In this document: in pieces, positions 1 to 64,000 of the stretch | Numbering within the stretch: position 1 is the stretch's first letter | Layout: every line of letters starts with the position of its first letter | Assembly (NCBI GenBank): GCA_022846075.1 | Contig: AP025582.1 | Coordinates: 62,001 to 126,000, forward strand | Length of the DNA stretch: 64,000 nt | Reading direction: 5' to 3' | Source of the DNA: Oscillospiraceae bacterium | Lineage (GTDB): Bacteria; Bacillota; Clostridia; Oscillospirales; Oscillospiraceae | Made by a program: the position numbers and the translations under genes | The notes under the pieces: generated by a model | The model's database searches: none | Seen by the model: the letters and a program-made list of their open reading frames with translations, nothing else | Told to the model about the DNA's origin: nothing

Positions 1-350
1 CCCAGGTCTCCGACGTCCTCCGGGTCCCCGCTGAAGCGGTACTCGTCCACCTCCGGGTAGCGGTGGAAAATGACCTGCTCCACCCAGGCCCGGGTGGAGG
101 GGTTGAGCCACAGCCCGCCCAGGGCGATCCCGGCGGCCACCAGCATCCAGACCGCCGCCCGCAGGGCCCTTTGCCACAGGGGGCGGAGAACCGGGAAGGG
201 GTTTTGGAGCAGGGCATCCCGGCGGCGGAGGTACCGGCGGGAAAACGCGGGCTCGGGGAGCGGCCCCTCCAGCACGCCGGCCCAGTCCAACCGCTGGGCC
301 TCCAGGAGGGCGGCGCGGAGGAGGGCGTCAAAACGTTCAGACTGATTCAC
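1..350 (-). CDS. Membrane protein downstream of sigma factor (DUF4367/anti-sigma-like), partial
   Basis: The reading frame begins with GTG at 350 and runs off the left edge of the window, so only about 116 N-terminal residues are visible. They start MNQSERFDALLRAALLEAQ, followed by a basic stretch and one membrane segment near residues 65-80 (VWMLVAAGIALGGLWL), then SPTRAW-like and HRYPEVDEY motifs. That layout resembles the DUF4367-type proteins often placed after an ECF-like sigma factor in Clostridia. It overlaps the end of the sigma gene by 14 bp, so the two are probably translationally coupled. A role as membrane-anchored anti-sigma factor is inferred from position; the extracellular part lies outside the window. 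Confidence 0.6.
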   Translation of the reverse strand, partial: MNQSERFDALLRAALLEAQRLDWAGVLEGPLPEPAFSRRYLRRRDALLQNPFPVLRPLWQRALRAAVWMLVAAGIALGGLWLNPSTRAWVEQVIFHRYPEVDEYRFSGDPEDVGDL

Positions 351-885
351 GCTCGTATCCCTCCTCCCTGAGTTTTTCCATGAGCAGCTCCCGGCCCCGG
401 CTCACCCGCTGCTTGACAGCGTCCTCCTTGAGGCCCAGATGGTGGGCGATCTCCTTTGTGGACCACTCGCAGACGAATTTCAGCTCCAGGACCCGGCGGT
501 AGCGCTGGGGCATGGAGCGGATCAGCCCCACCAGGCGCCGGTAGGCGTCCTCCCCCTCGGTGTCCTCGGGAGCGGGGGCGTCCCAGTCCTCGGGAAGGCC
601 GCCGCTCCGGCCTTCCTTTTCCAGGATGTCCAGGGAGAGGTTCTTCACTATGGTAACGGCCCAGGGTTCGATTTCGTGACAATTATTTTGATATATTTTC
701 AAAAAAGTTTCAAAATGCCGCGCGACCCGCTCAAAAGCCCCGCTGACCGCCTCCTCCGCCAGGGCTGGATTCTTGAGGAGGCTCAGCGCCACGGCGTAGA
801 GCTTGCGCTCATACCGGCGGTAAAACTCCGTGAACAGCGCTTTGTTGTCCTCCCCGTCGATGAGGGAGAGATAGAAGGCCAGCAT
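337..885 (-). CDS. RNA polymerase sigma factor, sigma-70 family (ECF-like)
   Basis: A 182-residue protein with the two regions of a small sigma factor. Region 2 (about residues 15-85) includes FYRRYERKLYAVALSLL and AVTIVKNLSLDIL. Region 4 (about 120-175) includes MPQRYRRVLELKFV and a helix-turn-helix STKEIAHHLGLKEDAVKQRVSRG. It should direct RNA polymerase to a small regulon. I chose ATG 885 because AAGGGGGG lies just upstream and because a TATAAT box (914-919, minus strand) overlaps the more upstream ATG at 915. Its 3' end overlaps the next gene by 14 bp, typical of a sigma/anti-sigma pair. Confidence 0.85.
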   Translation of the reverse strand: MLAFYLSLIDGEDNKALFTEFYRRYERKLYAVALSLLKNPALAEEAVSGAFERVARHFETFLKIYQNNCHEIEPWAVTIVKNLSLDILEKEGRSGGLPEDWDAPAPEDTEGEDAYRRLVGLIRSMPQRYRRVLELKFVCEWSTKEIAHHLGLKEDAVKQRVSRGRELLMEKLREEGYERESV

Positions 886-913
886 ACCGGGCACCCCCCT
901 TCCGCTTTTTTCC

Positions 914-946
914 ATTATAGCATTTTTGGGAAGGATGTGGTATAAT
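914..946. promoter_or_regulatory. Divergent -10 elements for sigma factor and AEC transporter
   Basis: On the plus strand TGGTATAAT at 938-946 is an extended -10 box upstream of the AEC gene. On the minus strand TATAAT (914-919) lies upstream of the sigma gene. Neither has a convincing -35 box, so both are weakly supported beyond the -10. The two divergent promoters would share about 25 bp. Confidence 0.4.
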
Positions 947-977
947 ACCTTACTTTTACCAAAGGTCGTGTGCGGGT

Positions 978-1901
978 ATGCTGGAACATTTTCTGGTGGT
1001 GCTGGGGCAGGTGACGACCCTCTTTCTCCTGATGGGAGTGGGGTTCGTGCTGGCCAAGAGAGAAAAGCTGACGCTGGTGGGGACCTCTGAGATGTCCTTC
1101 CTGCTGATGTACGTGGTCACTCCCTGCGTCATCATCGACTCCTTCCAGACCGAGTGGGAGGAATCCACCCTGCGCACCCTGGCGGTGGGCACCGCCGCCC
1201 TGGCGGGGTGCTACGTGGTGTACATCCTGGTTTCCCTCCTCTTTTTCCGCAAAAAAAAGCCCGACCTCCAGGCCCCCCTCCGGTTCGGAATGATCTACGG
1301 CAACACCGGCTTCATGGGCCTGCCCCTGGTGCGGGCGGTGCTGGGGGAGGAGGCGCTGATCTTCGCCGTCATCTCCATGGTGGTTTTCAACCTCTTTTCC
1401 TGGACCCACGGGGTGATGCTTATGGGCGGGCGGCGGGCCTTCTCCGTGAAGAAGCTGTTCCTCAACCCCGGCGTCATCGCCGTCACGGTGGGGCTGCCCC
1501 TCTTCCTCCTGCGGCTGCGGCTGCCGGGGCCGGTGTACAGCACCGTGGGGTTCCTGGGGGAGCTGAACACCCCGCTGGCCATGGTGGTCATCGGGGCCCA
1601 GATGGCCCGGGCCGACCTTTTGAGCACCTTCCGGGCGGGGGAGCTGTACGCCGCCTCGGCGGTAAAGCTCCTGCTGATGCCCACCCTCACCGCCCTGCTC
1701 CTCCTCCCCCTCCGGCTGGACCCCATGTTTTACGCCGCCACGGTCATCCTCTCCGCCGCCCCGGCGGCGGGCATCACCAGCATGTTCTCCGAGCGGTTCG
1801 GCCGGGACGCCGCCCGGGCGGCCCAGCTGGTGAGCCTGTCCACCCTCCTGTCCATCGCCACCCTGCCCGTGATGGCGGTGGTGGCCGAGATGCTGGGCTG
1901 A
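978..1901 (+). CDS. AEC (auxin efflux carrier) family transporter
   Basis: A 307-residue, almost wholly hydrophobic protein with about ten predicted membrane segments in two five-helix halves, as in bacterial AEC/BASS-fold carriers. Visible family features are FGMIYGNTGFMGLPLV around residues 100-115 and the second-half motif ELNTPLAMVVIGAQMARADL. Bacterial members export or exchange small organic anions (malate and related acids in studied cases); the substrate here is unknown. It stands alone between the divergent sigma gene and a strong terminator. Confidence 0.85.
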   Translation: MLEHFLVVLGQVTTLFLLMGVGFVLAKREKLTLVGTSEMSFLLMYVVTPCVIIDSFQTEWEESTLRTLAVGTAALAGCYVVYILVSLLFFRKKKPDLQAPLRFGMIYGNTGFMGLPLVRAVLGEEALIFAVISMVVFNLFSWTHGVMLMGGRRAFSVKKLFLNPGVIAVTVGLPLFLLRLRLPGPVYSTVGFLGELNTPLAMVVIGAQMARADLLSTFRAGELYAASAVKLLLMPTLTALLLLPLRLDPMFYAATVILSAAPAAGITSMFSERFGRDAARAAQLVSLSTLLSIATLPVMAVVAEMLG

Positions 1902-1916
1902 CCTGTGCCAAGCGAT

Positions 1917-1958
1917 AAAAAAGCCCCCGCTTTCCGAATTGGAAAGCGGGGGCTTTTT
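1917..1958. terminator. Bidirectional intrinsic terminator
   Basis: A 14-bp stem (AGCCCCCGCTTTCC at 1922-1935 with its complement to 1954) has A-rich sequence on the left and a T-run on the right. It can end the AEC transcript on plus and the exported-protein transcript on minus. Confidence 0.9.
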
Positions 1959-1962
1959 GAAG

Positions 1963-3957
1963 TTAGATCTCTTCCACAGTCTCAGTGCCGACGGTGGGGG
2001 CCTCGGTGTTCTCAACAGTCCCGTCGGTGCTCTCGGCGGCGCCGGTCTCAGGGGCTTCGACGGTATCGGTCTCGGGCGTCTCAGTCTCAGAAGCGCCGGC
2101 CTCGGGAATCTCGGCCTCTTCGCTGTCCTCGGTCAGATCCTCGTCCTCGTCGGAAATGGTCTCGTCTTCGGTGCCGGCGGTGGGCTCTTCTTCCACGGGG
2201 GACTCTTCGGCGGGCTCTTCCTCTGCGGGGGTCTCCTCCTCAGTGTCCTGATCCTCAGGGAGGGTCTCGGTCTGGGCGGGGACTTCCTCTTCCACCTGGA
2301 CGGGGGGCTCCTGGGGGATGGGGAGCAGCTCGGCGGTCATGACCATGGGCTCGGCGCCGTAGGCGGTGAAGCTGTTGCCGTAGAGGACCAGATTGTTCTC
2401 GTCGTCATAAATGACGGAGGCGGTGCCCTGGAGGTACTCGCCGGGGGCCTTGCTGAAGTGGGCGGTGACGTTCTCCAGCACGGTGTCCTCGTCCTCGATG
2501 ACGCTTCGGGTGAAGAAAACGTTGAGCTCGCTGCCGTTCTTGGCCCGGTAAACGCGCCAGGTGAAGGAAGCGTCCTCGTCCAGGCCGAAGAAGGCCCGGA
2601 GCGCGGTGTTGACGGGCTCCCCGAAGTTGACGCCGGTGGAGTTGAGGGCGGCGGTGTAGACGCTGTCGCGGTGATAGAACTCATAGACCTTGCTCTCGGT
2701 GTCGTCCAGCTGGGCCAGAAGCCACTGGATGGCGGCCTCGTCGGTGTAGTCGGGATACTCGGGGGCGGGCTGGCCGAAGAGAGGGGCCCAGGCGTTGTCG
2801 GAGGTGAGGACTTCTTCCGCCATGACGTCGGCGGAGGCGTTCCGGAAGCCGCTGACGGTATTGGTCTGGAGGGCCCCGGTGTGGGAGTGGGTCTGGGTGG
2901 TGATGAACCAGCCGTCCTCATAGGTCTCGGCCTGGGGGAGCCACACCAGCCAGGCGGCCCACTTGCTGCCGCCGCTGATGGACTGGTTGGAGGTGGTGTA
3001 GATGACAAAGTCCATGGGGCTGGCGGCACCCGCGGTGTTTTTCAGGAAGTAAGCGTGGATATACTGGGTGTTGGGGGCGCCGGCCTGGACCGCGGCGGCC
3101 AGGACGGTCTCGTCGTCCAGCTCCAGGGCCGTGTCGTCCATGCGGTCGGCCATCAGAGCCCGGAAGGTGTCGTTGGAGAAGTTGCTGTTGGTGACGCCCA
3201 GATACTCTCTGCGGGCGTTGTCGTCCTCACAGGCGTTGTACCCGTCCACGATGGCCTGGGCAAAGTCCACGGTCTTCTGGAGGTTGGTGCGGGTGTCCTC
3301 CTCGACGGGCTCGGTAGGCACGGGGGAGGGGCTCACCTCAGCGGACTCAGAGGGCGTGGGGACAGGGCTTACCTCGGCGGACTCGGAAGGAGCGGGAGTG
3401 GAGGAGACCACGGGAGGAGTGGAATCGCTGTCGTCCCGGTCACTGCTGTCGTTCCGGCCGGTCTCGGGCCGGGCGGAGGGGGCCGCCGGCGGGGTGGGGA
3501 GCTCCCGGACGGGGAGCTCGGGGGCCGGGATGTCGTTCTGGGGCAAGGCGGCCAGAGGCACGAGGGTGTCGTCCACGGTGAGCTCCATCTCGGGCTCGGC
3601 GGTGTTTTCGGGCTCCACGGCGGCCTGGGACGCCTCGGCGGGAGCGGCGGTGACGGCGGGGGCAGCCTCCCGGCGGACGGGCTGAGAGAGAGGCAGGGCC
3701 TTGGGGGCGGCGCTCTCCACGGGGAGGGGCGCGGCCACGGCGGCGGGGGCCTCGCTGGGCCGGACGCTGGACGCGGCGGCCTCGGGCCGGACGGTCTCAG
3801 CGGAAAGAACGGCGGCCATGGGGGTGGCGGAGGGCTCCACGGCGGCGGTCCGGCCGGCGTTGCGGCCGCTCAGGGCGGCGGTGCCGCCCAGCAGGGCCAG
3901 GAGGAGCAGGATGGCAACGGCGGTATTGCGGCCCTTGTGAGTTTGTTCTTTCTTCAT
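1963..3957 (-). CDS. Large exported protein with low-complexity flanks, unknown function
   Basis: A 664-residue protein I do not recognise. Residues 1-30 hold a basic start and one hydrophobic segment (AVAILLLLALLGGTAAL), so it is exported or membrane-anchored. Residues 31-240 are Ala/Pro/Glu/Ser-rich and contain two near-identical copies of SESAEVSP-type sequence. A compact, less biased domain follows (about 240-540; WAAWLVWLPQAETYEDGWF, FFGLDEDASFTWRVYR). The last 120 residues are very acidic and Thr/Pro-rich. It is probably a surface protein whose central domain is held away from the membrane by a flexible linker. No sortase, SLH or LysM motif is visible. The opposite strand is also open throughout, a composition artefact. 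Confidence 0.75.
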   Translation of the reverse strand: MKKEQTHKGRNTAVAILLLLALLGGTAALSGRNAGRTAAVEPSATPMAAVLSAETVRPEAAASSVRPSEAPAAVAAPLPVESAAPKALPLSQPVRREAAPAVTAAPAEASQAAVEPENTAEPEMELTVDDTLVPLAALPQNDIPAPELPVRELPTPPAAPSARPETGRNDSSDRDDSDSTPPVVSSTPAPSESAEVSPVPTPSESAEVSPSPVPTEPVEEDTRTNLQKTVDFAQAIVDGYNACEDDNARREYLGVTNSNFSNDTFRALMADRMDDTALELDDETVLAAAVQAGAPNTQYIHAYFLKNTAGAASPMDFVIYTTSNQSISGGSKWAAWLVWLPQAETYEDGWFITTQTHSHTGALQTNTVSGFRNASADVMAEEVLTSDNAWAPLFGQPAPEYPDYTDEAAIQWLLAQLDDTESKVYEFYHRDSVYTAALNSTGVNFGEPVNTALRAFFGLDEDASFTWRVYRAKNGSELNVFFTRSVIEDEDTVLENVTAHFSKAPGEYLQGTASVIYDDENNLVLYGNSFTAYGAEPMVMTAELLPIPQEPPVQVEEEVPAQTETLPEDQDTEEETPAEEEPAEESPVEEEPTAGTEDETISDEDEDLTEDSEEAEIPEAGASETETPETDTVEAPETGAAESTDGTVENTEAPTVGTETVEEI

Positions 3958-4150
3958 ATCGGAAAACCTCCTGTTGGGGGGGAGTGGTTGTTGTCTGTAT
4001 TCATAGAATAACTTTCTTCGGTTACATTGTAGTCACATTACCAAAATGATGAAAAAGAAATGTGCGGCCGGAGGGACTACCCTTGCGTCGGGGAACGGAG
4101 TATGCTACACTGTAAGGCGAAAAACGCTGTCAGAAAGGGTTTGTGCCCAT

Positions 4151-5326
4151 ATGGAAATCAATGGTGAACAGGTAAACGAAATCAAACGCTACGATGAGCT
4201 GGGCTTATCGGCGGAAATATTGAAGGCGGTGGATAAGAAGGGCTACGTCCAGGCCACCCCGGTCCAGGCCGGGGCCATCCCCTACTTTATGGAGTGGAAG
4301 GACGTCATCGCCAAGGCCCCCACGGGCACGGGCAAGACCTTCGCCTTCGGCATCCCCATGGTGGAGCACACCGACCCAGAGGGGACCGACGTCACCTCCC
4401 TGGTGCTGGCCCCCACCCGGGAGCTGGCCATCCAGATCCAGGAGGAGATCCGGGACCTGTGCGCCTTCAAGGAGGGCGTGCGCACTGTCTGCCTCTACGG
4501 CGGCCAGCCCATCGACAAGCAGATCACCCAATTAAAGAAGCACCCCCAGATCGTGGTGGCCACGCCGGGGCGGCTGATGGACCACATGAAGCGGCGCACC
4601 GTCCGCCTGGACCACGTGGAGACCGTGGTGCTGGACGAGGCCGACCGGATGCTGGACATGGGCTTTATCCGGGACGTGACCCACATCCTGGACCAGATCA
4701 AGTCCCGGAAAAACATCGGTATGTTCTCCGCCACCATTTCCCGGGAAGTCATGGACATCTCCTGGGTCTACCAGCGGGACCCGGTGGAGATCACCGTCCA
4801 GGCCGACCTGGACAACAAGCCGGACATCGACCAGTACCGCATCGAGGTGGACCGGGGGGCCAAGGCAGAGCTGATGCTCCAACTCCTGGCCCATGGGGGC
4901 TACGAGCGGGCCATCGCCTTCTGCAACACCAAGAACATGACCGACCGGCTCACCGGGCTTCTGCGCATGGGGGGCGTCACCTGCGAGGCCATCCACGGCG
5001 ACATCCAGCAGGTGACCCGGGAAAAGACCCTGGGCAAATTCCGCCAGGGCCGGCTCCAGGTGCTTGTGGCCACCGACGTGGCCGCCCGGGGCCTGGACAT
5101 CGACGACGTGGACGCCGTGTTCAATTACGACGTGCCCGACGAGAACGAGTACTACGTCCACCGCATCGGCCGCACCGGCCGGGCCAAGCGCCACGGGGTG
5201 GCCTACACCTTCGTCTCCGGCATCCACGAGGGGCTGCGGATGGACGAGATCGTCAAGGGCACCCGCAACGAGGTCAAGCGGCTTCGTTATGAGAAGGGCA
5301 CGTTGGAAGAACTCAGCGAAAAGTAA
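4151..5326 (+). CDS. DEAD-box ATP-dependent RNA helicase
   Basis: A 391-residue core helicase with the expected motif order: Q-motif region (GYVQATPVQ), Walker A APTGTGKT near residue 55, PTRELAIQ, TPGRL, DEAD, SAT, then in the second RecA domain ARGLDID and HRIGRTGR. It unwinds short RNA duplexes, acting in ribosome assembly, RNA turnover or cold adaptation. It lacks the long basic C-terminal extension of CshA/CsdA. ATG 4151 was preferred over an open extension to 4046 because homologues begin near this point and AAAGG sits 12 bp upstream. The next gene follows after 16 bp, so they are probably co-transcribed. Confidence 0.92.
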   Translation: MEINGEQVNEIKRYDELGLSAEILKAVDKKGYVQATPVQAGAIPYFMEWKDVIAKAPTGTGKTFAFGIPMVEHTDPEGTDVTSLVLAPTRELAIQIQEEIRDLCAFKEGVRTVCLYGGQPIDKQITQLKKHPQIVVATPGRLMDHMKRRTVRLDHVETVVLDEADRMLDMGFIRDVTHILDQIKSRKNIGMFSATISREVMDISWVYQRDPVEITVQADLDNKPDIDQYRIEVDRGAKAELMLQLLAHGGYERAIAFCNTKNMTDRLTGLLRMGGVTCEAIHGDIQQVTREKTLGKFRQGRLQVLVATDVAARGLDIDDVDAVFNYDVPDENEYYVHRIGRTGRAKRHGVAYTFVSGIHEGLRMDEIVKGTRNEVKRLRYEKGTLEELSEK

Positions 5327-5342
5327 GGAGCTAATTCATTTT

Positions 5343-6254
5343 ATGATCGAATTTCATACCCCCCTCCCCGCCGACAAAGCTTGGGTGGACGCCCGTCTGG
5401 CCAAGGGGAATTACCGGGGCTGCGAGTACAGCTTTACCAACCTCTTTGCCTGGGCCCCCGCCTACGACCAGCAGATCGCCGACGTGGACGGGTTCCTGGC
5501 CGCCCGGGTCCGGGGCGCCCTGGGCTACGGCTACCTGTGGCCCGCCGGGTCCGGGGACCTGGACGGTGTCCTGGCCCAGCTGGAGCGGGACGCCCAGGAC
5601 CGGGGAGAGCCCTTCCGCCTGGTGTGCCTCACCCCCCGGCAGGTGGAGGAGCTGGAGGCCCTCCGCCCCGGACAGTTTACCGTCACCGCCGACCGGGATG
5701 GCTTCGACTACCTCTACGAGATCGACAAGCTGGCCGACCTGGGCGGGCGAAAGCTCCACTCCAAGCGCAACCACTGCAAGCGCTTCCAGGAGAACAACCC
5801 CACCTGGACCTACGAGGACATGACCCCCGGCGCCCTGGCCGAGTGCATCGAGATGGACGCCGAGTGGGACCGCCGCAGCCGGGAGCGGGAAGGGGCGGAA
5901 GAGGCCCAGGACATGACCAACGAGAAAAAGGCCCTTCTCCTGGCCGCCGACCACTTCCAAGAGCTGAAGCTGGAGGGCGGCGTCCTCCGGGTCTACGGCG
6001 AGGTGGTGGCCTTCTGCATGGGGGACGTGCTGTCCTCCGACACTTTTGACGTCCACTTCGAGAAGGCCTACGGGGAGCTCCAGGGGGCCTTCGCCATGAT
6101 CAACCAGTGCTTTGCCCGCCGGGTGCGGGAAAAGCACCCCGAGATCAAATACCTCAACCGGGAGGACGACATGGGCATCGAGGGCCTGCGGAGGGCCAAG
6201 GAGTCCTACTACCCCGACCGGATGGTGGAAAAACACAGCGCGGCGCGGAAATGA
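5343..6254 (+). CDS. DUF2156 / phosphatidylglycerol lysyltransferase C-terminal-like protein
   Basis: A 303-residue soluble protein resembling the DUF2156 fold, a tandem GNAT-like domain related to the catalytic part of aminoacyl-phosphatidylglycerol synthases. Visible landmarks are YLYEIDKLADLGGRKLHSKR, the following NHCKRF, and near the end FAMINQCFARR and YLNREDDMG. It has no membrane domain, so it is not a complete MprF; members may transfer an acyl or aminoacyl group to an unknown acceptor. ATG 5343 has AAGGAG 11 bp upstream. It lies between a helicase and a GNAT protein in one apparent operon. Confidence 0.8.
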   Translation: MIEFHTPLPADKAWVDARLAKGNYRGCEYSFTNLFAWAPAYDQQIADVDGFLAARVRGALGYGYLWPAGSGDLDGVLAQLERDAQDRGEPFRLVCLTPRQVEELEALRPGQFTVTADRDGFDYLYEIDKLADLGGRKLHSKRNHCKRFQENNPTWTYEDMTPGALAECIEMDAEWDRRSREREGAEEAQDMTNEKKALLLAADHFQELKLEGGVLRVYGEVVAFCMGDVLSSDTFDVHFEKAYGELQGAFAMINQCFARRVREKHPEIKYLNREDDMGIEGLRRAKESYYPDRMVEKHSAARK

Positions 6255-6315
6255 AGCCGCGCCCCTACCTTAAATATAGGACCACCTGTGATGTTCTTGA
6301 AAGGAAGTGACCTGC

Positions 6316-7194
6316 ATGGTGGAACTGCGCGCCTCCCGGCGGGAGGAGGTCCCCCGGCTCAAAGAGCTTTGGAAGCTGGCCTTTGGGGATGAAGACAGCT
6401 ATATCGACTTCTTTTTTGAGCGGCTCTATACCCCCGAGCGGATGGTGCTGCTGGCGGAGGACGGGGTGCCCATGACCATGCTGGCCCTCCTGCCCATGAC
6501 CTTTTCCAACCGGGACGGGGAGCCCGCCCGCATGTCCTATATCTACGCCCTGGCCACCGCGCCGGAGGCCCGGCTGAAGGGCTACGGCCGCCAGCTCCTC
6601 AACTACGCCGACCACTACGCCCGGCAGGGCGGGGCGGACTGTATCTCCACCGTCCCCGCCGAGCCCAGCCTCCATCGGTTTTTCGGCACTGTGGGCTTTC
6701 ACGAGTGCTTTTCCACCCGGAAGGTGGAGTTCCTGCGCCAAAAGCTGCCCAAGGCCGGAGAGGGGGACGCCATCTCCCCCGCCGCCCCTGCGGAGTACAA
6801 CGCCCTGCGCTGTGGGCTCCTGCGGGGGATCCCCCACCTGGCCTGCGCCGATGAGCTGGTGGAGTACCAGAAGGGGCTCTCCCGGATGGAGGGGGCGGAC
6901 ATCTACCTGATCTCCGCCGCCGGGGCCCAGGGCTGCGCTGCCGCCGAGTACCTCAATGAGGAGACCGTGCTGGTGAAGGAGCTCATCATCGCCCCCGAAG
7001 CTATGGCCCACGCCGCGGCCCAGATCGCCAAGGCGCTGCCGGCCGTCCGCTACCACTTCCGCACGCCAGCCCCCTGGACCGGCCTGCCGGGGAGCTATAT
7101 CCAGCCCTTTGCCATGATGAAGTGGTATGACCGGGCCAAACAGGAGGCCTGGGGGGCGGACACCAACTGTTATATGGGCCTGGCCTTCGACTGA
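6316..7194 (+). CDS. GNAT family N-acetyltransferase (Eis-like, two-domain)
   Basis: A 292-residue acetyltransferase. The N-terminal GNAT domain shows the acetyl-CoA-binding region IYALATAPEARLKGYGRQLL (about residues 75-95) and a HRFFGTVGF-type segment. A second, weaker half contains VKELIIAPEAMAHAAAQIA. Its length and the double-domain plan fit Eis-like or uncharacterised Clostridial acetyltransferases; the substrate is unknown. ATG 6316 is favoured over GTG 6307 because the GAAAGGA site at 6299-6305 is correctly spaced only for the ATG. Confidence 0.8.
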   Translation: MVELRASRREEVPRLKELWKLAFGDEDSYIDFFFERLYTPERMVLLAEDGVPMTMLALLPMTFSNRDGEPARMSYIYALATAPEARLKGYGRQLLNYADHYARQGGADCISTVPAEPSLHRFFGTVGFHECFSTRKVEFLRQKLPKAGEGDAISPAAPAEYNALRCGLLRGIPHLACADELVEYQKGLSRMEGADIYLISAAGAQGCAAAEYLNEETVLVKELIIAPEAMAHAAAQIAKALPAVRYHFRTPAPWTGLPGSYIQPFAMMKWYDRAKQEAWGADTNCYMGLAFD

Positions 7195-7219
7195 GCGGGT
7201 CGGAAACAGGCGGGAGACG

Positions 7220-7258
7220 CAAATGCAGGCGGGATTTTTACCGCCTGCATTTGTCTTT
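7220..7258 (+). terminator. Hairpin, probable terminator after acetyltransferase
   Basis: A perfect 13-bp stem (CAAATGCAGGCGG at 7220-7232 with 7241-7253) with an 8-nt loop is followed by the short T-rich tail TCTTTAT. The weak T-tract leaves some doubt about efficiency. Confidence 0.65.
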
Positions 7259-7264
7259 ATACGA

Positions 7265-7336
7265 CGGACAAAATGGAGAAAAATGACGGTATGGGGCGGA
7301 CAACTTGCGGAACGGTTGTCCGTGATAGGCGGACAA
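7265..7336. repeat. Phased CGGACAA repeats upstream of oligopeptide importer
   Basis: CGGACAA occurs at 7265, 7297 and 7330, about 32-33 bp (three helical turns) apart. An inverted copy at 7316-7322 makes an 8-bp dyad with the middle repeat (CGGACAAC 7297-7304, GTTGTCCG 7315-7322). The array ends about 48 bp before the -35 box of the importer operon. This is consistent with an operator for a DNA-binding regulator not encoded nearby. Confidence 0.45.
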
Positions 7337-7383
7337 ATGTCAAGAATAACGAAGTCAGGAATAATTTTGAGGCCGGGAAATCC

Positions 7384-7412
7384 TTGACGGGACAGCCTCT
7401 ATGCGATAAAAT
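7384..7412 (+). promoter_or_regulatory. Promoter of oligopeptide ABC operon
   Basis: TTGACG (7384-7389), a 17-bp spacer, and TAAAAT (7407-7412), 73 bp before the first start codon. Confidence 0.7.
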
Positions 7413-7484
7413 AAACGAACCGTTTGGCGCGGGAAGGCAGGAAACCTTGTCATTCCCGCAAAGTGAATCTTAGGGAGTGACAAA

Positions 7485-8420
7485 ATGGCAAAATACATTT
7501 TGAAGCGTGTGCTCATGGCTCTCGTCACGGTCTTCGTGGTGGCCTCGCTCACCTTCTTTCTGATGAAAGCCGTTCCCGGCAATCCGTACATCGGAGAAAA
7601 ATCCCCCCCGCCCTCCGTGGTGGCGGCCATCACCGCCAAGTACGGCCTGGACAGGCCTAAAATCGAGCAGTACGGCATCTACATGGGCAACCTGCTCAAG
7701 GGCGACCTGGGCGAGTCGGTGAAGCTGGGCAAGGGCCGTCCGGTCATCGACATCATCACCACCATGTTCCCCACCTCCGCCAAGATCGGCGCCATCGCCC
7801 TGAGCTGGGCGGTGGTGGTGGGCGTGCTGCTGGGCTGTGTCTCGGCCTACAACCGGGGCAAGGCGGCGGACTCCGCCCTCCGGGTGGTGTGCACCGTGGG
7901 CATCTCCATGCCCTCCTTCGTGGTGGCCACCTTACTGCTCCTGCTGCTGTGCGGGGCGGGCAAGCCCTTCCCAACCCTCTTTGACGCGGAGCTATGGCAG
8001 TCCTACGTGCTGCCCTGCGGGGCCCTGGGGCTCTATCCCATGTGCTACATCGCCCGGCAGACCAGAACCTCCATGCTGGACGCGCTGAACCAGGAGTACA
8101 TCAAGACCGCCCGGGCCAAGGGCCTGGCCACCCCCCGCATCGTTTTGAAGCACGCGCTTCGTAACGCCCTCATCCCCGTCCTCACCTACCTGGGCCCCCA
8201 GATCGCCTTTACCCTCTGCGGCGGCTTCGTGGTGGAGACGGTGTTCACCATCCCCGGCCTGGGCCGGTATTTCGTCCAGTCCATCACCGCCCGGGACTAC
8301 CCGGTTATCATGGGGACCACCATCTTCCTGGCCGCCTTCGTCATCCTGATGAACCTGCTGGTGGACCTGCTCTACAAAGTGGTGGATCCCCGCATCAACC
8401 TTGGAAAGGAGAATGGCTGA
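7485..8420 (+). CDS. oppB: Oligopeptide/dipeptide ABC transporter permease (OppB/DppB family)
   Basis: A 311-residue membrane protein of six segments, beginning ILKRVLMALVTVFVVASLTFF. It carries the family coupling loop (ARAKGLATPRIVLKHALRNA, about residues 209-230) that docks on the ATPases, and the typical ending LVDLLYKVVDPRI. With the next gene it forms the membrane channel of a peptide importer. First gene of a five-gene locus: permease, permease, ATPase, ATPase, then binding protein. The substrate (peptide, nickel or other) cannot be told from sequence alone. Confidence 0.92.
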   Translation: MAKYILKRVLMALVTVFVVASLTFFLMKAVPGNPYIGEKSPPPSVVAAITAKYGLDRPKIEQYGIYMGNLLKGDLGESVKLGKGRPVIDIITTMFPTSAKIGAIALSWAVVVGVLLGCVSAYNRGKAADSALRVVCTVGISMPSFVVATLLLLLLCGAGKPFPTLFDAELWQSYVLPCGALGLYPMCYIARQTRTSMLDALNQEYIKTARAKGLATPRIVLKHALRNALIPVLTYLGPQIAFTLCGGFVVETVFTIPGLGRYFVQSITARDYPVIMGTTIFLAAFVILMNLLVDLLYKVVDPRINLGKENG

Positions 8421-8421
8421 T

Positions 8422-9717
8422 ATGGCAGAGAAGAAACCCCTCCGAAAGCCCTTCTCCCTCCATCTCAATGAGGAGGCCTTCGACTTCGGCGGCCTTACCG
8501 GCGGGGACTTTGCCCCCGCGACCAACCAGGAGAAGGAGAACTTCATCCAGGACCGCCCCGCCACCTCCTATTGGAAGGACGCCTGGCGGCGGATGCGCAA
8601 GAACACCGTGGCCATGGTGGCCCTGGTGATCCTGGTGTGCATCGTGCTCTTTGCCTTCGTGGGCCCCATGGTGGTGCCCTACGGCTACGATGAGTTCAAC
8701 TCCGGGGCGGAGAACCTCCACCCCTGGCACTACTCCCTGGAGGACCAGCTGGCCATCGAGGCGGCCATGGTCACCCCGGAGCAGGCGGTGGAGCAGGCCA
8801 AGGCGGAAGCCGAGGCCGAGGGCAGGACCCTCACCCCCATCCAGATTGCCCAGATCCGGGCCAAGGCCAAGGCCGCCGGGGACCGGGAGACGGTGATCCA
8901 GGAATTGGGCATCAAGTACAAGCCCTTCGGCTATTCCCGGGCCGAGCTGGAGCGGAAGGCCGCCGGGGAGAATGTTTTCCCCCACATTTTCGGCACCGAC
9001 GGCTTCGGCCGTGACATCATGGTCCGGGTCATGATGGGCGCCCGGGTCTCCATGCTGGTGGGCATCTGCGCCGCCCTGCTGGTGCTGTGCATCGGCGCCC
9101 TCTACGGCTCCATCTCCGGCTACTGCGGCGGGATGGTGGACGCGGTGATGCAGCGGATCGTGGAGGTCATCCAGTCGGTGCCCGAGGTGCTGGTCATCCT
9201 CCTCATGTCCACGGTGCTGCGGGCCTCCCTCAACGACTACGTCAGCACCCACACGGGGGCCTTTGCCAGCCTGCTGAACGTGCTGGGGGCCAACATCATC
9301 GCCATGTTCATCGCCTTCGGCCTTCTCTATTGGGTGACCATGTCCCGGATCATCCGGGGGCAGATCCTCCAGCTCAAGCAGCAGGAGTACGTCACCGCCG
9401 CCAGGGCCTTGGGCGCCAAGCAGGGGCGCATCATCAAGCGCCACCTGCTCCCCAACTGCGTGGGACAGATCGTCACCACCACCTTCCTGCAGATCCCGTC
9501 CGCCATCTTCCTGGAGAGCTTCCTCTCCTTCCTGGGCGTGGGCGTGGATACCCCTATGACCAGCCTGGGCTCCATGTGCTCCGACGCCCTGGGCGGCATG
9601 TACACCTACCCGGAGCGGCTGCTCATCCCCGCCGCCCTGCTGAGCGTCACCATCCTGTGCCTGAACCTGGTGGGCGACGGCCTGCGGGACGCTCTTGACC
9701 CCAAGCTGAAGAAATAA
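8422..9717 (+). CDS. oppC: Oligopeptide/dipeptide ABC transporter permease (OppC/DppC family) with long insertion
   Basis: A 431-residue second permease. It has an OppC N-terminal region with the first membrane segment (about residues 60-80, [20 protein letters not shown]), the conserved [21 protein letters not shown], and the coupling loop [19 protein letters not shown]. Usual members are near 300 residues; about 110 extra charged residues rich in Ala, Glu, Lys and Gln lie between the first and second membrane segments, on the extracytoplasmic side. ATG 8422 was chosen since AAAGGAG is 10 bp upstream; ATG 8413 would sit on the ribosome site. It follows oppB by one base. Confidence 0.9.
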
Positions 9718-9737
9718 GAAAGGAGGAGACAAGACCA

Positions 9738-10754
9738 ATGAGCGAATATGAACACCTTTTGGAAGTGAACGACCTGCACGTCTCCTTCTTTACCCCCGCG
9801 GGCGAAGTCAAGGCGGTGGGCGGCATCACCTATACCCTGGACGAGGACGAGGTCATGGGCATCGTGGGCGAGTCCGGCTCCGGCAAGAGCGTGGAGGCCT
9901 ACTCCATCATGGGCCTCCTCCAGTCCCCCGGCAAGGTCATCGGCGGCTCCATCACCTTTGAGGGGGAGGACGTGCTGGCCAAGGACAAGAAGGAGATGAC
10001 GGCCTTCCGGGGCAGCCGGGCGGCCATGATCTTCCAGAACCCCATGACCAGCCTCAACCCCGTCTATACCATCGGAAACCAGCTCATCGAGGCCCTCCGG
10101 GCCCACGACAGGTCCATCCCCAAGGAGGAGGCCGCCAAGCGGGCCATGGACATGCTCACCATGGTGGGCATCAACAACGTCCAGCAGCGGATGAAGCAGT
10201 ACCCCCACGAGCTCTCCGGCGGCATGCGCCAGCGGGTGATGATCGCCATGGGCCTCATCTGCCACCCCAAGCTGCTCATCGCCGACGAGCCCACCACCGC
10301 CCTGGACGTGACCATCCAGGCCCAGATCTTGGAGCTGATGAAGTCCCTCCAGGCCAAGACCCACATGGGCATCATCTTCATCACCCACAACCTGGGCGTG
10401 GTGGCCGAGATCTGCGACAAGGTCTGCGTCATGTACGCGGGCAAGATGGTGGAGCAGGGCCCGGTGGACGACATTTTCTACTCCCCCGCCCACCCCTACA
10501 CCGAGGGCCTCCTCCGGTCCATGCCCCGGGTGGACGCCGAGAGCCACGAGCGGCTCATCCCCATCGAGGGCACCCCCGTGGACATGCTCAATCCCCCCGA
10601 GGGCTGCCCCTTCGCCCCCCGGTGCGAGCACTGCATGAAGATCTGCCTTCAGAAAATGCCTCCCTATGTGGAGGTGGGCGAAGGCCACCGCTCCGCCTGC
10701 TGGCTGAGGGTGCAGGAAGCCCTGGAGCAGAAAGGGGGCGCCGAGAATGGCTGA
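9738..10754 (+). CDS. oppD: Oligopeptide ABC transporter ATP-binding protein (OppD/DppD family)
   Basis: A 338-residue ATPase with Walker A GESGSGKS (about residue 44), Q-loop [13 protein letters not shown] signature LSGGMRQR, Walker [13 protein letters not shown] and H-loop ITHNLG. The C-terminal extension has the Cys pattern of the oligopeptide family ([15 protein letters not shown]), which may bind an iron-sulfur cluster. It powers import through the two permeases. AGGAGGAG precedes the ATG. It overlaps the next gene by 8 bp. Confidence 0.95.
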
Positions 10755-11811
10755 AAAGCTTCTGGAGGTCAAGAACCTCACGAAATACTTTCCCGTCAAG
10801 GGCATGAAGGGCCCCGGCGTCCAGGCCGTGGAGAACGTCTCCCTCTTCATCAACAAGGGGGAGACCCTGGGCCTGGTGGGCGAGTCGGGCTGTGGCAAGA
10901 CCACCCTGGGCCGGACCATCCTCCGGCTCCACGAGCCCACCTCCGGCCAGATCATCTATGATGGGAAGACCATCTATCAGCACGAGTACCCCTTTGAGGC
11001 CCAGACCGTTATGGAAAAGGATCCGGAGGGCCAGGAGCATTCCCGCACCGTCCTGGTGAAAAAGAACGTGGCCAAGGCCAAAGAGGTGGACATGTTCCCC
11101 CTGCGGCGGAAGATGCAGATCATCTTCCAGGACCCCGCCGCCTCCCTGGACCCCCGGATGACGGTGGGCGACATCATCGGCGAGGCCATCGACATCCACC
11201 ACCTGGCGGACAGCAAGGCCGCCCGCACCGCCCGCATCAAGGAGCTCTTGGGCCGGGTGGGGCTGAACACCGAGCACGCCAACCGCTTCCCCCACGAGTT
11301 CTCCGGCGGCCAGCAGCAGCGGGTGGGCATTGCCCGGGCCCTGGCGGTGGAGCCGGAATTCATCGTCTGCGACGAGCCCATCTCCGCCCTGGACGTGTCC
11401 ATCCAGTCCCAGGTGGTGAATATGCTGGAGGACATGCAGGCTGAGCTGGGGCTGACCTATCTCTTCATCGCCCACGACATCTCCGTGGTGCGCCATATCT
11501 CCAACCGCATCGGCGTCATGTACCTGGGCTCCCTGGTGGAGCTGGCCGAGAGCTACGAGCTCAACAAGAACCCCCTCCACCCCTACACCCAGACCCTTCT
11601 CTCCGCCGTGCCGGTCCCCGACCCGGAGGTGAGCCGCACCCGCCAGCGCATCGTGCTGGAGGGGGACATACCCTCCCCCATGAATCCGCCCACGGGCTGC
11701 CGGTTCCACACCCGCTGCCCCTACGCCACCGACCGCTGCCGGGAGGAGACCCCGGCCTTCCTGGAACACGAGCCCGGCCACTGGGCCGCCTGCCACCTGC
11801 TGGATAAGTAA
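10747..11811 (+). CDS. oppF: Oligopeptide ABC transporter ATP-binding protein (OppF/DppF family)
   Basis: A 354-residue partner ATPase with Walker [22 protein letters not shown], signature FSGGQQQR, Walker [15 protein letters not shown] and [12 protein letters not shown]. The C-terminus has the oligopeptide extension with [14 protein letters not shown]. An insertion of about 35 residues after the first domain strand ([20 protein letters not shown]) lengthens the arm between Walker A and Q-loop, a feature also found in other Clostridial members. It pairs with OppD in an asymmetric ATPase dimer. Confidence 0.95.
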
Positions 11812-11872
11812 ACGGCAAAGCCTGCTTTTGGGACGATCCTGCCCTAGATTTAACACTTTTGAAACAATTTTC

Positions 11873-11901
11873 TTTACAGGACCCCTGTCCCATGATACAA
11901 T
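11873..11901 (+). promoter_or_regulatory. Promoter of peptide-binding lipoprotein gene
   Basis: TTTACA (11873-11878), a 17-bp spacer and TACAAT (11896-11901). It lies between oppF and the binding-protein gene, which would let the binding protein be made in excess over the membrane complex. Confidence 0.75.
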
Positions 11902-11953
11902 AACGGTGCGCCGGCGATCACGAGAATGCCGCACAAAGGCGCAAAGAACCTGG

Positions 11954-12007
11954 TTTGCCGCTTCCAGCGGCAAAAAGCCCCATATCATGTCCAGAGGACA
12001 TGATATG
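11954..12007 (+). promoter_or_regulatory. Two tandem hairpins in leader of binding-protein mRNA
   Basis: Hairpin 1: TTTGCCGC (11954-11961), 5-nt loop, GCGGCAAA (11967-11974). Hairpin 2: CATATCATGTCC (11981-11992), loop AGA, GGACATGATATG (11996-12007). Neither is followed by a T-run, so these are not plain terminators. Transcript stability, translational control or, for the second palindrome, DNA-level operator function are the options. Confidence 0.5.
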
Positions 12008-12075
12008 ATGATCCTATGTGTATCCGGCCCCTCCGGGGCGAACGCGATACAAATACGAAATGGAGGTTCCATTGC

Positions 12076-13854
12076 ATGAAGAAACTTGTCTCTCTTGCCC
12101 TCGTCTCCGCTATGAGCCTGTCTCTCCTGGCCGGCTGCGGCGGCGAAAAGCCCACTCCCTCCCAGGCCCCCGCTGAGGAATCCAAGGCGGTCGCCGGCGA
12201 GGCGTTCAACATGAACGTCAACATCGCCTCCGAGCCCGAGAGCCTGGATCCCGCCAAGAACACCGCCTCCGACGGCAACGTCATGATTCAGCACATGTTC
12301 GAGGGTCTGATGACCTGGAAGGACAGCGGCGAGGCCGTGGAGGGCACCGAGAACGCCAACCTGGCCGGCCTGGAGAACGGCCAGATCACTGGCTATGAGA
12401 AGACCGTCAACGACGACGGCACCACCACCTATATCTTCCACCTGCGGGACGATATCAAGTGGTCCGACGGCAAGGACGTCACCGCCGGCGACTTCGTCTA
12501 CGCCTGGCAGCGTTTGGCCAACCCCGAGACCATTGCCGACTACTGCTACATGATCGACATGGTCGTGGGCTATGACGGCGTCAACGGCGGCCTGAACGAG
12601 AACGGCGTGCCCCTCACCGCCACCGAGCTGGCCAACGGCGTGGAAGCCGCCAGCTTCGCCCCCCTGGACACCCTGGGCATCAAGGCTCTGGACGACAAGA
12701 CCCTGCAGATCGACCTGACCTATGACTGCCCCTATTTCCTGGAGATGTGCGCCTATCCCTCCACCTATCCCGTCCGCCAGGACGTGATCGAGGCCAACGG
12801 CGACCAGTGGACCCAGAGCCCCGAGACCTATATCTCCAACGGCGCCTACAAGCTCACCAAGTGGGAGCACAACGCCGAGATCGTCATGGAGCAGAATCCT
12901 GAGTACTACGGCGTGGAGGAGCTTGGCCCCGACACCATCACCTTCAAGCTGATGGACAACAATAACGCCATGCTCACCGCCTTCAACGCCGGCGACCTGG
13001 ACTATATCATGGATATGCCCGTGGACGAGATCCCCACCCTCATGAACGAGGGCCGGCTGAACATCGTTCCCCAGATCAGCATCTACTACGCCTCCTACAA
13101 CGTGGAGAAGGCCCCCTTCGATAACCCCTTGGTCCGTCAGGCCTTCACCCTGGCCATCAACAGCCAGTATATCGTGGACAACATCACCCAGACCGGCCAG
13201 GTGCCCGCCACCGGCTACGTGCCCGCCGGCGTGACCGTCAGCGGCACCACCACCGACTTCCGGGCCGAGGGCGGCGACTACTGGACCGCCCCCACCACCG
13301 ACGAGCAGTATCAGAAGAACTGCGAGCAGGCCCGCCAGCTCCTGGCCGACGCCGGCTATCCCAACGGCGAGGGCCTGCCCACCATCACCTATATCTACAA
13401 CACCAGCGACAACCACAAGAAGATCGGCGAGGCCCTTCAGCAGCAGTGGAAGGACGTCCTGAACGTCAACGTGAAGCTGGAGAACCAGGACTGGAACGTC
13501 TTCCTGGACAACCGCAAGCAGGGCAACTACCAGGTCGCCCGCAACGGCTGGAACGCCGACTACAACGACCCCATCACCTTCCTGGACATGTGGGTCACCG
13601 GCGGCGGCAACAACGACGCCCAGTATTCCAGCGCCGAGTTTGACGAGGCCATCAAGCAGGCCAAGTCTACCTCCGACCCCGCGGAGCGCGCCGCCGCCAT
13701 GCACAGGGCGGAGGACATCCTCATCGGGCAGGACTGGGTGCTGGCCCCCATCTACTTCTACACCTACAAGTTCATGCTCAACGACAACATCCAGGGCTTG
13801 TACTACAAGCCCACCGGCCAGGTCTTCTTCAAGTACTGCACCCAGAAGGGCTGA
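12076..13854 (+). CDS. oppA: Peptide ABC transporter substrate-binding lipoprotein (family 5, OppA/DppA-like)
   Basis: A 592-residue lipoprotein. The signal MKKLVSLALVSAMSLSLLAGC ends in the lipobox LAGC, with Cys at about residue 21. The mature part fits solute-binding family 5: EPESLDPAKNTASDG near residue 55, VFHLRDDIKWSDGK-like sequence near 120, RQAFTLAINSQYIVD near 355, and NGWNADYNDPITFLDMW near 490. It captures peptides outside the membrane and hands them to the OppBCDF complex encoded just upstream. ATG 12076 has TGGAGG 9 bp upstream and is the only start that gives the signal peptide at the N-terminus. Confidence 0.93.
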   Translation: MKKLVSLALVSAMSLSLLAGCGGEKPTPSQAPAEESKAVAGEAFNMNVNIASEPESLDPAKNTASDGNVMIQHMFEGLMTWKDSGEAVEGTENANLAGLENGQITGYEKTVNDDGTTTYIFHLRDDIKWSDGKDVTAGDFVYAWQRLANPETIADYCYMIDMVVGYDGVNGGLNENGVPLTATELANGVEAASFAPLDTLGIKALDDKTLQIDLTYDCPYFLEMCAYPSTYPVRQDVIEANGDQWTQSPETYISNGAYKLTKWEHNAEIVMEQNPEYYGVEELGPDTITFKLMDNNNAMLTAFNAGDLDYIMDMPVDEIPTLMNEGRLNIVPQISIYYASYNVEKAPFDNPLVRQAFTLAINSQYIVDNITQTGQVPATGYVPAGVTVSGTTTDFRAEGGDYWTAPTTDEQYQKNCEQARQLLADAGYPNGEGLPTITYIYNTSDNHKKIGEALQQQWKDVLNVNVKLENQDWNVFLDNRKQGNYQVARNGWNADYNDPITFLDMWVTGGGNNDAQYSSAEFDEAIKQAKSTSDPAERAAAMHRAEDILIGQDWVLAPIYFYTYKFMLNDNIQGLYYKPTGQVFFKYCTQKG

Positions 13855-13878
13855 GACGGAAACCAGCGCAGGACCGGG

Positions 13879-13911
13879 GAGCGGCCGCCTTTTGGCGGCC
13901 GCTCCTTTTTT
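13879..13911 (+). terminator. Intrinsic terminator after peptide-binding lipoprotein gene
   Basis: An 11-bp GC-rich stem (GAGCGGCCGCC 13879-13889 with 13894-13904), a TTTT loop and a T-run from 13906. Confidence 0.93.
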
Positions 13912-13979
13912 GTTGGAAATGCCCTCGGAAGAGGGGGATTTTCCCCCGCTGTTTTTGGGCACACCGCCCGGGAGAGCTG

Positions 13980-13988
13980 TGGTATACT
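13980..13988 (+). promoter_or_regulatory. Extended -10 promoter before MATE leader
   Basis: TGG plus TATACT forms an extended -10 box with no clear -35 box. Transcription would start about 13995, just before the structured leader. Confidence 0.55.
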
Positions 13989-13994
13989 AAATAT

Positions 13995-14070
13995 AAGAAA
14001 ACAGTATGGTTGTAACTTTTCTGTGAAGGCCGTTTCACGGGAGAGTCGCAGCCATACTGTTTTTTATTTT
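13995..14070 (+). ncRNA. Structured leader/attenuator, candidate guanidine-IV (mepA-type) riboswitch
   Basis: A long hairpin: outer stem AAACAGTATGG (13999-14009) with CCATACTGTTT (14052-14062), an internal loop (TTGTA opposite CGCAG), a middle stem ACTTTTC (14015-14021) pairing with GU wobbles to 14040-14046, and a terminal stem GTGAA/TTCAC (14023-14027, 14034-14038). A T-rich tail (TTTTTTATTTT) follows, so full pairing would stop transcription. The ribosome site GGAGG begins right after it. Position before a MATE (MepA-type) gene in a Clostridial genome matches the known distribution of guanidine-IV riboswitches. I cannot align it to the family model, so the class is inferred; a regulatory attenuator is well supported. 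Confidence 0.5.
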
Positions 14071-14083
14071 GGAGGTGTTTGAT

Positions 14084-15457
14084 ATGAACGAAACCGTGAA
14101 TCAAGAGCTGGCCCGGGCCCCGGTGGGGCGGCTCATGCTCCGGTTTTCCATCCCCTGCGTCCTGTCCCTGCTGGTGTCCGCACTTTACAATATCGTGGAT
14201 CAGATCTTTATCGGCCGCGGGGTGGGCTATCTGGGCAACGGGGCCACAAACGTGGTCTTCCCCATTACCGTCATCACCCTGGCCCTGGCGCTCTTTGTGG
14301 GGGACGGCTGCGCCGCTTATCTCTCCCTCTGCCAGGGCCAGGGTGACACCGAGAGCGCCCACCGGAGCGTGGGGAGCGCCGTCACCGTCACCGTGCTGTG
14401 CGGGGTGGGGCTCACCCTCCTCTTTGCCCTCTTCCGGGAGCCCATCCTGGGGGCCTTCGGAGCCACCGAGGCCAATGTCTCCTATGCCAGGGAGTATTTC
14501 GCTTTCCTTCTGCCCGGACTTCCCTTCTTCATGTTCGGAAACGCCATGAATTCCGTCATCCGGGCCGACGGAGCACCTAAATTCGCCATGCTCTCCACCC
14601 TGGCGGGGTGTATCATCAACGTGATCCTGGACCCCGTGGCCATCTTCGTGCTGGGCTGGGGCATGATGGGGGCCGCCCTGGCCACCATCCTGGGCCAGAT
14701 CGTCACGGCCCTGCTGGCGGTGTGGTATCTCGCCCACGCCCGGACCTTCTGGCTGAGGGGGGACAGCTTCCGGCCCAGCGGCCGCCTGCTGAAAAAATTT
14801 CTCCCTCTGGGGGTGAGCAGCTTCATTACCCAGGTGTCCATCGTGGTCATTATGGCCGTCATGAACAACGTGCTGGTGTTTTACGGCGCCCAGTCCAAAT
14901 ATGGCTCTGATATCCCACTGACGGTGGTGGGCATCGTTATGAAAATGTTCCAGATCGTAGTTTCCGTTGTGGTGGGGGTCGCCGCCGGCTGCCAACCCTT
15001 GGTGGGGTATAATTACGGCGCCGGACAGACCGGCCGGGTGAGGGATATCCTCAAGATCATGCTGGCCGCCGAGGCGGCGGTAGGGTTTTTCTCCCTCTTT
15101 TGTTTTCAGGTATTCCCTCTCCAGATCACCGCCCTCTTCGGCAGCGAGAGCGGGCTCTACAACGAGTTCGCGGTGAAGGCCTTCCGAATTTTCCTCGCCG
15201 CCATCCCCCTGTGCTGTATCCAGAAGGCGGCGAGTATTTTTCTTCAATCCCTGGGCAAGCCGGTGCAGGCCATGGCCCTGTCCCTGCTGCGGGAGTTCGT
15301 GCTGAGCGTGCCTCTGGCCATCTTTTTGCCAAAAATTTGGGGTGTGGAGGGCGCTCTCTATTCCGCTCCGGCCGCGGATGTGGTATCATGGATAGTAGCC
15401 GTTGTTTTGCTGGCCCGGGTCTGGGGCCGGCTGGACGAAAAAAAGGAGTGTGACTGA
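14084..15457 (+). CDS. MATE family multidrug efflux transporter (MepA-like)
   Basis: A 457-residue integral membrane protein of about 12 segments in two homologous halves. Typical features are PVGRLMLRFSIPCVLSLLVS at the N-terminus, ALYNIVDQIFIGRGVG (residues about 35-50), PLVGYNYGAGQ in the second half and LQSLGKPVQAM near 390. It would export cationic compounds using a sodium or proton gradient. ATG 14084 has GGAGG 8 bp upstream, directly after the structured leader. The next gene starts one base beyond its stop. Confidence 0.93.
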   Translation: MNETVNQELARAPVGRLMLRFSIPCVLSLLVSALYNIVDQIFIGRGVGYLGNGATNVVFPITVITLALALFVGDGCAAYLSLCQGQGDTESAHRSVGSAVTVTVLCGVGLTLLFALFREPILGAFGATEANVSYAREYFAFLLPGLPFFMFGNAMNSVIRADGAPKFAMLSTLAGCIINVILDPVAIFVLGWGMMGAALATILGQIVTALLAVWYLAHARTFWLRGDSFRPSGRLLKKFLPLGVSSFITQVSIVVIMAVMNNVLVFYGAQSKYGSDIPLTVVGIVMKMFQIVVSVVVGVAAGCQPLVGYNYGAGQTGRVRDILKIMLAAEAAVGFFSLFCFQVFPLQITALFGSESGLYNEFAVKAFRIFLAAIPLCCIQKAASIFLQSLGKPVQAMALSLLREFVLSVPLAIFLPKIWGVEGALYSAPAADVVSWIVAVVLLARVWGRLDEKKECD

Positions 15458-15458
15458 G

Positions 15459-16064
15459 ATGGAAGGGACCTATTATATCACGATTGGCCGCCAGTTTGGC
15501 AGCGGAGGCCGGGAGGTCGGCAAAAGGGTGGCCCTGGCCCTGGGCATCCCTTATTACGACAAGGAGCTGCTGGCGGTGGCCGCCAAGGAGAGCGGCCTGA
15601 GCCATCAGTTTTTGGAGAGCTATGACGAAAAGCCCACCAACAGCTTCTTTTACTCCCTGGTCATGGGACAGCAGAACCTCCTCTCCGGCGCCCACGGGGT
15701 GACGGTGGAGCAGCTGGCCGCCAAGGCCCAGCGGGAGGCGGTGCTCTCCGTGGCCGAGAAGGGCAGCTGCGTCATCGTGGGCCGGTGCGCCGACTACCTG
15801 CTGCGGGATAAGCCCGGCCTTCTGCGGGTGTATATCTCCGCAGACTGGGACAAGCGGGTGGAGCGGGTGTGCCAGCGGGACGGGGTCACCCCCAAGGAGG
15901 CGGAGGAGAAGATGCGCCGGATGGACAAGACCCGGGGCGCCTACTACACCTTCCACACCGACCGGAAGTGGAGCGCGGCGGAGACCTACGACCTGTGCAT
16001 CAACTCCTCCCGGAAGGGCATCGAGGCCACGGCGGAGCTGATTTTGGACTTTGTCCGGCGGTAA
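15459..16064 (+). CDS. Cytidylate kinase-like family protein
   Basis: A 201-residue P-loop kinase-like protein. It begins with TYYITIGRQFGSGGREVGKR, the family's N-terminal variant P-loop (about residues 4-23). SCVIVGRCADYLL lies near 105 and RVYISADWDKRVERV near 120. The family is distinct from the housekeeping Cmk and its substrate is not established. AAAAGGAG lies 10 bp before the ATG inside the end of the MATE gene, so they share a transcript, and a sensor kinase follows after 33 bp. Confidence 0.85.
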   Translation: MEGTYYITIGRQFGSGGREVGKRVALALGIPYYDKELLAVAAKESGLSHQFLESYDEKPTNSFFYSLVMGQQNLLSGAHGVTVEQLAAKAQREAVLSVAEKGSCVIVGRCADYLLRDKPGLLRVYISADWDKRVERVCQRDGVTPKEAEEKMRRMDKTRGAYYTFHTDRKWSAAETYDLCINSSRKGIEATAELILDFVRR

Positions 16065-16097
16065 GGGCCGGGCCTGACGGAAGGGGCGGCGGACACC

Positions 16098-17258
16098 ATG
16101 GGCAATCTGCGGGCCAGGGGGCGTTCGGTTCTGAGGGCCCTCCCCCGGATCTTGCGGGACGGGGCCGTCACCGTGGCGCTGCTGGCGGCGGCCTCCCTGG
16201 GGAGCTGGCTCCTCCTTCAGCACACCGGCGTGGAGAACAACTCCGCCCTGGTGTATGTGCTGGCGGTGGTCCTCATCTCCATTTTCACCACAGGGTACGC
16301 CTATGCCGTGGCGGCCTCCCTGGTGGCGGGATTTTTCCTCAACTATTACTTCATGTACCCCTTTGCCACATTTACCCTGGATCTGGCGGGTTACCCGGTG
16401 GCTATGCTGAGCATGGTGGCCGTGTCGCTGGTGGTGTGCACCCTCACCACCCGGCTGAAGATCCAGGCGGCGGAGGCGGTGGAGCGGGAGCGCAACGCCA
16501 AGGCCCTCTTCGAGCTCAACGAGCGGCTGGACCGGGAAAAGACCGCCATCCAGCTGGAAAAGGAGCGGGAGACCATCCGGGGCAACATCCTCCGGGCGGT
16601 GTCCCACGACCTGCGCACCCCTCTCACCGCCATCTCCGGGGCGGCGGCGGTGCTGCTGGAGGAAGAGGGGCGGCCGGAGCGGGACGTGTCCCTCCTCTCC
16701 GACATCAAAAGCGACGCCGACGCCCTCATCACCATGGTGGAGAACCTTCTCTCCGTGACCCGCATCCAGGGGGAGGGGGCCCAGATCAAAAAGCAGAGCG
16801 AGGTGCTGGAGGAGGTAGCGGGGGACGCGGTGCAGAAGATCCGCCGCCGGTTTCCCGAGGCCCGGGTGGCCCTGGCGCTGCCGGAGGACGTGCTGCTGGT
16901 GCCCATGGATCCCCTGCTCATCCGACAGGTCATCTTCAACCTGCTGGAAAACGCCGTGCGCCACTCGGGGGCGCCGGAGGGGATCACCCTGGGGCTTTTC
17001 CGCCGGGAGAACTGGGCGGTGACCGAGGTGACCGACCGGGGCAGGGGCCTCTCCCCCGAGGCGCTGGAGGCGGTGCGGACGGGCCGGCCCCTCTCCGCCG
17101 CCACGTCGGGGGACGCCTCCCGGGGCATGGGCATCGGCCTTTCAGTGTGCCGGAGCATCATCACCGCCCACGGCGGTTTTTTTGAGGCGGAAAACCTGCC
17201 CCAGGGGGGCGCGCTGTTCCGCTTCGGACTGCCCCTGGAAGAGGAGGAGACAGCGTGA
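16098..17258 (+). CDS. Sensor histidine kinase, KdpD-like (DUF4118-HisKA-HATPase)
   Basis: A 386-residue kinase. Residues 20-115 hold the four membrane segments of the DUF4118 domain of KdpD. Then come a coiled linker rich in Glu and Arg, the H-box VSHDLRTPLTA with the phosphorylated His near 170, an N-box NLLENAVRHSG near 280 and a G-box GMGIGLSV near 343. It lacks the N-terminal KdpD and USP domains, and no kdpFABC genes are in the window, so potassium sensing should not be assumed. It overlaps its response regulator by a base. Confidence 0.9.
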   Translation: MGNLRARGRSVLRALPRILRDGAVTVALLAAASLGSWLLLQHTGVENNSALVYVLAVVLISIFTTGYAYAVAASLVAGFFLNYYFMYPFATFTLDLAGYPVAMLSMVAVSLVVCTLTTRLKIQAAEAVERERNAKALFELNERLDREKTAIQLEKERETIRGNILRAVSHDLRTPLTAISGAAAVLLEEEGRPERDVSLLSDIKSDADALITMVENLLSVTRIQGEGAQIKKQSEVLEEVAGDAVQKIRRRFPEARVALALPEDVLLVPMDPLLIRQVIFNLLENAVRHSGAPEGITLGLFRRENWAVTEVTDRGRGLSPEALEAVRTGRPLSAATSGDASRGMGIGLSVCRSIITAHGGFFEAENLPQGGALFRFGLPLEEEETA

Positions 17259-17968
17259 TGGAACAGCCGTTGATCCTGGTGGTGGAGGACGAGCACACCA
17301 TCAGCAACTTTATCTGCCGGGCCATGGCCTCCGCCGGGTACCGGGCCCTCCCCGCCGCCACGGGGAAAGAGGCCCTCACCCTCTTTTTCTCCCACCGGCC
17401 GGATCTGGTCCTGCTGGATCTGGGCCTGCCCGACATGGACGGGCTGGAGGTGCTGGAGCAAGTGGCCGCCGACCCCCAGAAGGATACCCCCGTCATCATC
17501 CTCTCCGCCCGGGACCGGGAGAGCGAGAAGGTGAAGGCCCTGGACATGGGGGCGGACGACTATATCGTCAAGCCCTTCGGGGTTCCCGAGGTGCTGGCCC
17601 GGATCCGCACCACCCTCCGCCACGCCCAGCGGGTCCGGGACGCGGCCCAGGGGGAGAAAAAGGAGCGCTACCAGGTGAAGGATCTGGTGGTGGACACCGC
17701 CAGCCACCAGGTTTTTGTGGGGGATCAGGAGGTCCACCTGACCCAGAATGAATTCAAGCTCATGGAGCTGCTCTGCCTCCATGCCGGAAAGGTGCTCACC
17801 TACGACTTTGTCCTCAAGCAGGTCTGGGGGCCCTACGTGGCGGGGGGAAACCAGATCCTGCGGGTCAATATGGCCAACATCCGCCGCAAGCTGGGGGAGA
17901 ATCCCTCCGAACCCAAGTATATCGTCACCGAGCTGGGTATCGGCTACCGGCTGCTGGAGGACGGGTAG
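17258..17968 (+). CDS. Response regulator, OmpR/KdpE family
   Basis: A 236-residue regulator. The receiver domain (1-120) has acidic residues VVEDEH, the phospho-acceptor Asp in LVLLDLGLPDMDG (about residue 52), and the Lys in DDYIVKPF. The C-terminal winged helix includes LTQNEFKLMELLCLHAGKVLT and RVNMANIRRKLGE, ending in TELGIGYRL. It is paired with the preceding kinase. ATG 17258 has GAGGAG 10 bp upstream; the adjacent GTG 17255 is an equal alternative adding one residue. Targets are unknown; the upstream MATE gene is an obvious candidate. Confidence 0.92.
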   Translation: MEQPLILVVEDEHTISNFICRAMASAGYRALPAATGKEALTLFFSHRPDLVLLDLGLPDMDGLEVLEQVAADPQKDTPVIILSARDRESEKVKALDMGADDYIVKPFGVPEVLARIRTTLRHAQRVRDAAQGEKKERYQVKDLVVDTASHQVFVGDQEVHLTQNEFKLMELLCLHAGKVLTYDFVLKQVWGPYVAGGNQILRVNMANIRRKLGENPSEPKYIVTELGIGYRLLEDG

Positions 17969-17976
17969 AGACAACA

Positions 17977-18016
17977 AAACAGCGGGGACAGGCAGGCTTG
18001 CCTGTCCCCGCTGTTT
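17977..18016. terminator. Bidirectional terminator between response regulator and SLH gene
   Basis: A stem of about 17 bp (AACAGCGGGGACAGGCA with its complement) has A-tract and T-tract flanks, ending the plus-strand operon and the minus-strand SLH gene. Confidence 0.9.
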
Positions 18017-18029
18017 TCTGTCCCCGCCC

Positions 18030-18812
18030 TCAGACGGGCTGGGCGGGAAGATCGGTGACCGCGTCCAGATGGAAGCGGCTTTGCAGCAGCGTGACCGGGG
18101 CCCCCGCCCCATCAGTGGCCAGAACATACTTGTAGGTGACCTCCCCGGTGGAGAGGACGCCGTCCCGGGTCTTTTCCATCACCGTGGCTCCCAGGGCGTT
18201 GTAGAGGAGCTGGGCGGTGTTTTCCCGGTTATAGGGCAGACTGGGGTCGGCGGCGTCCAGCCCGGCGAAGAGGTCGGCCTCCGGGGCGTTGGCGAAGGCG
18301 TTGGTGTTGATCTCCCAGTCGGGGCCGACGAGGCCCCAGACCTCGCTGTCGTAGCCCAGGCCCACCAGGACTACCCTGGCCAGCTCCGACCCGGTGACCA
18401 GGCCGTCGGGGTCAAAGGAGCCGTCCTCCCGGCCGGAGAACAGGCCCAGGACGGTGGCGTATTCGATATAGGGCTGGGCCCAGTGGCCGGCGATATCGGG
18501 GTAGCCGGGCCCGGCGCCGAGAGAGGGCAGAAAATCCGGGTCGGTCCAGGGCGTCTCGCCGCCGGTGACCAGCAGGGCCGCCATTTTGGCCGCCTCGGCC
18601 CGGGTCACCGCCCCGCCGGGATCGAAGGAGCCGTCTTCCTTGCCGCTGATGACGTCCAGCTTGGCCAGGGTTGCCACAGCCTGCCAGTGGGTGACGCTCT
18701 TGGCGTCGGTAAAACTGCCGGCGTCCGCCGCCCCGGCCCCCAGGGCCAGCGCGCCGGTGAGCACGGCGCCGCACAGCGCCAGGCTCAAGACCTGCTTCCA
18801 CGGTGCTTTCAT
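18030..18812 (-). CDS. S-layer homology (SLH) domain protein
   Basis: A 260-residue exported protein. A signal peptide (WKQVLSLALCGAVLTGALALGAGAADA, cut after about residue 30) is followed by SLH repeats: FTDAKSVTHWQAVATLAKLDVISGKEDGSFDPGGAVTRAEAAKM, then YPDIAGHWAQPYIEYATVLGLFSG with DGSFDPDGLVTGSELARV, and a degenerate third. The rest, ending in VTDLPAQPV, has no recognised domain. SLH domains bind pyruvylated cell-wall polymers, so this is a wall-attached protein. ATG 18812 has GGAGG at good spacing; an upstream ATG at 18872 would place non-signal sequence first. Confidence 0.88.
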   Translation of the reverse strand: MKAPWKQVLSLALCGAVLTGALALGAGAADAGSFTDAKSVTHWQAVATLAKLDVISGKEDGSFDPGGAVTRAEAAKMAALLVTGGETPWTDPDFLPSLGAGPGYPDIAGHWAQPYIEYATVLGLFSGREDGSFDPDGLVTGSELARVVLVGLGYDSEVWGLVGPDWEINTNAFANAPEADLFAGLDAADPSLPYNRENTAQLLYNALGATVMEKTRDGVLSTGEVTYKYVLATDGAGAPVTLLQSRFHLDAVTDLPAQPV

Positions 18813-19049
18813 GTCACATTCCCTCCTGTGATTTTTTTGAGTCCCGTCCGGTGGACGGGCTGAATCCAGCATAGCACCGTCCGGCGGGTTTGTAAAGCGG
18901 GGCGGGCCCTGCTGGAGGTTTAACGGTTTCTTTACGGCCCGGCCCGGCTGGTTTACAGCCTTTTAACAGCTTTTTGGATTATGATGGCACCAGAGAGAGG
19001 GAGACATCTCCCCCGCCCCGTATCCGAGAAGCGAAAGGAGCGTTCCAAG

Positions 19050-19616
19050 ATGGAAAATACGCTGAATGAACTGCTGGAGCAAAATGAGAAGGTCCTCTGG
19101 TTTGGCCGCGTGGAGAAGAGCAGGCTGCTCGACGCCCCCGACCGCCGCCGCCAGATCGCACTGTGGTGTGTGGCCGCGGTGTTCCTCATCGCCACCGTGG
19201 CCTTTGTGCTGCCTTATATGGCCGGGATCGGCCGCCCCGCCCAGGTGTTGGCCATTGCCTTTGTGGTGATCAACTTTGTCCCTCTGCTGCTGGCCAGCCG
19301 GCCCGCCCTGGACAAGGCGCTGCTGGAGGGAAAGACCCTCTACGCCGTCACCGACCGCCGGGTCATCGCCGTGGTGAAGAGCAACGTGTATGTCCTCCCT
19401 CTGGAGGGGCTGGACTTTGCCATTACCGGCCGGAGCGGGACCTGCGGCAACATCCGTTTCGGCGCCGCCGTCGGCTCCGATTCCCCCGACGACCGGGCCG
19501 ACGCGGTGCTGGGGATCCAGGACCAGCGGCAGGTCACCGGCCTGGTCTTTTACCATATCGCCGACGTGGACACCGTGGCCGGACTGCTCCGCTCGGAGGA
19601 GCGCCCCGCCGCCTGA
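19050..19616 (+). CDS. Membrane protein with bacterial PH-like domain
   Basis: A 188-residue protein. Residues 1-30 are soluble (NELLEQNEKVLWFGRVEK), followed by two membrane segments (about 32-80) and a PH-like segment with KTLYAVTDRRVIAVVKSNVY, the hallmark of bacterial PH domain proteins, then GNIRFG. A membrane-peripheral binding or regulatory role is possible; the ligand is unknown. AAAGGAG lies 9 bp before ATG 19050. It is a single gene followed by a strong terminator. Confidence 0.75.
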   Translation: MENTLNELLEQNEKVLWFGRVEKSRLLDAPDRRRQIALWCVAAVFLIATVAFVLPYMAGIGRPAQVLAIAFVVINFVPLLLASRPALDKALLEGKTLYAVTDRRVIAVVKSNVYVLPLEGLDFAITGRSGTCGNIRFGAAVGSDSPDDRADAVLGIQDQRQVTGLVFYHIADVDTVAGLLRSEERPAA

Positions 19617-19651
19617 CCAGTGAGTATTCCTTCATTTTCATCCTTTCTATT

Positions 19652-19693
19652 GGGAAAAGGGCCGCCTTTTTAGGCGGCCCTTTTCCCTTTTTT
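19652..19693 (+). terminator. Intrinsic terminator
   Basis: A 15-bp stem (GGGAAAAGGGCCGCC 19652-19666 with 19673-19687) is followed by six T residues. Confidence 0.93.
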
Positions 19694-19718
19694 GGTGAAA
19701 AATACAAGTGAATAGGGC

Positions 19719-19747
19719 TTGCATTATTCCTGTATTAGCTGTATAAT
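19719..19747 (+). promoter_or_regulatory. Promoter of amino acid ABC operon
   Basis: TTGCAT (19719-19724), a 17-bp spacer, and consensus TATAAT (19742-19747), 40 bp before the start codon. Confidence 0.8.
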
Positions 19748-19787
19748 TATGCACAGTCTTAAGGAAAGACAAAAGGAGCGAATGAAA

Positions 19788-20633
19788 ATGAAAAATTGGA
19801 AGAAGATTTTGGGCCTGGGCCTCAGCGCCGCCCTGAGCCTGTCCCTGCTGGCCTCCTGCGGCGGCGGGAACACCACCGAGAGCGCCGCACCCTCCGCCCC
19901 GGCCGAGAGCCAGGCTGTGGAGAGCCAGGGCGCCGAGAGCGCCGCCCCCGCCGAGCTGAAGACCGTGGAGGCCGGCAAGCTGCACATGTCCACCAACGCC
20001 GCCTTCCCTCCCTATGAGATGACCACCGACAACGGCGGTTTCGAGGGTATCGACGTGGAGGTGGCCGAGGCCATCGCCAAAAAGCTGGGCCTGGAACTGG
20101 TGGTGGACGACATGGACTTCGACGCCGCCCAGGTCGCCGTTCAGCAGGGCAAGAGCGATATCTGTATGGCCGGCCTTACCGTAAATGAGGAGCGGAAAGC
20201 CGTTATGGACTTCTCCGATACCTACGCCACCGGCATTCAGGTCATCATCGTGAAAGAGGGCTCCGATGTGACCCTGGACACTCTGGGCGATCAACTCATC
20301 GGCACCCAGCGGGGCACCACCGGTGAGACCTACTGCACCGATGACTACGGCGCCGATCACGTAGTCCCCTATGACAATGGCATCACCGCCGTCCAGGCCT
20401 TGATGAACGATCAGGTGGACTGTGTGGTTATTGACAGCGCCCCTGCCAGCGAGTTTGTGGCCGCCAACCCCGGCCTGGTCATTCTGGACACCGAGTATAC
20501 CAACGAGGATTATGCCATCGGCTTTGCCAAGGGCAATACCGCCCTGCTGGAGTCCGTCAACGGCGCGTTGGCGGAGCTCACCGCCGATGGTACTGTCCAG
20601 TCCATTCTTGACAAGTACATTGTTGCGGAGTAA
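19788..20633 (+). CDS. Polar amino acid ABC transporter substrate-binding lipoprotein
   Basis: A 281-residue lipoprotein of solute-binding family 3. The signal KILGLGLSAALSLSLLASC has lipobox LASC with Cys near residue 22, followed by an Ala/Glu/Ser linker. The binding domain shows NAAFPPYEMTTDNGGFEGID, then EVAEAIAKKLG, DICMAGLTVNEERKAVMDFS, and GTQRGTTGE, all family landmarks. It delivers an amino acid to the permease and ATPase encoded next; polar or basic specificity is only inferred. ATG 19788 is 9 bp from AAAGGAG, while ATG 19782 would be too close. Confidence 0.93.
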   Translation: MKNWKKILGLGLSAALSLSLLASCGGGNTTESAAPSAPAESQAVESQGAESAAPAELKTVEAGKLHMSTNAAFPPYEMTTDNGGFEGIDVEVAEAIAKKLGLELVVDDMDFDAAQVAVQQGKSDICMAGLTVNEERKAVMDFSDTYATGIQVIIVKEGSDVTLDTLGDQLIGTQRGTTGETYCTDDYGADHVVPYDNGITAVQALMNDQVDCVVIDSAPASEFVAANPGLVILDTEYTNEDYAIGFAKGNTALLESVNGALAELTADGTVQSILDKYIVAE

Positions 20634-20720
20634 AAGAGATACGGCGCAACTGGACAGAAAATGGAGAGAGGGACGGCGCAAGCCGCCCTTTTTCCTCTGT
20701 TTGAGGAAGGGGGAACGCCC

Positions 20721-21476
20721 ATGGAGGCGCTTTATCTGCAGTTATCCGCGGTGAAGGATTTAACCTTCTGGCAGGACTTTTTCTTGAAGTTTTATCGGGC
20801 CTTCATTATGGAGAACCGTTGGCAGCAATATATCAAAGGGGTTGGGACCACACTGGCGGCTACCGCCCTGGCTCTGCTGCTGGGCGTCCTGCTGGGGCTG
20901 ATCGTGGCGATGATCCGCACTGCCCACGACCAGCAGCGTCCCGGGCACCGTAATCCGGTGCTTGGTTTTATCAATGCCGTGACAAAAGTCTATGTCACCG
21001 TGATTCGCGGCACCCCCATGATGCTTCAACTGATGATCTGGATGTTCGTGGTTTTTACCTGGAGCCGGAACGCCACTATGGTGGGTATTTTTGGCCTGGG
21101 TATCAATTCAGGGGCCTATGTTTCCGAGATCATTCGGGGTGGGCTTATGAGCGTGGACGGAGGACAGGCGGAGGCGGGTCGCTCCTTGGGCCTCAATTAC
21201 GGCGACACCATGCGCTTTATCGTCATCCCCCAGGCCATTAAGGCTATCTTACCCTCTCTGGGCAACGAGTTCATTATGCTTTTAAAGGACACTTCCCTGC
21301 TGACCGTCATCGGCGGCAAGGAACTGCTCTACGCCGCCCGGGGTATCGCCAACCGCAACTATGAGCAGATGTTTCCCCTTTTTGGAGCAGCCGTCATTTA
21401 TTTGGTGCTGGTAATGCTCTTCACCTGGCTTCTGGGCAAGCTGGAAAGGAGGCTGCGGGAAAGTGATCGACGTTAA
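20721..21476 (+). CDS. Amino acid ABC transporter permease (HisM/GlnP family)
   Basis: A 251-residue permease. It has about five membrane segments, the family motif [19 protein letters not shown], and the ATPase-docking loop [33 protein letters not shown]. Reading is also open from ATG 20661, but that start lacks a ribosome site, whereas ATG 20721 follows AAGGGGG. It forms the homodimeric channel of the importer. Its end overlaps the ATPase gene by 14 bp. Confidence 0.92.
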
Positions 21477-22185
21477 AAACCTCTCCAAATCCTTCGGGGA
21501 CCATCTGGTGCTGGACAATATCTCCGAGCATATCTCCCCGGGGGAAAAGGTGGTCGTCATCGGCCCCTCCGGCTCGGGCAAGTCCACCTTCCTGCGCTGT
21601 CTCAACCTGCTGGAGGAGCCCACCGCCGGCACCATCACCTTCGACGGCACCGTGGTCACTGACCCCAAGACCGACATCAACGCCGTCCGGCGGCAGATGG
21701 GCATGGTCTTTCAGCACTTCAACCTCTTTCCTAACATGACCATCCGCAAAAACATTACCCTGGCCCCCGTCCGCACGGGGCTCATGAAGCAGGAGGAGGC
21801 CGACGCCGAGGCCGTCAAGCTCCTGGAGCGGGTGGGGCTGGCCGACCGGGCGGACTCCTATCCCGCCCAGCTTTCCGGCGGCCAGAAACAGCGCATCGCC
21901 ATCGTCCGGGCCCTGGCCATGAAGCCCAAGGTCATGCTCTTCGACGAGCCCACCTCCGCCCTGGACCCCGAGATGGTGGGCGAGGTACTGGACGTGATGA
22001 AGGAGCTGGCCCACGAGGGCATGACCATGGTGGTGGTCACCCACGAGATGGGCTTTGCCCGGGAGGTGGGGTCCCGGGTCCTCTTCATGGACGGCGGCCA
22101 CATCCTGGAGCAGAACACCCCGGCGGAGTTTTTCGCCAACCCCAGGGAACAGCGCACCATCGACTTTTTGTCCAAGGTGCTGTAA
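21463..22185 (+). CDS. Amino acid ABC transporter ATP-binding protein (GlnQ/HisP family)
   Basis: A 240-residue ATPase of full family length: Walker [11 protein letters not shown]-loop [11 protein letters not shown], signature LSGGQKQR, Walker [16 protein letters not shown]-loop VTHEMGFA. It starts with GTG 21463 inside the permease gene, after an AAAGGAGG site. This is the third and last gene of the importer operon. Confidence 0.95.
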
Positions 22186-22193
22186 ATACAGAA

Positions 22194-22231
22194 AAGGCCC
22201 CGGAAACCGACAGGTTTCCGGGGCTTTGTTT
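22194..22231 (+). terminator. Intrinsic terminator after amino acid importer
   Basis: A 12-bp stem (GCCCCGGAAACC 22197-22208 with 22213-22224) is followed by TTTGTTTTTT. Confidence 0.92.
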
Positions 22232-22273
22232 TTTATGTTTTGGACCGGAGGGGGACGCCCGTCAATGACGGCA

Positions 22274-24757
22274 TTACAAGGGGGTGGCCACGCCCACCAC
22301 CTCCACGGGGACGCCGTCGGCGTTCCAGGCGGAAGGGCGGCAGGTCAGGCGGAAGGGTGCGTAGCCGCCGCCGGCCTGCCTGGCGCGGACCTGGCTCTCG
22401 GCCACCGGGGCCCCGGCGGCGATCCGGCGGTACATATCCAGATAGGCCCCCTGGTCCTCCGGGGCGATCATGCCCCGGGCCAGGAAATCCTCCAGGGAGA
22501 GCTGGGTGAGCCCTCCCAGGGCCAGGCCGGAGGCGTGTTCCGACGAGGGCAGGAACAGGGTGTTCACCTCGTAGTCATAGCTCCAAAGGTCGGGCGGGGG
22601 GAAGGGGGATGGGAGGTCCCGCTCCTCCGCCGGGGTGACGTCGGTGAGGGTGCCCGCGTAGACGCAGGCCCCGGACGGGTCGGTCTGGAGGTAGGAGGCC
22701 AGCAGGGAGAGCCGGTAAAGGGGGCCATGTTTGGAGATGGCGTGGAAAACCAGGCTGATGGGGGCGTGTTCCCGGGCGGCGGAGAGGATCTGCCGCTCCA
22801 CCGGCTCACGCTCTTCTTCCGGGAGGAGCCGCCACTCCTGATGGGCCTTGTACAGCAGCTTGTACTCCAGGGGAGTAAAGCGCAGCAGGTTTTGCAGGCG
22901 GAAGGAGAGCAGCTGGAAGGAGAGAAGCCGGTCCGGACCGATGGTAAGGTGGAACACGCTGGTGGGCAGGGCCTCCACGGTGTCGGCCAGCTCCAGCTTG
23001 GCCCCCAAAGTCTCGTGGCGGAGGGTGTCGTCCAGTAGGGTGATCAGGCAGAAGGGGCCGCCGCGCTCGCTGGAGGCCCAGCGGACCGTGCCGGTGACAT
23101 AGTGGACGGTGCGGCTGGCCGAGGTCATGCGGAAAGAGACGGGGGAGGGCTCCCCCGTGGGGGCGGCGGTGAGCAGGGCGTTCACCCGGGGCAGGTCTTG
23201 AGGATCCACAAAGTCGTTAATGGGGTCGAAGTTCTGGCGGAGGACGGTATCCCGGTCGGGAAAACCGTAGAGCTCCGCCGCGGCCTGATTGAGGTCGGCC
23301 CAGTGCCAGGCGCCGGACCGCCGGGAGTCGGGGCGGATGACCAGCATGGCGCAGCCTGCCAGGTCCAGGACCTCCCGGCCCCCCTGGAGGGCGGTGATCT
23401 CTTGGTGGGAATACTGGGGCAGGCGGTCCCAGCCCGACTGGTAGGGCAGGTCAAAGCTGCCCGCCTCCAAAAGCAGGTCAAAGCGGGCGGGTTCCACCGG
23501 CGGGGAGAAGAAGTACCCCTGGGCGATGTCGCAGCCCAAGGCTTCCATATGGGCACACTGCTCCGCCGTCTCGGGTCCCTCGCAGAGCAGAGGGGTGTTG
23601 AACTGGCGGCTGATGTAAGAGATGGAGGTGACCACGATGTCATTGCGCAGGGCCTCTCCCCGGTCGGGGCGGTCCAGGATGTAGGACTTGTCCAGCTTTA
23701 CCACGTCGAAATCCAGGTCCCGCCACAGATTCATGCTGGTGTAGCCTGAGCCGAAGTCGTCGATGGAGACCCGGTAGCCATAGGCCCGCAGCTTGGCCAC
23801 GGCGTCTTTGGCCTCGGCCGGATCATTGAGCAGGACGGTCTCGGTGAGCTCGATCTCCAGGAGATAGGGCGGGATGTTCCGGTCCCGGGCCAGGCGGTTG
23901 AGGATATCGGCGAAGTCGGCGTGGTGGAGGTGGCGGCGGGACATATTCACCGAGATGGGCACCACCGGCTTCTCCTGGGTCAACCGGGTGCGGAGATAGT
24001 CGCATACCTGCCGGAAGATGAGCTGGTCCAGGGAGAGGATGAGGTCGCTCTCCTCCATGAGGGGGATAAACTGGTCGGGGAGCACCTGCTTCCCGTCGGG
24101 GCGGTTCCAGCGGGCCAGGGCCTCCGCCCCCACGATGGCGCCGGTGTGGAGGTCCACCTTGGGCTGGAGGAAGAAAGTGAACTGTTCATTGCGCAGGCCG
24201 GAGCGGATCTCCACCTCCAGCCGTTCCCGTTCCGCCAGCTTTTCCCGCAGGCTCAGATCGAACCAGACCGCCCGGGTGCGACCCAGGGCCTTGGCCTCTT
24301 TCCGGGCCAGGTTGGCGTCATCCATGGCCTGGATGAGCCCCGTCTGCCCGCCCTCGATCCTGCAGTAGCCGCAGGAAAAGCTGATGGAGCAGTCGGGGTA
24401 CTGCCTGGCGATCCGGTCCTCCAGGGCGCACAGCGTCTGCTCCATGTTTTCCACCAGCTGGGCCATGGTGTCGGCGGCCGGGTCGTACTGGGCCAGGCGG
24501 AGAAAATGGTCGGAAAAGACCCGGCTGCACAGTACGGTGCGGCGCATGGTCTTCAGCTGGGCGCTCAGATCGGAGAGGAGCCGGTCCCCGGCGGAAAAAC
24601 CGTAGTGGTCGTTAAATTTTTTGAAACCGGTAATGTCGATGTAGCTGACTGTGAAGGCCCTGTCCTGGCCCGCAGACGCGATCAGGGCAGCGGCTTCCGT
24701 GACGAAGCCGCTGTAACTGGTAGCGGTATGAATCTGGGCGTTCGGGCTGGCGATCAT
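22274..24757 (-). CDS. GGDEF(degenerate)-EAL-PAS cyclic-di-GMP signalling protein
   Basis: An 827-residue cytoplasmic protein without membrane segments. A GGDEF-fold domain (about 30-165) has DITGFKKFND but reads FSDHF (81-85) at the active loop, so it should not make cyclic di-GMP. The EAL domain (about 180-430) keeps FFLQPK, AEALARW (Glu 212), a SVNMSRRHL motif, ELTETVL, DDFGSGYT, VKLDKSYI and CEGPETAEQ, so a working phosphodiesterase is likely. The remaining 400 residues hold two PAS-like regions (LVIRPDSRRSGAWHWADLNQAAAELYGF type, and one at the C-terminus). PAS after EAL is an unusual order. It is transcribed alone from its own promoter. Confidence 0.88.
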   Translation of the reverse strand: MIASPNAQIHTATSYSGFVTEAAALIASAGQDRAFTVSYIDITGFKKFNDHYGFSAGDRLLSDLSAQLKTMRRTVLCSRVFSDHFLRLAQYDPAADTMAQLVENMEQTLCALEDRIARQYPDCSISFSCGYCRIEGGQTGLIQAMDDANLARKEAKALGRTRAVWFDLSLREKLAERERLEVEIRSGLRNEQFTFFLQPKVDLHTGAIVGAEALARWNRPDGKQVLPDQFIPLMEESDLILSLDQLIFRQVCDYLRTRLTQEKPVVPISVNMSRRHLHHADFADILNRLARDRNIPPYLLEIELTETVLLNDPAEAKDAVAKLRAYGYRVSIDDFGSGYTSMNLWRDLDFDVVKLDKSYILDRPDRGEALRNDIVVTSISYISRQFNTPLLCEGPETAEQCAHMEALGCDIAQGYFFSPPVEPARFDLLLEAGSFDLPYQSGWDRLPQYSHQEITALQGGREVLDLAGCAMLVIRPDSRRSGAWHWADLNQAAAELYGFPDRDTVLRQNFDPINDFVDPQDLPRVNALLTAAPTGEPSPVSFRMTSASRTVHYVTGTVRWASSERGGPFCLITLLDDTLRHETLGAKLELADTVEALPTSVFHLTIGPDRLLSFQLLSFRLQNLLRFTPLEYKLLYKAHQEWRLLPEEEREPVERQILSAAREHAPISLVFHAISKHGPLYRLSLLASYLQTDPSGACVYAGTLTDVTPAEERDLPSPFPPPDLWSYDYEVNTLFLPSSEHASGLALGGLTQLSLEDFLARGMIAPEDQGAYLDMYRRIAAGAPVAESQVRARQAGGGYAPFRLTCRPSAWNADGVPVEVVGVATPL

Positions 24758-24792
24758 ATTTTTGTCCCTCTTCCAGCAACTTTTATACTTCT

Positions 24793-24820
24793 ATTTTACC
24801 GTATTTTTTCCAATATGCAA
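24793..24820 (-). promoter_or_regulatory. Promoter of GGDEF-EAL gene
   Basis: Minus strand: TTGCAT (24820-24815), a 16-bp spacer, TAAAAT (24798-24793), 36 bp before the ATG. Confidence 0.7.
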
Positions 24821-24828
24821 CCCTTTTA

Positions 24829-24862
24829 AAAAGAGCAGCGGCATTTGCCGCTGCTCTTTTGG
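24829..24862 (-). terminator. Terminator after ygfK
   Basis: A 14-bp stem AAAAGAGCAGCGGC (24829-24842 with 24847-24860) has a T-tract on the minus strand. It ends the large dehydrogenase transcript and separates it from the GGDEF-EAL promoter. Confidence 0.9.
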
Positions 24863-24889
24863 GGGTTTTTTCGTATTTTAGTGGGAAAC

Positions 24890-27800
24890 TTACCGGATCA
24901 GGTAGCCGTAGGAATCCCGCACCGCCAGGATGAGCTGGCGCAGGGGCTCGTAGAGGCCGCAGGCGGGGTCGGTGACGTCGTACTCCTTCACCTGTCCGCC
25001 CAGGCGGACCTTGCAGCGGCCGGAGCCGTCCCCGGCGGGGAGGTAGCCCTCGTTCTCGCTGTTTTCAAAGTCCTCCTCGGACCAGTAGAGGGTGAATTTG
25101 TCCTTGTAGGGGCGGGAGTCGTAGGGGCAGAAGGTGGCGCAGTTGCCGCACTCGTTGCACATCCCGTCCACGTGGACGATCTGGGCCATGGCCATACCGG
25201 GGACGGCCACGGCGATGTTGGCCCGGTTGGGGCAGACGGAGGCGCAGGTCTCGCACACGGCGGCGCAGCCCAGGCAGCGGTCCCCCTCCGCGCAGGCGGA
25301 GCAGTCGGCGCACAGCTCGCCCCGCTTGGCGTGGAGGGCGTCCTTGTCAAAGTCGGCGTTGAGGCCCTCGAACTTCTCCAGCCCGCCCTTGTGGCCCAGA
25401 ATGGCCTGGGCGGCCTTCATGGCGTCGGCCATGGCCTCCACCACCGTCTTGGGGCCGGTGTGGGCGTCGCCCACCACAAAGACGCCGGGATTGGCGCTCT
25501 CGGCGGTGTCTGCGTTGACAGTGACCCGGCCCTTGTCGTCCAGGGCCACCCCGTTGGCCCGGAAGAAGTCGCCGTCCACCCGCTCACCCACGGCGGCGAT
25601 GACGGTGTCGGCGGGGATGGCTTCCACCTCGCCGGTGTCCACCGGGGCCCGGCGGCCGGAGGCGTCCCGGTCTCCCAGCACCATCTTGTGGCAGAGAAGC
25701 CGGCCGTTTTCGTGGCTGATGGGGGCCAGCAGGGGGCGGAAGAGGACGCCGTCGGCCTCGGCCAGCTCCAGCTCCTCCTCGTCGGCAGGCATGTTGCGCT
25801 TATCCCGGCGGTAGACCAGGTACACGTTTTCCACCCCAGGGACGCGCTTGGCCGCCCGGGCGGCGTCCATGGCGGTGTTGCCGCCGCCCACGATGGCCAC
25901 GTTCTTTCCCAGGGAGACCTTGGAGCCGTCGGCCTTGGCGGCCAGGAGGAACTCCAGCACGTCCCCGGCCTGGCCCTGCTCCAGCTTGAGGGCGCCGTGC
26001 TTCCAGGCGCCGGTGGCAAAGATCACGTGGGTGTAGCCCTGGGCCTTGAGCTCCTCGGCGGAGGAGACCTGGGCGTTCAGCTTTACCTCCACGCCCATGG
26101 ACTTCACCAGAGCCACGTCGGAGTCGATGGCGGTCTTGGAGATGCGGAACTCGGGGATGACGTGGCGGACGATGCCGCCCAGGCTGTCCCGCTGCTCGAA
26201 GATGGTGACGGACACGCCCTCCCGGGCCAGGTAGTAGGCCGCCGCCAGGCCGGCGGGACCGCCGCCCACCACGGCCACCTTCTTGCCGGGGACCGCCGCC
26301 TTGGGCTTCAGGGTGGGCAGGAGGGCGTCAAAGCCCTTCTGGGCGGCCTCCAGCTTCACCTCCCGGATGTGGATGGACTCCTCATAGTTCCCCCGCATAC
26401 ACTTGTCGGCGCAGTGGTGGGGGCAGATGGTGCCGGTGATGAAGGGCAGGGCGTTTCTTTGGGTGATGACCTCCAGGGCCTCCTTGTACTTGCCTTCCCC
26501 CGCCAGCTTCAGGTAGGCGGGGATATCCTGGCGAATGGGGCACTGCTGGTGGCAGGGGGCGGTGAAGCAGTCGATGAGGGGCACCTTGGCCTCCAGCTTT
26601 TTGCTGGGCATGGGCTTGAGGGCCTTGTGGTACATGGGGTCGGCGGGGATGGCGTCCACCAGGGCCTCCACCTTGGCCACGTCCACCCCGGACCAGCGGT
26701 TGGAGCCGGCGCCGGCCAGGACCCGGCCGATCTGGCAGAACCGCTCGTAGCCGCCGGGCTTCAGTACGTTGGTGGCCATGGTGACGGGCCAGATGCCGGC
26801 GTCGAAGAGGCCCTTGATGTTCCGGGCGTCGGCGCCGCCGGAGTAGGAGATGCGCAGCCTGCCGCCGAACTCCTTGGCCAAGATCCCGGCCAGGGAGAGG
26901 GACAAGGGGTAGAGGGAGCGGCCGGACATATACATCTCGGCGCTGGGCAGCTCTCCCGCCGCCACGTCCACGGGGAAGGTGTTGGTGATCTTCACGCCGA
27001 ACTCCAGCCCCCGTTCGTCGCACAGGGCTTGGAGGCGGCGGAACATGGGCAGGGCGTCCGCCATGTGGAGGTCCTCCAGGAAGTGGTGGTCGTCAAAGAC
27101 GATGTAGTCGAAGCCCAGGGAGTCCAGCCGCTTGCGGGCGAACTCGTAGCCCAGGAGGGTGGGGTTGCACTTGACGTAGGTGTTGAGGCCCTTTTCCGTG
27201 ATGAGATAGGTGGCGATGCGCTCAATCTCGTCGGGGGGGCAGCCGTGGAGGGTGGACTCGGTGATGGAGCGGGAGACCGCCGGGGAGATGGAGGCCACGA
27301 AGGCCCCGTCCACCCGCTGGAATTTGTCCAGGTTGGCCTGGGCCCAGGCCACGCACTCCTTCCAGATGTCGGTGTGGGAGGCGTCCTTCATGCCCTCGAT
27401 GTAGGCGTCGATCTTGGGGGACTGGATGCCCGCCAGGTCATAGCCCACAGACATATTGAAGATAAAGCCGTCGGGGTCGCCCAGGCCCAGCTCCTTGGCC
27501 AGCAGCTTGCAGGCAAACCAGGCCTTGATGTACTCATCCATGGCCTGGGGGACGGTGAGCTCGGTGGACCACTCGCAGTTGTAGCACTCGTCTGCGGCGG
27601 TGATGCAGGGCTTGTTGACGCACTTGGACAACTCTTCCCCGTCCATGATCTGGACGGTCTTCAGCTCAAAGAACCGGGCGCCGGAGACGTAAGAGGCCAC
27701 GATGTTCTGGCACAGCTGGGTGTTGGGGCCGGCGGCGGGGCCGAAGGGGGACTCGATCTTCTCGGCGAAGAGGGGAAGGGCCTGGCCGTCGGTATGCCGG

Positions 27801-27907
27801 GGCATTTTCGCGGCCTGGACGCCGAAGATGGTGCCGTGGTCCTTGTATTCGGTGAGGACCCAGTTCATCAGGTGGGGGAAGGAAATGGGGCGCATGATGT
27901 CACTCAT
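24890..27907 (-). CDS. ygfK: YgfK-type iron-sulfur flavoprotein (putative selenate reductase subunit)
   Basis: A 1005-residue multidomain protein. Residues 1-430 form a dihydroorotate/dihydropyrimidine dehydrogenase-like TIM barrel (ESPFGPAAGPNTQL, FELKTVQIMDG, SYSGGADARN). Next is a GltD-type Cys region (CFTAPCHQQCPIRQDIP to CPHHCADKCMRG, about 445-515), then an FAD/NAD(P) oxidoreductase (VVGGGPAGLAAAYYLAREG near 550, AIVGGGNTAMDAARAAKRV near 680). C-terminal ferredoxin-like clusters follow (CADCSACAEGDRCLGC, CNECGNCATFCPYDSRP). In E. coli the family sits with ssnA and xdhD, and such genes are tied to anaerobic purine breakdown in gut bacteria. The exact reaction remains unproved. The ribosome site is GGAGG. 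Confidence 0.9.
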   Translation of the reverse strand: MSDIMRPISFPHLMNWVLTEYKDHGTIFGVQAAKMPRHTDGQALPLFAEKIESPFGPAAGPNTQLCQNIVASYVSGARFFELKTVQIMDGEELSKCVNKPCITAADECYNCEWSTELTVPQAMDEYIKAWFACKLLAKELGLGDPDGFIFNMSVGYDLAGIQSPKIDAYIEGMKDASHTDIWKECVAWAQANLDKFQRVDGAFVASISPAVSRSITESTLHGCPPDEIERIATYLITEKGLNTYVKCNPTLLGYEFARKRLDSLGFDYIVFDDHHFLEDLHMADALPMFRRLQALCDERGLEFGVKITNTFPVDVAAGELPSAEMYMSGRSLYPLSLSLAGILAKEFGGRLRISYSGGADARNIKGLFDAGIWPVTMATNVLKPGGYERFCQIGRVLAGAGSNRWSGVDVAKVEALVDAIPADPMYHKALKPMPSKKLEAKVPLIDCFTAPCHQQCPIRQDIPAYLKLAGEGKYKEALEVITQRNALPFITGTICPHHCADKCMRGNYEESIHIREVKLEAAQKGFDALLPTLKPKAAVPGKKVAVVGGGPAGLAAAYYLAREGVSVTIFEQRDSLGGIVRHVIPEFRISKTAIDSDVALVKSMGVEVKLNAQVSSAEELKAQGYTHVIFATGAWKHGALKLEQGQAGDVLEFLLAAKADGSKVSLGKNVAIVGGGNTAMDAARAAKRVPGVENVYLVYRRDKRNMPADEEELELAEADGVLFRPLLAPISHENGRLLCHKMVLGDRDASGRRAPVDTGEVEAIPADTVIAAVGERVDGDFFRANGVALDDKGRVTVNADTAESANPGVFVVGDAHTGPKTVVEAMADAMKAAQAILGHKGGLEKFEGLNADFDKDALHAKRGELCADCSACAEGDRCLGCAAVCETCASVCPNRANIAVAVPGMAMAQIVHVDGMCNECGNCATFCPYDSRPYKDKFTLYWSEEDFENSENEGYLPAGDGSGRCKVRLGGQVKEYDVTDPACGLYEPLRQLILAVRDSYGYLIR

Positions 27908-28013
27908 GGGGTATGTACCTCCGTTCTAATTTGGTTCGTGGTTGGGTGGGGATGGGGGCAGGGCGGCCCCTGCCGGGGGCCCAAACCCGGTTTGTGTTTT
28001 CAAAAACAGGGCC

Positions 28014-28160
28014 CTGGCCGGCACAACTGGCCAGCCTACGCTCGTGCCGTCGGGCAACTTTGCCACGTTATCCCGCTTGCGCAAGAGAGCCCCGGGTGGC
28101 ATAGCCACCCGGCCTACGCTACAAATGCGCCACTGGCGCATTTGCTTCACGCTGCGGTGC
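28014..28160 (+). repeat. Tandem palindrome repeats, forward copy
   Basis: Three dyads in a row: CTGGCC (28014-28019)/GGCCAG (28029-28034) followed by CCTACGCT; CCGGGTGGC-ATA-GCCACCCGG (28092-28112) followed by CCTACGCT; and the palindrome CAAATGCGCCA-C-TGGCGCATTTG (28122-28144), then CTTCACGCTGCGG. The first two are variants of one unit. The second and third recur inverted at 28653-28722. Confidence 0.8.
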
Positions 28161-28347
28161 CACCGGCAAGTTTTCTGAACGCTGCGGTGGATGCCAAAGA
28201 AAAGCGTTAACTAAACATACAAGTGGCAGCTCCTAACGACCGGCGTTCACGTCTGTCAACTCGTACTACTCTCAGCGCCGCTGCCTCTGGCTCCTGCTGT
28301 ATAGACAGCGTTTGCAGCTCATTGGTGCGTCTAGGTAGGCGGAAATT

Positions 28348-28486
28348 AGGCTTCCCCTGGGGGAAGCTGTCGAGCGAAGCGAGACTGATGAGGGGAACTT
28401 ATCGGTTTTGCAGGGACTTTTCTATGCCCGCAGTTTCCCTCATCCGTCAGCCCTTCGGGCTGCCACCTTCCCCCAGGGGGAAGGCT
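28348..28486. repeat. 139-bp inverted-repeat element (MITE/REP-like)
   Basis: Left arm 28348-28398 (AGGCTTCCCCTGGGGGAAGC, a small hairpin, then ACTGATGAGGGGAAC) and right arm 28433-28486, its imperfect reverse complement (GTTTCCCTCATCCGTCAG, CCCTTCGGG, CTTCCCCCAGGGGGAAGGC). Each arm carries its own inner hairpins. The pattern of stacked G/C runs joined to GATGAGGG resembles repeats scattered between genes in gut Bacillota genomes. Confidence 0.7.
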
Positions 28487-28652
28487 AAAGACCAATCTTC
28501 TGTCAAGCACACGTCAGCGGCGAGCGGCGCAAGAGGGACCACGGATCGCACAGACGCTCCCGTGTTTTTCCCCCTAGCTTCAAGCAGTAGACCTCCTACT
28601 GGGAAGGGAATCTGCGAGCAAGGCAGCACCAGAGACTTTTCTTTGGGGGTCT

Positions 28653-28722
28653 GGGGCCGCAGCGTGAAGAAAATGCGCCGGTGGCGCATTTTTAGCGCAG
28701 GCTGGCCGGCTATGCCGGCCAG
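28653..28722 (-). repeat. Tandem palindrome repeats, inverted copy
   Basis: Read on the minus strand: CTGGCCGGC-ATA-GCCGGCCAG (28722-28702), CCTGCGCT, AAATGCGCC-ACC-GGCGCATTT (28691-28671), then CTTCACGCTGCGGCC (28669-28655). This matches the forward copy module by module, with compensating changes that keep both stems paired. Confidence 0.8.
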
Positions 28723-28807
28723 ATCACCCTTCCCTAAGACCGAAAAGAAATGTCCCCCAGATTTACGCACGTTCCGACGTGCAATCGGTCAACGATCAAA
28801 CACCCGC

Positions 28808-30148
28808 TCAATACACCCGGTGGTTCAACTCCCCCCAGAGCTTCTTGGACTGCTCCAGGCAGAAGGCGTTCACGGCCTCCTCGTCGATGTCCACGAACTT
28901 CCGGTCCTGGTAGAGGAGCCTGCCGTTGATGACGGTGGTGGTGCAGTCGTGGCCCTGCATGCCGAAGAGCATATGTCCGTCCAGGTTTTCGTCGGAGAAG
29001 GGGGTGAAATCATGGTAGTCCATGACAATGACGTCGGCGGCGGCGCCGGGCTTCAGGATGCCTAGGGGCTTTTCAAAATAGCGGGCGGCCATCTTCGCGT
29101 TGTTCTGGAAGAGCATGGTGGTGGCCTCGCCCCAGCCCACGTTGGGCTTGCAGGCGTTGTGGCGCTGGATGGTCAGCTCCACCTTCAGGCTCTCCAGCAT
29201 GTCGTGGGTGTAGGCGTCGGTGCCCAGGCCGATGAGGATGCCCTTCTCGAACATCTGGAGCACGGGGGCGCAGCCCACGGCGTTGCCCATGTTGCTCTCC
29301 GGGTTGTTGACCACCATGGTGTCGGTCTCCTTGATGAGGTCCATCTCCGCCGGGGAGAGGTGGATGCAGTGGCCCAGGATGGTCTTGGGGCCCAGGATGC
29401 CGTTGTAGTAGAGCCGGTTCACCGAGCGGCAGCCGTAGTTCTCCCGGGAGTCGATGACGTCGTTCATCCCCTCGGAGACGTGGATGTGGAAGCCGGTCAT
29501 GCCGTCGTTGGCCTTCACCATCTCCTCAAAGGTCCGGTCCGAGATGGTGAAGAGGGCGTGGCCGCCAAACATGGCCTTCATCATATCGGAGGGGTTTTCC
29601 TTGCAGTGGCGGGCAAAGTCCGCGTTCTCCCGGATGGCCTGGCGGGTCTTTTCCGCCCCGTCCCGCTCACTGACCTCGTAGCACAGGCAGGCCCGCATCC
29701 CCAGCTTTTTGCACTCCTCCTCGATGGCGAAGAGGGAGCCGGGGATCTCGCAGAAGCTGGCGTGGTGGTCAAAGAGGGTGGTGACGCCGTCCCGGATGCT
29801 CTCCAGGATGGTGATGGCGGCGCAGGCCCGGGTGCCGTCCATGGCCAGGTGGCGGTCGATGTTCCACCAGGTCCCCTCCAGCACCTCCAGGAAATTGGTG
29901 GGGTTGTTGCCCTCGATGGACAAGCCCCGGGCCAGGCCGGAGTAAATGTGGGTGTGAGCGTTGATGAGGCCGGGCATGATGACCCCGCCCTTGGCGTCCA
30001 CAAACTGGGCCTGGGGATACTTGGCCTTCATCTCGGCGGTGGAGCCCACCTCCTTGATGACCTCCCCGTCTGTGACCACGGCGCCGTCCTTGAGGTAGGG
30101 ATGCTCCGGGTCCCGGGTCATCAGTCTTCCGTTGCCGATCAGCAGCAT
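28808..30148 (-). CDS. ssnA: SsnA-type amidohydrolase
   Basis: A 446-residue metal-dependent amidohydrolase. Visible metal ligands are HTHIYSGLARG (the HxH pair near residue 68), HVSEGMND (near 222), GHCIHLSP (near 256) and GTDAYTHD (near 314). The flanking small beta-domain at both ends (LLIGNGRLMTRD, TVINGRLLYQDRKF) is typical. Length and sequence match SsnA, a relative of guanine and chloropurine deaminases. Its neighbours (ygfK, an NCS2 purine permease, RidA) suggest a nitrogenous heterocycle, probably a purine or derivative, as substrate. AAAGGAGG precedes the ATG. The mRNA has a leader of about 200 nt with a terminator. Confidence 0.92.
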   Translation of the reverse strand: MLLIGNGRLMTRDPEHPYLKDGAVVTDGEVIKEVGSTAEMKAKYPQAQFVDAKGGVIMPGLINAHTHIYSGLARGLSIEGNNPTNFLEVLEGTWWNIDRHLAMDGTRACAAITILESIRDGVTTLFDHHASFCEIPGSLFAIEEECKKLGMRACLCYEVSERDGAEKTRQAIRENADFARHCKENPSDMMKAMFGGHALFTISDRTFEEMVKANDGMTGFHIHVSEGMNDVIDSRENYGCRSVNRLYYNGILGPKTILGHCIHLSPAEMDLIKETDTMVVNNPESNMGNAVGCAPVLQMFEKGILIGLGTDAYTHDMLESLKVELTIQRHNACKPNVGWGEATTMLFQNNAKMAARYFEKPLGILKPGAAADVIVMDYHDFTPFSDENLDGHMLFGMQGHDCTTTVINGRLLYQDRKFVDIDEEAVNAFCLEQSKKLWGELNHRVY

Positions 30149-30200
30149 GGCGATTTCCTCCTTTTCATCTCATCATAAATGCGTTCCGGCTTCCAACGTC

Positions 30201-30354
30201 AAAAAACGCCCATTCCGGCGTGGAATGAGCGTCCGTCTGGCCCGTGCTGACCGGGGCCGATGGGGACAAGACCTCATTCAGCCCGTGCGCGAAGCACTTC
30301 TTTGCAGCTATGACCGGGTATTTGGTTGTTTTTCACAGGGAAGACCCTTTATCT
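30201..30354 (-). ncRNA. ssnA leader with intrinsic terminator, candidate riboswitch or attenuator
   Basis: On the minus strand, ACGCTCATTCC (30232-30222), loop ACGCC, GGAATGGGCGT (30216-30206) form an 11-bp stem with one GU pair, followed by six T residues (30206-30201). This is a good terminator 53 bases before the ssnA start. About 120 nt of leader lie between the predicted transcription start and this hairpin, including a GTGC/GCAC hairpin (around 30296-30285) and GCTGA/TCAGC complementarity. Promoter, structured leader, terminator and gene in this order suggest control by termination; the ligand class is not recognised. Confidence 0.5.
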
Positions 30355-30360
30355 GGCTCC

Positions 30361-30389
30361 ATCCTACCACAGGATTGTAAAAAAAGCAA
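30361..30389 (-). promoter_or_regulatory. Probable promoter of ssnA
   Basis: Minus strand: TTGCTT (30389-30384), a 17-bp spacer that ends in TGTGG, then TAGGAT (30366-30361). Confidence 0.5.
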
Positions 30390-30435
30390 TGCTTTTTCGT
30401 GAATACCTAAAAATTTTTTAGCCTAACAATTTTTC

Positions 30436-30463
30436 TTGAAATCCCCAGTTCATATGATATAAT
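30436..30463 (+). promoter_or_regulatory. Promoter of YheO-type regulator
   Basis: TTGAAA (30436-30441), a 16-bp spacer, TATAAT (30458-30463); the gene starts 41 bp later. Confidence 0.8.
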
Positions 30464-30504
30464 GAAAAAATAACAGGAATCGACGCCCAGAGGAGGGGAA
30501 CCGC

Positions 30505-31146
30505 ATGTCGGAAGCCACATCCATGGAGTTTTTGTTCCAGCTGGCTAAGGGCCTGGCCAAACAGTTCGGGCCCAACTGTGAGGTTGTGGTCCACGACTTG
30601 GCCTCCAACGATCCGGACAGCTCTATCGTCGCCATCGAAAACGGCCATGTCTCCGGCCGGAAGGTGGGGGACGGCCCCTCCCACATCGTCCTGGAGGCCC
30701 TCCGGGGGGATTCTTCGGTGCTGAAGGACCACTTCGGCTACCTGACCAAAACCAAGGACGGGAAGATCCTGAAGTCCAGCACCATCTTTATCCGGGATGA
30801 CGACGGCAAGCCTGTGGGCATCTTTGCCATCAACTACGACATCACCCTGCTCCTCTCCATGGAGGAGACGCTGAACCAGTTCACCGCCACCGAGGATCAG
30901 CAGAGGGAGCCGGAGCCCATTGCCCGCAATGTCTCCGACCTGCTGGATGAGCTCATCGGCCAGAGCGTGAAGCTGGTGGGCAAGCCTGTGCCGCTGATGA
31001 CCAAGGACGACAAGGTGAAGGCCATCCGTTTTTTGAACGACACGGGGGCGTTCCTCATCACCAAGTCCGGGGACAAGGTGTGCAAGTTCTTCGGCATCTC
31101 CAAGTACACCCTGTACAGCTACATCGACGAGGCCAAGGAAGGCTGA
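30505..31146 (+). CDS. YheO/DauR-type transcriptional regulator (PAS-like domain + HTH)
   Basis: A 213-residue protein. The N-terminal YheO-type PAS-like domain (about 1-125) includes LAKQFGPNCEVVVHDL and a core GKPVGIFAINYDITLLL. The C-terminal helix-turn-helix region (about 150-213) includes VKAIRFLNDTGAFLITKSGDKV and FFGISKYTLYSYIDEAK. DauR-type members regulate catabolic operons in response to a metabolite. Divergent placement from ssnA and next to the NCS2 permease makes it the likely local regulator of the purine-type genes. The ribosome site is GAGGAGGGG. Confidence 0.88.
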   Translation: MSEATSMEFLFQLAKGLAKQFGPNCEVVVHDLASNDPDSSIVAIENGHVSGRKVGDGPSHIVLEALRGDSSVLKDHFGYLTKTKDGKILKSSTIFIRDDDGKPVGIFAINYDITLLLSMEETLNQFTATEDQQREPEPIARNVSDLLDELIGQSVKLVGKPVPLMTKDDKVKAIRFLNDTGAFLITKSGDKVCKFFGISKYTLYSYIDEAKEG

Positions 31147-31162
31147 GCAGCGCGGCGCGAGA

Positions 31163-31196
31163 AAAGGCCCGGACCGTCAGGTCCGGGCCCTTTTTG
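31163..31196. terminator. Bidirectional terminator
   Basis: A stem AAAGGCCCGGACC/GGTCCGGGCC with A and T tracts on either side ends the regulator (plus) and the NCS2 permease (minus). Confidence 0.92.
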
Positions 31197-31202
31197 GTTT
31201 GC

Positions 31203-32627
31203 TTACCGCTGGAACTCGGCGTCGGTGGGGTCATTGGTGGGATCGTCGTCGCTGAGGCGCTCCATCACGTCGTCGGTCTCAAAGGCCACGGCCGTCTTCT
31301 CCACCTCCTCGGGGGGATCGGGGGGCAGGATCAGGTTGAGGGCGATGGCCACGATGGTGGAGATGACCACGCTGGAGGAGCCGAAGACGGTGGTGACCCA
31401 GCTGGGGAAGCCCGCCAGGGCGCTGGAACCCACGGTGGTGACGCCCACGCCCAGGGCCACCGCCAGGCCCACCACGGTGGAGTTGCGCATGGTGAAGGTC
31501 TGGGAGGTGATCATGCGGATGCCGGTCATGGTGATGGTGGCAAACACCGAGATGGTGGCGCCGCCGATGACGCACTGGGGAATGGTGGTGAGGATGCCGG
31601 CGAACTTGGGCAGGAAGCCGGCCACCAGCAGAACCAGGGAGGCAAAGGCAAAGACCGCCTTGTTGACGACTTTGTTCACGGTGACGATGCCCACGTTCTG
31701 GCTGTAAGAGGCGGTGGGCAGGCCGCCGAAGATGGAACCCAGGACGCTCATGAAGCCCTGGCCCACGATGCCGCCGGAGAGCTCCTTGTCGGTGGGCAGA
31801 CGGTCCAGGCCGCCCAGGGTGGTGGAGGAGAGGTCGCCGATGGTCTGCACCGAGTTGACGATGTACATGATGGCCATGGACACGCAGGCGCTGATGTTGA
31901 ACTCGATGGGGAAATGGAAGGGCACGGCGATCTGGACCATGGGGGCGGCGGCGATGCCGGAGAAGTCCACCATATTGAGGACCACAGCCAGGATGTAGCC
32001 CACGATCATGCCCCACAAAAGGCTGCCCAGCTTGAGGATGCCCTTGCCGAAGTTGTTGAGGGCAAAGACCACAGCCAGGGTGACGATGGCCACCAGCCAG
32101 TTCTTCATGGAGCCGAAGTCGGGGCTCCCCGCCCCGCCGGCCATGTATTTCACGGCGGTGGGATAGAGGGACAGGCCGATGGTGAAGATGACGGTGCCGG
32201 TGACCAGGGGCGGGAAGAACTTGCGGATGGGCTTGACGAAGATGCCGAAGAGGATGGCGACACAGCCGCCCACCAGCTCAGCGCCCAGGATGGTGGCCAA
32301 ACCGAACTCGCCGCCGATGGCGGTGAGGGTGGGGACATAGGCGAAGCTGACGCCCATCACCACAGGCAGGCCGGAGCCCAGACGTCCAAAGATGGGGAAG
32401 AGCTGGAGAAGGGTGGCCAGGGCCGTCAGGATGAGAGAGACCTGGATCATCAGGGTGCGGTCGCTGCCCGTGATGCCGCAGGTGTTGCAGATGATGATGG
32501 CTGGGGTGATGACGCCCACGATGGCCGCCACCACGTGCTGCATACCAAGAGGGATGACCTTCCCCATGGGGGGGATGCCCTCCATTTGGAACACACTGGC
32601 CGGCTGCTTGTTTGTCTCCTTTGACAT
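31203..32627 (-). CDS. NCS2 family nucleobase:cation symporter (uracil-xanthine permease)
   Basis: A 474-residue membrane protein with about 14 segments. NCS2 landmarks are PLGMQHVVAAIVGVITPAII near residue 30, a signature VNSVQTIGDLSSTT near 265, and the substrate-motif region SYSQNVGIVTVNKV (QNVG) near 310. It imports a nucleobase such as xanthine, urate or uracil with a cation; the purine-type context favours xanthine or urate. ATG 32627 is preferred over the in-frame GTG at 32642. The acidic C-terminal tail (ETDDVMERLSDDDPTNDP) is cytoplasmic. Confidence 0.92.
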   Translation of the reverse strand: MSKETNKQPASVFQMEGIPPMGKVIPLGMQHVVAAIVGVITPAIIICNTCGITGSDRTLMIQVSLILTALATLLQLFPIFGRLGSGLPVVMGVSFAYVPTLTAIGGEFGLATILGAELVGGCVAILFGIFVKPIRKFFPPLVTGTVIFTIGLSLYPTAVKYMAGGAGSPDFGSMKNWLVAIVTLAVVFALNNFGKGILKLGSLLWGMIVGYILAVVLNMVDFSGIAAAPMVQIAVPFHFPIEFNISACVSMAIMYIVNSVQTIGDLSSTTLGGLDRLPTDKELSGGIVGQGFMSVLGSIFGGLPTASYSQNVGIVTVNKVVNKAVFAFASLVLLVAGFLPKFAGILTTIPQCVIGGATISVFATITMTGIRMITSQTFTMRNSTVVGLAVALGVGVTTVGSSALAGFPSWVTTVFGSSSVVISTIVAIALNLILPPDPPEEVEKTAVAFETDDVMERLSDDDPTNDPTDAEFQR

Positions 32628-32687
32628 AAACACTCGCCTCACACACTAATTTTTTTTTGGACTAAAATTTTATTTTGAACATGAACT

Positions 32688-32716
32688 ATCATACCCGAAT
32701 CCTGGAAGAAATGCAA
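32688..32716 (-). promoter_or_regulatory. Promoter of NCS2 permease
   Basis: Minus strand: TTGCAT (32716-32711), a 17-bp spacer, TATGAT (32693-32688). Confidence 0.7.
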
Positions 32717-32773
32717 GGGGCTGGGGGAACCGGCGGGATAGAAAAACCGATTGGTATTTTGTACAAAATAGAC

Positions 32774-32807
32774 AAAACGCCCCGTCCATTGGACGGGGCG
32801 TTTTTTT
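32774..32807 (-). terminator. Terminator after ridA-like gene
   Basis: A 14-bp stem (AAAACGCCCCGTCC and complement) with ATT loop and T tracts on both strands. Confidence 0.9.
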
Positions 32808-32853
32808 GAAAAGGCAGGTGCCAGCCTTTTTGGAACAAAAGCGGGGGGAATGC

Positions 32854-33231
32854 TTACTTCACGGCGACGGCCTCGACCTCAACCAGAGCGCCCATGGGCA
32901 GGGCGCCGACCTGGAAGCAGGAGCGGGCGGGGACCTCGCCCTTGAAGTACTCGGCGTAGATGGCGTTGAAGGCGGCGAAGTCCTTGATGTCGGCCAGGAA
33001 GCAGGTGGTCTTGACCACGTCGGAGTAATCCATGCCGGACTCCTTGAGGATGGCGCCCAGGTTCTTCAAGGACTGGTGGGCCTGACCCTCGATGCCGCCC
33101 TCAGCCAGCTTGCCGGTGGCGGGGTCCAGGCCGAGCTGGCCGGAGGTGTACAGGGTGTCGCCGCACAGCTTGGCCTGGCAGTAGGGGCCCACGGCGGCAG
33201 GAGCGGCGGGAGAAGCAATCGTCTTGTTCAT
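32854..33231 (-). CDS. RidA family protein (reactive imine/enamine deaminase)
   Basis: A 125-residue protein of standard RidA (YjgF/YER057c/UK114) length. It has [25 protein letters not shown], the N-terminal family signature, and [25 protein letters not shown], which holds the Arg that contacts the substrate carboxylate. Trimeric RidA proteins hydrolyse reactive 2-imino acids from PLP or oxidase enzymes; related proteins act in pyrimidine and purine breakdown. Its neighbours suggest a role in the nearby catabolic set. AAGGAGG precedes the ATG. Confidence 0.93.
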
Positions 33232-33285
33232 TTCAAAGTTCCTCCTTGTTAATGATTAAGGTGCTTTCGCAAACACGCTGGTTCC

Positions 33286-33313
33286 ATTATAGCGAAACTG
33301 AAGAAAAAAACAA
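33286..33313 (-). promoter_or_regulatory. Promoter of RidA gene
   Basis: Minus strand: TTGTTT (33313-33308), a 16-bp spacer, TATAAT (33291-33286). Confidence 0.7.
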
Positions 33314-33400
33314 GCGGTCACTCTGTTTTTTTCCATAAGTTAGAGGAACTCTGCCATGGAGAGAGAAAATTTCTTAGTCCGGCGGCCGGGCAAAGAGAAA

Positions 33401-33434
33401 AACGCCGGGCCGCCATCGTGGGCGGCCCGGCGTT
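33401..33434 (-). terminator. Terminator after typA
   Basis: A 14-bp GC-rich stem AACGCCGGGCCGCC (33401-33414 with 33421-33434), followed on the minus strand by TTTTTCTCTTT. Confidence 0.9.
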
Positions 33435-33437
33435 GCG

Positions 33438-35261
33438 TTATTTCTTCCGGGAGGCCTGCTTCATCCGCTCGCCGTGGTCCAGGATGCGCTTACGAAGCCG
33501 CAGGTTCTCCGGGGTGACCTCCAGCAGCTCGTCGTCGGCCAGGAACTCCAAATCCTGCTCCAGGGACATGGTGCGGGGGCTGGTCAGCCGCAGGGCGTCG
33601 TCGGAGCCGGAGGCCCGCATGTTGGTCAGCTGCTTCTTCTTGCAGATGTTGACGGAGATGTCCTCCTGCTTGGGGCACTCCCCCACGATCATCCCGGCGT
33701 ACACCGGGGTGCCGGGGCCGATGAAGAGGACGCCCCGCTCCTGGGCGTTGAAGAGGCCGTAGGTCACGGCCTCGCCGGTCTCGAAGGCCACCAGGCTGCC
33801 GGTGCTCCGCCGGGCGATCTCCCCCTTCATGGGGGCGTACTCCTCAAAGACGGAGGCCATGATGCCCTCGCCCTTGGTGGCGGTCAAAAACTCGTTGCGG
33901 TAGCCGAAGAGCCCCCGGGAGGGCACCAGGAATTGAGCCTTCATCCGCTCGCCGATGGGGGTCATGTCGATGAGGTCGCCCTTGCGGCGGCCGATGGCCT
34001 CGATGCAGGAGCCGATGGCGTCGGCGGGGACGTCCACCACCAGCCGCTCGATGGGCTCGCACTGCTTGCCGTCGATCTCCTGGAAGAGGACCCGGGGGGG
34101 AGAGACCTGGAACTCGTAACCCTCCCGGCGCATGGTCTCGATGAGGATGGAAAGGCTCATCTCCCCCCGGCCCGCCACGTTGAAGGAGTCGGTGTTGTCG
34201 GTCTCGGTGACCTTCAGGGACACGTCCTTCAGGGTCTCCCGCTGGAGCCGCTCCCGGATCTGGCGGGAGGTGACGAACTTGCCCTCCCGGCCGGCGAAGG
34301 GGGAGTCGTTGACCGAGAAGGTCATCTCCATGGTGGGGGCGGAGATCTTCACGAACTCGATGGGCTCCACCGCCGCGGGGGAGCAGATGGTGTCGCCGAT
34401 GGTGATGTCGCCGATGCCGCTCATGGCGATGATGCTGCCGGCGGAGGAGGACTCCACGGGGACTTTGGCCAGGCCGTCGAATTCATAGATGGCGGTGGCC
34501 TTGGCCTTCTTGGGGGCCTCGTCGGGGGTGTGGAAGTTGCACACGGCAATTTCCTCATTCTGCTTGATGGAGCCCCGCTCGATGCGCCCGATAGCGATGC
34601 GGCCCACAAACTCGTTGTAGTCGATGGAGGACACCAACATCTGGAAGGGCTGGTCGGCGTCGGCCTCGGGGGCGGGGATATAGTTCAAAATGGTATCGAA
34701 CAGGGGGGTCAGGTCGGTGCCCGGCGCCTCGGGGGAGTAGGAGGCGGTGCCCTGCCGGCCGGAGCAGAACAGGGTGGGGGAGTCGAACTGCTCCTCGGTG
34801 GCGTTGAGCTCCATCAGCAGCTCCAGCACCTCGTCGCACACCTCGTGGATGCGCTGGTCGGGCCGGTCGATCTTGTTCACCACCACGATGACCCGGTGGC
34901 CCAGCTCCAGGGCCTTGGACAGGACGAAGCGGGTCTGGGGCATGGGCCCCTCGGCGGCGTCCACCAGGAGGATGACGCCGTTGACCATCTTCAGGATACG
35001 CTCCACCTCGCCGCCGAAGTCGGCGTGGCCCGGGGTGTCCACGATGTTGATCTTGGTGTCTTTATAGTGCACGGCGGTATTTTTGGCGAGGATGGTGATG
35101 CCCCGCTCCCGCTCCAGATCGCCGGAGTCCATGACACGGTCCACGGTGGCCTGGTTCTCCCGGTAGATGCCGCCCTGCTTGAGCATCTCATCCACCAGAG
35201 TGGTCTTGCCGTGGTCGACGTGGGCAATGATGGCGACGTTTCTCAAATGCTGATTCTGCAA
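33438..35261 (-). CDS. typA: Ribosome-associated GTPase TypA/BipA
   Basis: A 607-residue translational GTPase. G1 is AHVDHGKT (residues about 12-19), followed by G2 RERGITI, G3 DTPGHADFGG, G4 NKIDRPD and G5 FCSGRQG. EF-G-like domains III and V and the BipA-specific C-terminal domain follow (GPGTPVYAGMIVGE, NICKKKQLTNMRASGSDDA). It aids 50S assembly and translation under stress. I chose TTG 35261, giving MQNQHLRNVAIIAHVDHGKT, since it has GAGGTG about 8 bp upstream and matches homologue length; TTG 35276 lacks a ribosome site. Confidence 0.95.
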   Translation of the reverse strand: MQNQHLRNVAIIAHVDHGKTTLVDEMLKQGGIYRENQATVDRVMDSGDLERERGITILAKNTAVHYKDTKINIVDTPGHADFGGEVERILKMVNGVILLVDAAEGPMPQTRFVLSKALELGHRVIVVVNKIDRPDQRIHEVCDEVLELLMELNATEEQFDSPTLFCSGRQGTASYSPEAPGTDLTPLFDTILNYIPAPEADADQPFQMLVSSIDYNEFVGRIAIGRIERGSIKQNEEIAVCNFHTPDEAPKKAKATAIYEFDGLAKVPVESSSAGSIIAMSGIGDITIGDTICSPAAVEPIEFVKISAPTMEMTFSVNDSPFAGREGKFVTSRQIRERLQRETLKDVSLKVTETDNTDSFNVAGRGEMSLSILIETMRREGYEFQVSPPRVLFQEIDGKQCEPIERLVVDVPADAIGSCIEAIGRRKGDLIDMTPIGERMKAQFLVPSRGLFGYRNEFLTATKGEGIMASVFEEYAPMKGEIARRSTGSLVAFETGEAVTYGLFNAQERGVLFIGPGTPVYAGMIVGECPKQEDISVNICKKKQLTNMRASGSDDALRLTSPRTMSLEQDLEFLADDELLEVTPENLRLRKRILDHGERMKQASRKK

Positions 35262-35322
35262 CTTCCTGCACCTCAAATCTTTCGTGCTTCAAATAATCAT
35301 ACTTTTTTACATACGAACATCT

Positions 35323-35351
35323 ATTATATCCTGGGAAAGGCAGAAAAGCAA
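35323..35351 (-). promoter_or_regulatory. Promoter of typA
   Basis: Minus strand: TTGCTT (35351-35346), a 17-bp spacer, TATAAT (35328-35323), giving a leader of about 60 nt. Confidence 0.75.
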
Positions 35352-35447
35352 CTGTTTTGCTTTAAAAAACTCCCAATTCCCTTTTGTGTTCCCTTACCAC
35401 AGCGTATTGCTCCTTATCCACTGAGGGCAGGAATTGCTGCTTCCGAT

Positions 35448-36086
35448 TTATCTGCTTTGCTTCATTCGTCTTGCGGCAGAACCTATTGCAATTCCTATAG
35501 CAGATATCACTGCACCGCCCACGATCATCCCAAATTCAGGCATATTGAACTTGTGGAACGCTACCATGTTGGCCGCGCTGAAGGTTGCGTACTCTGCCAA
35601 CATATACATAACACCAAAAACAATGGCAGATACCCATTTTTGATTACCCCAGTAGTTATTCCTTCCAATCATTAAAGAGAAGATGAAAGTCGAAACCGGG
35701 AGCAATACCCATAGGAACATCAAGCTATATCCCATTGCATCAGATCCGCTTGTGAAGAACCAGAAAACAATAATTGCAAAAGCCCAGATTGCAAGGTAAA
35801 CGGAAATAAATGTGATTTTTGCTTTACGGTCATTGCTCTTAACTGTGTTTGTACTTTCTTCCAGATAGTCTAAGTAATTCGGCACAGTCTTTTCCTCCTT
35901 TAGCAAGTGGTCAAGGCTGATGTGGTATAAGTCACTCATTTTCACTACGCTTATAATGTCCGGGTAGGTTTTTTCATTTTCCCAGTTTGAAACTGTCTGA
36001 CGGCTCACACCAAGGACTTCTGCAACCTGCTCTTGTGTAAAGTTTGCGTTAAGTCGTGCATTTTTAATTTTAGAACCAATACCCAT
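35448..36086 (-). CDS. XRE-family regulator with C-terminal membrane domain
   Basis: A 212-residue protein. The N-terminal helix-turn-helix (about residues 5-60) is KIKNARLNANFTQEQVAEVLGVSRQTVSNWENEKTYPD. The C-terminal half (about 90-205) has four hydrophobic segments, for example FISVYLAIWAFAIIVFWFF. Such membrane-tethered XRE proteins can sense envelope signals and regulate a linked gene; no partner is evident. Its gene and flanks are much more AT-rich than the neighbours, suggesting recent transfer. ATG 36086 has AAAGGTGGTG upstream; the in-frame ATG at 36116 lacks a ribosome site. Confidence 0.85.
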   Translation of the reverse strand: MGIGSKIKNARLNANFTQEQVAEVLGVSRQTVSNWENEKTYPDIISVVKMSDLYHISLDHLLKEEKTVPNYLDYLEESTNTVKSNDRKAKITFISVYLAIWAFAIIVFWFFTSGSDAMGYSLMFLWVLLPVSTFIFSLMIGRNNYWGNQKWVSAIVFGVMYMLAEYATFSAANMVAFHKFNMPEFGMIVGGAVISAIGIAIGSAARRMKQSR

Positions 36087-36148
36087 TAACCACACCACCT
36101 TTTCTATTGAAATCATACCGCTAAAGAAACCTTTAGTCTATCAGATAT

Positions 36149-36177
36149 ATTTTACATCTTCTAAACTCCACAGTCAA
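36149..36177 (-). promoter_or_regulatory. Promoter of XRE gene
   Basis: Minus strand: TTGACT (36177-36172), a 17-bp spacer, TAAAAT (36154-36149). Confidence 0.75.
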
Positions 36178-36279
36178 AATCCTTTTACATCATACAATAT
36201 TTCTCTGTTTTCACAAGGCAACGAGGATATTCACGCTGTTATCCGCCGCTCATTGGTGGGAACACATAATCGAGTTGGG

Positions 36280-36330
36280 ACTTAAAAAAGAAAACATGCC
36301 GCATTTTTTCTTGGAAAAAATGCGGCATGT
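36280..36330 (-). terminator. Terminator after BlaI-type gene
   Basis: A perfect 17-bp stem (36294-36310 with 36314-36330, loop of 3 nt) is followed on the minus strand by TTTTCTTTTTT. Confidence 0.93.
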
Positions 36331-36345
36331 GGTATTTGATTCCGG

Positions 36346-36714
36346 TCACATATGAAATTCCAGTTCGGACAGGTCCCGCTGGTCGAGGCAGCCGTGCCGG
36401 CACAGGGCGGCGGTGAGGGCCTTGGCGTCCCCGTCGTAGAGACGGGAGACCAGCACCTCGGTCAGGTCCCAGCCGTACTCGTCCCGGGTAAAGCCCGCAG
36501 CATAGGCGGCCACGTCGGCGGTCTTGTCCACCGAGACGGAGCCCTTTTCGGCCAGCCGGGTCAGCAGGGAGCGGACGGTGGTGCGCTCCCACCCCCGGGT
36601 CACCTTCAGCGTCTCCTGGAGCTCCTTGGCGGTCATCGGCGTTCCGGCATCCCACAAGGCCTCCATCACGGAGAGCTCGGCCTCCGAGATCCGGCGGCTG
36701 GCGTAATCTGACAT
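36346..36714 (-). CDS. BlaI/MecI/CopY family transcriptional repressor
   Basis: A 122-residue winged-helix protein of usual BlaI length: RRISEAELSVMEALWDAGTPMTAKELQETL at the N-terminus, then GWERTTVRSLLTRLAEKGSVSVDK, the recognition helix and wing. The C-terminal part mediates dimerisation. Members usually pair with a BlaR1/M56 sensor protease; none is encoded here, so this may be an orphan or respond to something else. GAGGGG lies upstream of the ATG. The MFS exporter gene upstream on the same strand could be a target. Confidence 0.92.
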   Translation of the reverse strand: MSDYASRRISEAELSVMEALWDAGTPMTAKELQETLKVTRGWERTTVRSLLTRLAEKGSVSVDKTADVAAYAAGFTRDEYGWDLTEVLVSRLYDGDAKALTAALCRHGCLDQRDLSELEFHM

Positions 36715-36791
36715 AGCGACCCCTCGTTTCCTGTTTTTACTCCAATTTATTACTAAGAGTAAACGATTTCCAGGGAAATGTCAAGGCGGCC

Positions 36792-38096
36792 TCATTCTCC
36801 CTCCCTTCCCCGCTCCAGATCCCAGATGCGGCGGTCGGCCCGAAAGACCAGGCAGGTGACCGTCCCCAGCAGGCTTAGAAGGAGGAACAGCAGAGCGGCG
36901 CCCGCCCCTTTCCCCGTGCCGAAAAGGCGGGCCAGGAGGGCGCCGGGGCCCTGGGCGGCCATGAGAGGCTCGAAGAGCTTGTCCACCAGAAGCCCGCCCA
37001 GGGTGTAGCCCAGGGGGATGGTGAAGAACTGGAGGGTGTTCCGGGCGGAGTAGACCCGCCCCTGCATGGGGATGGGGATGACGCCGCGCATCAGGGCGTC
37101 CAGGTTGGTATTCATGATCGGGATGCCCACCCAGCCCAGGATGGCCCCCAGGCACCAGACGGGGAGGTCACGGCCCAGGGCCAGGAGCAGATTTTCCGTG
37201 CCCATGGTCAGCAGCAGGGCGTTGCAGATGACCCGCACCCGGCTCCTGGGGGGCGGCAGTATGGCGGCCAGAAGGCTCCCCGCCAGCATGGCGGCCCCCG
37301 AGACCGTGTTCACGATGCCGTAGACCTGTTCCCCGCCCCCTCTCGGGGAGAGCAGAAGGGCGGGCAGGGCGGCGTTGTAGACCGAGGCGGTGAAATTGAT
37401 GGCCGCCAGGAACAGGATCAGGTGGAGGATGCCCCGGTTTTCCCGCAGGTACCGAAGCCCCGCCCCGGCGGCGCGGAAAAGACGCTCCCCCTCCCCCGCC
37501 GCCCCGGGCGCCGGGGGAATGGCGATCCGGAACAAAAGGGTGCCGAAGGCGACGAGAAAAGTGGCCAGGTCGAAAAGGATGACCACCCGGAGCCCGGCCA
37601 GGGCAAAGAGAGCGGAGGCCAGCGCCGGGGCCAGGATGCTGTTGAGGGAGTTGGAGAGGGAGCGCAGGGCGCCCACCTTCTGGTACTGGTCCTGAGGGGC
37701 CAGCAGGCTGACCGCCACCTCGGAGGCGGGCTGCTGAAAGGTGTTCATCAGCCCGCTGAGGGAGTTGAGCAGGTAGAGGTGCCAGATCCGCAGGCCGCCG
37801 CCCTCCAGCAGGATCAGCACCGCCGCGGTGCAGCAGGCGGCGAAGGTGTCGCTGAAGAGCATGACCCGCTTTTTGTCCCACCGGTCGCTGAGGGCGCCGG
37901 CAAAGACGCTCATAAGGATGTACGGGGCGTAAGAGCAGACGGAGAGCAGGGCGGTGGTCAGGGCGGACCCGGAATTTTGATAGGACCAGACCACCAGAGC
38001 GAAGCTGGTCATGGAGCTGCCAAGGGTGGAAAAGGACTGGGTGAGCCACAGGAGCAGGAAGGGCCCCATGGCGTGGGTGTTCAAATGACGTTTCAT
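36792..38096 (-). CDS. MFS transporter, macrolide-efflux-like
   Basis: A 434-residue, 12-segment major facilitator protein. MGPFLLLWLTQSFSTLGSSMTSFALVVW lies at the start. The loop motif between segments 2 and 3 is FAGALSDRWDKKRVMLFSD. PASEVAVSLLAPQDQYQKVGALRSLSNSLN is near 130, like the Mef/MFS_3 group. It probably exports a drug or toxic compound. AAAAGGAG lies upstream of ATG 38096. Its 5' leader carries a short peptide gene and competing hairpins, the pattern of drug-inducible transcription attenuation. Confidence 0.88.
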   Translation of the reverse strand: MKRHLNTHAMGPFLLLWLTQSFSTLGSSMTSFALVVWSYQNSGSALTTALLSVCSYAPYILMSVFAGALSDRWDKKRVMLFSDTFAACCTAAVLILLEGGGLRIWHLYLLNSLSGLMNTFQQPASEVAVSLLAPQDQYQKVGALRSLSNSLNSILAPALASALFALAGLRVVILFDLATFLVAFGTLLFRIAIPPAPGAAGEGERLFRAAGAGLRYLRENRGILHLILFLAAINFTASVYNAALPALLLSPRGGGEQVYGIVNTVSGAAMLAGSLLAAILPPPRSRVRVICNALLLTMGTENLLLALGRDLPVWCLGAILGWVGIPIMNTNLDALMRGVIPIPMQGRVYSARNTLQFFTIPLGYTLGGLLVDKLFEPLMAAQGPGALLARLFGTGKGAGAALLFLLLSLLGTVTCLVFRADRRIWDLERGREGE

Positions 38097-38123
38097 ACAG
38101 ACTTTGCTCCTTTTGTTTGTATT

Positions 38124-38208
38124 AATAAAACAAAAGCAAAGCCTGTCGGGGCGATGAGTCAGAAAGAATATCCTCTATGCAGGCCGCCCGTCAGGCTTTG
38201 CATAGAGG
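38124..38208 (-). promoter_or_regulatory. Transcription attenuator before MFS gene (competing hairpins)
   Basis: Minus strand. Terminator hairpin: GCAAAGCCTGACGGG (38201-38187) with CCCGACAGGCTTTGC (38150-38136), 14 of 15 pairs, followed by TTTTGTTTTATT (38135-38124). Competing hairpin: CCTCTATGCA (38208-38199) with TGCATAGAGG (38181-38172), perfect 10 bp, which takes up the first bases of the terminator's 5' arm. Both 5' arms lie in the last codons of the leader peptide gene, so ribosome position could decide which forms. Confidence 0.75.
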
Positions 38209-38229
38209 AGAGACAAGGCAGAGTTTCAC
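38191..38229 (-). CDS. Leader peptide of MFS attenuator (12 residues)
   Basis: A GTG-started frame encoding MKLCLVSPLCKA, ending at TGA 38193-38191. A strong site AAAGGAGG (38248-38241) lies 11 bp upstream, much stronger than chance. Its last codons form the 5' arms of both leader hairpins. It resembles in plan the regulatory peptides before Erm, Mef/Msr and ABC-F genes, where a drug-stalled ribosome changes RNA folding. I do not recognise the peptide sequence itself. Confidence 0.65.
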   Translation of the reverse strand: MKLCLVSPLCKA

Positions 38230-38338
38230 CGGGAAGTTCGCCTCCTTTCACGGCGCGGGGGAATCGGCCGGCGGCGGGAGAGGTGTTTCCGATTATCCAT
38301 GGAAGCAGGCCTCTCCCCTGCCGGATGAGGACGCAGGC

Positions 38339-39598
38339 TCACAGACCCAGCCCCGTCAGCTTCCGGCGGACCAGGTCGAAGGCGTGGCTGGCCGCCACGG
38401 TGCGCACCCGTTCCCGGGGCCCGGCGGCGTGGATGGTGCGCACGTGGACGCCCCCGTCCCAGGCCAGGGCCACGTAAACGAGCCCCACCGGGTTGCCCCG
38501 GTCGTCGGCGTCTGGCCCGGCCACCCCGGTGGCGGACACCGCCAGATCGGAGCCCAGAGCCCGGCGGGCGCCCTCCGCCATGGCCTTGGCCACCGGCTCG
38601 GAGACGGCGCCGTACTGGTCCAGCAGGTCTTGGGGAACGCCCAGGACGCCGTGCTTCACCTCGTTGGTATAGCTCACCACGCCCCCCCGGAAGGCGGAGG
38701 AGGCCCCGGACAGGTCGGTGAACCGCTTGGCGATGAGCCCGCCGGTGCAGCTCTCGGCGGCGGAGAGGGTGAGACCCTGTTCCCGGAGCAGGGAAAGGCA
38801 CACAGACTCCAAAGAGGGCACGTCGGCGCCGTAGATGAGGGGGCCGAACCGCTCCCGCAGCTCCCGCTCCACCGGGGCGATGAGGGTCTGGGCGGCGTGG
38901 TCATTTTCCGCCTTGGCGGTGATGCGCAGCTCCACCTCCCCCTCCTTGGCGTAGGGGGCCAGGGTGGGGTTCTGGAGGGTGTTCATCCGCTCCCGCAACT
39001 GGGCCTCCACCGCCGACTCCCCCATGCCGAAGATGCGCAGGGACCGGCTGGCGATGACCCCGTCGGTGAGGTCCCGGAGATGGGGTACGGCCCGGGCCCG
39101 AAACATGGGTCCGCACTCGGAGGGAGGGCCGGGGAGCATCACCACGTGGACGCCCCCGGCCTCGAACCCGCACCCGGGGGCGGTGCCCCAGTCGTTTTGG
39201 AAAGGAGTGCAGCCCTCGGGAAGGTAGGCCTGCTGGTAGTTGTTCTCGGTCATCCGTTTGCCCGCCTCGGGGTGGAGCTTTTGGAAATAGGCCTCCATCC
39301 GCTGGGCCGCCTCGGGGTTGTAGACCAGCTTTTTGCCGAAGGCCTCGGCCAGGACGTTTTTGGTCAGGTCGTCGCAGGTGGGGCCCAGGCCACCGGTGGT
39401 GATGAGGATGTCGGCCCGGCCCTTGGCGATGTCCACAGCCTGGCGCAGGCGGTCGGGGTTATCCCCCACCACGGTGTGGTAAAAGACGTTGATGCCCAGG
39501 GCGGAGAGCTCCTTGGACAAGGTCTGGGCATCGGTGTTGGCGATGTTGCCCAGAAGCAGCTCGGTGCCGACGGCGATGAGTTCAGCGGTGTGGGACAT
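38339..39598 (-). CDS. cinA: CinA family protein (competence/damage-inducible protein A)
   Basis: A 419-residue protein with both CinA domains. The N-terminal molybdopterin-binding-like domain (1-170) has AELIAVGTELLLGNIANTDAQ and TTGGLGPTCDDLTK. The C-terminal CinA/PncC domain (about 255-415) has TLSAAESCTGGLIAKRFTDLSG and SVSATGVAGP-type sequence (AVSATGVAGPDADD). The latter is a nicotinamide-nucleotide amidase in studied relatives; the former an ADP-ribose pyrophosphatase. ATG 39598 has GAAAGGAAG upstream. It overlaps the DUF2809 gene by 17 bp. Confidence 0.94.
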   Translation of the reverse strand: MSHTAELIAVGTELLLGNIANTDAQTLSKELSALGINVFYHTVVGDNPDRLRQAVDIAKGRADILITTGGLGPTCDDLTKNVLAEAFGKKLVYNPEAAQRMEAYFQKLHPEAGKRMTENNYQQAYLPEGCTPFQNDWGTAPGCGFEAGGVHVVMLPGPPSECGPMFRARAVPHLRDLTDGVIASRSLRIFGMGESAVEAQLRERMNTLQNPTLAPYAKEGEVELRITAKAENDHAAQTLIAPVERELRERFGPLIYGADVPSLESVCLSLLREQGLTLSAAESCTGGLIAKRFTDLSGASSAFRGGVVSYTNEVKHGVLGVPQDLLDQYGAVSEPVAKAMAEGARRALGSDLAVSATGVAGPDADDRGNPVGLVYVALAWDGGVHVRTIHAAGPRERVRTVAASHAFDLVRRKLTGLGL

Positions 39599-40028
39599 GA
39601 AAAGACTTCCTTTCAAAACGAGGTAAGGGGCCCCTTACCGGCCTTTTCCGGCGGATCCGTTTTTCTCCCGCCAGCACCAGCCCGCCCCCGATCAGGTAAC
39701 AGACCATGTCCGCCCAGTCAAAAGTGCTGCCCAGCAGGACGCGGAAAAAAGGGATGTGCCCCAGGCCCAGCAGGTCCACCAGCCCGAAGGCCTGCCCCGC
39801 CTCCACCAAAAGGGCGAAGCCGGTGACTCCCGCGGGCAGCCAGGGCAGCCCGGAGGGGAACAGCACCCGGACAAAGGCGTAAAGAGTGCCCACAACTAAA
39901 ATATCCCCCACATAGGGCCGGATAAAACGGTCATGGACAAACACAGCGATACAAATCTCCACCGCGAGCAGGAGAAGAAAGACCACCCCGTATGTCAGCC
40001 TGGGGGAGAGCCTCTCCCCGGTCCTCAT
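39582..40028 (-). CDS. DUF2809-like small membrane protein
   Basis: A 148-residue protein with four hydrophobic segments (for example LTYGVVFLLLLAVEICIAVFV) and the late motif FFRVLLGSTFDWADMVCYLIG, which fits the DUF2809 family. The function of the family is unknown. ATG 40028 overlaps the stop of thiI (ATGA), so it is translationally coupled; a longer frame from 40115 lies wholly inside thiI and was rejected. Its end overlaps cinA, giving a tight thiI-DUF2809-cinA operon. Confidence 0.75.
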   Translation of the reverse strand: MRTGERLSPRLTYGVVFLLLLAVEICIAVFVHDRFIRPYVGDILVVGTLYAFVRVLFPSGLPWLPAGVTGFALLVEAGQAFGLVDLLGLGHIPFFRVLLGSTFDWADMVCYLIGGGLVLAGEKRIRRKRPVRGPLPRFERKSFHVPHR

Positions 40029-41200
40029 TCCACGCTGATATGGATGCGCTCGATATGGTCCACGGCGTCCTTCACCATAGCGTCCACGTCCAGCTTTTCC
40101 TCGGCGGCCTCGCACTCGGCCACGGTGGGCCGGAGCTTGGGGTGCTTAGGGGTAAAGACGGTGCAGCAGTCCTCATAGGGGAGGATGGAGGTCTCAAAGG
40201 TGTCGATGCGCCGGGAGATGCGGATGATCTCCTCCTTATCCATGCCCACCACCGGGCGGAAAATCGGCAGGGAGGTGACGGCGCCGGTGCACTGCATGGC
40301 CTCCATGGTCTGGCTGGCCACCTGGCCCAGGCTCTCGCCGGTGACCAGACACCCTGCCCCGGTGCGGCGGGCCACCTCGGCGGAAATGCGCATCATGAAC
40401 CGGCGCATGAGGATGGTGAAGAGCTCCTCGGGGCAGGAGCGGCGCAGCTCCTCCTGGATGGCGGTGAAGGGCACCACGTGGACCACCAGCCGCCCTGTCC
40501 AGGGGGTCAGGATCTTGGCCAGGTCCAGCACCTTCTGTTTGGCCTCCTCAGAAGTGTAGGGGTAGGAGAAGAAGTGGACCATCTCCAGGCACAGCCCCCG
40601 CTTGGCCATCATCCAGGAGGCCACGGGGGAGTCGATGCCGCCGGAGAGAAGGCTCACCGCTCGTCCGCCCATGCCCACGGGCAGGCCGCCCGCCCCCGGC
40701 TCGGTGTTGCCGTGGACGAAGGCGGCGTCGTCCCGGACCTCCACGTAGACGGTGAGGTCGGGGTGGTGCATGTCGGCGGTGAGATGGGGGTACAGATCGT
40801 CCAGCTCCCCGCCCAGGTATTGGGCCAGCTGGATGGAGTTGAGGGGGAAGGCCTTGTCCGAACGCTTGCACTCCACCTTGAAGGTCCCGGCGGCGGCCAG
40901 CTGGGGGGCCAGAAACTCCCGGATGGTGGTCAGCATGACCTCCTTGTCCTTGGCGCAGGCCCGGCACCGGCAGACGCCCACGGCGCCGAAAACCCGTTTC
41001 ATGGCCTCGAAGGCCCCGTCTATATCGCAGTCGTCGCTCTGGGGCTCCACGTAGGTGATGGACTGCTTGGTGGTCACCTGGAAGGAGCCGTAGGAATGGA
41101 GCCTCCGGCGGGCGTTGGACATGAGCTTTTCTTCAAAGGTGCGGCGGTTCAGGCCCTTCAGGACCAGCTCGCCCAGCTTCAGGAGAATGATTTCGTTCAA
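40025..41200 (-). CDS. thiI: tRNA 4-thiouridine sulfurtransferase ThiI
   Basis: A 391-residue enzyme with the three expected parts: an N-terminal ferredoxin-like domain (KLGELVLKGLNRRTFEEKL), a THUMP domain (about 60-165), and the adenylating PP-loop domain with SLLSGGIDSPVASWMMAKRG (near 183) and YEDCCTVFTPKHP near the end. There is no C-terminal rhodanese, as in Bacillus-type ThiI, so sulfur comes from a partner cysteine desulfurase. It modifies U8 of tRNA and may supply thiamine sulfur. The start is TTG 41200, after GAGGT at 8-bp spacing. Confidence 0.94.
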   Translation of the reverse strand: MNEIILLKLGELVLKGLNRRTFEEKLMSNARRRLHSYGSFQVTTKQSITYVEPQSDDCDIDGAFEAMKRVFGAVGVCRCRACAKDKEVMLTTIREFLAPQLAAAGTFKVECKRSDKAFPLNSIQLAQYLGGELDDLYPHLTADMHHPDLTVYVEVRDDAAFVHGNTEPGAGGLPVGMGGRAVSLLSGGIDSPVASWMMAKRGLCLEMVHFFSYPYTSEEAKQKVLDLAKILTPWTGRLVVHVVPFTAIQEELRRSCPEELFTILMRRFMMRISAEVARRTGAGCLVTGESLGQVASQTMEAMQCTGAVTSLPIFRPVVGMDKEEIIRISRRIDTFETSILPYEDCCTVFTPKHPKLRPTVAECEAAEEKLDVDAMVKDAVDHIERIHISVE

Positions 41201-41291
41201 TGGAATGACCTCACTTTAAATATCTGATGTTGAAAGGGGGCCCCGATCCGACCATGGGGCAGTGGAATCAAGAGGAGGAAAGCCGTCTTTT

Positions 41292-41312
41292 CAAACGGGG
41301 TCTCCCCGTTTT
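41292..41312 (-). terminator. Hairpin after comM-like gene
   Basis: Stem AAACGGGG (from 41294) with CCCCGTTT, loop of 3 nt. The minus-strand tail GAAAAG has no T-run, so termination is uncertain. Confidence 0.45.
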
Positions 41313-41322
41313 GACGGGAACG

Positions 41323-42840
41323 CTATTTCGCCAGCCAACCGCTGGCCCGGTATTGGAGGGCCTCCGCCAGATGGGGGACCTGGATGGCCTCGCTGTGGTC
41401 CAGGTCGGCGATGGTTCGGGCCACCCGGAGGATGCGGTCATAGCTGCGGGCGGTGAGGCCCATGCGCTCGAAAGCCCCCTTCAAAAGGGCCTGGCAGGGG
41501 GCGTCCAGGGGGCAGAAGGCCTCCAGCTCCCCCCGGCCCATCTGGGCGTTGCAGGGTACGCCCTCCGCCCCGAAGCGGGCGGCCTGGACCGAGCGGGCGG
41601 CATCCACCCGCCCTTTGATGGCGGCGGAGGTCTCCCCCGCCGGTTTTTCCGAGAGGGTATCGAAGTCGGGGGCGTCCACCTCCACCGTCAGGTCCACCCG
41701 GTCCAGCAGAGGGCCGGAGAGCTTGGACTGGTACTTCTCCACGTCCTTGGGCGAACACTTGCACCGGGCGCCGTGGCCGTACCAGCCGCACTTGCAGGGG
41801 TTCATGGCGCACACCAGCATGAACCGGGCGGGGAAACGCTCGCTGCCCCCCGCCCGGGTGATCTGCACCGTCCCCTCCTCCATAGGCTGGCGGAGGACCT
41901 CCAGCACGTCCTTGTGGAATTCCGGCAGCTCGTCCAGGAAAAGGACGCCGTGGTGGGCCAGGGAGATCTCCCCCGGCCGGGGGATGGGGGCGCCGCCCCC
42001 GGCCATGCCCATGGCCGAGATGGTGTGGTGGGGGGCGCGGAAGGGCCGGGCGGTGAGCAGGGGCCGGTCCTTGTCGGTGAGCCCCAGCACCGACCACACG
42101 GCGGTGGCCTCCAACGCCTCCCGCTCCGACAGGCCGGGTAGGATGGAGGGCAGCCTTCTCGCCAGCATGGACTTACCCGAGCCCGGCGGGCCGATCATCA
42201 GCACGTTGTGGCCCCCGGCGGCGGCGATCTCCAGGGCCCGCTTCCCGTTTTCCTGGCCCTTCACCTCCGCGAAGTCCAGGACCTCCTCCCCCTCCGCTCC
42301 CGGGCTCCAGGGCGGGGCCGGGGAGATGGGTGCCTCCCCCGTCAGGTGGGCCACCAGCTGGGAGACGTGGGCCACGGGGTACACCGTCAGCCCCTTGGCC
42401 AGGGTGGCCTCCGCCGCGGCGTCGGCGGGGACGAAGAGGGCCTCGATGCCCGCCGCCTTGGCCGCCAGGGCCATGGGGAGCATCCCCGGCACGCTCCGCA
42501 CTGCCCCGGAGAGGGACAGCTCCCCCAGAAAGGCGGCCTTGGGGGAGACCGGGGGCAGCTGGCCCCCGGCGGAGAGGATGCCCACCAGAATGGGCAGGTC
42601 GTAGACCGTGCCCCCCTTCCGCCGGTCGGCGGGGGCCAGATTCACCGTGATGCGGGAGACGGGAAAGGTGAAGCCGCAGTTCTTCACCGCCGCGCGCACC
42701 CGGTCCCGGGCTTCCTTCACCGCCGTGTCGGGGAGCCCCACGATCTCAAAATTGGGCAGGCCGCCGGAGAGGTCGCACTCGGCGGTGACCTCGTAGCCCT
42801 CCACGCCGCGGAGGCCCAGGGAGCGCACCTGGGTCATCAT
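41323..42840 (-). CDS. comM: YifB/ComM family Mg-chelatase-like AAA+ ATPase
   Basis: A 505-residue protein. The N-terminal domain (1-180) has SLGLRGVEGYEVTAECDLSGGLPNFEIVGLPD and VNLAPADRRKGGTVYDLPIL. The AAA+ core has Walker A MIGPPGSGKSMLARRLP (near 220) and Walker B GVLFLDELPEF. An inserted Zn-type Cys group CAMNPCKCGWYG...CKCSP lies near 365, and a C-terminal lid domain follows (ARSYDRILRVARTIADL). ComM is a hexameric helicase that promotes branch migration in natural transformation. ATG 42840 has AAAGGGGG upstream; the longer frame to 43173 lacks homology and a ribosome site. Confidence 0.93.
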   Translation of the reverse strand: MMTQVRSLGLRGVEGYEVTAECDLSGGLPNFEIVGLPDTAVKEARDRVRAAVKNCGFTFPVSRITVNLAPADRRKGGTVYDLPILVGILSAGGQLPPVSPKAAFLGELSLSGAVRSVPGMLPMALAAKAAGIEALFVPADAAAEATLAKGLTVYPVAHVSQLVAHLTGEAPISPAPPWSPGAEGEEVLDFAEVKGQENGKRALEIAAAGGHNVLMIGPPGSGKSMLARRLPSILPGLSEREALEATAVWSVLGLTDKDRPLLTARPFRAPHHTISAMGMAGGGAPIPRPGEISLAHHGVLFLDELPEFHKDVLEVLRQPMEEGTVQITRAGGSERFPARFMLVCAMNPCKCGWYGHGARCKCSPKDVEKYQSKLSGPLLDRVDLTVEVDAPDFDTLSEKPAGETSAAIKGRVDAARSVQAARFGAEGVPCNAQMGRGELEAFCPLDAPCQALLKGAFERMGLTARSYDRILRVARTIADLDHSEAIQVPHLAEALQYRASGWLAK

Positions 42841-43043
42841 GGAAAAGCCCCCTTTCGTTTTGGGGTTATTGTACCACAGAGGAGGGGAGTTGGCAAAAGA
42901 AATGGATTTTCCCGGAAGGTACACGCCGCTGGGATGGGGACGGCAGGGTGCCGCTATGTAAAAACGGCCGGGTGGTGGGGAGGAGACATGCGGATCGGAC
43001 AAGACACAAAAAGAATGAAAATCAAGTAAATCAAGTTGAAAAA

Positions 43044-43071
43044 TTGACTCCAATAAAACGAAGCGTATAAT
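43044..43071 (+). promoter_or_regulatory. Promoter of small signal-anchored protein
   Basis: TTGACT (43044-43049), a 16-bp spacer, TATAAT (43066-43071), 56 bp before the ATG. Confidence 0.78.
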
Positions 43072-43126
43072 AAAGGTGTGAAATAAAAGTTTCGCTGTGA
43101 AATTACAGTTGAGGAGAGGAGTTTGT

Positions 43127-43645
43127 ATGAAAGCCAAACGTTCGGCTGTTATTTTGTTGCTTTCTGGTGTCATATTAGTCCTCTTTACAAATCATTATCT
43201 TCCGAAAAAGCCTCCTGACCCTTTTGCCGAGCTTTGCGCAAGCAGCAGCGATGATTTGCCCATGGGATTCATTCGAAATTTTCAAGACGCCGGCGGCGGT
43301 TACTACTTTGTGTTTGATGATTTGGCCGATCGACTGAAAAATTTTTTAGATCACCCGCCAGCCGATAATCAACAAGACGAAGCAAAAAAGGCCGCAGATC
43401 CCAAATGGAGCTTTGAAATCATCCTAACCGGTGCTTCCGGTTCCGATTTGCAGCAATACCATTTTTCTGTGCTGGAGAATGAGATCAATTATAGAGTATT
43501 GATTTCATCAGATTGGATTTCAATCAACGGGGTGCTTTACAAAATTTATTATGCTGCTGATCTGGAAGAAGGTTGTGCCAGGTGGTGGGCTTATTACAAA
43601 GATCATCAAGATGAATTGATCTGTGAGTACGTTTTCCTGACATGA
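43127..43645 (+). CDS. Hypothetical signal-anchored protein
   Basis: A 172-residue protein I do not recognise. Residues 1-25 are a basic start and one hydrophobic segment (SAVILLLSGVILVLF), giving a signal anchor or signal peptide without a lipobox. The rest is soluble, with SFEIILTGASGSDLQQYHFSV and a Trp/Tyr-rich end (CARWWAYYKDHQDELICEYVFL). Composition is less GC-rich than its neighbours, and it has its own consensus promoter and terminator, so it may be an acquired single-gene unit. ATG 43127 follows GAGGAGAGGAG. Confidence 0.7.
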   Translation: MKAKRSAVILLLSGVILVLFTNHYLPKKPPDPFAELCASSSDDLPMGFIRNFQDAGGGYYFVFDDLADRLKNFLDHPPADNQQDEAKKAADPKWSFEIILTGASGSDLQQYHFSVLENEINYRVLISSDWISINGVLYKIYYAADLEEGCARWWAYYKDHQDELICEYVFLT

Positions 43646-43701
43646 CACGCACGGGAACAGAGGGACGGCCCTTCCGTCTGGCGCCCCTCCCCCTAATCAG
43701 G

Positions 43702-43743
43702 AGGCCCCCCGGCGGCGCAGAGCGCCGCCGGGGGCCTTTTTCC
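43702..43743 (+). terminator. Intrinsic terminator
   Basis: A GC stem of about 14 bp (CCCCCGGCGGCG with CGCCGCCGGGGG, one bulged C) and a TTTTT tail. Confidence 0.9.
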
Positions 43744-43854
43744 CTCAGCCGCCGACATGGGATGTCTACTATATAAACGCCTAGTCTACCAACAAAACGC
43801 CCAAAAGGAACTCTCAACAGGTGATAAACAAAGGGGTTTAAAAAATCCTTACTT

Positions 43855-43934
43855 TTTCCATTTTGAGAGAAACAGGTGCACTTTCCACAAAAAAATGTCC
43901 CGAGAATGGAAAGAGGCTGTTTACAAAATGGAAA
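43855..43934. promoter_or_regulatory. 11-bp inverted repeat at PFOR promoter
   Basis: TTTCCATTTTG (43855-43865) and CAAAATGGAAA (43924-43934), the second lying in the promoter spacer. It might be an operator or looping site; the regulator is unknown. Confidence 0.35.
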
Positions 43935-43948
43935 GCAGGTGATAGAAT
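43920..43948 (+). promoter_or_regulatory. Promoter of PFOR gene
   Basis: TTTACA (43920-43925), a 17-bp spacer, TAGAAT (43943-43948); leader of about 60 nt. Confidence 0.65.
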
Positions 43949-44013
43949 AAGGACGCTGCGTAACAACCGATTCAATTTTTTCCGTGAAATACCTGAAGGA
44001 GGAATCGTTCAAA

Positions 44014-47691
<3,678 letters not shown>

Positions 47692-47706
47692 GATCAATGC
47701 CCGTTG

Positions 47707-47741
47707 GGAGCGCCCCGTCAAAGACGGGGCGCTCCTTTTTT
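47707..47741 (+). terminator. Terminator after PFOR
   Basis: A 13-bp stem GGAGCGCCCCGTC (47707-47719 with 47723-47735), AAA loop and TTTTTT. Confidence 0.94.
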
Positions 47742-47838
47742 GGCAAAACGGGCGGCGGTCTCCGTCCGGCCCCGTATAACCCCCGGCATATTTGTCCACA
47801 CTTTCCATACAATGGTTTTAGAAAGGAAGGTGGCGCGT

Positions 47839-48117
47839 ATGCCGCAACGTTGGAAGCTGCCCTGGCGGCGGGAGACGCCGGACCGGGGAATGGAGGACAG
47901 GCAGACCTTGGAGGAGAGCCTGGAACACACCCGGGTGCTCCTGGCCCAGGCCTATGCCGGATTCAACTACGCCGCCGATGGGGAGCTGGTGGAATCCTAC
48001 GTCTACGAGATCCAGGCCCTTCAGACCCGGTACTCCTACCTCCTCCGGCAGCGCAAGGCCCTGGAGGTCCCGGCGGCCCTCCAGGGGGCCGTCCAACCCG
48101 CCCTGCCCGCGGTGTGA
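47839..48117 (+). CDS. DUF2508 family protein (YaaL-like)
   Basis: A 92-residue soluble, mostly helical protein: EDRQTLEESLEHTRVLLAQAYAGFNYAADGELVESYVYEIQALQTRYSYLLR. This is the pattern of DUF2508 (YaaL in Bacillus), which precedes bofA in many spore formers, as here. Function is unknown. ATG 47839 follows AAAGGAAGG. Confidence 0.85.
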   Translation: MPQRWKLPWRRETPDRGMEDRQTLEESLEHTRVLLAQAYAGFNYAADGELVESYVYEIQALQTRYSYLLRQRKALEVPAALQGAVQPALPAV

Positions 48118-48119
48118 AG

Positions 48120-48386
48120 ATGGAGCTGGTGATGGAGAGCCTGCCCTGGCTGCTGGGGAGTTTGGCCATCGTGGTGGCTCTGGCCCTTCTGCGGCGGCCT
48201 TTGAGTGGGCTGCTGCGGCTCCTGGCCCGGACGGGGGTGGGGCTGGCCTGCCTGTCCCTCTTTGCCCCCGTGGGGGCCTTCCTGGGGGCCGGGCTGGGGG
48301 TAAACCTCCTCAACGCCCTGGTGCTGGGGGTGCTGGGGGCGCCGGGCTTCGGGCTGCTGCTCATGCTCCGCTGGGTGCTGCGGTGA
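48120..48386 (+). CDS. bofA: BofA family protein (pro-sigma-K processing inhibitor)
   Basis: An 88-residue protein with two or three hydrophobic segments and the family pattern LLRLLARTGVGLACLSLFAPVGAFLGAGLGVNLLNALVLGVLGAPGFGLLLMLRWVL. In Bacillus BofA holds the SpoIVFB protease inactive in the outer forespore membrane. Its position directly after a DUF2508 gene (start two bases past that stop) matches the conserved pair and supports a spore-forming host. Confidence 0.88.
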   Translation: MELVMESLPWLLGSLAIVVALALLRRPLSGLLRLLARTGVGLACLSLFAPVGAFLGAGLGVNLLNALVLGVLGAPGFGLLLMLRWVLR

Positions 48387-48392
48387 AGGCAT

Positions 48393-48429
48393 AAAAGAAG
48401 GCCGGACCTAAAAGGTCCGGCCTTCTTTT
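48393..48429. terminator. Bidirectional terminator between bofA and feo operon
   Basis: A 17-bp stem AAAAGAAGGCCGGACCT and complement, with A- and T-rich ends. Confidence 0.94.
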
Positions 48430-48443
48430 GCTGCTGCCGATCT

Positions 48444-48617
48444 CTATTTCCCTGATTGGCCCGCCCCGGCGGCGGAGCAGCCGCAGCCGCAGCTGGAACA
48501 GCTCCCCCCGCAGGAGCAGCCGCCCTTGCCCTGGCGCTTGTTGTGGATGCCCCGGGCGACAATGGCCGCAAAGAGGACAAAAATGATGAGGCCGATGAGA
48601 ATGGTAGGCGCGTTCAT
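48444..48617 (-). CDS. FeoB-associated Cys-rich membrane protein
   Basis: A 57-residue peptide: one membrane segment (PTILIGLIIFVLFAAIVARGI) followed by a basic stretch and a Cys cluster GGCSCGGSCSSCGCGCS. This is the FeoB-associated Cys-rich family, found at the end of feo operons; it may bind iron or assist FeoB. TAAGGAGG lies before ATG 48617. It starts 13 bp after feoB. Confidence 0.92.
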   Translation of the reverse strand: MNAPTILIGLIIFVLFAAIVARGIHNKRQGKGGCSCGGSCSSCGCGCSAAGAGQSGK

Positions 48618-48630
48618 AGGGGATACCTCC

Positions 48631-50994
48631 TTATTTGGCCGTGGCGGCGGCCACGGAGCTGATGGAAAGGTGGTTCTCGTCATACCGGTTCCTGCGGGCC
48701 AGCAGATAGATCAGGCCGGCCAGGCAGAGCACGGCGGCGACGGTGCCGGCGCCGAAGGCCACCTCGCCCAGAATGAGACCGCCCAGCTGGTAAATGATAA
48801 GGGAGGCTACATAGGCGAAGCCGCACATATAGCCGATGGCGGCCAAGGTCCACTTGGTGTTGTTCATCTCCCGCTTGATGGCGCCCATGGCGGCGAAGCA
48901 GGGGGCGCACAGCAGGTTGAAGATCATGAAGGAATAGGCGGAGAGGGCGGTGTAGGCCATGGCGATCTGGGCGCTCAGGTTCCCCGGATAGAGGACGCCG
49001 AAGGTGGAGACCACCTCCTCCTTGGCGATGAGGCCGGTAATGGTGGCCACGGCGGCCTGCCAGCTGCCGAAGCCCAGGGGGACGAAGAGGAAGGCAATGG
49101 CAGAGCCCACAGCGGCCAGCAGGGAGTGATTGTTGTCCTCCACCAGGCCGAAGGCGCCGTCCACGAAGCCGAAGCCCTGGAGGAACCAGAGGATGATGGA
49201 GGAAACCAGGATGATGGTGCCCGCCCGCTTGATGAAGGACCAGCCCCGCTCCCAGGTGGAGCGCAGGACGTTGGAGGCGGCGGGCACGTGGTAGGCGGGC
49301 AGCTCCATGACGAAGGGGGCCGGGTCACCGGAAAAGGCCTTCAGCTTTTTGAGCATGATGCCGGAGATAATAATGGCGGCCACGCCGATGAAGTAGGCGG
49401 AGGTGGCCACCAGGCCGCTGCCCCCGAACAGCGCCCCGGCGAAGAGAGCGATGATGGGCATTTTCGCCCCGCAGGGGATGAAACAGGTGGTCATGATGGT
49501 CATGCGCCGGTCCCGTTCGTTTTCAATGGTGCGGGAGGCCATGACGCCGGGGACGCCGCAGCCGGTGCCCACCAGCATGGGGATAAAGGACTTGCCCGAG
49601 AGGCCGAACTTGCGGAAGATCCGGTCCATGATGAAGGCCACCCGGGCCATATAGCCCACGTCCTCCAGGATGGAGAGCATGAGGAAGAGGACCAGCATTT
49701 GGGGTACGAAGCCCAGCACGGCCCCCACGCCGCCGATGATGCCGTCCACGATGAGGCCCTGGAGCCAGCCGGCCACCTGGAGATTCTCCAGCCAGCCGCC
49801 CACCACCACGGGGATGCCGTTCACCCAGGCGCCGTAGTCGGCGGGGTCGGGCTCGGTTACCGTAAGGGCCTGGGCGTAGGCCTCCGCCGTCACGGCCTCA
49901 GCGGTGGTCTCGCCGGTCTCGTCGTCGTAAAAATAGACCTCAGCGTCGCCGTTTTCGTAGCCGGCGATCATGGCCTGGGCCTCCTCATAGGCCCCGGCGG
50001 CGTCCTCATAGCCGGCGCCGCCGGAGAGGAACCAGCCGTCTCCGAAGAGGCCGTCGTTGGTCCAGTCGGTGGCCCAGGTGCCCACAGTGCCGATGGCGAT
50101 GTAGTAGACCAGGAACATGACCGCCACGAAGATGGGCAGGGCCAGGACCCGGTTGGTCACCACCCGGTCGATCTTGTCGGAGGCGGACAGGCTGTGTTTG
50201 GGGGCCTTTTTCCGCACCGCCCGGTCCACCACGCCGTTGATGTAGGAATAGCGCTGGTTGGTGATGATGCTCTCGGCGTCGTCGTCCAGCTCCCGTTCGC
50301 AGTCGGCGATATGCTCTTCCAGGTGGGCCTTCAAATCGGCGGGCAGGCCCAGCCCGGCCATGACCTTCTCGTCCCGCTCAAAGACCTTGATGGCGTACCA
50401 GCGGAGATACCGGGGGTCCACTTGGCCCTCGATGGATTCCTCGATGTGGGCGATGGCGTGCTCCACGCTGCCGGTAAAGACGTGGGGAAGGTCGCCGTGG
50501 GTCTTGTTCCGGGCCAGGGCCAAGGCCTGCTCCGCGGCCTCCATGCCCCCCTCGCCTTTCAGCGCGGACATGGACACCACCGCGCAGCCCAGGGCATCCC
50601 CAAGCTTTTTCAGGTCGATCTGGTCGCCGTTTTTGCGCACCAGGTCGATCATGTTTACCGCCACCACCACGGGGAGGCCCAGCTCGATGAGCTGGGTGGT
50701 GAGGTAGAGGTTGCGCTCGATGTTGGTGCCGTCCACGATGTTGAGGATGGCGTCGGGCTTCTCCCCCACCAGATAGCTCCGGGCCACCACCTCCTCCAGG
50801 GTGTAGGGGGACAGGGAGTAGATGCCGGGCAGGTCCTGAATGACCACGTCCTTGTGGCCCTTGAGCCTGCCCTCCTTCTTCTCCACCGTCACGCCGGGCC
50901 AGTTGCCCACGTATTGGCTGGAGCCGGTCAGGGCGTTGAACAGCGTGGTTTTGCCGCAGTTCGGGTTGCCCGCCAGCGCGATCTTGATTTCCAT
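48631..50994 (-). CDS. feoB: Ferrous iron transporter FeoB
   Basis: A 787-residue protein. The N-terminal G domain has ALAGNPNCGKTTLFNALTG (G1), GVTVEKKEG, DLPGIYSL (G3) and NMIDL (G4), then a helical GDI domain to about 260. The membrane part carries two Gate regions with the conserved GTGCGVPGVMASRT and CFIPCGAKMPIIALFA Cys motifs. An insertion of about 100 residues (PADYGAWVNGIPVVV and acidic segments) lies after the first membrane segment. It imports Fe2+, important for an anaerobe rich in iron-sulfur proteins. The operon is under DtxR-like palindromes. Confidence 0.96.
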   Translation of the reverse strand: MEIKIALAGNPNCGKTTLFNALTGSSQYVGNWPGVTVEKKEGRLKGHKDVVIQDLPGIYSLSPYTLEEVVARSYLVGEKPDAILNIVDGTNIERNLYLTTQLIELGLPVVVAVNMIDLVRKNGDQIDLKKLGDALGCAVVSMSALKGEGGMEAAEQALALARNKTHGDLPHVFTGSVEHAIAHIEESIEGQVDPRYLRWYAIKVFERDEKVMAGLGLPADLKAHLEEHIADCERELDDDAESIITNQRYSYINGVVDRAVRKKAPKHSLSASDKIDRVVTNRVLALPIFVAVMFLVYYIAIGTVGTWATDWTNDGLFGDGWFLSGGAGYEDAAGAYEEAQAMIAGYENGDAEVYFYDDETGETTAEAVTAEAYAQALTVTEPDPADYGAWVNGIPVVVGGWLENLQVAGWLQGLIVDGIIGGVGAVLGFVPQMLVLFLMLSILEDVGYMARVAFIMDRIFRKFGLSGKSFIPMLVGTGCGVPGVMASRTIENERDRRMTIMTTCFIPCGAKMPIIALFAGALFGGSGLVATSAYFIGVAAIIISGIMLKKLKAFSGDPAPFVMELPAYHVPAASNVLRSTWERGWSFIKRAGTIILVSSIILWFLQGFGFVDGAFGLVEDNNHSLLAAVGSAIAFLFVPLGFGSWQAAVATITGLIAKEEVVSTFGVLYPGNLSAQIAMAYTALSAYSFMIFNLLCAPCFAAMGAIKREMNNTKWTLAAIGYMCGFAYVASLIIYQLGGLILGEVAFGAGTVAAVLCLAGLIYLLARRNRYDENHLSISSVAAATAK

Positions 50995-51017
50995 GGTCGG
51001 TCTCCTCTCTACTTGAA

Positions 51018-51031
51018 TTAGCTTTCGCTAA
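51018..51031. promoter_or_regulatory. DtxR/IdeR-like palindrome before feoB
   Basis: TTAGCTTTCGCTAA (minus strand GTTAGCGAAAGCTAAT at 51032-51017) lies 24 bp upstream of the feoB start and shares half-sites with the two palindromes upstream of the feoA genes. Confidence 0.55.
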
Positions 51032-51078
51032 CTCTTTTGCTGAAAACAGGCGGCGCCGGGCAGCGCCGCCGCGGGGGC

Positions 51079-51300
51079 TCAGGCGATCTCGATCATCTCG
51101 GCGTCCGCCCTGCGGACGGAGAGCTCATAGCCCCGGACGCTCAGCTCCATGGGGTCCCCCAGAGGGGCCACCTTGCGCACGTGCAGGTCCACCCCCTTGG
51201 TGATGCCCATATCCATGATACGGCGCTTCACCGCGCCCTCGCCGTGGAGCTTCACCACGGTGACGGTATCCCCCACCTTGGCTTCTCGCAGTGTTCTCAT
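51079..51300 (-). CDS. feoA: FeoA family protein (second copy)
   Basis: A 73-residue SH3-like FeoA: RTLREAKVGDTVTVVKLHGEGAVKRRIMDMGITKGVDLHVRKVAPLGDPMELSVRGYELSVRRADAEMIEI. It shows the MDMGITKG and GDPMEL family motifs. FeoA supports FeoB function. ATG 51300 has AGGAGG 9 bp upstream. It lies 22 bp after the other FeoA gene. Confidence 0.93.
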   Translation of the reverse strand: MRTLREAKVGDTVTVVKLHGEGAVKRRIMDMGITKGVDLHVRKVAPLGDPMELSVRGYELSVRRADAEMIEIA

Positions 51301-51322
51301 GCTCCTTCCTCCTCTCACACAC

Positions 51323-51535
51323 TCAGATCATGATCCGGCTGGCCAGGGTCTTGTCCAGGGCCACCCGGCTGTCCTTCACTTGCAGGATCAGGTTCCCGGC
51401 CAGCTCGCTGACCACCGTGACCATGCCGTCCACCACGAAACCCAGCTCGGCCAAATGCTGGCGGATCTCGTCCTTTCCGGTGACCTTGCGGATGACCACG
51501 GTCTCCCCGGGCTTTGCCAACGTCAGCGGCATCAT
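51323..51535 (-). CDS. feoA: FeoA family protein (first copy)
   Basis: A 70-residue FeoA domain starting MMPLTLAKPGETVVIRKVTGK, with AELGFVVDGMVTVVSELAGNLILQVKDSRVALDKTLASRI. First gene of the iron operon: feoA-feoA-feoB-Cys-rich peptide. AGGAGGTAGG precedes ATG 51535. Two divergent FeoA copies are common in Clostridia. Confidence 0.92.
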   Translation of the reverse strand: MMPLTLAKPGETVVIRKVTGKDEIRQHLAELGFVVDGMVTVVSELAGNLILQVKDSRVALDKTLASRIMI

Positions 51536-51565
51536 CCTACCTCCTCCTCGTATCCCCTTCTGAGA

Positions 51566-51619
51566 GTTAGCTAAAACTAACACATGGGGCAAAACACGGG
51601 GTTAGCGATTACTAACCCC
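51566..51619. promoter_or_regulatory. Two DtxR/IdeR-like palindromes upstream of feo operon
   Basis: GTTAGCTAAAACTAAC (51566-51581) and GGGGTTAG-N6-CTAACCCC (51598-51619) share the half-site GTTAG/CTAAC, 35 bp apart. Both lie just downstream of the predicted -10 box, where a bound iron-sensing repressor would block transcription. A further half-site GCTAACC lies at 51644-51650 in the promoter spacer. Confidence 0.65.
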
Positions 51620-51632
51620 TGGACTGTGTATG

Positions 51633-51661
51633 AGTTTACATCAGCTAACCGCATTTGTCAA
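51633..51661 (-). promoter_or_regulatory. Promoter of feo operon
   Basis: Minus strand: consensus TTGACA (51661-51656), a 17-bp spacer, TAAACT (51638-51633). Confidence 0.78.
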
Positions 51662-51711
51662 GACTGATTTTGCAAAAAATTCCCTGCTTCGGACGGGCCC
51701 CCGGAGGCTAT

Positions 51712-52503
51712 TTACCCGAGGGCCACGTCCAGAATCATCATCAGGAGAAAGCCGGCCATCACCGAGAGGGTCCCCATATGGGAGTGCTCCCCCAGGTGGG
51801 CCTCCGGGACCAGCTCCTCCACCACCACATAGAGCATGGCGCCCGCGGCAAAGGAGAGGAGCCAGGGCATGAAGGGGGCTAGGAAGCCGGAGAGAAGGAC
51901 CATAAGGATGCCGAAAACGGGCTCCACGATGCCGGAGAGGGAGCCCCGGAGGAAGGCCCGTCCGGCGGACAGCCCCTCCTGCCGCAGTGGGAGGGAGACG
52001 GCGGCCCCCTCGGGGAAGTTCTGGATGCCGATGCCGAGGGCCAGGGTCAGGGCGGCGGTGTAGCCGGCGGCGTCGCCGTGCTGGGCGGCCAGGGCGAAGG
52101 AGAGGCCCACCGCCATCCCCTCGGGGATGTTGTGCAGGGTGACGGCCAGCACCAGCAGGGTGGTCCGGCGGCAGGAGGTGGACAGGCCCTCCGGCCGGTC
52201 GGCCCCGGCGTGGAGGTGGGGCATGAGGCTGTCCAGCAGCAGCAGGAACCCCACGCCCAGCAGGAAGCCGCCCGCCGCGGGGATCCAGCCTACCTTCCCG
52301 GCGGCCTCTGCCTCCTCGATGGCGGGGATGAGAAGGCTCCACACCGAGGCGGCGATCATCACCCCGGCGGCGAAGCCCAGAAAGACCCGCTGAAAATTCA
52401 GATTGACCGTCTTGCGGAAGAAAAAGACCAGGGCCGCCCCCAGAGTGGTCATGAGGAAGGTGAAGCCGGTGCCTCCGGCGGCCCAGAGCAGCGCTTGTGA
52501 CAT
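51712..52503 (-). CDS. ZIP family divalent metal transporter (ZupT-like)
   Basis: A 263-residue, eight-segment membrane protein. The metal-binding motifs are in segments 4 and 5: TLHNIPEGMAVGLSFA and GIQNFPEGAAVSLPL, plus SLSGIVEPVFG. It would import zinc, iron or manganese. ATG 52503 has AGAAAGGA at 10 bp; the ATG at 52512 would overlap the ribosome site. It lies upstream of the feo genes on the same strand but has a separate start region. Confidence 0.92.
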   Translation of the reverse strand: MSQALLWAAGGTGFTFLMTTLGAALVFFFRKTVNLNFQRVFLGFAAGVMIAASVWSLLIPAIEEAEAAGKVGWIPAAGGFLLGVGFLLLLDSLMPHLHAGADRPEGLSTSCRRTTLLVLAVTLHNIPEGMAVGLSFALAAQHGDAAGYTAALTLALGIGIQNFPEGAAVSLPLRQEGLSAGRAFLRGSLSGIVEPVFGILMVLLSGFLAPFMPWLLSFAAGAMLYVVVEELVPEAHLGEHSHMGTLSVMAGFLLMMILDVALG

Positions 52504-52689
52504 TTGGATCATTCCTTTCTAAGCCCGGGACGGGCGCGGCGGGGATGGAAAGGGGTTCCCCGCCGAACGGACCAAGCCTACCACGCCGGCGGCCCTTGTG
52601 TCAATGCCTTAGTATTCCCGGCGGCTCCTCTTTCCTCGCCGCAAAAAGAGAAAATCATAGTTTCGATGGGCGGTTTAACCCAACTGCGG

Positions 52690-52737
52690 CCGCAAAAACG
52701 CGCCTGGAATCATCCGATTTCAGGCGCGTTTTTGCGG
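52690..52737 (-). terminator. Terminator after LysR gene
   Basis: A 17-bp stem CCGCAAAAACGCGCCTG (52690-52706 with 52721-52737), whose arms contain the T-run themselves; active mainly for the minus-strand LysR transcript. Confidence 0.8.
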
Positions 52738-52741
52738 ATTT

Positions 52742-53665
52742 TCAGTCCCCCGCCGCCGGGCCGGAGGCCGGGGCGCCCGACTGGGTGTATTCCCGCATCT
52801 CGTCCAGCAGAAGGCGGAGAGAGGGGTTGTGGTTGCTCCTGCACCAGATGGCGTCGGTGCCCACGGGGGGCAGGCGGTCGGTCTTTGTCAGGTCGATGGA
52901 ACGGATGCTGTCGCTGGTATTGACCCGGTAGCTGCGGCCCATGATGCAGAAGCCCAGCCCGGACTCCAGGTAGAGGATGAGGGTCTCCATATCCGGCACC
53001 TCCAGCACGTTTTGAAAGCTGGTGCCGGCGTGGATAGCGGTGTCGGCGTAATAGTTGTCGGAGGGCGGGGTGTGGAGCCGGAGCAGGGGCTTGTCCACAA
53101 AATCCTGGAGGGACAGCCCGGGGCTCTCCCGGAGCATCAGGGAGGGGGAGTAGTAGAGAAAGGTGTCGCTGCGGGAGACCGCCATGCGGCTGTGGTCGGC
53201 GTTTTTCAGCGTCTCCAGGCTGTACGTAAAGACCACGTCCAGCGCTCCCCCGTCCAGCTTTTGCAGCAGGGTGGAAAAGGGATAGCTGGCAATTTTCAGC
53301 CGCACCTGGGGGTAGACCTGGGCAAAGGCCCGGAAAAAGCCGGGCATAATGAAATTGATGTCCATCATGCTGCCGATGCCCACGTTGATCTGGCCCCGGG
53401 CCTCGCCGGTGTCCTTGGCCAGCTTTCCCAGGGCCCCTTCCAGCAGCCGCAGGGCGTCCCTCACGTCGGGGTAGAGGGTCTGTCCCGCGAAGGTGAGCTG
53501 GACCCCCCGGGTGCTGCGCAGAAAGAGCTTGATGCCCAGCTCCTTCTCCAGGAGGGCGATCTGCTTGCTGATGGTGGGCTGGGACACATAAAGCTCCTCG
53601 GCGGCCTTGGTAAAGCTCAGGTGGTCGGCCACGCTTAAAAAGTATTGAAGCTGCGCCAGGTCCAT
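52742..53665 (-). CDS. LysR family transcriptional regulator
   Basis: A 307-residue regulator of standard length. The N-terminal winged HTH is LAQLQYFLSVADHLSFTKAAEELYVSQPTISKQIALLEKELG (residues 3-45). The effector-binding domain starts near 90 (GQINVGIGSMMDINFIMPGF). It is divergent from the TRAP transporter operon across a 197-bp gap, so it very likely controls that operon in response to the imported substrate or its product. Confidence 0.94.
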   Translation of the reverse strand: MDLAQLQYFLSVADHLSFTKAAEELYVSQPTISKQIALLEKELGIKLFLRSTRGVQLTFAGQTLYPDVRDALRLLEGALGKLAKDTGEARGQINVGIGSMMDINFIMPGFFRAFAQVYPQVRLKIASYPFSTLLQKLDGGALDVVFTYSLETLKNADHSRMAVSRSDTFLYYSPSLMLRESPGLSLQDFVDKPLLRLHTPPSDNYYADTAIHAGTSFQNVLEVPDMETLILYLESGLGFCIMGRSYRVNTSDSIRSIDLTKTDRLPPVGTDAIWCRSNHNPSLRLLLDEMREYTQSGAPASGPAAGD

Positions 53666-53718
53666 GTACTCTTCCGCCTTTCTCCCGCCAAATATGCCGG
53701 TCCGTTATAACCGGGTTT

Positions 53719-53745
53719 ATTCTATTCTGGAATATCAGTATAGCA
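53719..53745 (-). promoter_or_regulatory. LysR promoter and candidate LysR box
   Basis: An extended -10 on minus, TGC plus TATACT (53745-53737), adjoins ATTC-N7-GAAT (53719-53733), which satisfies the T-N11-A LysR pattern. A LysR site overlapping its own promoter would explain autoregulation. Confidence 0.45.
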
Positions 53746-53801
53746 CAAATCAATTTCACAAACCAGCGGTTTTCTGTTACGATTTCCACAGTGAAGCCGA
53801 T

Positions 53802-53824
53802 GTCGAACCCGGTCGAACTTCGAC
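53802..53824 (+). promoter_or_regulatory. GTCGAA repeat cluster before TRAP operon
   Basis: GTCGAA occurs at 53802-53807 and 53812-53817 (10 bp apart), the latter forming a palindrome GTCGAA-C-TTCGAC to 53824. It lies 38 bp before the dctP start and may be an operator. Confidence 0.4.
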
Positions 53825-53862
53825 TGTGAGACTGAGGCAATCAAAGGGAAGGGAGAAACATC

Positions 53863-54942
53863 ATGAAAAAGACGATCGCGCTGTTCCTTGCCGCCGCTCT
53901 GGCTCTGGGCCTGGGGGCCTGTGGTTCCGATGACAAGGGGGGCGGGCAGGGCTCCGCCGAGAGCAAGCCCCCGGTGGAAAACAACGGCAAGACCTACACC
54001 TGGAAGCTGGGCACCATCTACAACGACCCCGCCGCCAAGCCGGAATTCAACTCCTTCGGCGTGGCCACCCAGGCCTTCTGCGACCTGGTGAACGAAAAGA
54101 CCAACGGCCAGGTGGTGGTGGAGCCCTATTACAGCAGCGTGCTGGGTGCCTCCGCCGAACTGTGGGGCTCGCTGAGAGACAATGAGATCCAGGTCTTTTA
54201 CGGCCAGCCCATGTCCACCGCCGACCCCCGCTTCGGCGCCTGGAACGTGCCCTACCTCTTCAGCGACTACGACCAGGTGAAAGAGCTCATCGCCAGCCCC
54301 GACGCCCCCCTGTTCACCCTGGCCCAGGAGTGGATGCGGGAGGACGGCGTCCATCTGGCCGCCGTGGGGCCCTCCGTGTTCCGGGGCTTCTTCAACATCA
54401 AGCACCCTGTGGGGGGCATCGCTGACCTCCGGGACCTGAAGTGCCGCACCTATGAGGACAAGGTGGTCCAGACCTTCTGGAGCGATATCTGCAACGCCAC
54501 CTCCATGGCCTTTTCCGAGGTGTACACGGGCCTGCAGACAGGGGCCATCGACGGGCTGGAGTTCGCCTCCACCAGCGTCCTGTCCAGCAAGTATTACGAA
54601 ATCGCCACCCCCTCCTATTACAGCGACGTGGACTGGCAGTGGACCAGCGGGTGCAACCTGGTCATCAGCCGGGACGCCTGGGAGGAGCTGCCCGACGACC
54701 TGAAGGAGATCGTCACCCAGTGCGCCTGGGAGGCCCAGGACGTGTTCTATGAGGAGGAGACCAAGGGGGCTGAGGAGGCTATGACCGAGCTGGCCTCCCA
54801 CGGCACCGAGATCCATGAGCTCACCGACGCCGAGCGCCAGGAGTGGATCGACTACGCCCGGAGCCTGGACGACAAAATGAAGGACGAGGTGGGCGAAGAG
54901 ACCTGGAACGAGGTCTGGGACGTCATCAAACGCGCAAGCTGA
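53863..54942 (+). CDS. dctP: TRAP transporter substrate-binding lipoprotein (DctP family)
   Basis: A 359-residue lipoprotein with lipobox LGAC (Cys near residue 20). The DctP fold shows TWKLGTIYNDPAAKPEFNSFG, GQVVVEPYYSSVLGASAELWGSLRDNEIQ, and in the second lobe DLRDLKCRTYEDKVVQTFW with NATSMAFSEVYTGLQTGAIDGLE, where the Arg that pairs with the substrate carboxylate lies. It binds an organic acid for import by the DctQM proteins encoded next. Substrate identity is unknown; downstream enzymes suggest a hydroxy acid or hydroxyproline-type compound. Confidence 0.94.
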   Translation: MKKTIALFLAAALALGLGACGSDDKGGGQGSAESKPPVENNGKTYTWKLGTIYNDPAAKPEFNSFGVATQAFCDLVNEKTNGQVVVEPYYSSVLGASAELWGSLRDNEIQVFYGQPMSTADPRFGAWNVPYLFSDYDQVKELIASPDAPLFTLAQEWMREDGVHLAAVGPSVFRGFFNIKHPVGGIADLRDLKCRTYEDKVVQTFWSDICNATSMAFSEVYTGLQTGAIDGLEFASTSVLSSKYYEIATPSYYSDVDWQWTSGCNLVISRDAWEELPDDLKEIVTQCAWEAQDVFYEEETKGAEEAMTELASHGTEIHELTDAERQEWIDYARSLDDKMKDEVGEETWNEVWDVIKRAS

Positions 54943-54950
54943 CACAGACA

Positions 54951-54978
54951 GGAGCCCGCCCCGCGGGGCGGGCTCCTA
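54951..54978 (+). terminator. Intra-operon hairpin after dctP
   Basis: A perfect 12-bp stem GGAGCCCGCCCC/GGGGCGGGCTCC followed by the weak tail TATTGT. Probably a leaky terminator or RNA-stability element that gives more binding protein than membrane subunits. Confidence 0.55.
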
Positions 54979-55016
54979 TTGTCCCCGGAAAATGAGAAAC
55001 AAGGGAGGAATGAGCT

Positions 55017-55517
55017 GTGAACGCCTTAAAACGCCTGGACGCTATTCTGTTCAAGATCGTCCAGATCTGCCTGGGCATCGCCATGATCGCTCTGACCGCC
55101 ATCGTGGTCATCCAGGTGGTAGCCCGCTACCTGCTCCACGTGTCCATCGGCGGCGTGGAGGAGCTGCCCGTCTACCTGATGATGATCAGCGTGTGGATCG
55201 CCGCCATTTTTGTGGCCCGGAGCGACGGCCACGTGAAGATCGAGCTGCTGGACATGTTTGTCAAAAACAAGAAAGTGGTGGGGATGGTCAACATCGTCCT
55301 CTGCGGCCTCAGCGGCGTGGCCCTGGCCTACTTTTCCTATCTGAGCCTGACCTATATGTTCAAGCTCCAGGGCTACGGCGACGTCACCGCCGGCCTGGGC
55401 ATCCCCATTTGGATTTTGGAGATGTTCATGGTCATCAGCTGCGCCATGATGGCCCTCTACTACGGCATTAACCTGGTCAAAAAGATTTTAGCCTGGAAGG
55501 AGATGGGAACGAAATGA
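55017..55517 (+). CDS. dctQ: TRAP transporter small permease (DctQ family)
   Basis: A 166-residue protein with four membrane segments: IVQICLGIAMIALTAIVVIQVVARYLL, LPVYLMMISVWIAAIFVARSDGHVKIELL (the family pattern of an acidic-basic loop), a third near 90 and a fourth near 135. It starts with GTG 55017 after a GGGAGG site and overlaps dctM by four bases (ATGA). It partners DctM. Confidence 0.92.
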   Translation: MNALKRLDAILFKIVQICLGIAMIALTAIVVIQVVARYLLHVSIGGVEELPVYLMMISVWIAAIFVARSDGHVKIELLDMFVKNKKVVGMVNIVLCGLSGVALAYFSYLSLTYMFKLQGYGDVTAGLGIPIWILEMFMVISCAMMALYYGINLVKKILAWKEMGTK

Positions 55518-56866
55518 GCAGTATCATCCTCTCGGTGGTGGTCATTCTGGTCCTGATCCTGCTGGGCATGAGTGTGCCCTGGTGCTTCCTGTGCGGCTCG
55601 CTGGCCTACGTCATCACCACAGGGGCCAGTACGGGAAGTTTTGTCTCCACCGCTTTCTACTCTTTGGAATCGACCTCCACCCTGGCCATCCCCCTCTTTA
55701 TGGCCGCCGGCGTGCTGCTGGAAAAGAGCGGCATTGCCCGCACCCTCATCGACCTGGCGGAAAAGCTGATGCGGAAATTCAAAGGCGGCATGGGCGCCAC
55801 CATCCCGGTGGTGGCCTGCTTCTTCGGGGCCCTGTCCGGCTCGGGCACCGCCACCGTCACCACCCTCAGCTCCATGATGGCGCCCCGTCTCCGGGAGATG
55901 GGCTGGGACAAGCGGTATCTGGCCGCCTTCATCGCCGCCTGCGGCCCCCTGGGCTACATGATCCCCCCCAACATGAACGCCATTCTCTATTCCAACGTCT
56001 CCAGCGCCTCGGTGTCCGGGCTGTTCCTGGCCACCATCCTCCCGGGCCTTCTCTGGGCGGCGCTCTACCTGCTCATCAACCGGCTGACCTACCATCGCTG
56101 GTATGACCCGGCCAAGGGCGGCCACCTGGACCCGGAGACCGACACCATCATCCCCATGACGGACGAGGAGCGGGCCCTCCTGGGCCGGACCCAGAAGTGG
56201 AGCACGGTCATCAAAAACGCCATCCCCGCCTTCCTGATGCCCGTCATTATCATGGGCGGCATCTACTCAGGCACCTTCACCGCCACCGAGGCCGGCGGCG
56301 TGGGCTGCCTCTACGGCGTCATCGTGGGAGTCTTTGTCTATCGGACCCTCCGGGGCAAGAGCGTTTTCAACGCCTTTGTCAGCACCGGTTCCTCTTTGGG
56401 CTCCTTCCTCATCATGTTCCCCATGACCCTCATCTTTTCCCGCATCATGGTCACCAACGGGGTGCCCGACATGATTACGAACCTCATCACCGGCGTGTCC
56501 GACAATCGCTTCGTCATTCTCTTCATCCTGGACGTGGTGCTCATCATCGCGGGCTGCTTCCTGGACGCCGGCGTCCTCCTGCTGGTGCTGACGCCCCTGC
56601 TGCTGCCCACGGCGGCCGCCATCGGCCTGACCCAGATCCAGCTGGGCGTCATCATGTTCGTGGCGGTGGGCGTGGGGACCATCACCCCGCCCATGGCAAT
56701 GAATATTTTTATCACCGGCAAAGCCTGCAACGTCACGGTGCGGGACATGATGGCGCCCCTGTGGCCCTTCCTGGTTTTCGGGGCCCTACCCATCCTGTTC
56801 CTGGTGACGTACATCCCCGAGGTGAGCCTGTGGCTGCCCCGGCTGGTCATGGGGGCGGTTTCCTGA
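55514..56866 (+). CDS. dctM: TRAP transporter large permease (DctM family)
   Basis: A 450-residue membrane protein with about 12 segments. DctM landmarks are the early IPLFMAAGVLLEKSGIARTLIDLA, the conserved FFGALSGSGTATVTTLSSMMAPRL, GPLGYMIPPNMNAIL, and near the end GVGTITPPMAMNIFI. It is the sodium-coupled channel of the importer. The FAD oxidoreductase gene starts 35 bp later. Confidence 0.95.
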   Translation: MSSIILSVVVILVLILLGMSVPWCFLCGSLAYVITTGASTGSFVSTAFYSLESTSTLAIPLFMAAGVLLEKSGIARTLIDLAEKLMRKFKGGMGATIPVVACFFGALSGSGTATVTTLSSMMAPRLREMGWDKRYLAAFIAACGPLGYMIPPNMNAILYSNVSSASVSGLFLATILPGLLWAALYLLINRLTYHRWYDPAKGGHLDPETDTIIPMTDEERALLGRTQKWSTVIKNAIPAFLMPVIIMGGIYSGTFTATEAGGVGCLYGVIVGVFVYRTLRGKSVFNAFVSTGSSLGSFLIMFPMTLIFSRIMVTNGVPDMITNLITGVSDNRFVILFILDVVLIIAGCFLDAGVLLLVLTPLLLPTAAAIGLTQIQLGVIMFVAVGVGTITPPMAMNIFITGKACNVTVRDMMAPLWPFLVFGALPILFLVTYIPEVSLWLPRLVMGAVS

Positions 56867-56901
56867 GCCCCTCAATCTCCGTGGAAAAGGATCTTGATAC
56901 T

Positions 56902-58128
56902 ATGATACGTGAAAAAGAAAAGGACCTGCGGGTCATCCTGGACTGCGACGTCCTGATCTGCGGCGGCGGCATCGCCGGCGTGGCGGCCGCCATCGCCGCC
57001 GCCCGGGAGGGCGCCAAGGTGGTGCTGACCGAGCGGGAGTACGCCCTGGGCGGACTGGCCACCCTGGGCCTCATCACCATCTATCTCCCCATGTGCGACG
57101 GCCTGGGCCACCAGGCGGAGTACGGCCTGGTGGAGGAGCTGCTGCGGCTCTCCATCAAGCACGGGGCGGAAAAGGACTGCACCAAGCTGTTTTTTGAGCC
57201 CCACTCCGAGGCAGAGCGCCGGGTCGGACCCCGGCTGTCCGCCCAGTTCAACCCCGAGTTTTTTGCCCTGGAGATGGAAAAGCTGCTGCTGGAGCTGGGG
57301 GTGGACATCCAATACGGCACCCTGGTGTGCGGCACGGTGATGAAGGCGGGGGGCAAGGTGGACGCCGTCATCGTGGAAAACAAGGCCGAGCGGTGCGCCA
57401 TCCGCTGCAAAAGCGTGGTGGACGCCACAGGGGATTCCTATGTGGCCCAGTACGCCGGGGCGCCCCAGGCCCTCTACCGGTCGGGCAACGGCCTGGCCAG
57501 CTGGTACTACTATCTGACCGGCGGCCAGCTCAGCCTCAGAATGTACGGCCTGAGCGACGTGATGCCCGGGGAGAACCAGTCCAGCGACTCCCAGGACAAC
57601 GACATCGACAACGTCATCGCCGGCAGCCGCCGCTACCACGGCCTGGACGGGGCGGAGCTGAGCCGGATGGTGTCCGACGGCCACCAGTATATGCTGCGGG
57701 ATATGCTGGAGCACCGGGAGAGCGCCCCCGACTTCGTCCCGGTGACCATGTCCACCATTCCCCTGCTGCGGATGACCCGGCGGCTGGTGGGGGCCTACGA
57801 GATGGACGACGGGGAGCTGGGCGCGGCTATGTCCGACAGCGTGGGGACCTTCTGCGACTGGCGCAAGCGGGGGCCCATGTACGAGCTGCCCTTCCGCTGC
57901 CTGTACAGCCCCGCGGTCCCCAACCTGGTGGTGGCGGGGCGGAACATCTCGGTGACCGACGCCATGTGGGACATCACCCGGGTCATCCCGGTCTGCGCTG
58001 TCAGCGGCCAGGCGGCGGGGACGGCGGCGGCCATGGGGGACGACTTCCCCGCTCTGGACGTCTCCCGGCTCCAGGCCCGGCTGACGGCGGCGGGGGTCCG
58101 CCTCCACTGCGGCGATATTTTGAAGTGA
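56902..58128 (+). CDS. FAD-dependent oxidoreductase
   Basis: A 408-residue flavoprotein. The N-terminal dinucleotide-binding fold is DVLICGGGIAGVAAAIAAAREGAKVVLTERE (about residues 13-43), followed by ALGGLATLGLI. A second FAD contact is VVDATGDSYVAQYAG, and near the C-terminus is LVVAGRNISVTDAMWDITRVIPVCAVSGQAAGTAAA. This is the FAD-dependent oxidoreductase type (PF12831-like) often found with carbohydrate or organic-acid catabolic genes. It may oxidise the compound imported by the TRAP system. ATG 56902 has AAAAGG 11 bp upstream. Confidence 0.88.
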   Translation: MIREKEKDLRVILDCDVLICGGGIAGVAAAIAAAREGAKVVLTEREYALGGLATLGLITIYLPMCDGLGHQAEYGLVEELLRLSIKHGAEKDCTKLFFEPHSEAERRVGPRLSAQFNPEFFALEMEKLLLELGVDIQYGTLVCGTVMKAGGKVDAVIVENKAERCAIRCKSVVDATGDSYVAQYAGAPQALYRSGNGLASWYYYLTGGQLSLRMYGLSDVMPGENQSSDSQDNDIDNVIAGSRRYHGLDGAELSRMVSDGHQYMLRDMLEHRESAPDFVPVTMSTIPLLRMTRRLVGAYEMDDGELGAAMSDSVGTFCDWRKRGPMYELPFRCLYSPAVPNLVVAGRNISVTDAMWDITRVIPVCAVSGQAAGTAAAMGDDFPALDVSRLQARLTAAGVRLHCGDILK

Positions 58129-58177
58129 CTCTATATACATATCGCCCGAGAGGGCGGGAAAGGCAGATGATCAAGCC

Positions 58178-59449
58178 ATGTTTTTGACCGACGAGGAGCG
58201 GGCCATGCTGGACGGCGCCGAAGGGCTGGCGGTCCAGAAGGCCATGGAGATCCTGGTCCATTACGGCGAGGCCCTGGGGGCGGAGCGGCTGGTGGACACC
58301 AGGAACGTGGGCGGCTATCTCATCGCCCGCAAGGACCAGATGGCCCACGCTAAGACAAACGACTTCGACACCTTGTTCTCCGAGCTGAACATCGACAGCG
58401 ACGTGCCCTTCCAGTTCGGCCGGGTGAAGGTGCCCTCCTGCCAGTTTGAGACCGATATGGAGCCGGACTATTACCGCCTGTCCGACCGCACCGACGAGGA
58501 CAAGGCCCTCTACGAGCGCAACATGGACTGGCTGCGGAAGGTGGGGGTCAAGCCCATGTGCACCTGCACCCCCTACCAGGTGGGCAACGTGCCCGTCCGG
58601 GGGGAGCACTGTGCCTGGATGGAGTCCAGCGCCGTGGTGTACATTAACAGTGTCCTGGGGGCCCGCACCAACTGCGAGGGCACCGAGAGCACCACCGCGG
58701 CCATGCTCACCGGCAAGATCCCCTACTGGGGCTACCACTGCGACGAGCACCGCCGGGGCACCCACCTCATCCGGGTGGAGACGCCCATTTTGACCCAGAA
58801 GGACTGGGGCCTGCTGGGCTACTGGATCGGCAAGGTGGTCCAGGATAAGGTGCCCGTGGTGACCGGGCTGGGGCCCCTCCCCACCCGGGACATGCTCAAG
58901 CACTTCGGCGCGGCGGCGGCCTCCGCCGGCGGCATCGAGATGTACCATATTCCCGGCGTCACCGCCGACGCCCACAGCGTGGAAGAGGCTCTGGGCGGCA
59001 ACAAGCCCGTGGAGCTGAAATTTGGTATGGAAGAAAAGCGGCTGGCCTACGACCTCCTGAACAGCTGCGGCACCGACACCGGCGTGGACTTCGTCATGCT
59101 GGGCTGCCCCCATTACTCCATTGACCAGGTGGAGGAGGTGGCCCGGCTGGTGGAGGGGAAAAAGATCAAAGAGGGCGTCAGCTTCTGGGTCTTTGTTCCC
59201 CAGCCCATCAAGGATCTGGCCGTCCGCTGCGGATATGTGGACATCATCGAGCGGGCCGGGGGCCTGGTGATGCGGGACTGCTGTCCCGCTCTGGGGCAGT
59301 TCAAGCCTAAGGGGGCCAGGGTGATGGCCACCGACTCGGGCAAGCAGGCCCACTACCTGCCCAACTTCACCGGCATCCAGTCCTGGTACGGATCGGTGGA
59401 GGAGTGTGTGGACGCCGCCGTTACCGGCGAGTGGGGAGGTGCGCTGTAA
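58178..59449 (+). CDS. Aconitase X catalytic (large) subunit
   Basis: A 423-residue protein starting FLTDEERAMLDG, the usual start of aconitase X large subunits (DUF521). Visible family motifs are VPSCQFETDM, TCTPYQVGNVP, SVLGARTNCEG, GYHCDEH, FVMLGCPHYSIDQVEEVA and DCCPAL; conserved Cys residues can hold an iron-sulfur cluster. Known members dehydrate cis-3-hydroxy-L-proline (bacteria) or mevalonate 5-phosphate (archaea). The small subunit is encoded next with a one-base overlap. Which substrate applies here is not shown by the sequence. Confidence 0.92.
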   Translation: MFLTDEERAMLDGAEGLAVQKAMEILVHYGEALGAERLVDTRNVGGYLIARKDQMAHAKTNDFDTLFSELNIDSDVPFQFGRVKVPSCQFETDMEPDYYRLSDRTDEDKALYERNMDWLRKVGVKPMCTCTPYQVGNVPVRGEHCAWMESSAVVYINSVLGARTNCEGTESTTAAMLTGKIPYWGYHCDEHRRGTHLIRVETPILTQKDWGLLGYWIGKVVQDKVPVVTGLGPLPTRDMLKHFGAAAASAGGIEMYHIPGVTADAHSVEEALGGNKPVELKFGMEEKRLAYDLLNSCGTDTGVDFVMLGCPHYSIDQVEEVARLVEGKKIKEGVSFWVFVPQPIKDLAVRCGYVDIIERAGGLVMRDCCPALGQFKPKGARVMATDSGKQAHYLPNFTGIQSWYGSVEECVDAAVTGEWGGAL

Positions 59450-59874
59450 TGGAAAAGATCGTTCTGCACGGCCGCAAAGTGGTGGGCGGCGTGGTGGAAG
59501 GCGAGGCCCTGGTGACCAAGGAGACCATCTCCGGCTGGGGCGGCATCGACGTCAAGACGGGCACCATCATCGACGTCCGCCACGAGCTGGCGGGGGAGTG
59601 CTTCGCCGGGAAGGTGCTGGTGTACCACGGAGCCAAGGGCTCCTCTGGCTGGTCCAGCCAGTTCCACCAGGCCCGGAACAACGGCGTGGCCCCCCTGGCC
59701 ATGGTGTTCAAGGAGACCACCACCAAGATCGCCCTGGGCTGTGTGGTGACCCACTGCCCCGGCGTCACCGACCTGGACCAGGACCCCACCGAGGTCATCC
59801 ACACCGGCGACTGGGTTCGGGTGGACGGCGACCAGGGCACGGTGGAGATTTTGCGCCGCAAGGGCGAAGGGTAA
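59449..59874 (+). CDS. Aconitase X swivel (small) subunit, DUF126
   Basis: A 141-residue protein of the DUF126 swivel domain. GRKVVGGVVEGEALVTKETISGWGGID is at the N-terminus, and GKVLVYHGAKGSSGWSSQFHQA holds the Ser-rich substrate-binding motif. VVTHCPGVTDLDQDP lies near 105. It completes the aconitase X heterodimer with the preceding large subunit; ATG 59449 shares its A with that gene's stop. Confidence 0.93.
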   Translation: MEKIVLHGRKVVGGVVEGEALVTKETISGWGGIDVKTGTIIDVRHELAGECFAGKVLVYHGAKGSSGWSSQFHQARNNGVAPLAMVFKETTTKIALGCVVTHCPGVTDLDQDPTEVIHTGDWVRVDGDQGTVEILRRKGEG

Positions 59875-59891
59875 GCGGATTTCATAGAATA

Positions 59892-59928
59892 AAAAAAGGA
59901 CGCGCTTTTTAAAGCGCGTCCTTTTTTC
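59892..59928. terminator. Bidirectional terminator between convergent operons
   Basis: A stem of about 16 bp (AAAAAAGGACGCGCTTT and complement) with A- and T-runs ends the aconitase X operon and the convergent Gfo/Idh/MocA operon. Confidence 0.94.
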
Positions 59929-59939
59929 TTGTGTCCAGG

Positions 59940-60959
59940 TCACTTCAAGGGCAGATGGATGACCTCGCCGGTGGCGGCGGAGAGGTCGGCGGCAAAGACC
60001 ACCTCCTGGGTCTTGACCGCGTCGGACATGGGGCAGTCGGTCTCCTTGTCGTTGATGATGCAGTCCATGAAGTGGGCGGCCTCCTCGGGGAAGGGGTGGT
60101 GCTTCACGTCGCCGCTGTTGGGGGTGAGGACGGGCAGCTCCATGTAGTCCCGCTGCTCCGCGATCTGGTCGGGGGACCAGAGCTTCTCGTTCCACAAGGT
60201 GCCCTTGGTGCCGCACAGGTGAAGGTTGAAGACGTAGGGGCTGATGAAGTCGTAGCTGCTGCCCACCTTGGCCACGGCCCCGTTTTTGAACTTGAGGATG
60301 ATGGCGATGGTGCCGTCGAACTCCAGGTCCTCCCGCATCTTGCTGGACTGGGCGTAGACCGACACCACCTCGTCCTGCATGAACCACCGCATGGCGTCCA
60401 CGGCGTGGCAACCGCCGGCCAGGAGGGAGCTGCCCCCCACGCTCTTCTTGCAGGTCCACTCGTAGCAGGGGATGGAGTCGGTGACCCGGTGGAAGTAGTC
60501 GGTCTCGGCGTACTTGAGCTCGCCGATGTAGTCCTTCTGCATCCGCTTGGCGGTGACGAAGAGGGGGTTGTAGTGGAGCACGTAGCCCACCAGGGTCTTT
60601 ACCCCGGCCTTGCGCACCGCCTCGTCCATGCGCTTGGTGTCCTCCCAGGAGAGGGCCACCGGCTTCTCGATGAGGATGTGCTTGCCCGCCTCGGCGGCCA
60701 TGATGGTCTGCTCACAGTGCATATCGTTGGGGGTGCAGATGACCACGATATCCACGCTGGGGTCCTTCAGCCCCTCGGCGTAGTCGGTGTAGACGGTACA
60801 GCGGCCCTCCAGGCCGTACTCCCGGGCCTTGGCCTCCCCCTTTTCCTTGGAGCGGGAGACGATGGCGGTGACCTGGGCGGAGCCCGTCATCTCAAAGGCG
60901 CGAATGTGCTCCCCGGACACCCAGCCGGTCCCGACGATCATAACACCATACTTTTTCAT
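59940..60959 (-). CDS. Gfo/Idh/MocA family oxidoreductase
   Basis: A 339-residue NAD(P)-dependent dehydrogenase. The N-terminal Rossmann fold is GVMIVGTGWVSGEHIRAFE, followed by DIVVICTPNDMH and the hallmark AGKHILIEKPVALSWEDTKRM (EKP, near residue 98). The C-terminal sheet domain contains GGSSLLAGGCHAVDAMRWFM, whose His is the likely catalytic residue. It oxidises a cyclitol or sugar derivative. Last gene of an operon with a TIM-barrel isomerase and sugar ABC genes, pointing to breakdown of the imported sugar or inositol-like compound. Confidence 0.93.
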   Translation of the reverse strand: MKKYGVMIVGTGWVSGEHIRAFEMTGSAQVTAIVSRSKEKGEAKAREYGLEGRCTVYTDYAEGLKDPSVDIVVICTPNDMHCEQTIMAAEAGKHILIEKPVALSWEDTKRMDEAVRKAGVKTLVGYVLHYNPLFVTAKRMQKDYIGELKYAETDYFHRVTDSIPCYEWTCKKSVGGSSLLAGGCHAVDAMRWFMQDEVVSVYAQSSKMREDLEFDGTIAIILKFKNGAVAKVGSSYDFISPYVFNLHLCGTKGTLWNEKLWSPDQIAEQRDYMELPVLTPNSGDVKHHPFPEEAAHFMDCIINDKETDCPMSDAVKTQEVVFAADLSAATGEVIHLPLK

Positions 60960-60978
60960 TGCGCTTCATCCTTTCCAT

Positions 60979-61860
60979 TCAGCAAGTTTGCAGCAAAGCG
61001 GCGAGGGTCTCCCGCGCGTGGCGGAGGGTTTGGTCCACCAGATGGTGGGCGGGCGGGGTCAGCTCCACGATCAGGTCGCCGTCGTAGCCGATCTCCCGGA
61101 GGGCGGCCATCACCGCCGGGTAGTTCACGTCCCCGTCCAGCAGGTTCGTGAAGCCGTTGATGTTGTCCACCGACATGCGGTAGTCCTTGCAGTGGAGCTC
61201 CATGATCCGATGACCCAGGGTACGGATCCACTGCTCCGGGTAGCCGAAGCGGCGGGCGTTGGCGATGTCGAAGCATACCCCCACGTTTTCTTTTCCGGTG
61301 TCGTCCACGAAGCGGGAGAGCTCCAGGGGGCTGTAAAGCATATTGTTCCAGACGTTCTCCACCATCAGCCTCACCGCCGGGGCGTAGTCGGCCAGGGCCG
61401 CCAGGCGGCTTTGGGCGGTGTCGTAGGCCCACTGGTAGTCCATCTCCCCAGTGACCATGCCGGGGATAATGAGGGCGGAGGCGGCCCCAAGGGCCTGGGC
61501 CGCGTCCAGCATCCGCTTGACGGCGTCCATACTCTTTTGGGCCGTGGCCCCGTCCGGGGCGGTGAGGGGGTAGATGGAGAAGCTGATGATGCCCCCCACG
61601 CTGGACAGGGAGATGCCGATTTCCTGGGCCATGGCCCGCAGCTGGCGGAACTCCTGTTCCCCGGCGTGCTCGTGGAGCAGGCGGTTATAGTAGCCGCTGA
61701 TGCCCAGGGCGTCGGTGACGCCCCCGGCGCTGAGGCCATCCTGCCGGTCCGTGGTCAGGCAGATCTCCATGCACTCGAAGCCCAGGGCCTTGGCCCACTC
61801 CAAGGCCTGGCGCACGTCGCAGGAGGCGGGGAAGCAGAACTGGTTGATCCCAATGCGCAC
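60979..61860 (-). CDS. Sugar phosphate isomerase/epimerase (xylose isomerase-like TIM barrel)
   Basis: A 293-residue TIM-barrel protein: RIGINQFCFPASCDVRQALEWAKALGFECMEI at the start, and metal ligands in VENVWNN (Glu), VCFDIANARRFG (Asp), MELHCKDYRM (His) and IVELTPPAHH (Glu). The family includes inosose dehydratases, tagatose epimerases and 3-keto-sugar isomerases. Between an ABC sugar importer and a Gfo/Idh/MocA dehydrogenase, it likely acts on the oxidised sugar. Confidence 0.9.
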   Translation of the reverse strand: MRIGINQFCFPASCDVRQALEWAKALGFECMEICLTTDRQDGLSAGGVTDALGISGYYNRLLHEHAGEQEFRQLRAMAQEIGISLSSVGGIISFSIYPLTAPDGATAQKSMDAVKRMLDAAQALGAASALIIPGMVTGEMDYQWAYDTAQSRLAALADYAPAVRLMVENVWNNMLYSPLELSRFVDDTGKENVGVCFDIANARRFGYPEQWIRTLGHRIMELHCKDYRMSVDNINGFTNLLDGDVNYPAVMAALREIGYDGDLIVELTPPAHHLVDQTLRHARETLAALLQTC

Positions 61861-61873
61861 GAATGTTCACCTC

Positions 61874-62827
61874 TCAGTCTTTTTTAAAGATCTGCTGGGC
61901 GGCCACCACCACCAGGATGATGCACCCCTGGGTGATGAGCTTGCCCACCTCGCTGATGCCGATCATGGTCAGCATGGCCATGAGGAGCATCATGAAGAAG
62001 GCCCCAAGCACCACGCCCCAGACGCCGCCCCGGCCGCCCTCGATGGCGTTGCCGCCGATGAGGGCCGCGGCCAGGGAGTTCATGGCGTAGTCCCCCTCCA
62101 GGGTCAGGGAGGCGATGTTGTGGTAGCCGGTGAGGATGACCCCGGCAAAGGCGGCCATCAGGGCGGAGAAAATGTAGGTCCCCGCCACCACCCGCAGATT
62201 GGCCACGCCGCTGAGGCGGGCGGCCTTGGGGTTGCCCCCCACGGCGTAGAGCTTCCGGCCCAGGGTGGTGTACTGGAGCACCAGCCACACCGCCAGGGCC
62301 AGGAGCAGCCAGACCAGGGTGGAGTAGGGGATGCCCATCCACCGGCCGGTGCCCAGGGAGCGGATGAAGGGGGCGGCGCTGCCGGTGGGAGAGCCCTTGG
62401 TGTACACGTAGCAGATGCCCTCGCAGATCATGGTGGTGCACAAGGTCATGACAAAGGGGGCGATCTTCAGGAAAAGGACCCCCACGGCGTTGGCGGCGCC
62501 GATGGCCAGGCCGATGAGCAGGCAGACAAGGATGCCCTTGGCCCCGTTGGCGTTGGAGCCCCCCATGACGGCGATGCAGAAGATATTTACCGTCATGACG
62601 GTGGCTCCCACCGACAGGTCGATGCCCCCCACCAGGATGACCATGGCCTGCCCCAGGGCGATGATGCCCAGGGCGGAGGCCTGCCGGGAGATCAGCAGGA
62701 GCTGGTTCACGGTGATGGAGCCGGGCACCAGGACAGCCTGGGCCAGGATCATCACCACGATGATGGCCAGCAGGATGACGGGCTGGAGCGAGGAGCCATT
62801 CCTCCTCAAAAGCGTATCATGACGCAC
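61874..62827 (-). CDS. Sugar ABC transporter permease (RbsC family)
   Basis: A 317-residue membrane protein with the RbsC signature segment AIGQAMVILVGGIDLSVGATVM near residue 55 and the late VVLGAFFMMLLMAMLTMIGIS. It pairs with the other permease to form the channel. It starts with GTG 62827 after GGAGG (9-bp spacing) and overlaps the previous permease by 11 bp. Confidence 0.92.
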   Translation of the reverse strand: MRHDTLLRRNGSSLQPVILLAIIVVMILAQAVLVPGSITVNQLLLISRQASALGIIALGQAMVILVGGIDLSVGATVMTVNIFCIAVMGGSNANGAKGILVCLLIGLAIGAANAVGVLFLKIAPFVMTLCTTMICEGICYVYTKGSPTGSAAPFIRSLGTGRWMGIPYSTLVWLLLALAVWLVLQYTTLGRKLYAVGGNPKAARLSGVANLRVVAGTYIFSALMAAFAGVILTGYHNIASLTLEGDYAMNSLAAALIGGNAIEGGRGGVWGVVLGAFFMMLLMAMLTMIGISEVGKLITQGCIILVVVAAQQIFKKD

Positions 62828-63803
62828 GGCGACGCACCTCCAGCCTGTCGGAAATGGAGTAGATGACCATGGCGCCGATCAAAAGCGCGCCCTTCATCAC
62901 ATACTGGTAGAACTGGTTGACCTCCAGGATGTTCATGACGTTGGAGAGCATACCGATGAGGAAGGCCCCCACGACGGTGCCCGAGAGCAGGCCGGTGCCC
63001 CCCGCCAGGGAGGTGCCGCCGATGACGGTGGCGGCGATGGAGTCCATGCCGTAGGTGGTGCCGCAGGTGGGGTCCCCCACCCGCATCCGGCAGGCCAGCA
63101 GCAGCCCGGTGACGGCGGCGCACAGCGCGGCGATGACGTAGGCCTTGACGCAGGAGCGGTCCGTCTTTACCCCCATGGAGGCGGCGATGGTCCGGTTCTG
63201 CCCGATGGCGTAGAGGCTCTTCCCGGTCCGGGTGCTGTACATGAGGTAGCGGACCGCCAGGAACAGAAGGAACATGAGGATGAGGGGCATGCTGAGGACA
63301 TCCCACTTTTTATAGACCACCCGGGCGAAGGAGGGGTTGATCTTGCCCCCCGCCACCGGCAGGATCCACAGGGCCACGCCGTTGAGGATGGTGCTGGTGC
63401 ACAGGGTGGTGATCATGGGGGGGACCTTCAGCCGGGTGACGCAGGTGCCGTTGACCAGCCCCACCAGCGCGGCGAAGGCAAACACCGCCAAGACCCCGAA
63501 GGCGATCTGGGCGGGATTGTCGCCGCCCATGAGCCGGGCGGCGATGGCGGTGCACACGCTGATGGTGGAGCCCACCGACAGGTCGATGCCGCCGCTGATG
63601 ATGACGATGGTCTGTCCCAGGCTGACGCAGGCCAGGGGGGCGCACTGGGCCAGGACGTTGGTGATGTTGTAGAGGGAGCGGTAGCTCTCCGAGTAGGCGC
63701 ACATGGAGAGGAAAATGACGACGAGGAGCAGGCAGATGGTCAATACACTGCTCAGCTGGGGGGTGGCGGAAAACTTCCGGCGCAGTCGTTCCATATGTCT
63801 CAT
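62817..63803 (-). CDS. Sugar ABC transporter permease (RbsC family)
   Basis: A 328-residue RbsC-type permease: SLGQTIVIISGGIDLSVGSTISVCTAIAARLMGG near residue 60, a central LYAIGQNRTIAASMGVKTDRSCVKAY, and ATVIGGTSLAGGTGLLSGTVVGAFLIGML near 270. Its ATG (63803) overlaps the stop of the ATPase gene (ATGA). No binding-protein gene is visible; it should lie beyond the window edge. Confidence 0.93.
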   Translation of the reverse strand: MRHMERLRRKFSATPQLSSVLTICLLLVVIFLSMCAYSESYRSLYNITNVLAQCAPLACVSLGQTIVIISGGIDLSVGSTISVCTAIAARLMGGDNPAQIAFGVLAVFAFAALVGLVNGTCVTRLKVPPMITTLCTSTILNGVALWILPVAGGKINPSFARVVYKKWDVLSMPLILMFLLFLAVRYLMYSTRTGKSLYAIGQNRTIAASMGVKTDRSCVKAYVIAALCAAVTGLLLACRMRVGDPTCGTTYGMDSIAATVIGGTSLAGGTGLLSGTVVGAFLIGMLSNVMNILEVNQFYQYVMKGALLIGAMVIYSISDRLEVRRRAS

Positions 63804-64000
63804 CCGGCCTCCTCCTCCGTCATGCCGCTGGCGGCCTTCATGACCTTCTCCTCCGTGATTTCGGCCCGGCTGAGCTCCTGGACGATCTTTCCCTCATAGA
63901 ACACCAGTGTCCGGTCGGACAGGCCGATAAGCTCCACCATGTCGCTGGTGAGCATGAGGATGCCGATCCCCTCCTGGGTCAGCCGGTGGATGATCTGGTA
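63800..64000 (-). CDS. Sugar ABC transporter ATP-binding protein (RbsA family), C-terminal fragment
   Basis: Only the last 66 residues are inside the window: IGILMLTSDMVELIGLSDRTLVFYEGKIVQEL, then SRAEITEEKVMKAASG, typical of the end of the second ATPase domain of RbsA/MglA-type proteins. The gene continues off the right edge. It is translationally coupled to the permease by ATGA. Confidence 0.85.
   Translation of the reverse strand, partial: YQIIHRLTQEGIGILMLTSDMVELIGLSDRTLVFYEGKIVQELSRAEITEEKVMKAASGMTEEEAG

Follow-up and report, generated by a model that had tools for sequence, protein, structure and literature searches.

Upstream of an MFS exporter gene in this Oscillospiraceae bacterium lies an RNA through which a ribosome stalled by a drug probably switches the exporter on. 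The window, that is, the whole stretch of 64,000 nucleotides that was analysed, holds between cinA (38339-39616) and the exporter a leader element that is best read, with a probability of roughly 0.75, as a ribosome-mediated translational attenuator. A hairpin (P1) together with the pairing of regions 3 and 4 (3:4) would constitute its OFF state, and the pairing of regions 1 and 3 (1:3) its ON state. The leader has the anatomy of such a switch, a peptide frame conserved among relatives, and covariation in both competing helices. An earlier note had proposed a leader-peptide attenuator before an MFS exporter; the two exclusive folds and their conservation bear this out, and the polarity and the level of control are revised here. 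The features are as follows.

38241-38248, minus strand: ribosome site of the leader ORF, AAAGGAGG (sequence)
38191-38229, minus strand: leader ORF with GTG start, 12 codons and TGA, (M)KLCLVSPLCKA* (sequence)
38199-38209, minus strand: P1 hairpin, 5' arm, leader codons 7-11 (inverted repeat; covariation)
38171-38181, minus strand: P1 hairpin, 3' arm (inverted repeat; covariation)
38187-38201, minus strand: region 1, partner of region 3 in the predicted ON helix, spanning the leader stop codon (repeat; covariation)
38136-38150, minus strand: region 3, partner of region 1 or else of region 4 (repeats; covariation)
38128-38136, minus strand: OFF-helix extension, 5' half, taken earlier for a T-rich terminator tail (repeat; re-pairing test)
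38110-38118, minus strand: OFF-helix extension, 3' half, overlapping the exporter ribosome site (repeat; re-pairing test)
38107-38114, minus strand: ribosome site of the exporter, AAAAGGAG (sequence)
38097-38108, minus strand: region 4, adjoining the exporter start codon and pairing with region 3 in the predicted OFF helix (repeat; covariation)
38096-38094, minus strand: exporter start codon
36792-38096, minus strand: MFS exporter gene, 434 aa, Mef / TIGR00900 group (profile matches)

Among the Mef-type NCBIfam models, the exporter scores best against Mef(C), at 101.9 bits, which falls short of the curated cut-off of 870, and its 164.4 bits against TIGR00900 likewise stay below the curated 319.6. 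Mef(A) records share only about 23–27% identity with exporters of this group. A scan for sigma-70-like promoters listed none in the stretch from cinA to the leader. The exporter is followed by a BlaI/MecI-family repressor gene (36346-36714), and a 17-bp hairpin with a T-run at 36294-36330, behind the repressor gene, is a likely terminator. The genome of the window is a single contig of 3.23 Mb with one copy of the leader element.

Within the leader, several repeats compete for the same letters. The P1 arms (38209-38199 / 38181-38171) form a perfect 11-bp inverted repeat, and thereby the perfect hairpin noted earlier over the last leader codons was recovered, as was the GTG-started 12-codon frame with its ribosome site. 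The 15-nt arms of 1:3 (38201-38187 / 38150-38136) are 93% complementary, with 14 of 15 pairs around a 36-nt loop, and a T-rich run follows at 38135-38124, in agreement with the overlapping 14/15-bp pairing described before. A third repeat, overlooked in that description, joins 38146-38135 to 38108-38097 with 92% complementarity (3:4). A perfect 9-bp repeat (38136-38128 / 38118-38110) extends it, and 3:4 plus extension encloses the exporter ribosome site. Since both use region 3, 1:3 and 3:4 are mutually exclusive. The 159-nt leader of the window folds with a z-score of -3.71, and none of 200 dinucleotide shuffles was equally stable. A chance origin is untenable because the leader is conserved in relatives.

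A homologue scan with one genome per species gave 39 MFS loci, whose upstream DNA was then read. A leader ORF of the consensus type or a recognisable variant is present in 34 of them (L003-L036; exporters 47–67% identical), including the divergent L015, in which P1 is retained and 1a:3a is lost. The five loci without leader (L037-L041) encode cyanobacterial and streptococcal proteins of 28–33% identity. Searches of the genus and the family added 23 further loci, and 21 of the 22 testable ones carry the leader; L060 (54% identity) is without it, and L064 has no upstream DNA. Furthermore, model R2 matched the exporter leaders of Subdoligranulum variabile and Monoglobus pectinilyticus, chromid-like records used in no model, with 58.8 and 89.0 bits.

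The helices are conserved by compensating change. Alignment A1 comprises 31 of the 44 leaders found; the 13 left out are nine long leaders, L031 and L032 (near-duplicates of L030), plus L051 and L054, which depart from the common GCAAAG at the start of the exporter. Standard pairs account for 95.5% of P1, 98.8% of 1a:3a and 96.8% of 3a:4, and the covariation of each lies above 500 of 500 shuffles, with relatedness uncorrected. When partners are slid by 1–3 columns, pairing falls to 50% or less. Because 1a:3a and 3a:4 share one strand, both alternatives of the switch are under selection. A wider set of 66 distinct leaders was drawn from 93 loci; the pattern used by the script failed to detect 17 of these loci, most of which show a leader on visual reading, eight others were removed for duplication or a wrong anchor (L066, L015, L058, L059, L092, L114, L118, L125) and two as identical (L032, L077). 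True partners beat 5000 of 5000 re-pairings, again with relatedness uncorrected, in 3a:4 (66 leaders), in 1b:3b, the segment of 1:3 that follows the stop codon (n=66), and in the 3:4 extension (n=65). At least six contiguous pairs of 3a:4 occur in 65 of the 66 leaders; L051 has ten, via covariation, and L054 only five. Long inserts lie between regions 3 and 4, within the OFF-helix loop, in L007 and L035. Conservation of the peptide and of both stems with covariation, by which the earlier note would judge its claim, was thus found in related leaders.

The family consensus of the leader peptide is M-x-L-C-I-[VA]-x-A-P-C-[KR]-[VA]-stop. Of the 66 distinct leaders, 56 have Leu at codon 3, encoded by six different codons, and 45 have Cys at codon 4, encoded by two; both positions lie outside any helix. 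As Leu3 and Cys4 are kept through synonymous codons outside helices, selection acts on the peptide. Leaders range from 12 to 17 codons at a constant distance from LCI to the hairpin: in those of 15 or 17 codons the extra length is N-terminal only, and the LCI-P1 spacing is unchanged. The stop stands at codon 13 in 58 of 66 leaders and is absent in six; one more ends elsewhere. In L008, L050 and L090, this stop is lost, the frame continues into or past P1, and the helices are intact.

Such constraint bears on the idea of a small-molecule riboswitch in which the ORF would be incidental. Conserved, mutually exclusive helices would suit a riboswitch, and a pseudoknot of P1 and 1b:3b is sterically conceivable. 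However, the retention of Leu3 and Cys4 with synonymous change in a fixed register speaks against it, as do the lack of conserved unpaired bases outside the ORF in A1 and the SD-led short ORFs that span P1 in other families too, so that a riboswitch is highly improbable.

The least explained observation is a bias at codons 5-6 (38217-38212 in the window) towards ATT with a G behind it, which is unpaired and far beyond codon usage. ATT makes up 44 of the 45 Ile codons at codon 5, where 14.7 are expected from codon usage in these exporters, and the first base of codon 6 is G in 64 of 66 leaders. A search for RNA that could pair with the conserved ATTG covered exact downstream complements, which are no commoner than in re-paired leaders. 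A pairing of codons 3-5 with codons 9-11 inside the ORF was dropped, since leaders with altered P1 arms (CGCGCA) keep TGCATT. Additionally, a putative second ORF, starting at the NTG of this motif and read in the LHAK frame, runs for at least 12 codons in 65 of 66 leaders, with a start-like ATG, GTG or TTG in 51 of 66. P1 by itself imposes much of this openness, and no ribosome site lies at the right distance.

A position-dependent switch is predicted by mask folding, in which a stretch of the leader was made unpairable to imitate a ribosome and the mask edge was counted from the start of codon 3. With no mask, the window RNA gives 1.0 for both P1 and 3:4. With the edge at 18–21 nt, 1:3 rises to 0.81–0.99, and from 24 nt onwards 3:4 stands at 0.94–1.0; the RNA flips only with the ribosome front edge at leader codons 8-9. 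With the edge at 21 nt, 52 of the 66 leaders have 1:3 above 0.5; at 24 nt the number falls to 10, and from 27 nt it is zero. At 27–36 nt, all 66 have 3:4 above 0.5. The leading edge of a ribosome lies about 15–17 nt from its P-site codon, and a front edge at codons 8-9 therefore puts the predicted stall near codon 4-5, at LCI. Under a folding model that excludes pseudoknots and co-transcriptional folding, the 66 leaders without mask are mainly in 3:4 in 37 cases and mainly in 1:3 in 28. For the exporter ribosome site, accessibility increases on average from 0.25 to only 0.39, and in the window itself the value is about 0.43 wherever the mask is placed; perhaps the AT-rich extension hairpin can persist and keep this value unchanged.

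The proposed translational attenuator would operate in three situations. With no ribosome on the leader, P1 would form, 3:4 would pair and the exporter ribosome site would be hidden. A ribosome reaching the leader stop would cover region 1, and 3:4 would form again. A drug-stalled ribosome with its P site at about codon 4-5 would cover the 5' arm of P1 and leave region 1 free; region 1 would then capture region 3, region 4 would be released and the exporter would be translated. The switch would thus be OFF both without translation and with free translation, and ON solely upon an early stall. This predicted stall, after about five residues, may resemble that of the cat-86 leader. A drug would be the cause of the stall and the exporter would remove that drug, which may bind near the peptidyl-transferase centre, as the presence of the switch before Cfr- and CAT-like genes suggests. 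The earlier polarity is hereby reversed. The 10-bp hairpin, formerly given as the ON structure, should be OFF because the P1-containing fold hides the exporter ribosome site, and an early stall, formerly held to let that hairpin form, must break it according to mask folding.

The level of control has to be weighed separately. The earlier note took 1:3 for an intrinsic terminator and P1 for its antiterminator. The window indeed has 14/15 pairs in 1:3 and, directly behind it, TTTTGTTT, with 7 T in 8 nt, and the Mef(E) and CplR leaders use terminators (PMC4335068, PMC10201436). Yet a T-run behind region 3 (at least 6 T in 8 nt) is found in only 12 of the 66 leaders, window included, while the competing, site-hiding helix is conserved, and a conserved terminator hairpin with U-tract, the trait of the mef, cplR and vmlR transcriptional attenuators, is lacking among these leaders. 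The loop of 36 nt also argues against a terminator; a consensus terminator scan, with a loop limit of 8, omitted the 14/15-bp pairing. Moreover, the T-run is explained as a partner of the A-rich stretch, its own pairs being those that beat every re-pairing, and the P1 state hides the exporter ribosome site in folding. Since the T-run is unconserved and pairs with the A-rich stretch before the exporter ribosome site, the element is read as translational, and purely transcriptional attenuation appears quite unlikely. In the window sequence itself, a contribution of termination is possible. Control at both levels, with translation as proposed and transcription added where a T-run exists, as in the window, is an unlikely arrangement. 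It would accommodate the 12 leaders with a T-run and has a precedent in CplR, whose terminator hairpin also hides a ribosome site (PMC10201436), but the window's T-run sits behind the predicted ON helix and would oppose induction.

The same switch stands before other genes. At E ≤ 0.01, model R1 had matches in 47 of the 394 genomes scanned from the order and in 13 of the 398 from the phylum. All 54 places from the order scan and 11 new ones from the phylum scan were read, 65 in total; for many matches the gene type was assigned visually on the basis of the initial residues, with profile scans on representatives only. MFS exporters follow at 36 of the 65 places (one being a 46-residue remnant, L096), a share biased by the construction of R1 solely from exporter leaders. 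Furthermore, 11 places precede CD3324-family genes, three CAT-like genes (one a short ORF, L121), three class I methyltransferases and two ceramidase-like genes, and Cfr, a radical SAM/SPASM protein and an alpha/beta hydrolase are found once each. The remaining seven (L102, L104, L105, L107, L127, L128, L129) lack a convincing P1-type leader with gene or are chance-like. In L096 and L134, the leader MKICSGTAPCKV is retained before a 46-residue remnant of the exporter C-terminus.

By profile, L113 is Cfr (599.4 bits, cut-off 530) and L097 belongs to the CD3324 family (110.5 bits versus 65). L094 obtains 202.1 bits from CatA models against a cut-off of 270 and is matched by Pfam CAT; of the ceramidase-like proteins, L110 lies above and L091 below the Pfam cut-off. 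Behind the CD3324 gene lies a Vat-like gene in L132 and a FusB-like gene in L133, both below curated cut-offs; CD3324 proteins may regulate resistance genes or act as their partners. In alignment A2, comprising 25 leaders of which 17 are from non-exporter genes, standard pairs amount to 98.7% in P1 and 97.5% in 1a:3a, and covariation scores lie above all shuffles, with relatedness uncorrected. Model R2 matched 8 of 378 and 23 of 197 genomes, mostly at places already seen. One genome, G355, has six R2 matches before different genes (L110, L112, L115, L123, L128, L167), at an estimated contamination of 7%.

The P1 arm is read A-P-C-K in exporter, CAT-like, ceramidase-like and hydrolase leaders, L-[HY]-A-K-P in Cfr, several CD3324 and methyltransferase leaders, and in the third frame in L098, L119, L164 and L167. 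The RNA is hence constant where the peptide varies, P1 being read in three frames. An SD-led ORF spans P1 in 22 of 25 non-exporter loci; the script found none in L116, L117 and L126, and an ATG-led LHAK-type frame is present by eye in L116 and L126. In 21 non-MFS leaders, a mask reaching 6 nt into P1 gave a mean 1:3 of 0.88 and a mask placed farther gave 3:4 of 0.77–0.80, on average the same range of mask positions as in exporter leaders; L108 does not follow. The switch is absent from the known plasmid genes cfr(C) and cfr(B) and from a Pusillibacter CatA-like gene.

It is an evenly balanced proposition that one RNA switch serves as an interchangeable cassette, with a sensor peptide that is swapped and read in any of three frames. 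Unrelated resistance genes of Bacillota, i.e. MFS exporters, Cfr, CAT-like genes, methyltransferases and CD3324 genes able to precede Vat- or FusB-like ones, would each be tuned to their own drug, and sensing in the exporter branch would also depend on codons, ATT then G at codons 5-6. If true, resistance-type genes from several protein families without relation to one another are under the control of one undescribed family of attenuators, such genes can be found via their switch rather than their protein, and drug sensing is indicated for exporters and enzymes of unknown substrate. Additionally, because codons are so strictly conserved where the stall is predicted, a new rule for the context of drug stalling could be tested directly.

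Among Rfam 15 covariance models at gathering score, none matched over the window's leader, and across 14 related loci there was no match over the leader and one tRNA only. The sole Rfam match at gathering score within the window is ssnA RNA (RF03031) at 30270-30317. A full-text literature search, with most subscription papers outside its coverage, returned no description of the leader, its peptides or the shared switch. The leader of mef(E)/mel, which has the peptide MTASMRLR and is terminator-based (PMC4335068), likewise precedes a Mef-group MFS exporter, but the window peptide MKLCLVSPLCKA is unrelated to MTASMRLR and thus not of the mef type. The ABC-F genes cplR and vmlR share the very short ORF, and the CplR helix also hides a ribosome site; their leaders differ in having three-codon ORFs and a terminator, and no common sequence elements were found with what the available text of PMC10201436 presents.

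In its anatomy, the element belongs with the translational attenuators of cat, cmlA, fexA and ermC: a short leader ORF that can be translated from a ribosome site of its own is present, and of two exclusive helices one hides the downstream ribosome site. Alternative helices of that kind are shared with ermC-type leaders (PMC5418344), whereas here region 3 is common to regions 1 and 4, the last codons of the leader form the ON helix, and neither Erm nor a macrolide-type peptide (MRLR) was seen. In the chloramphenicol attenuators cat, cmlA and fexA, a drug-stalled ribosome releases a hidden ribosome site, and a short leader peptide likewise precedes an acetyltransferase or an exporter (PMC5418344). 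Unlike these, the family of the window has a different peptide, an extra hairpin within the ORF and a switch of five segments, and the same RNA serves unrelated genes.
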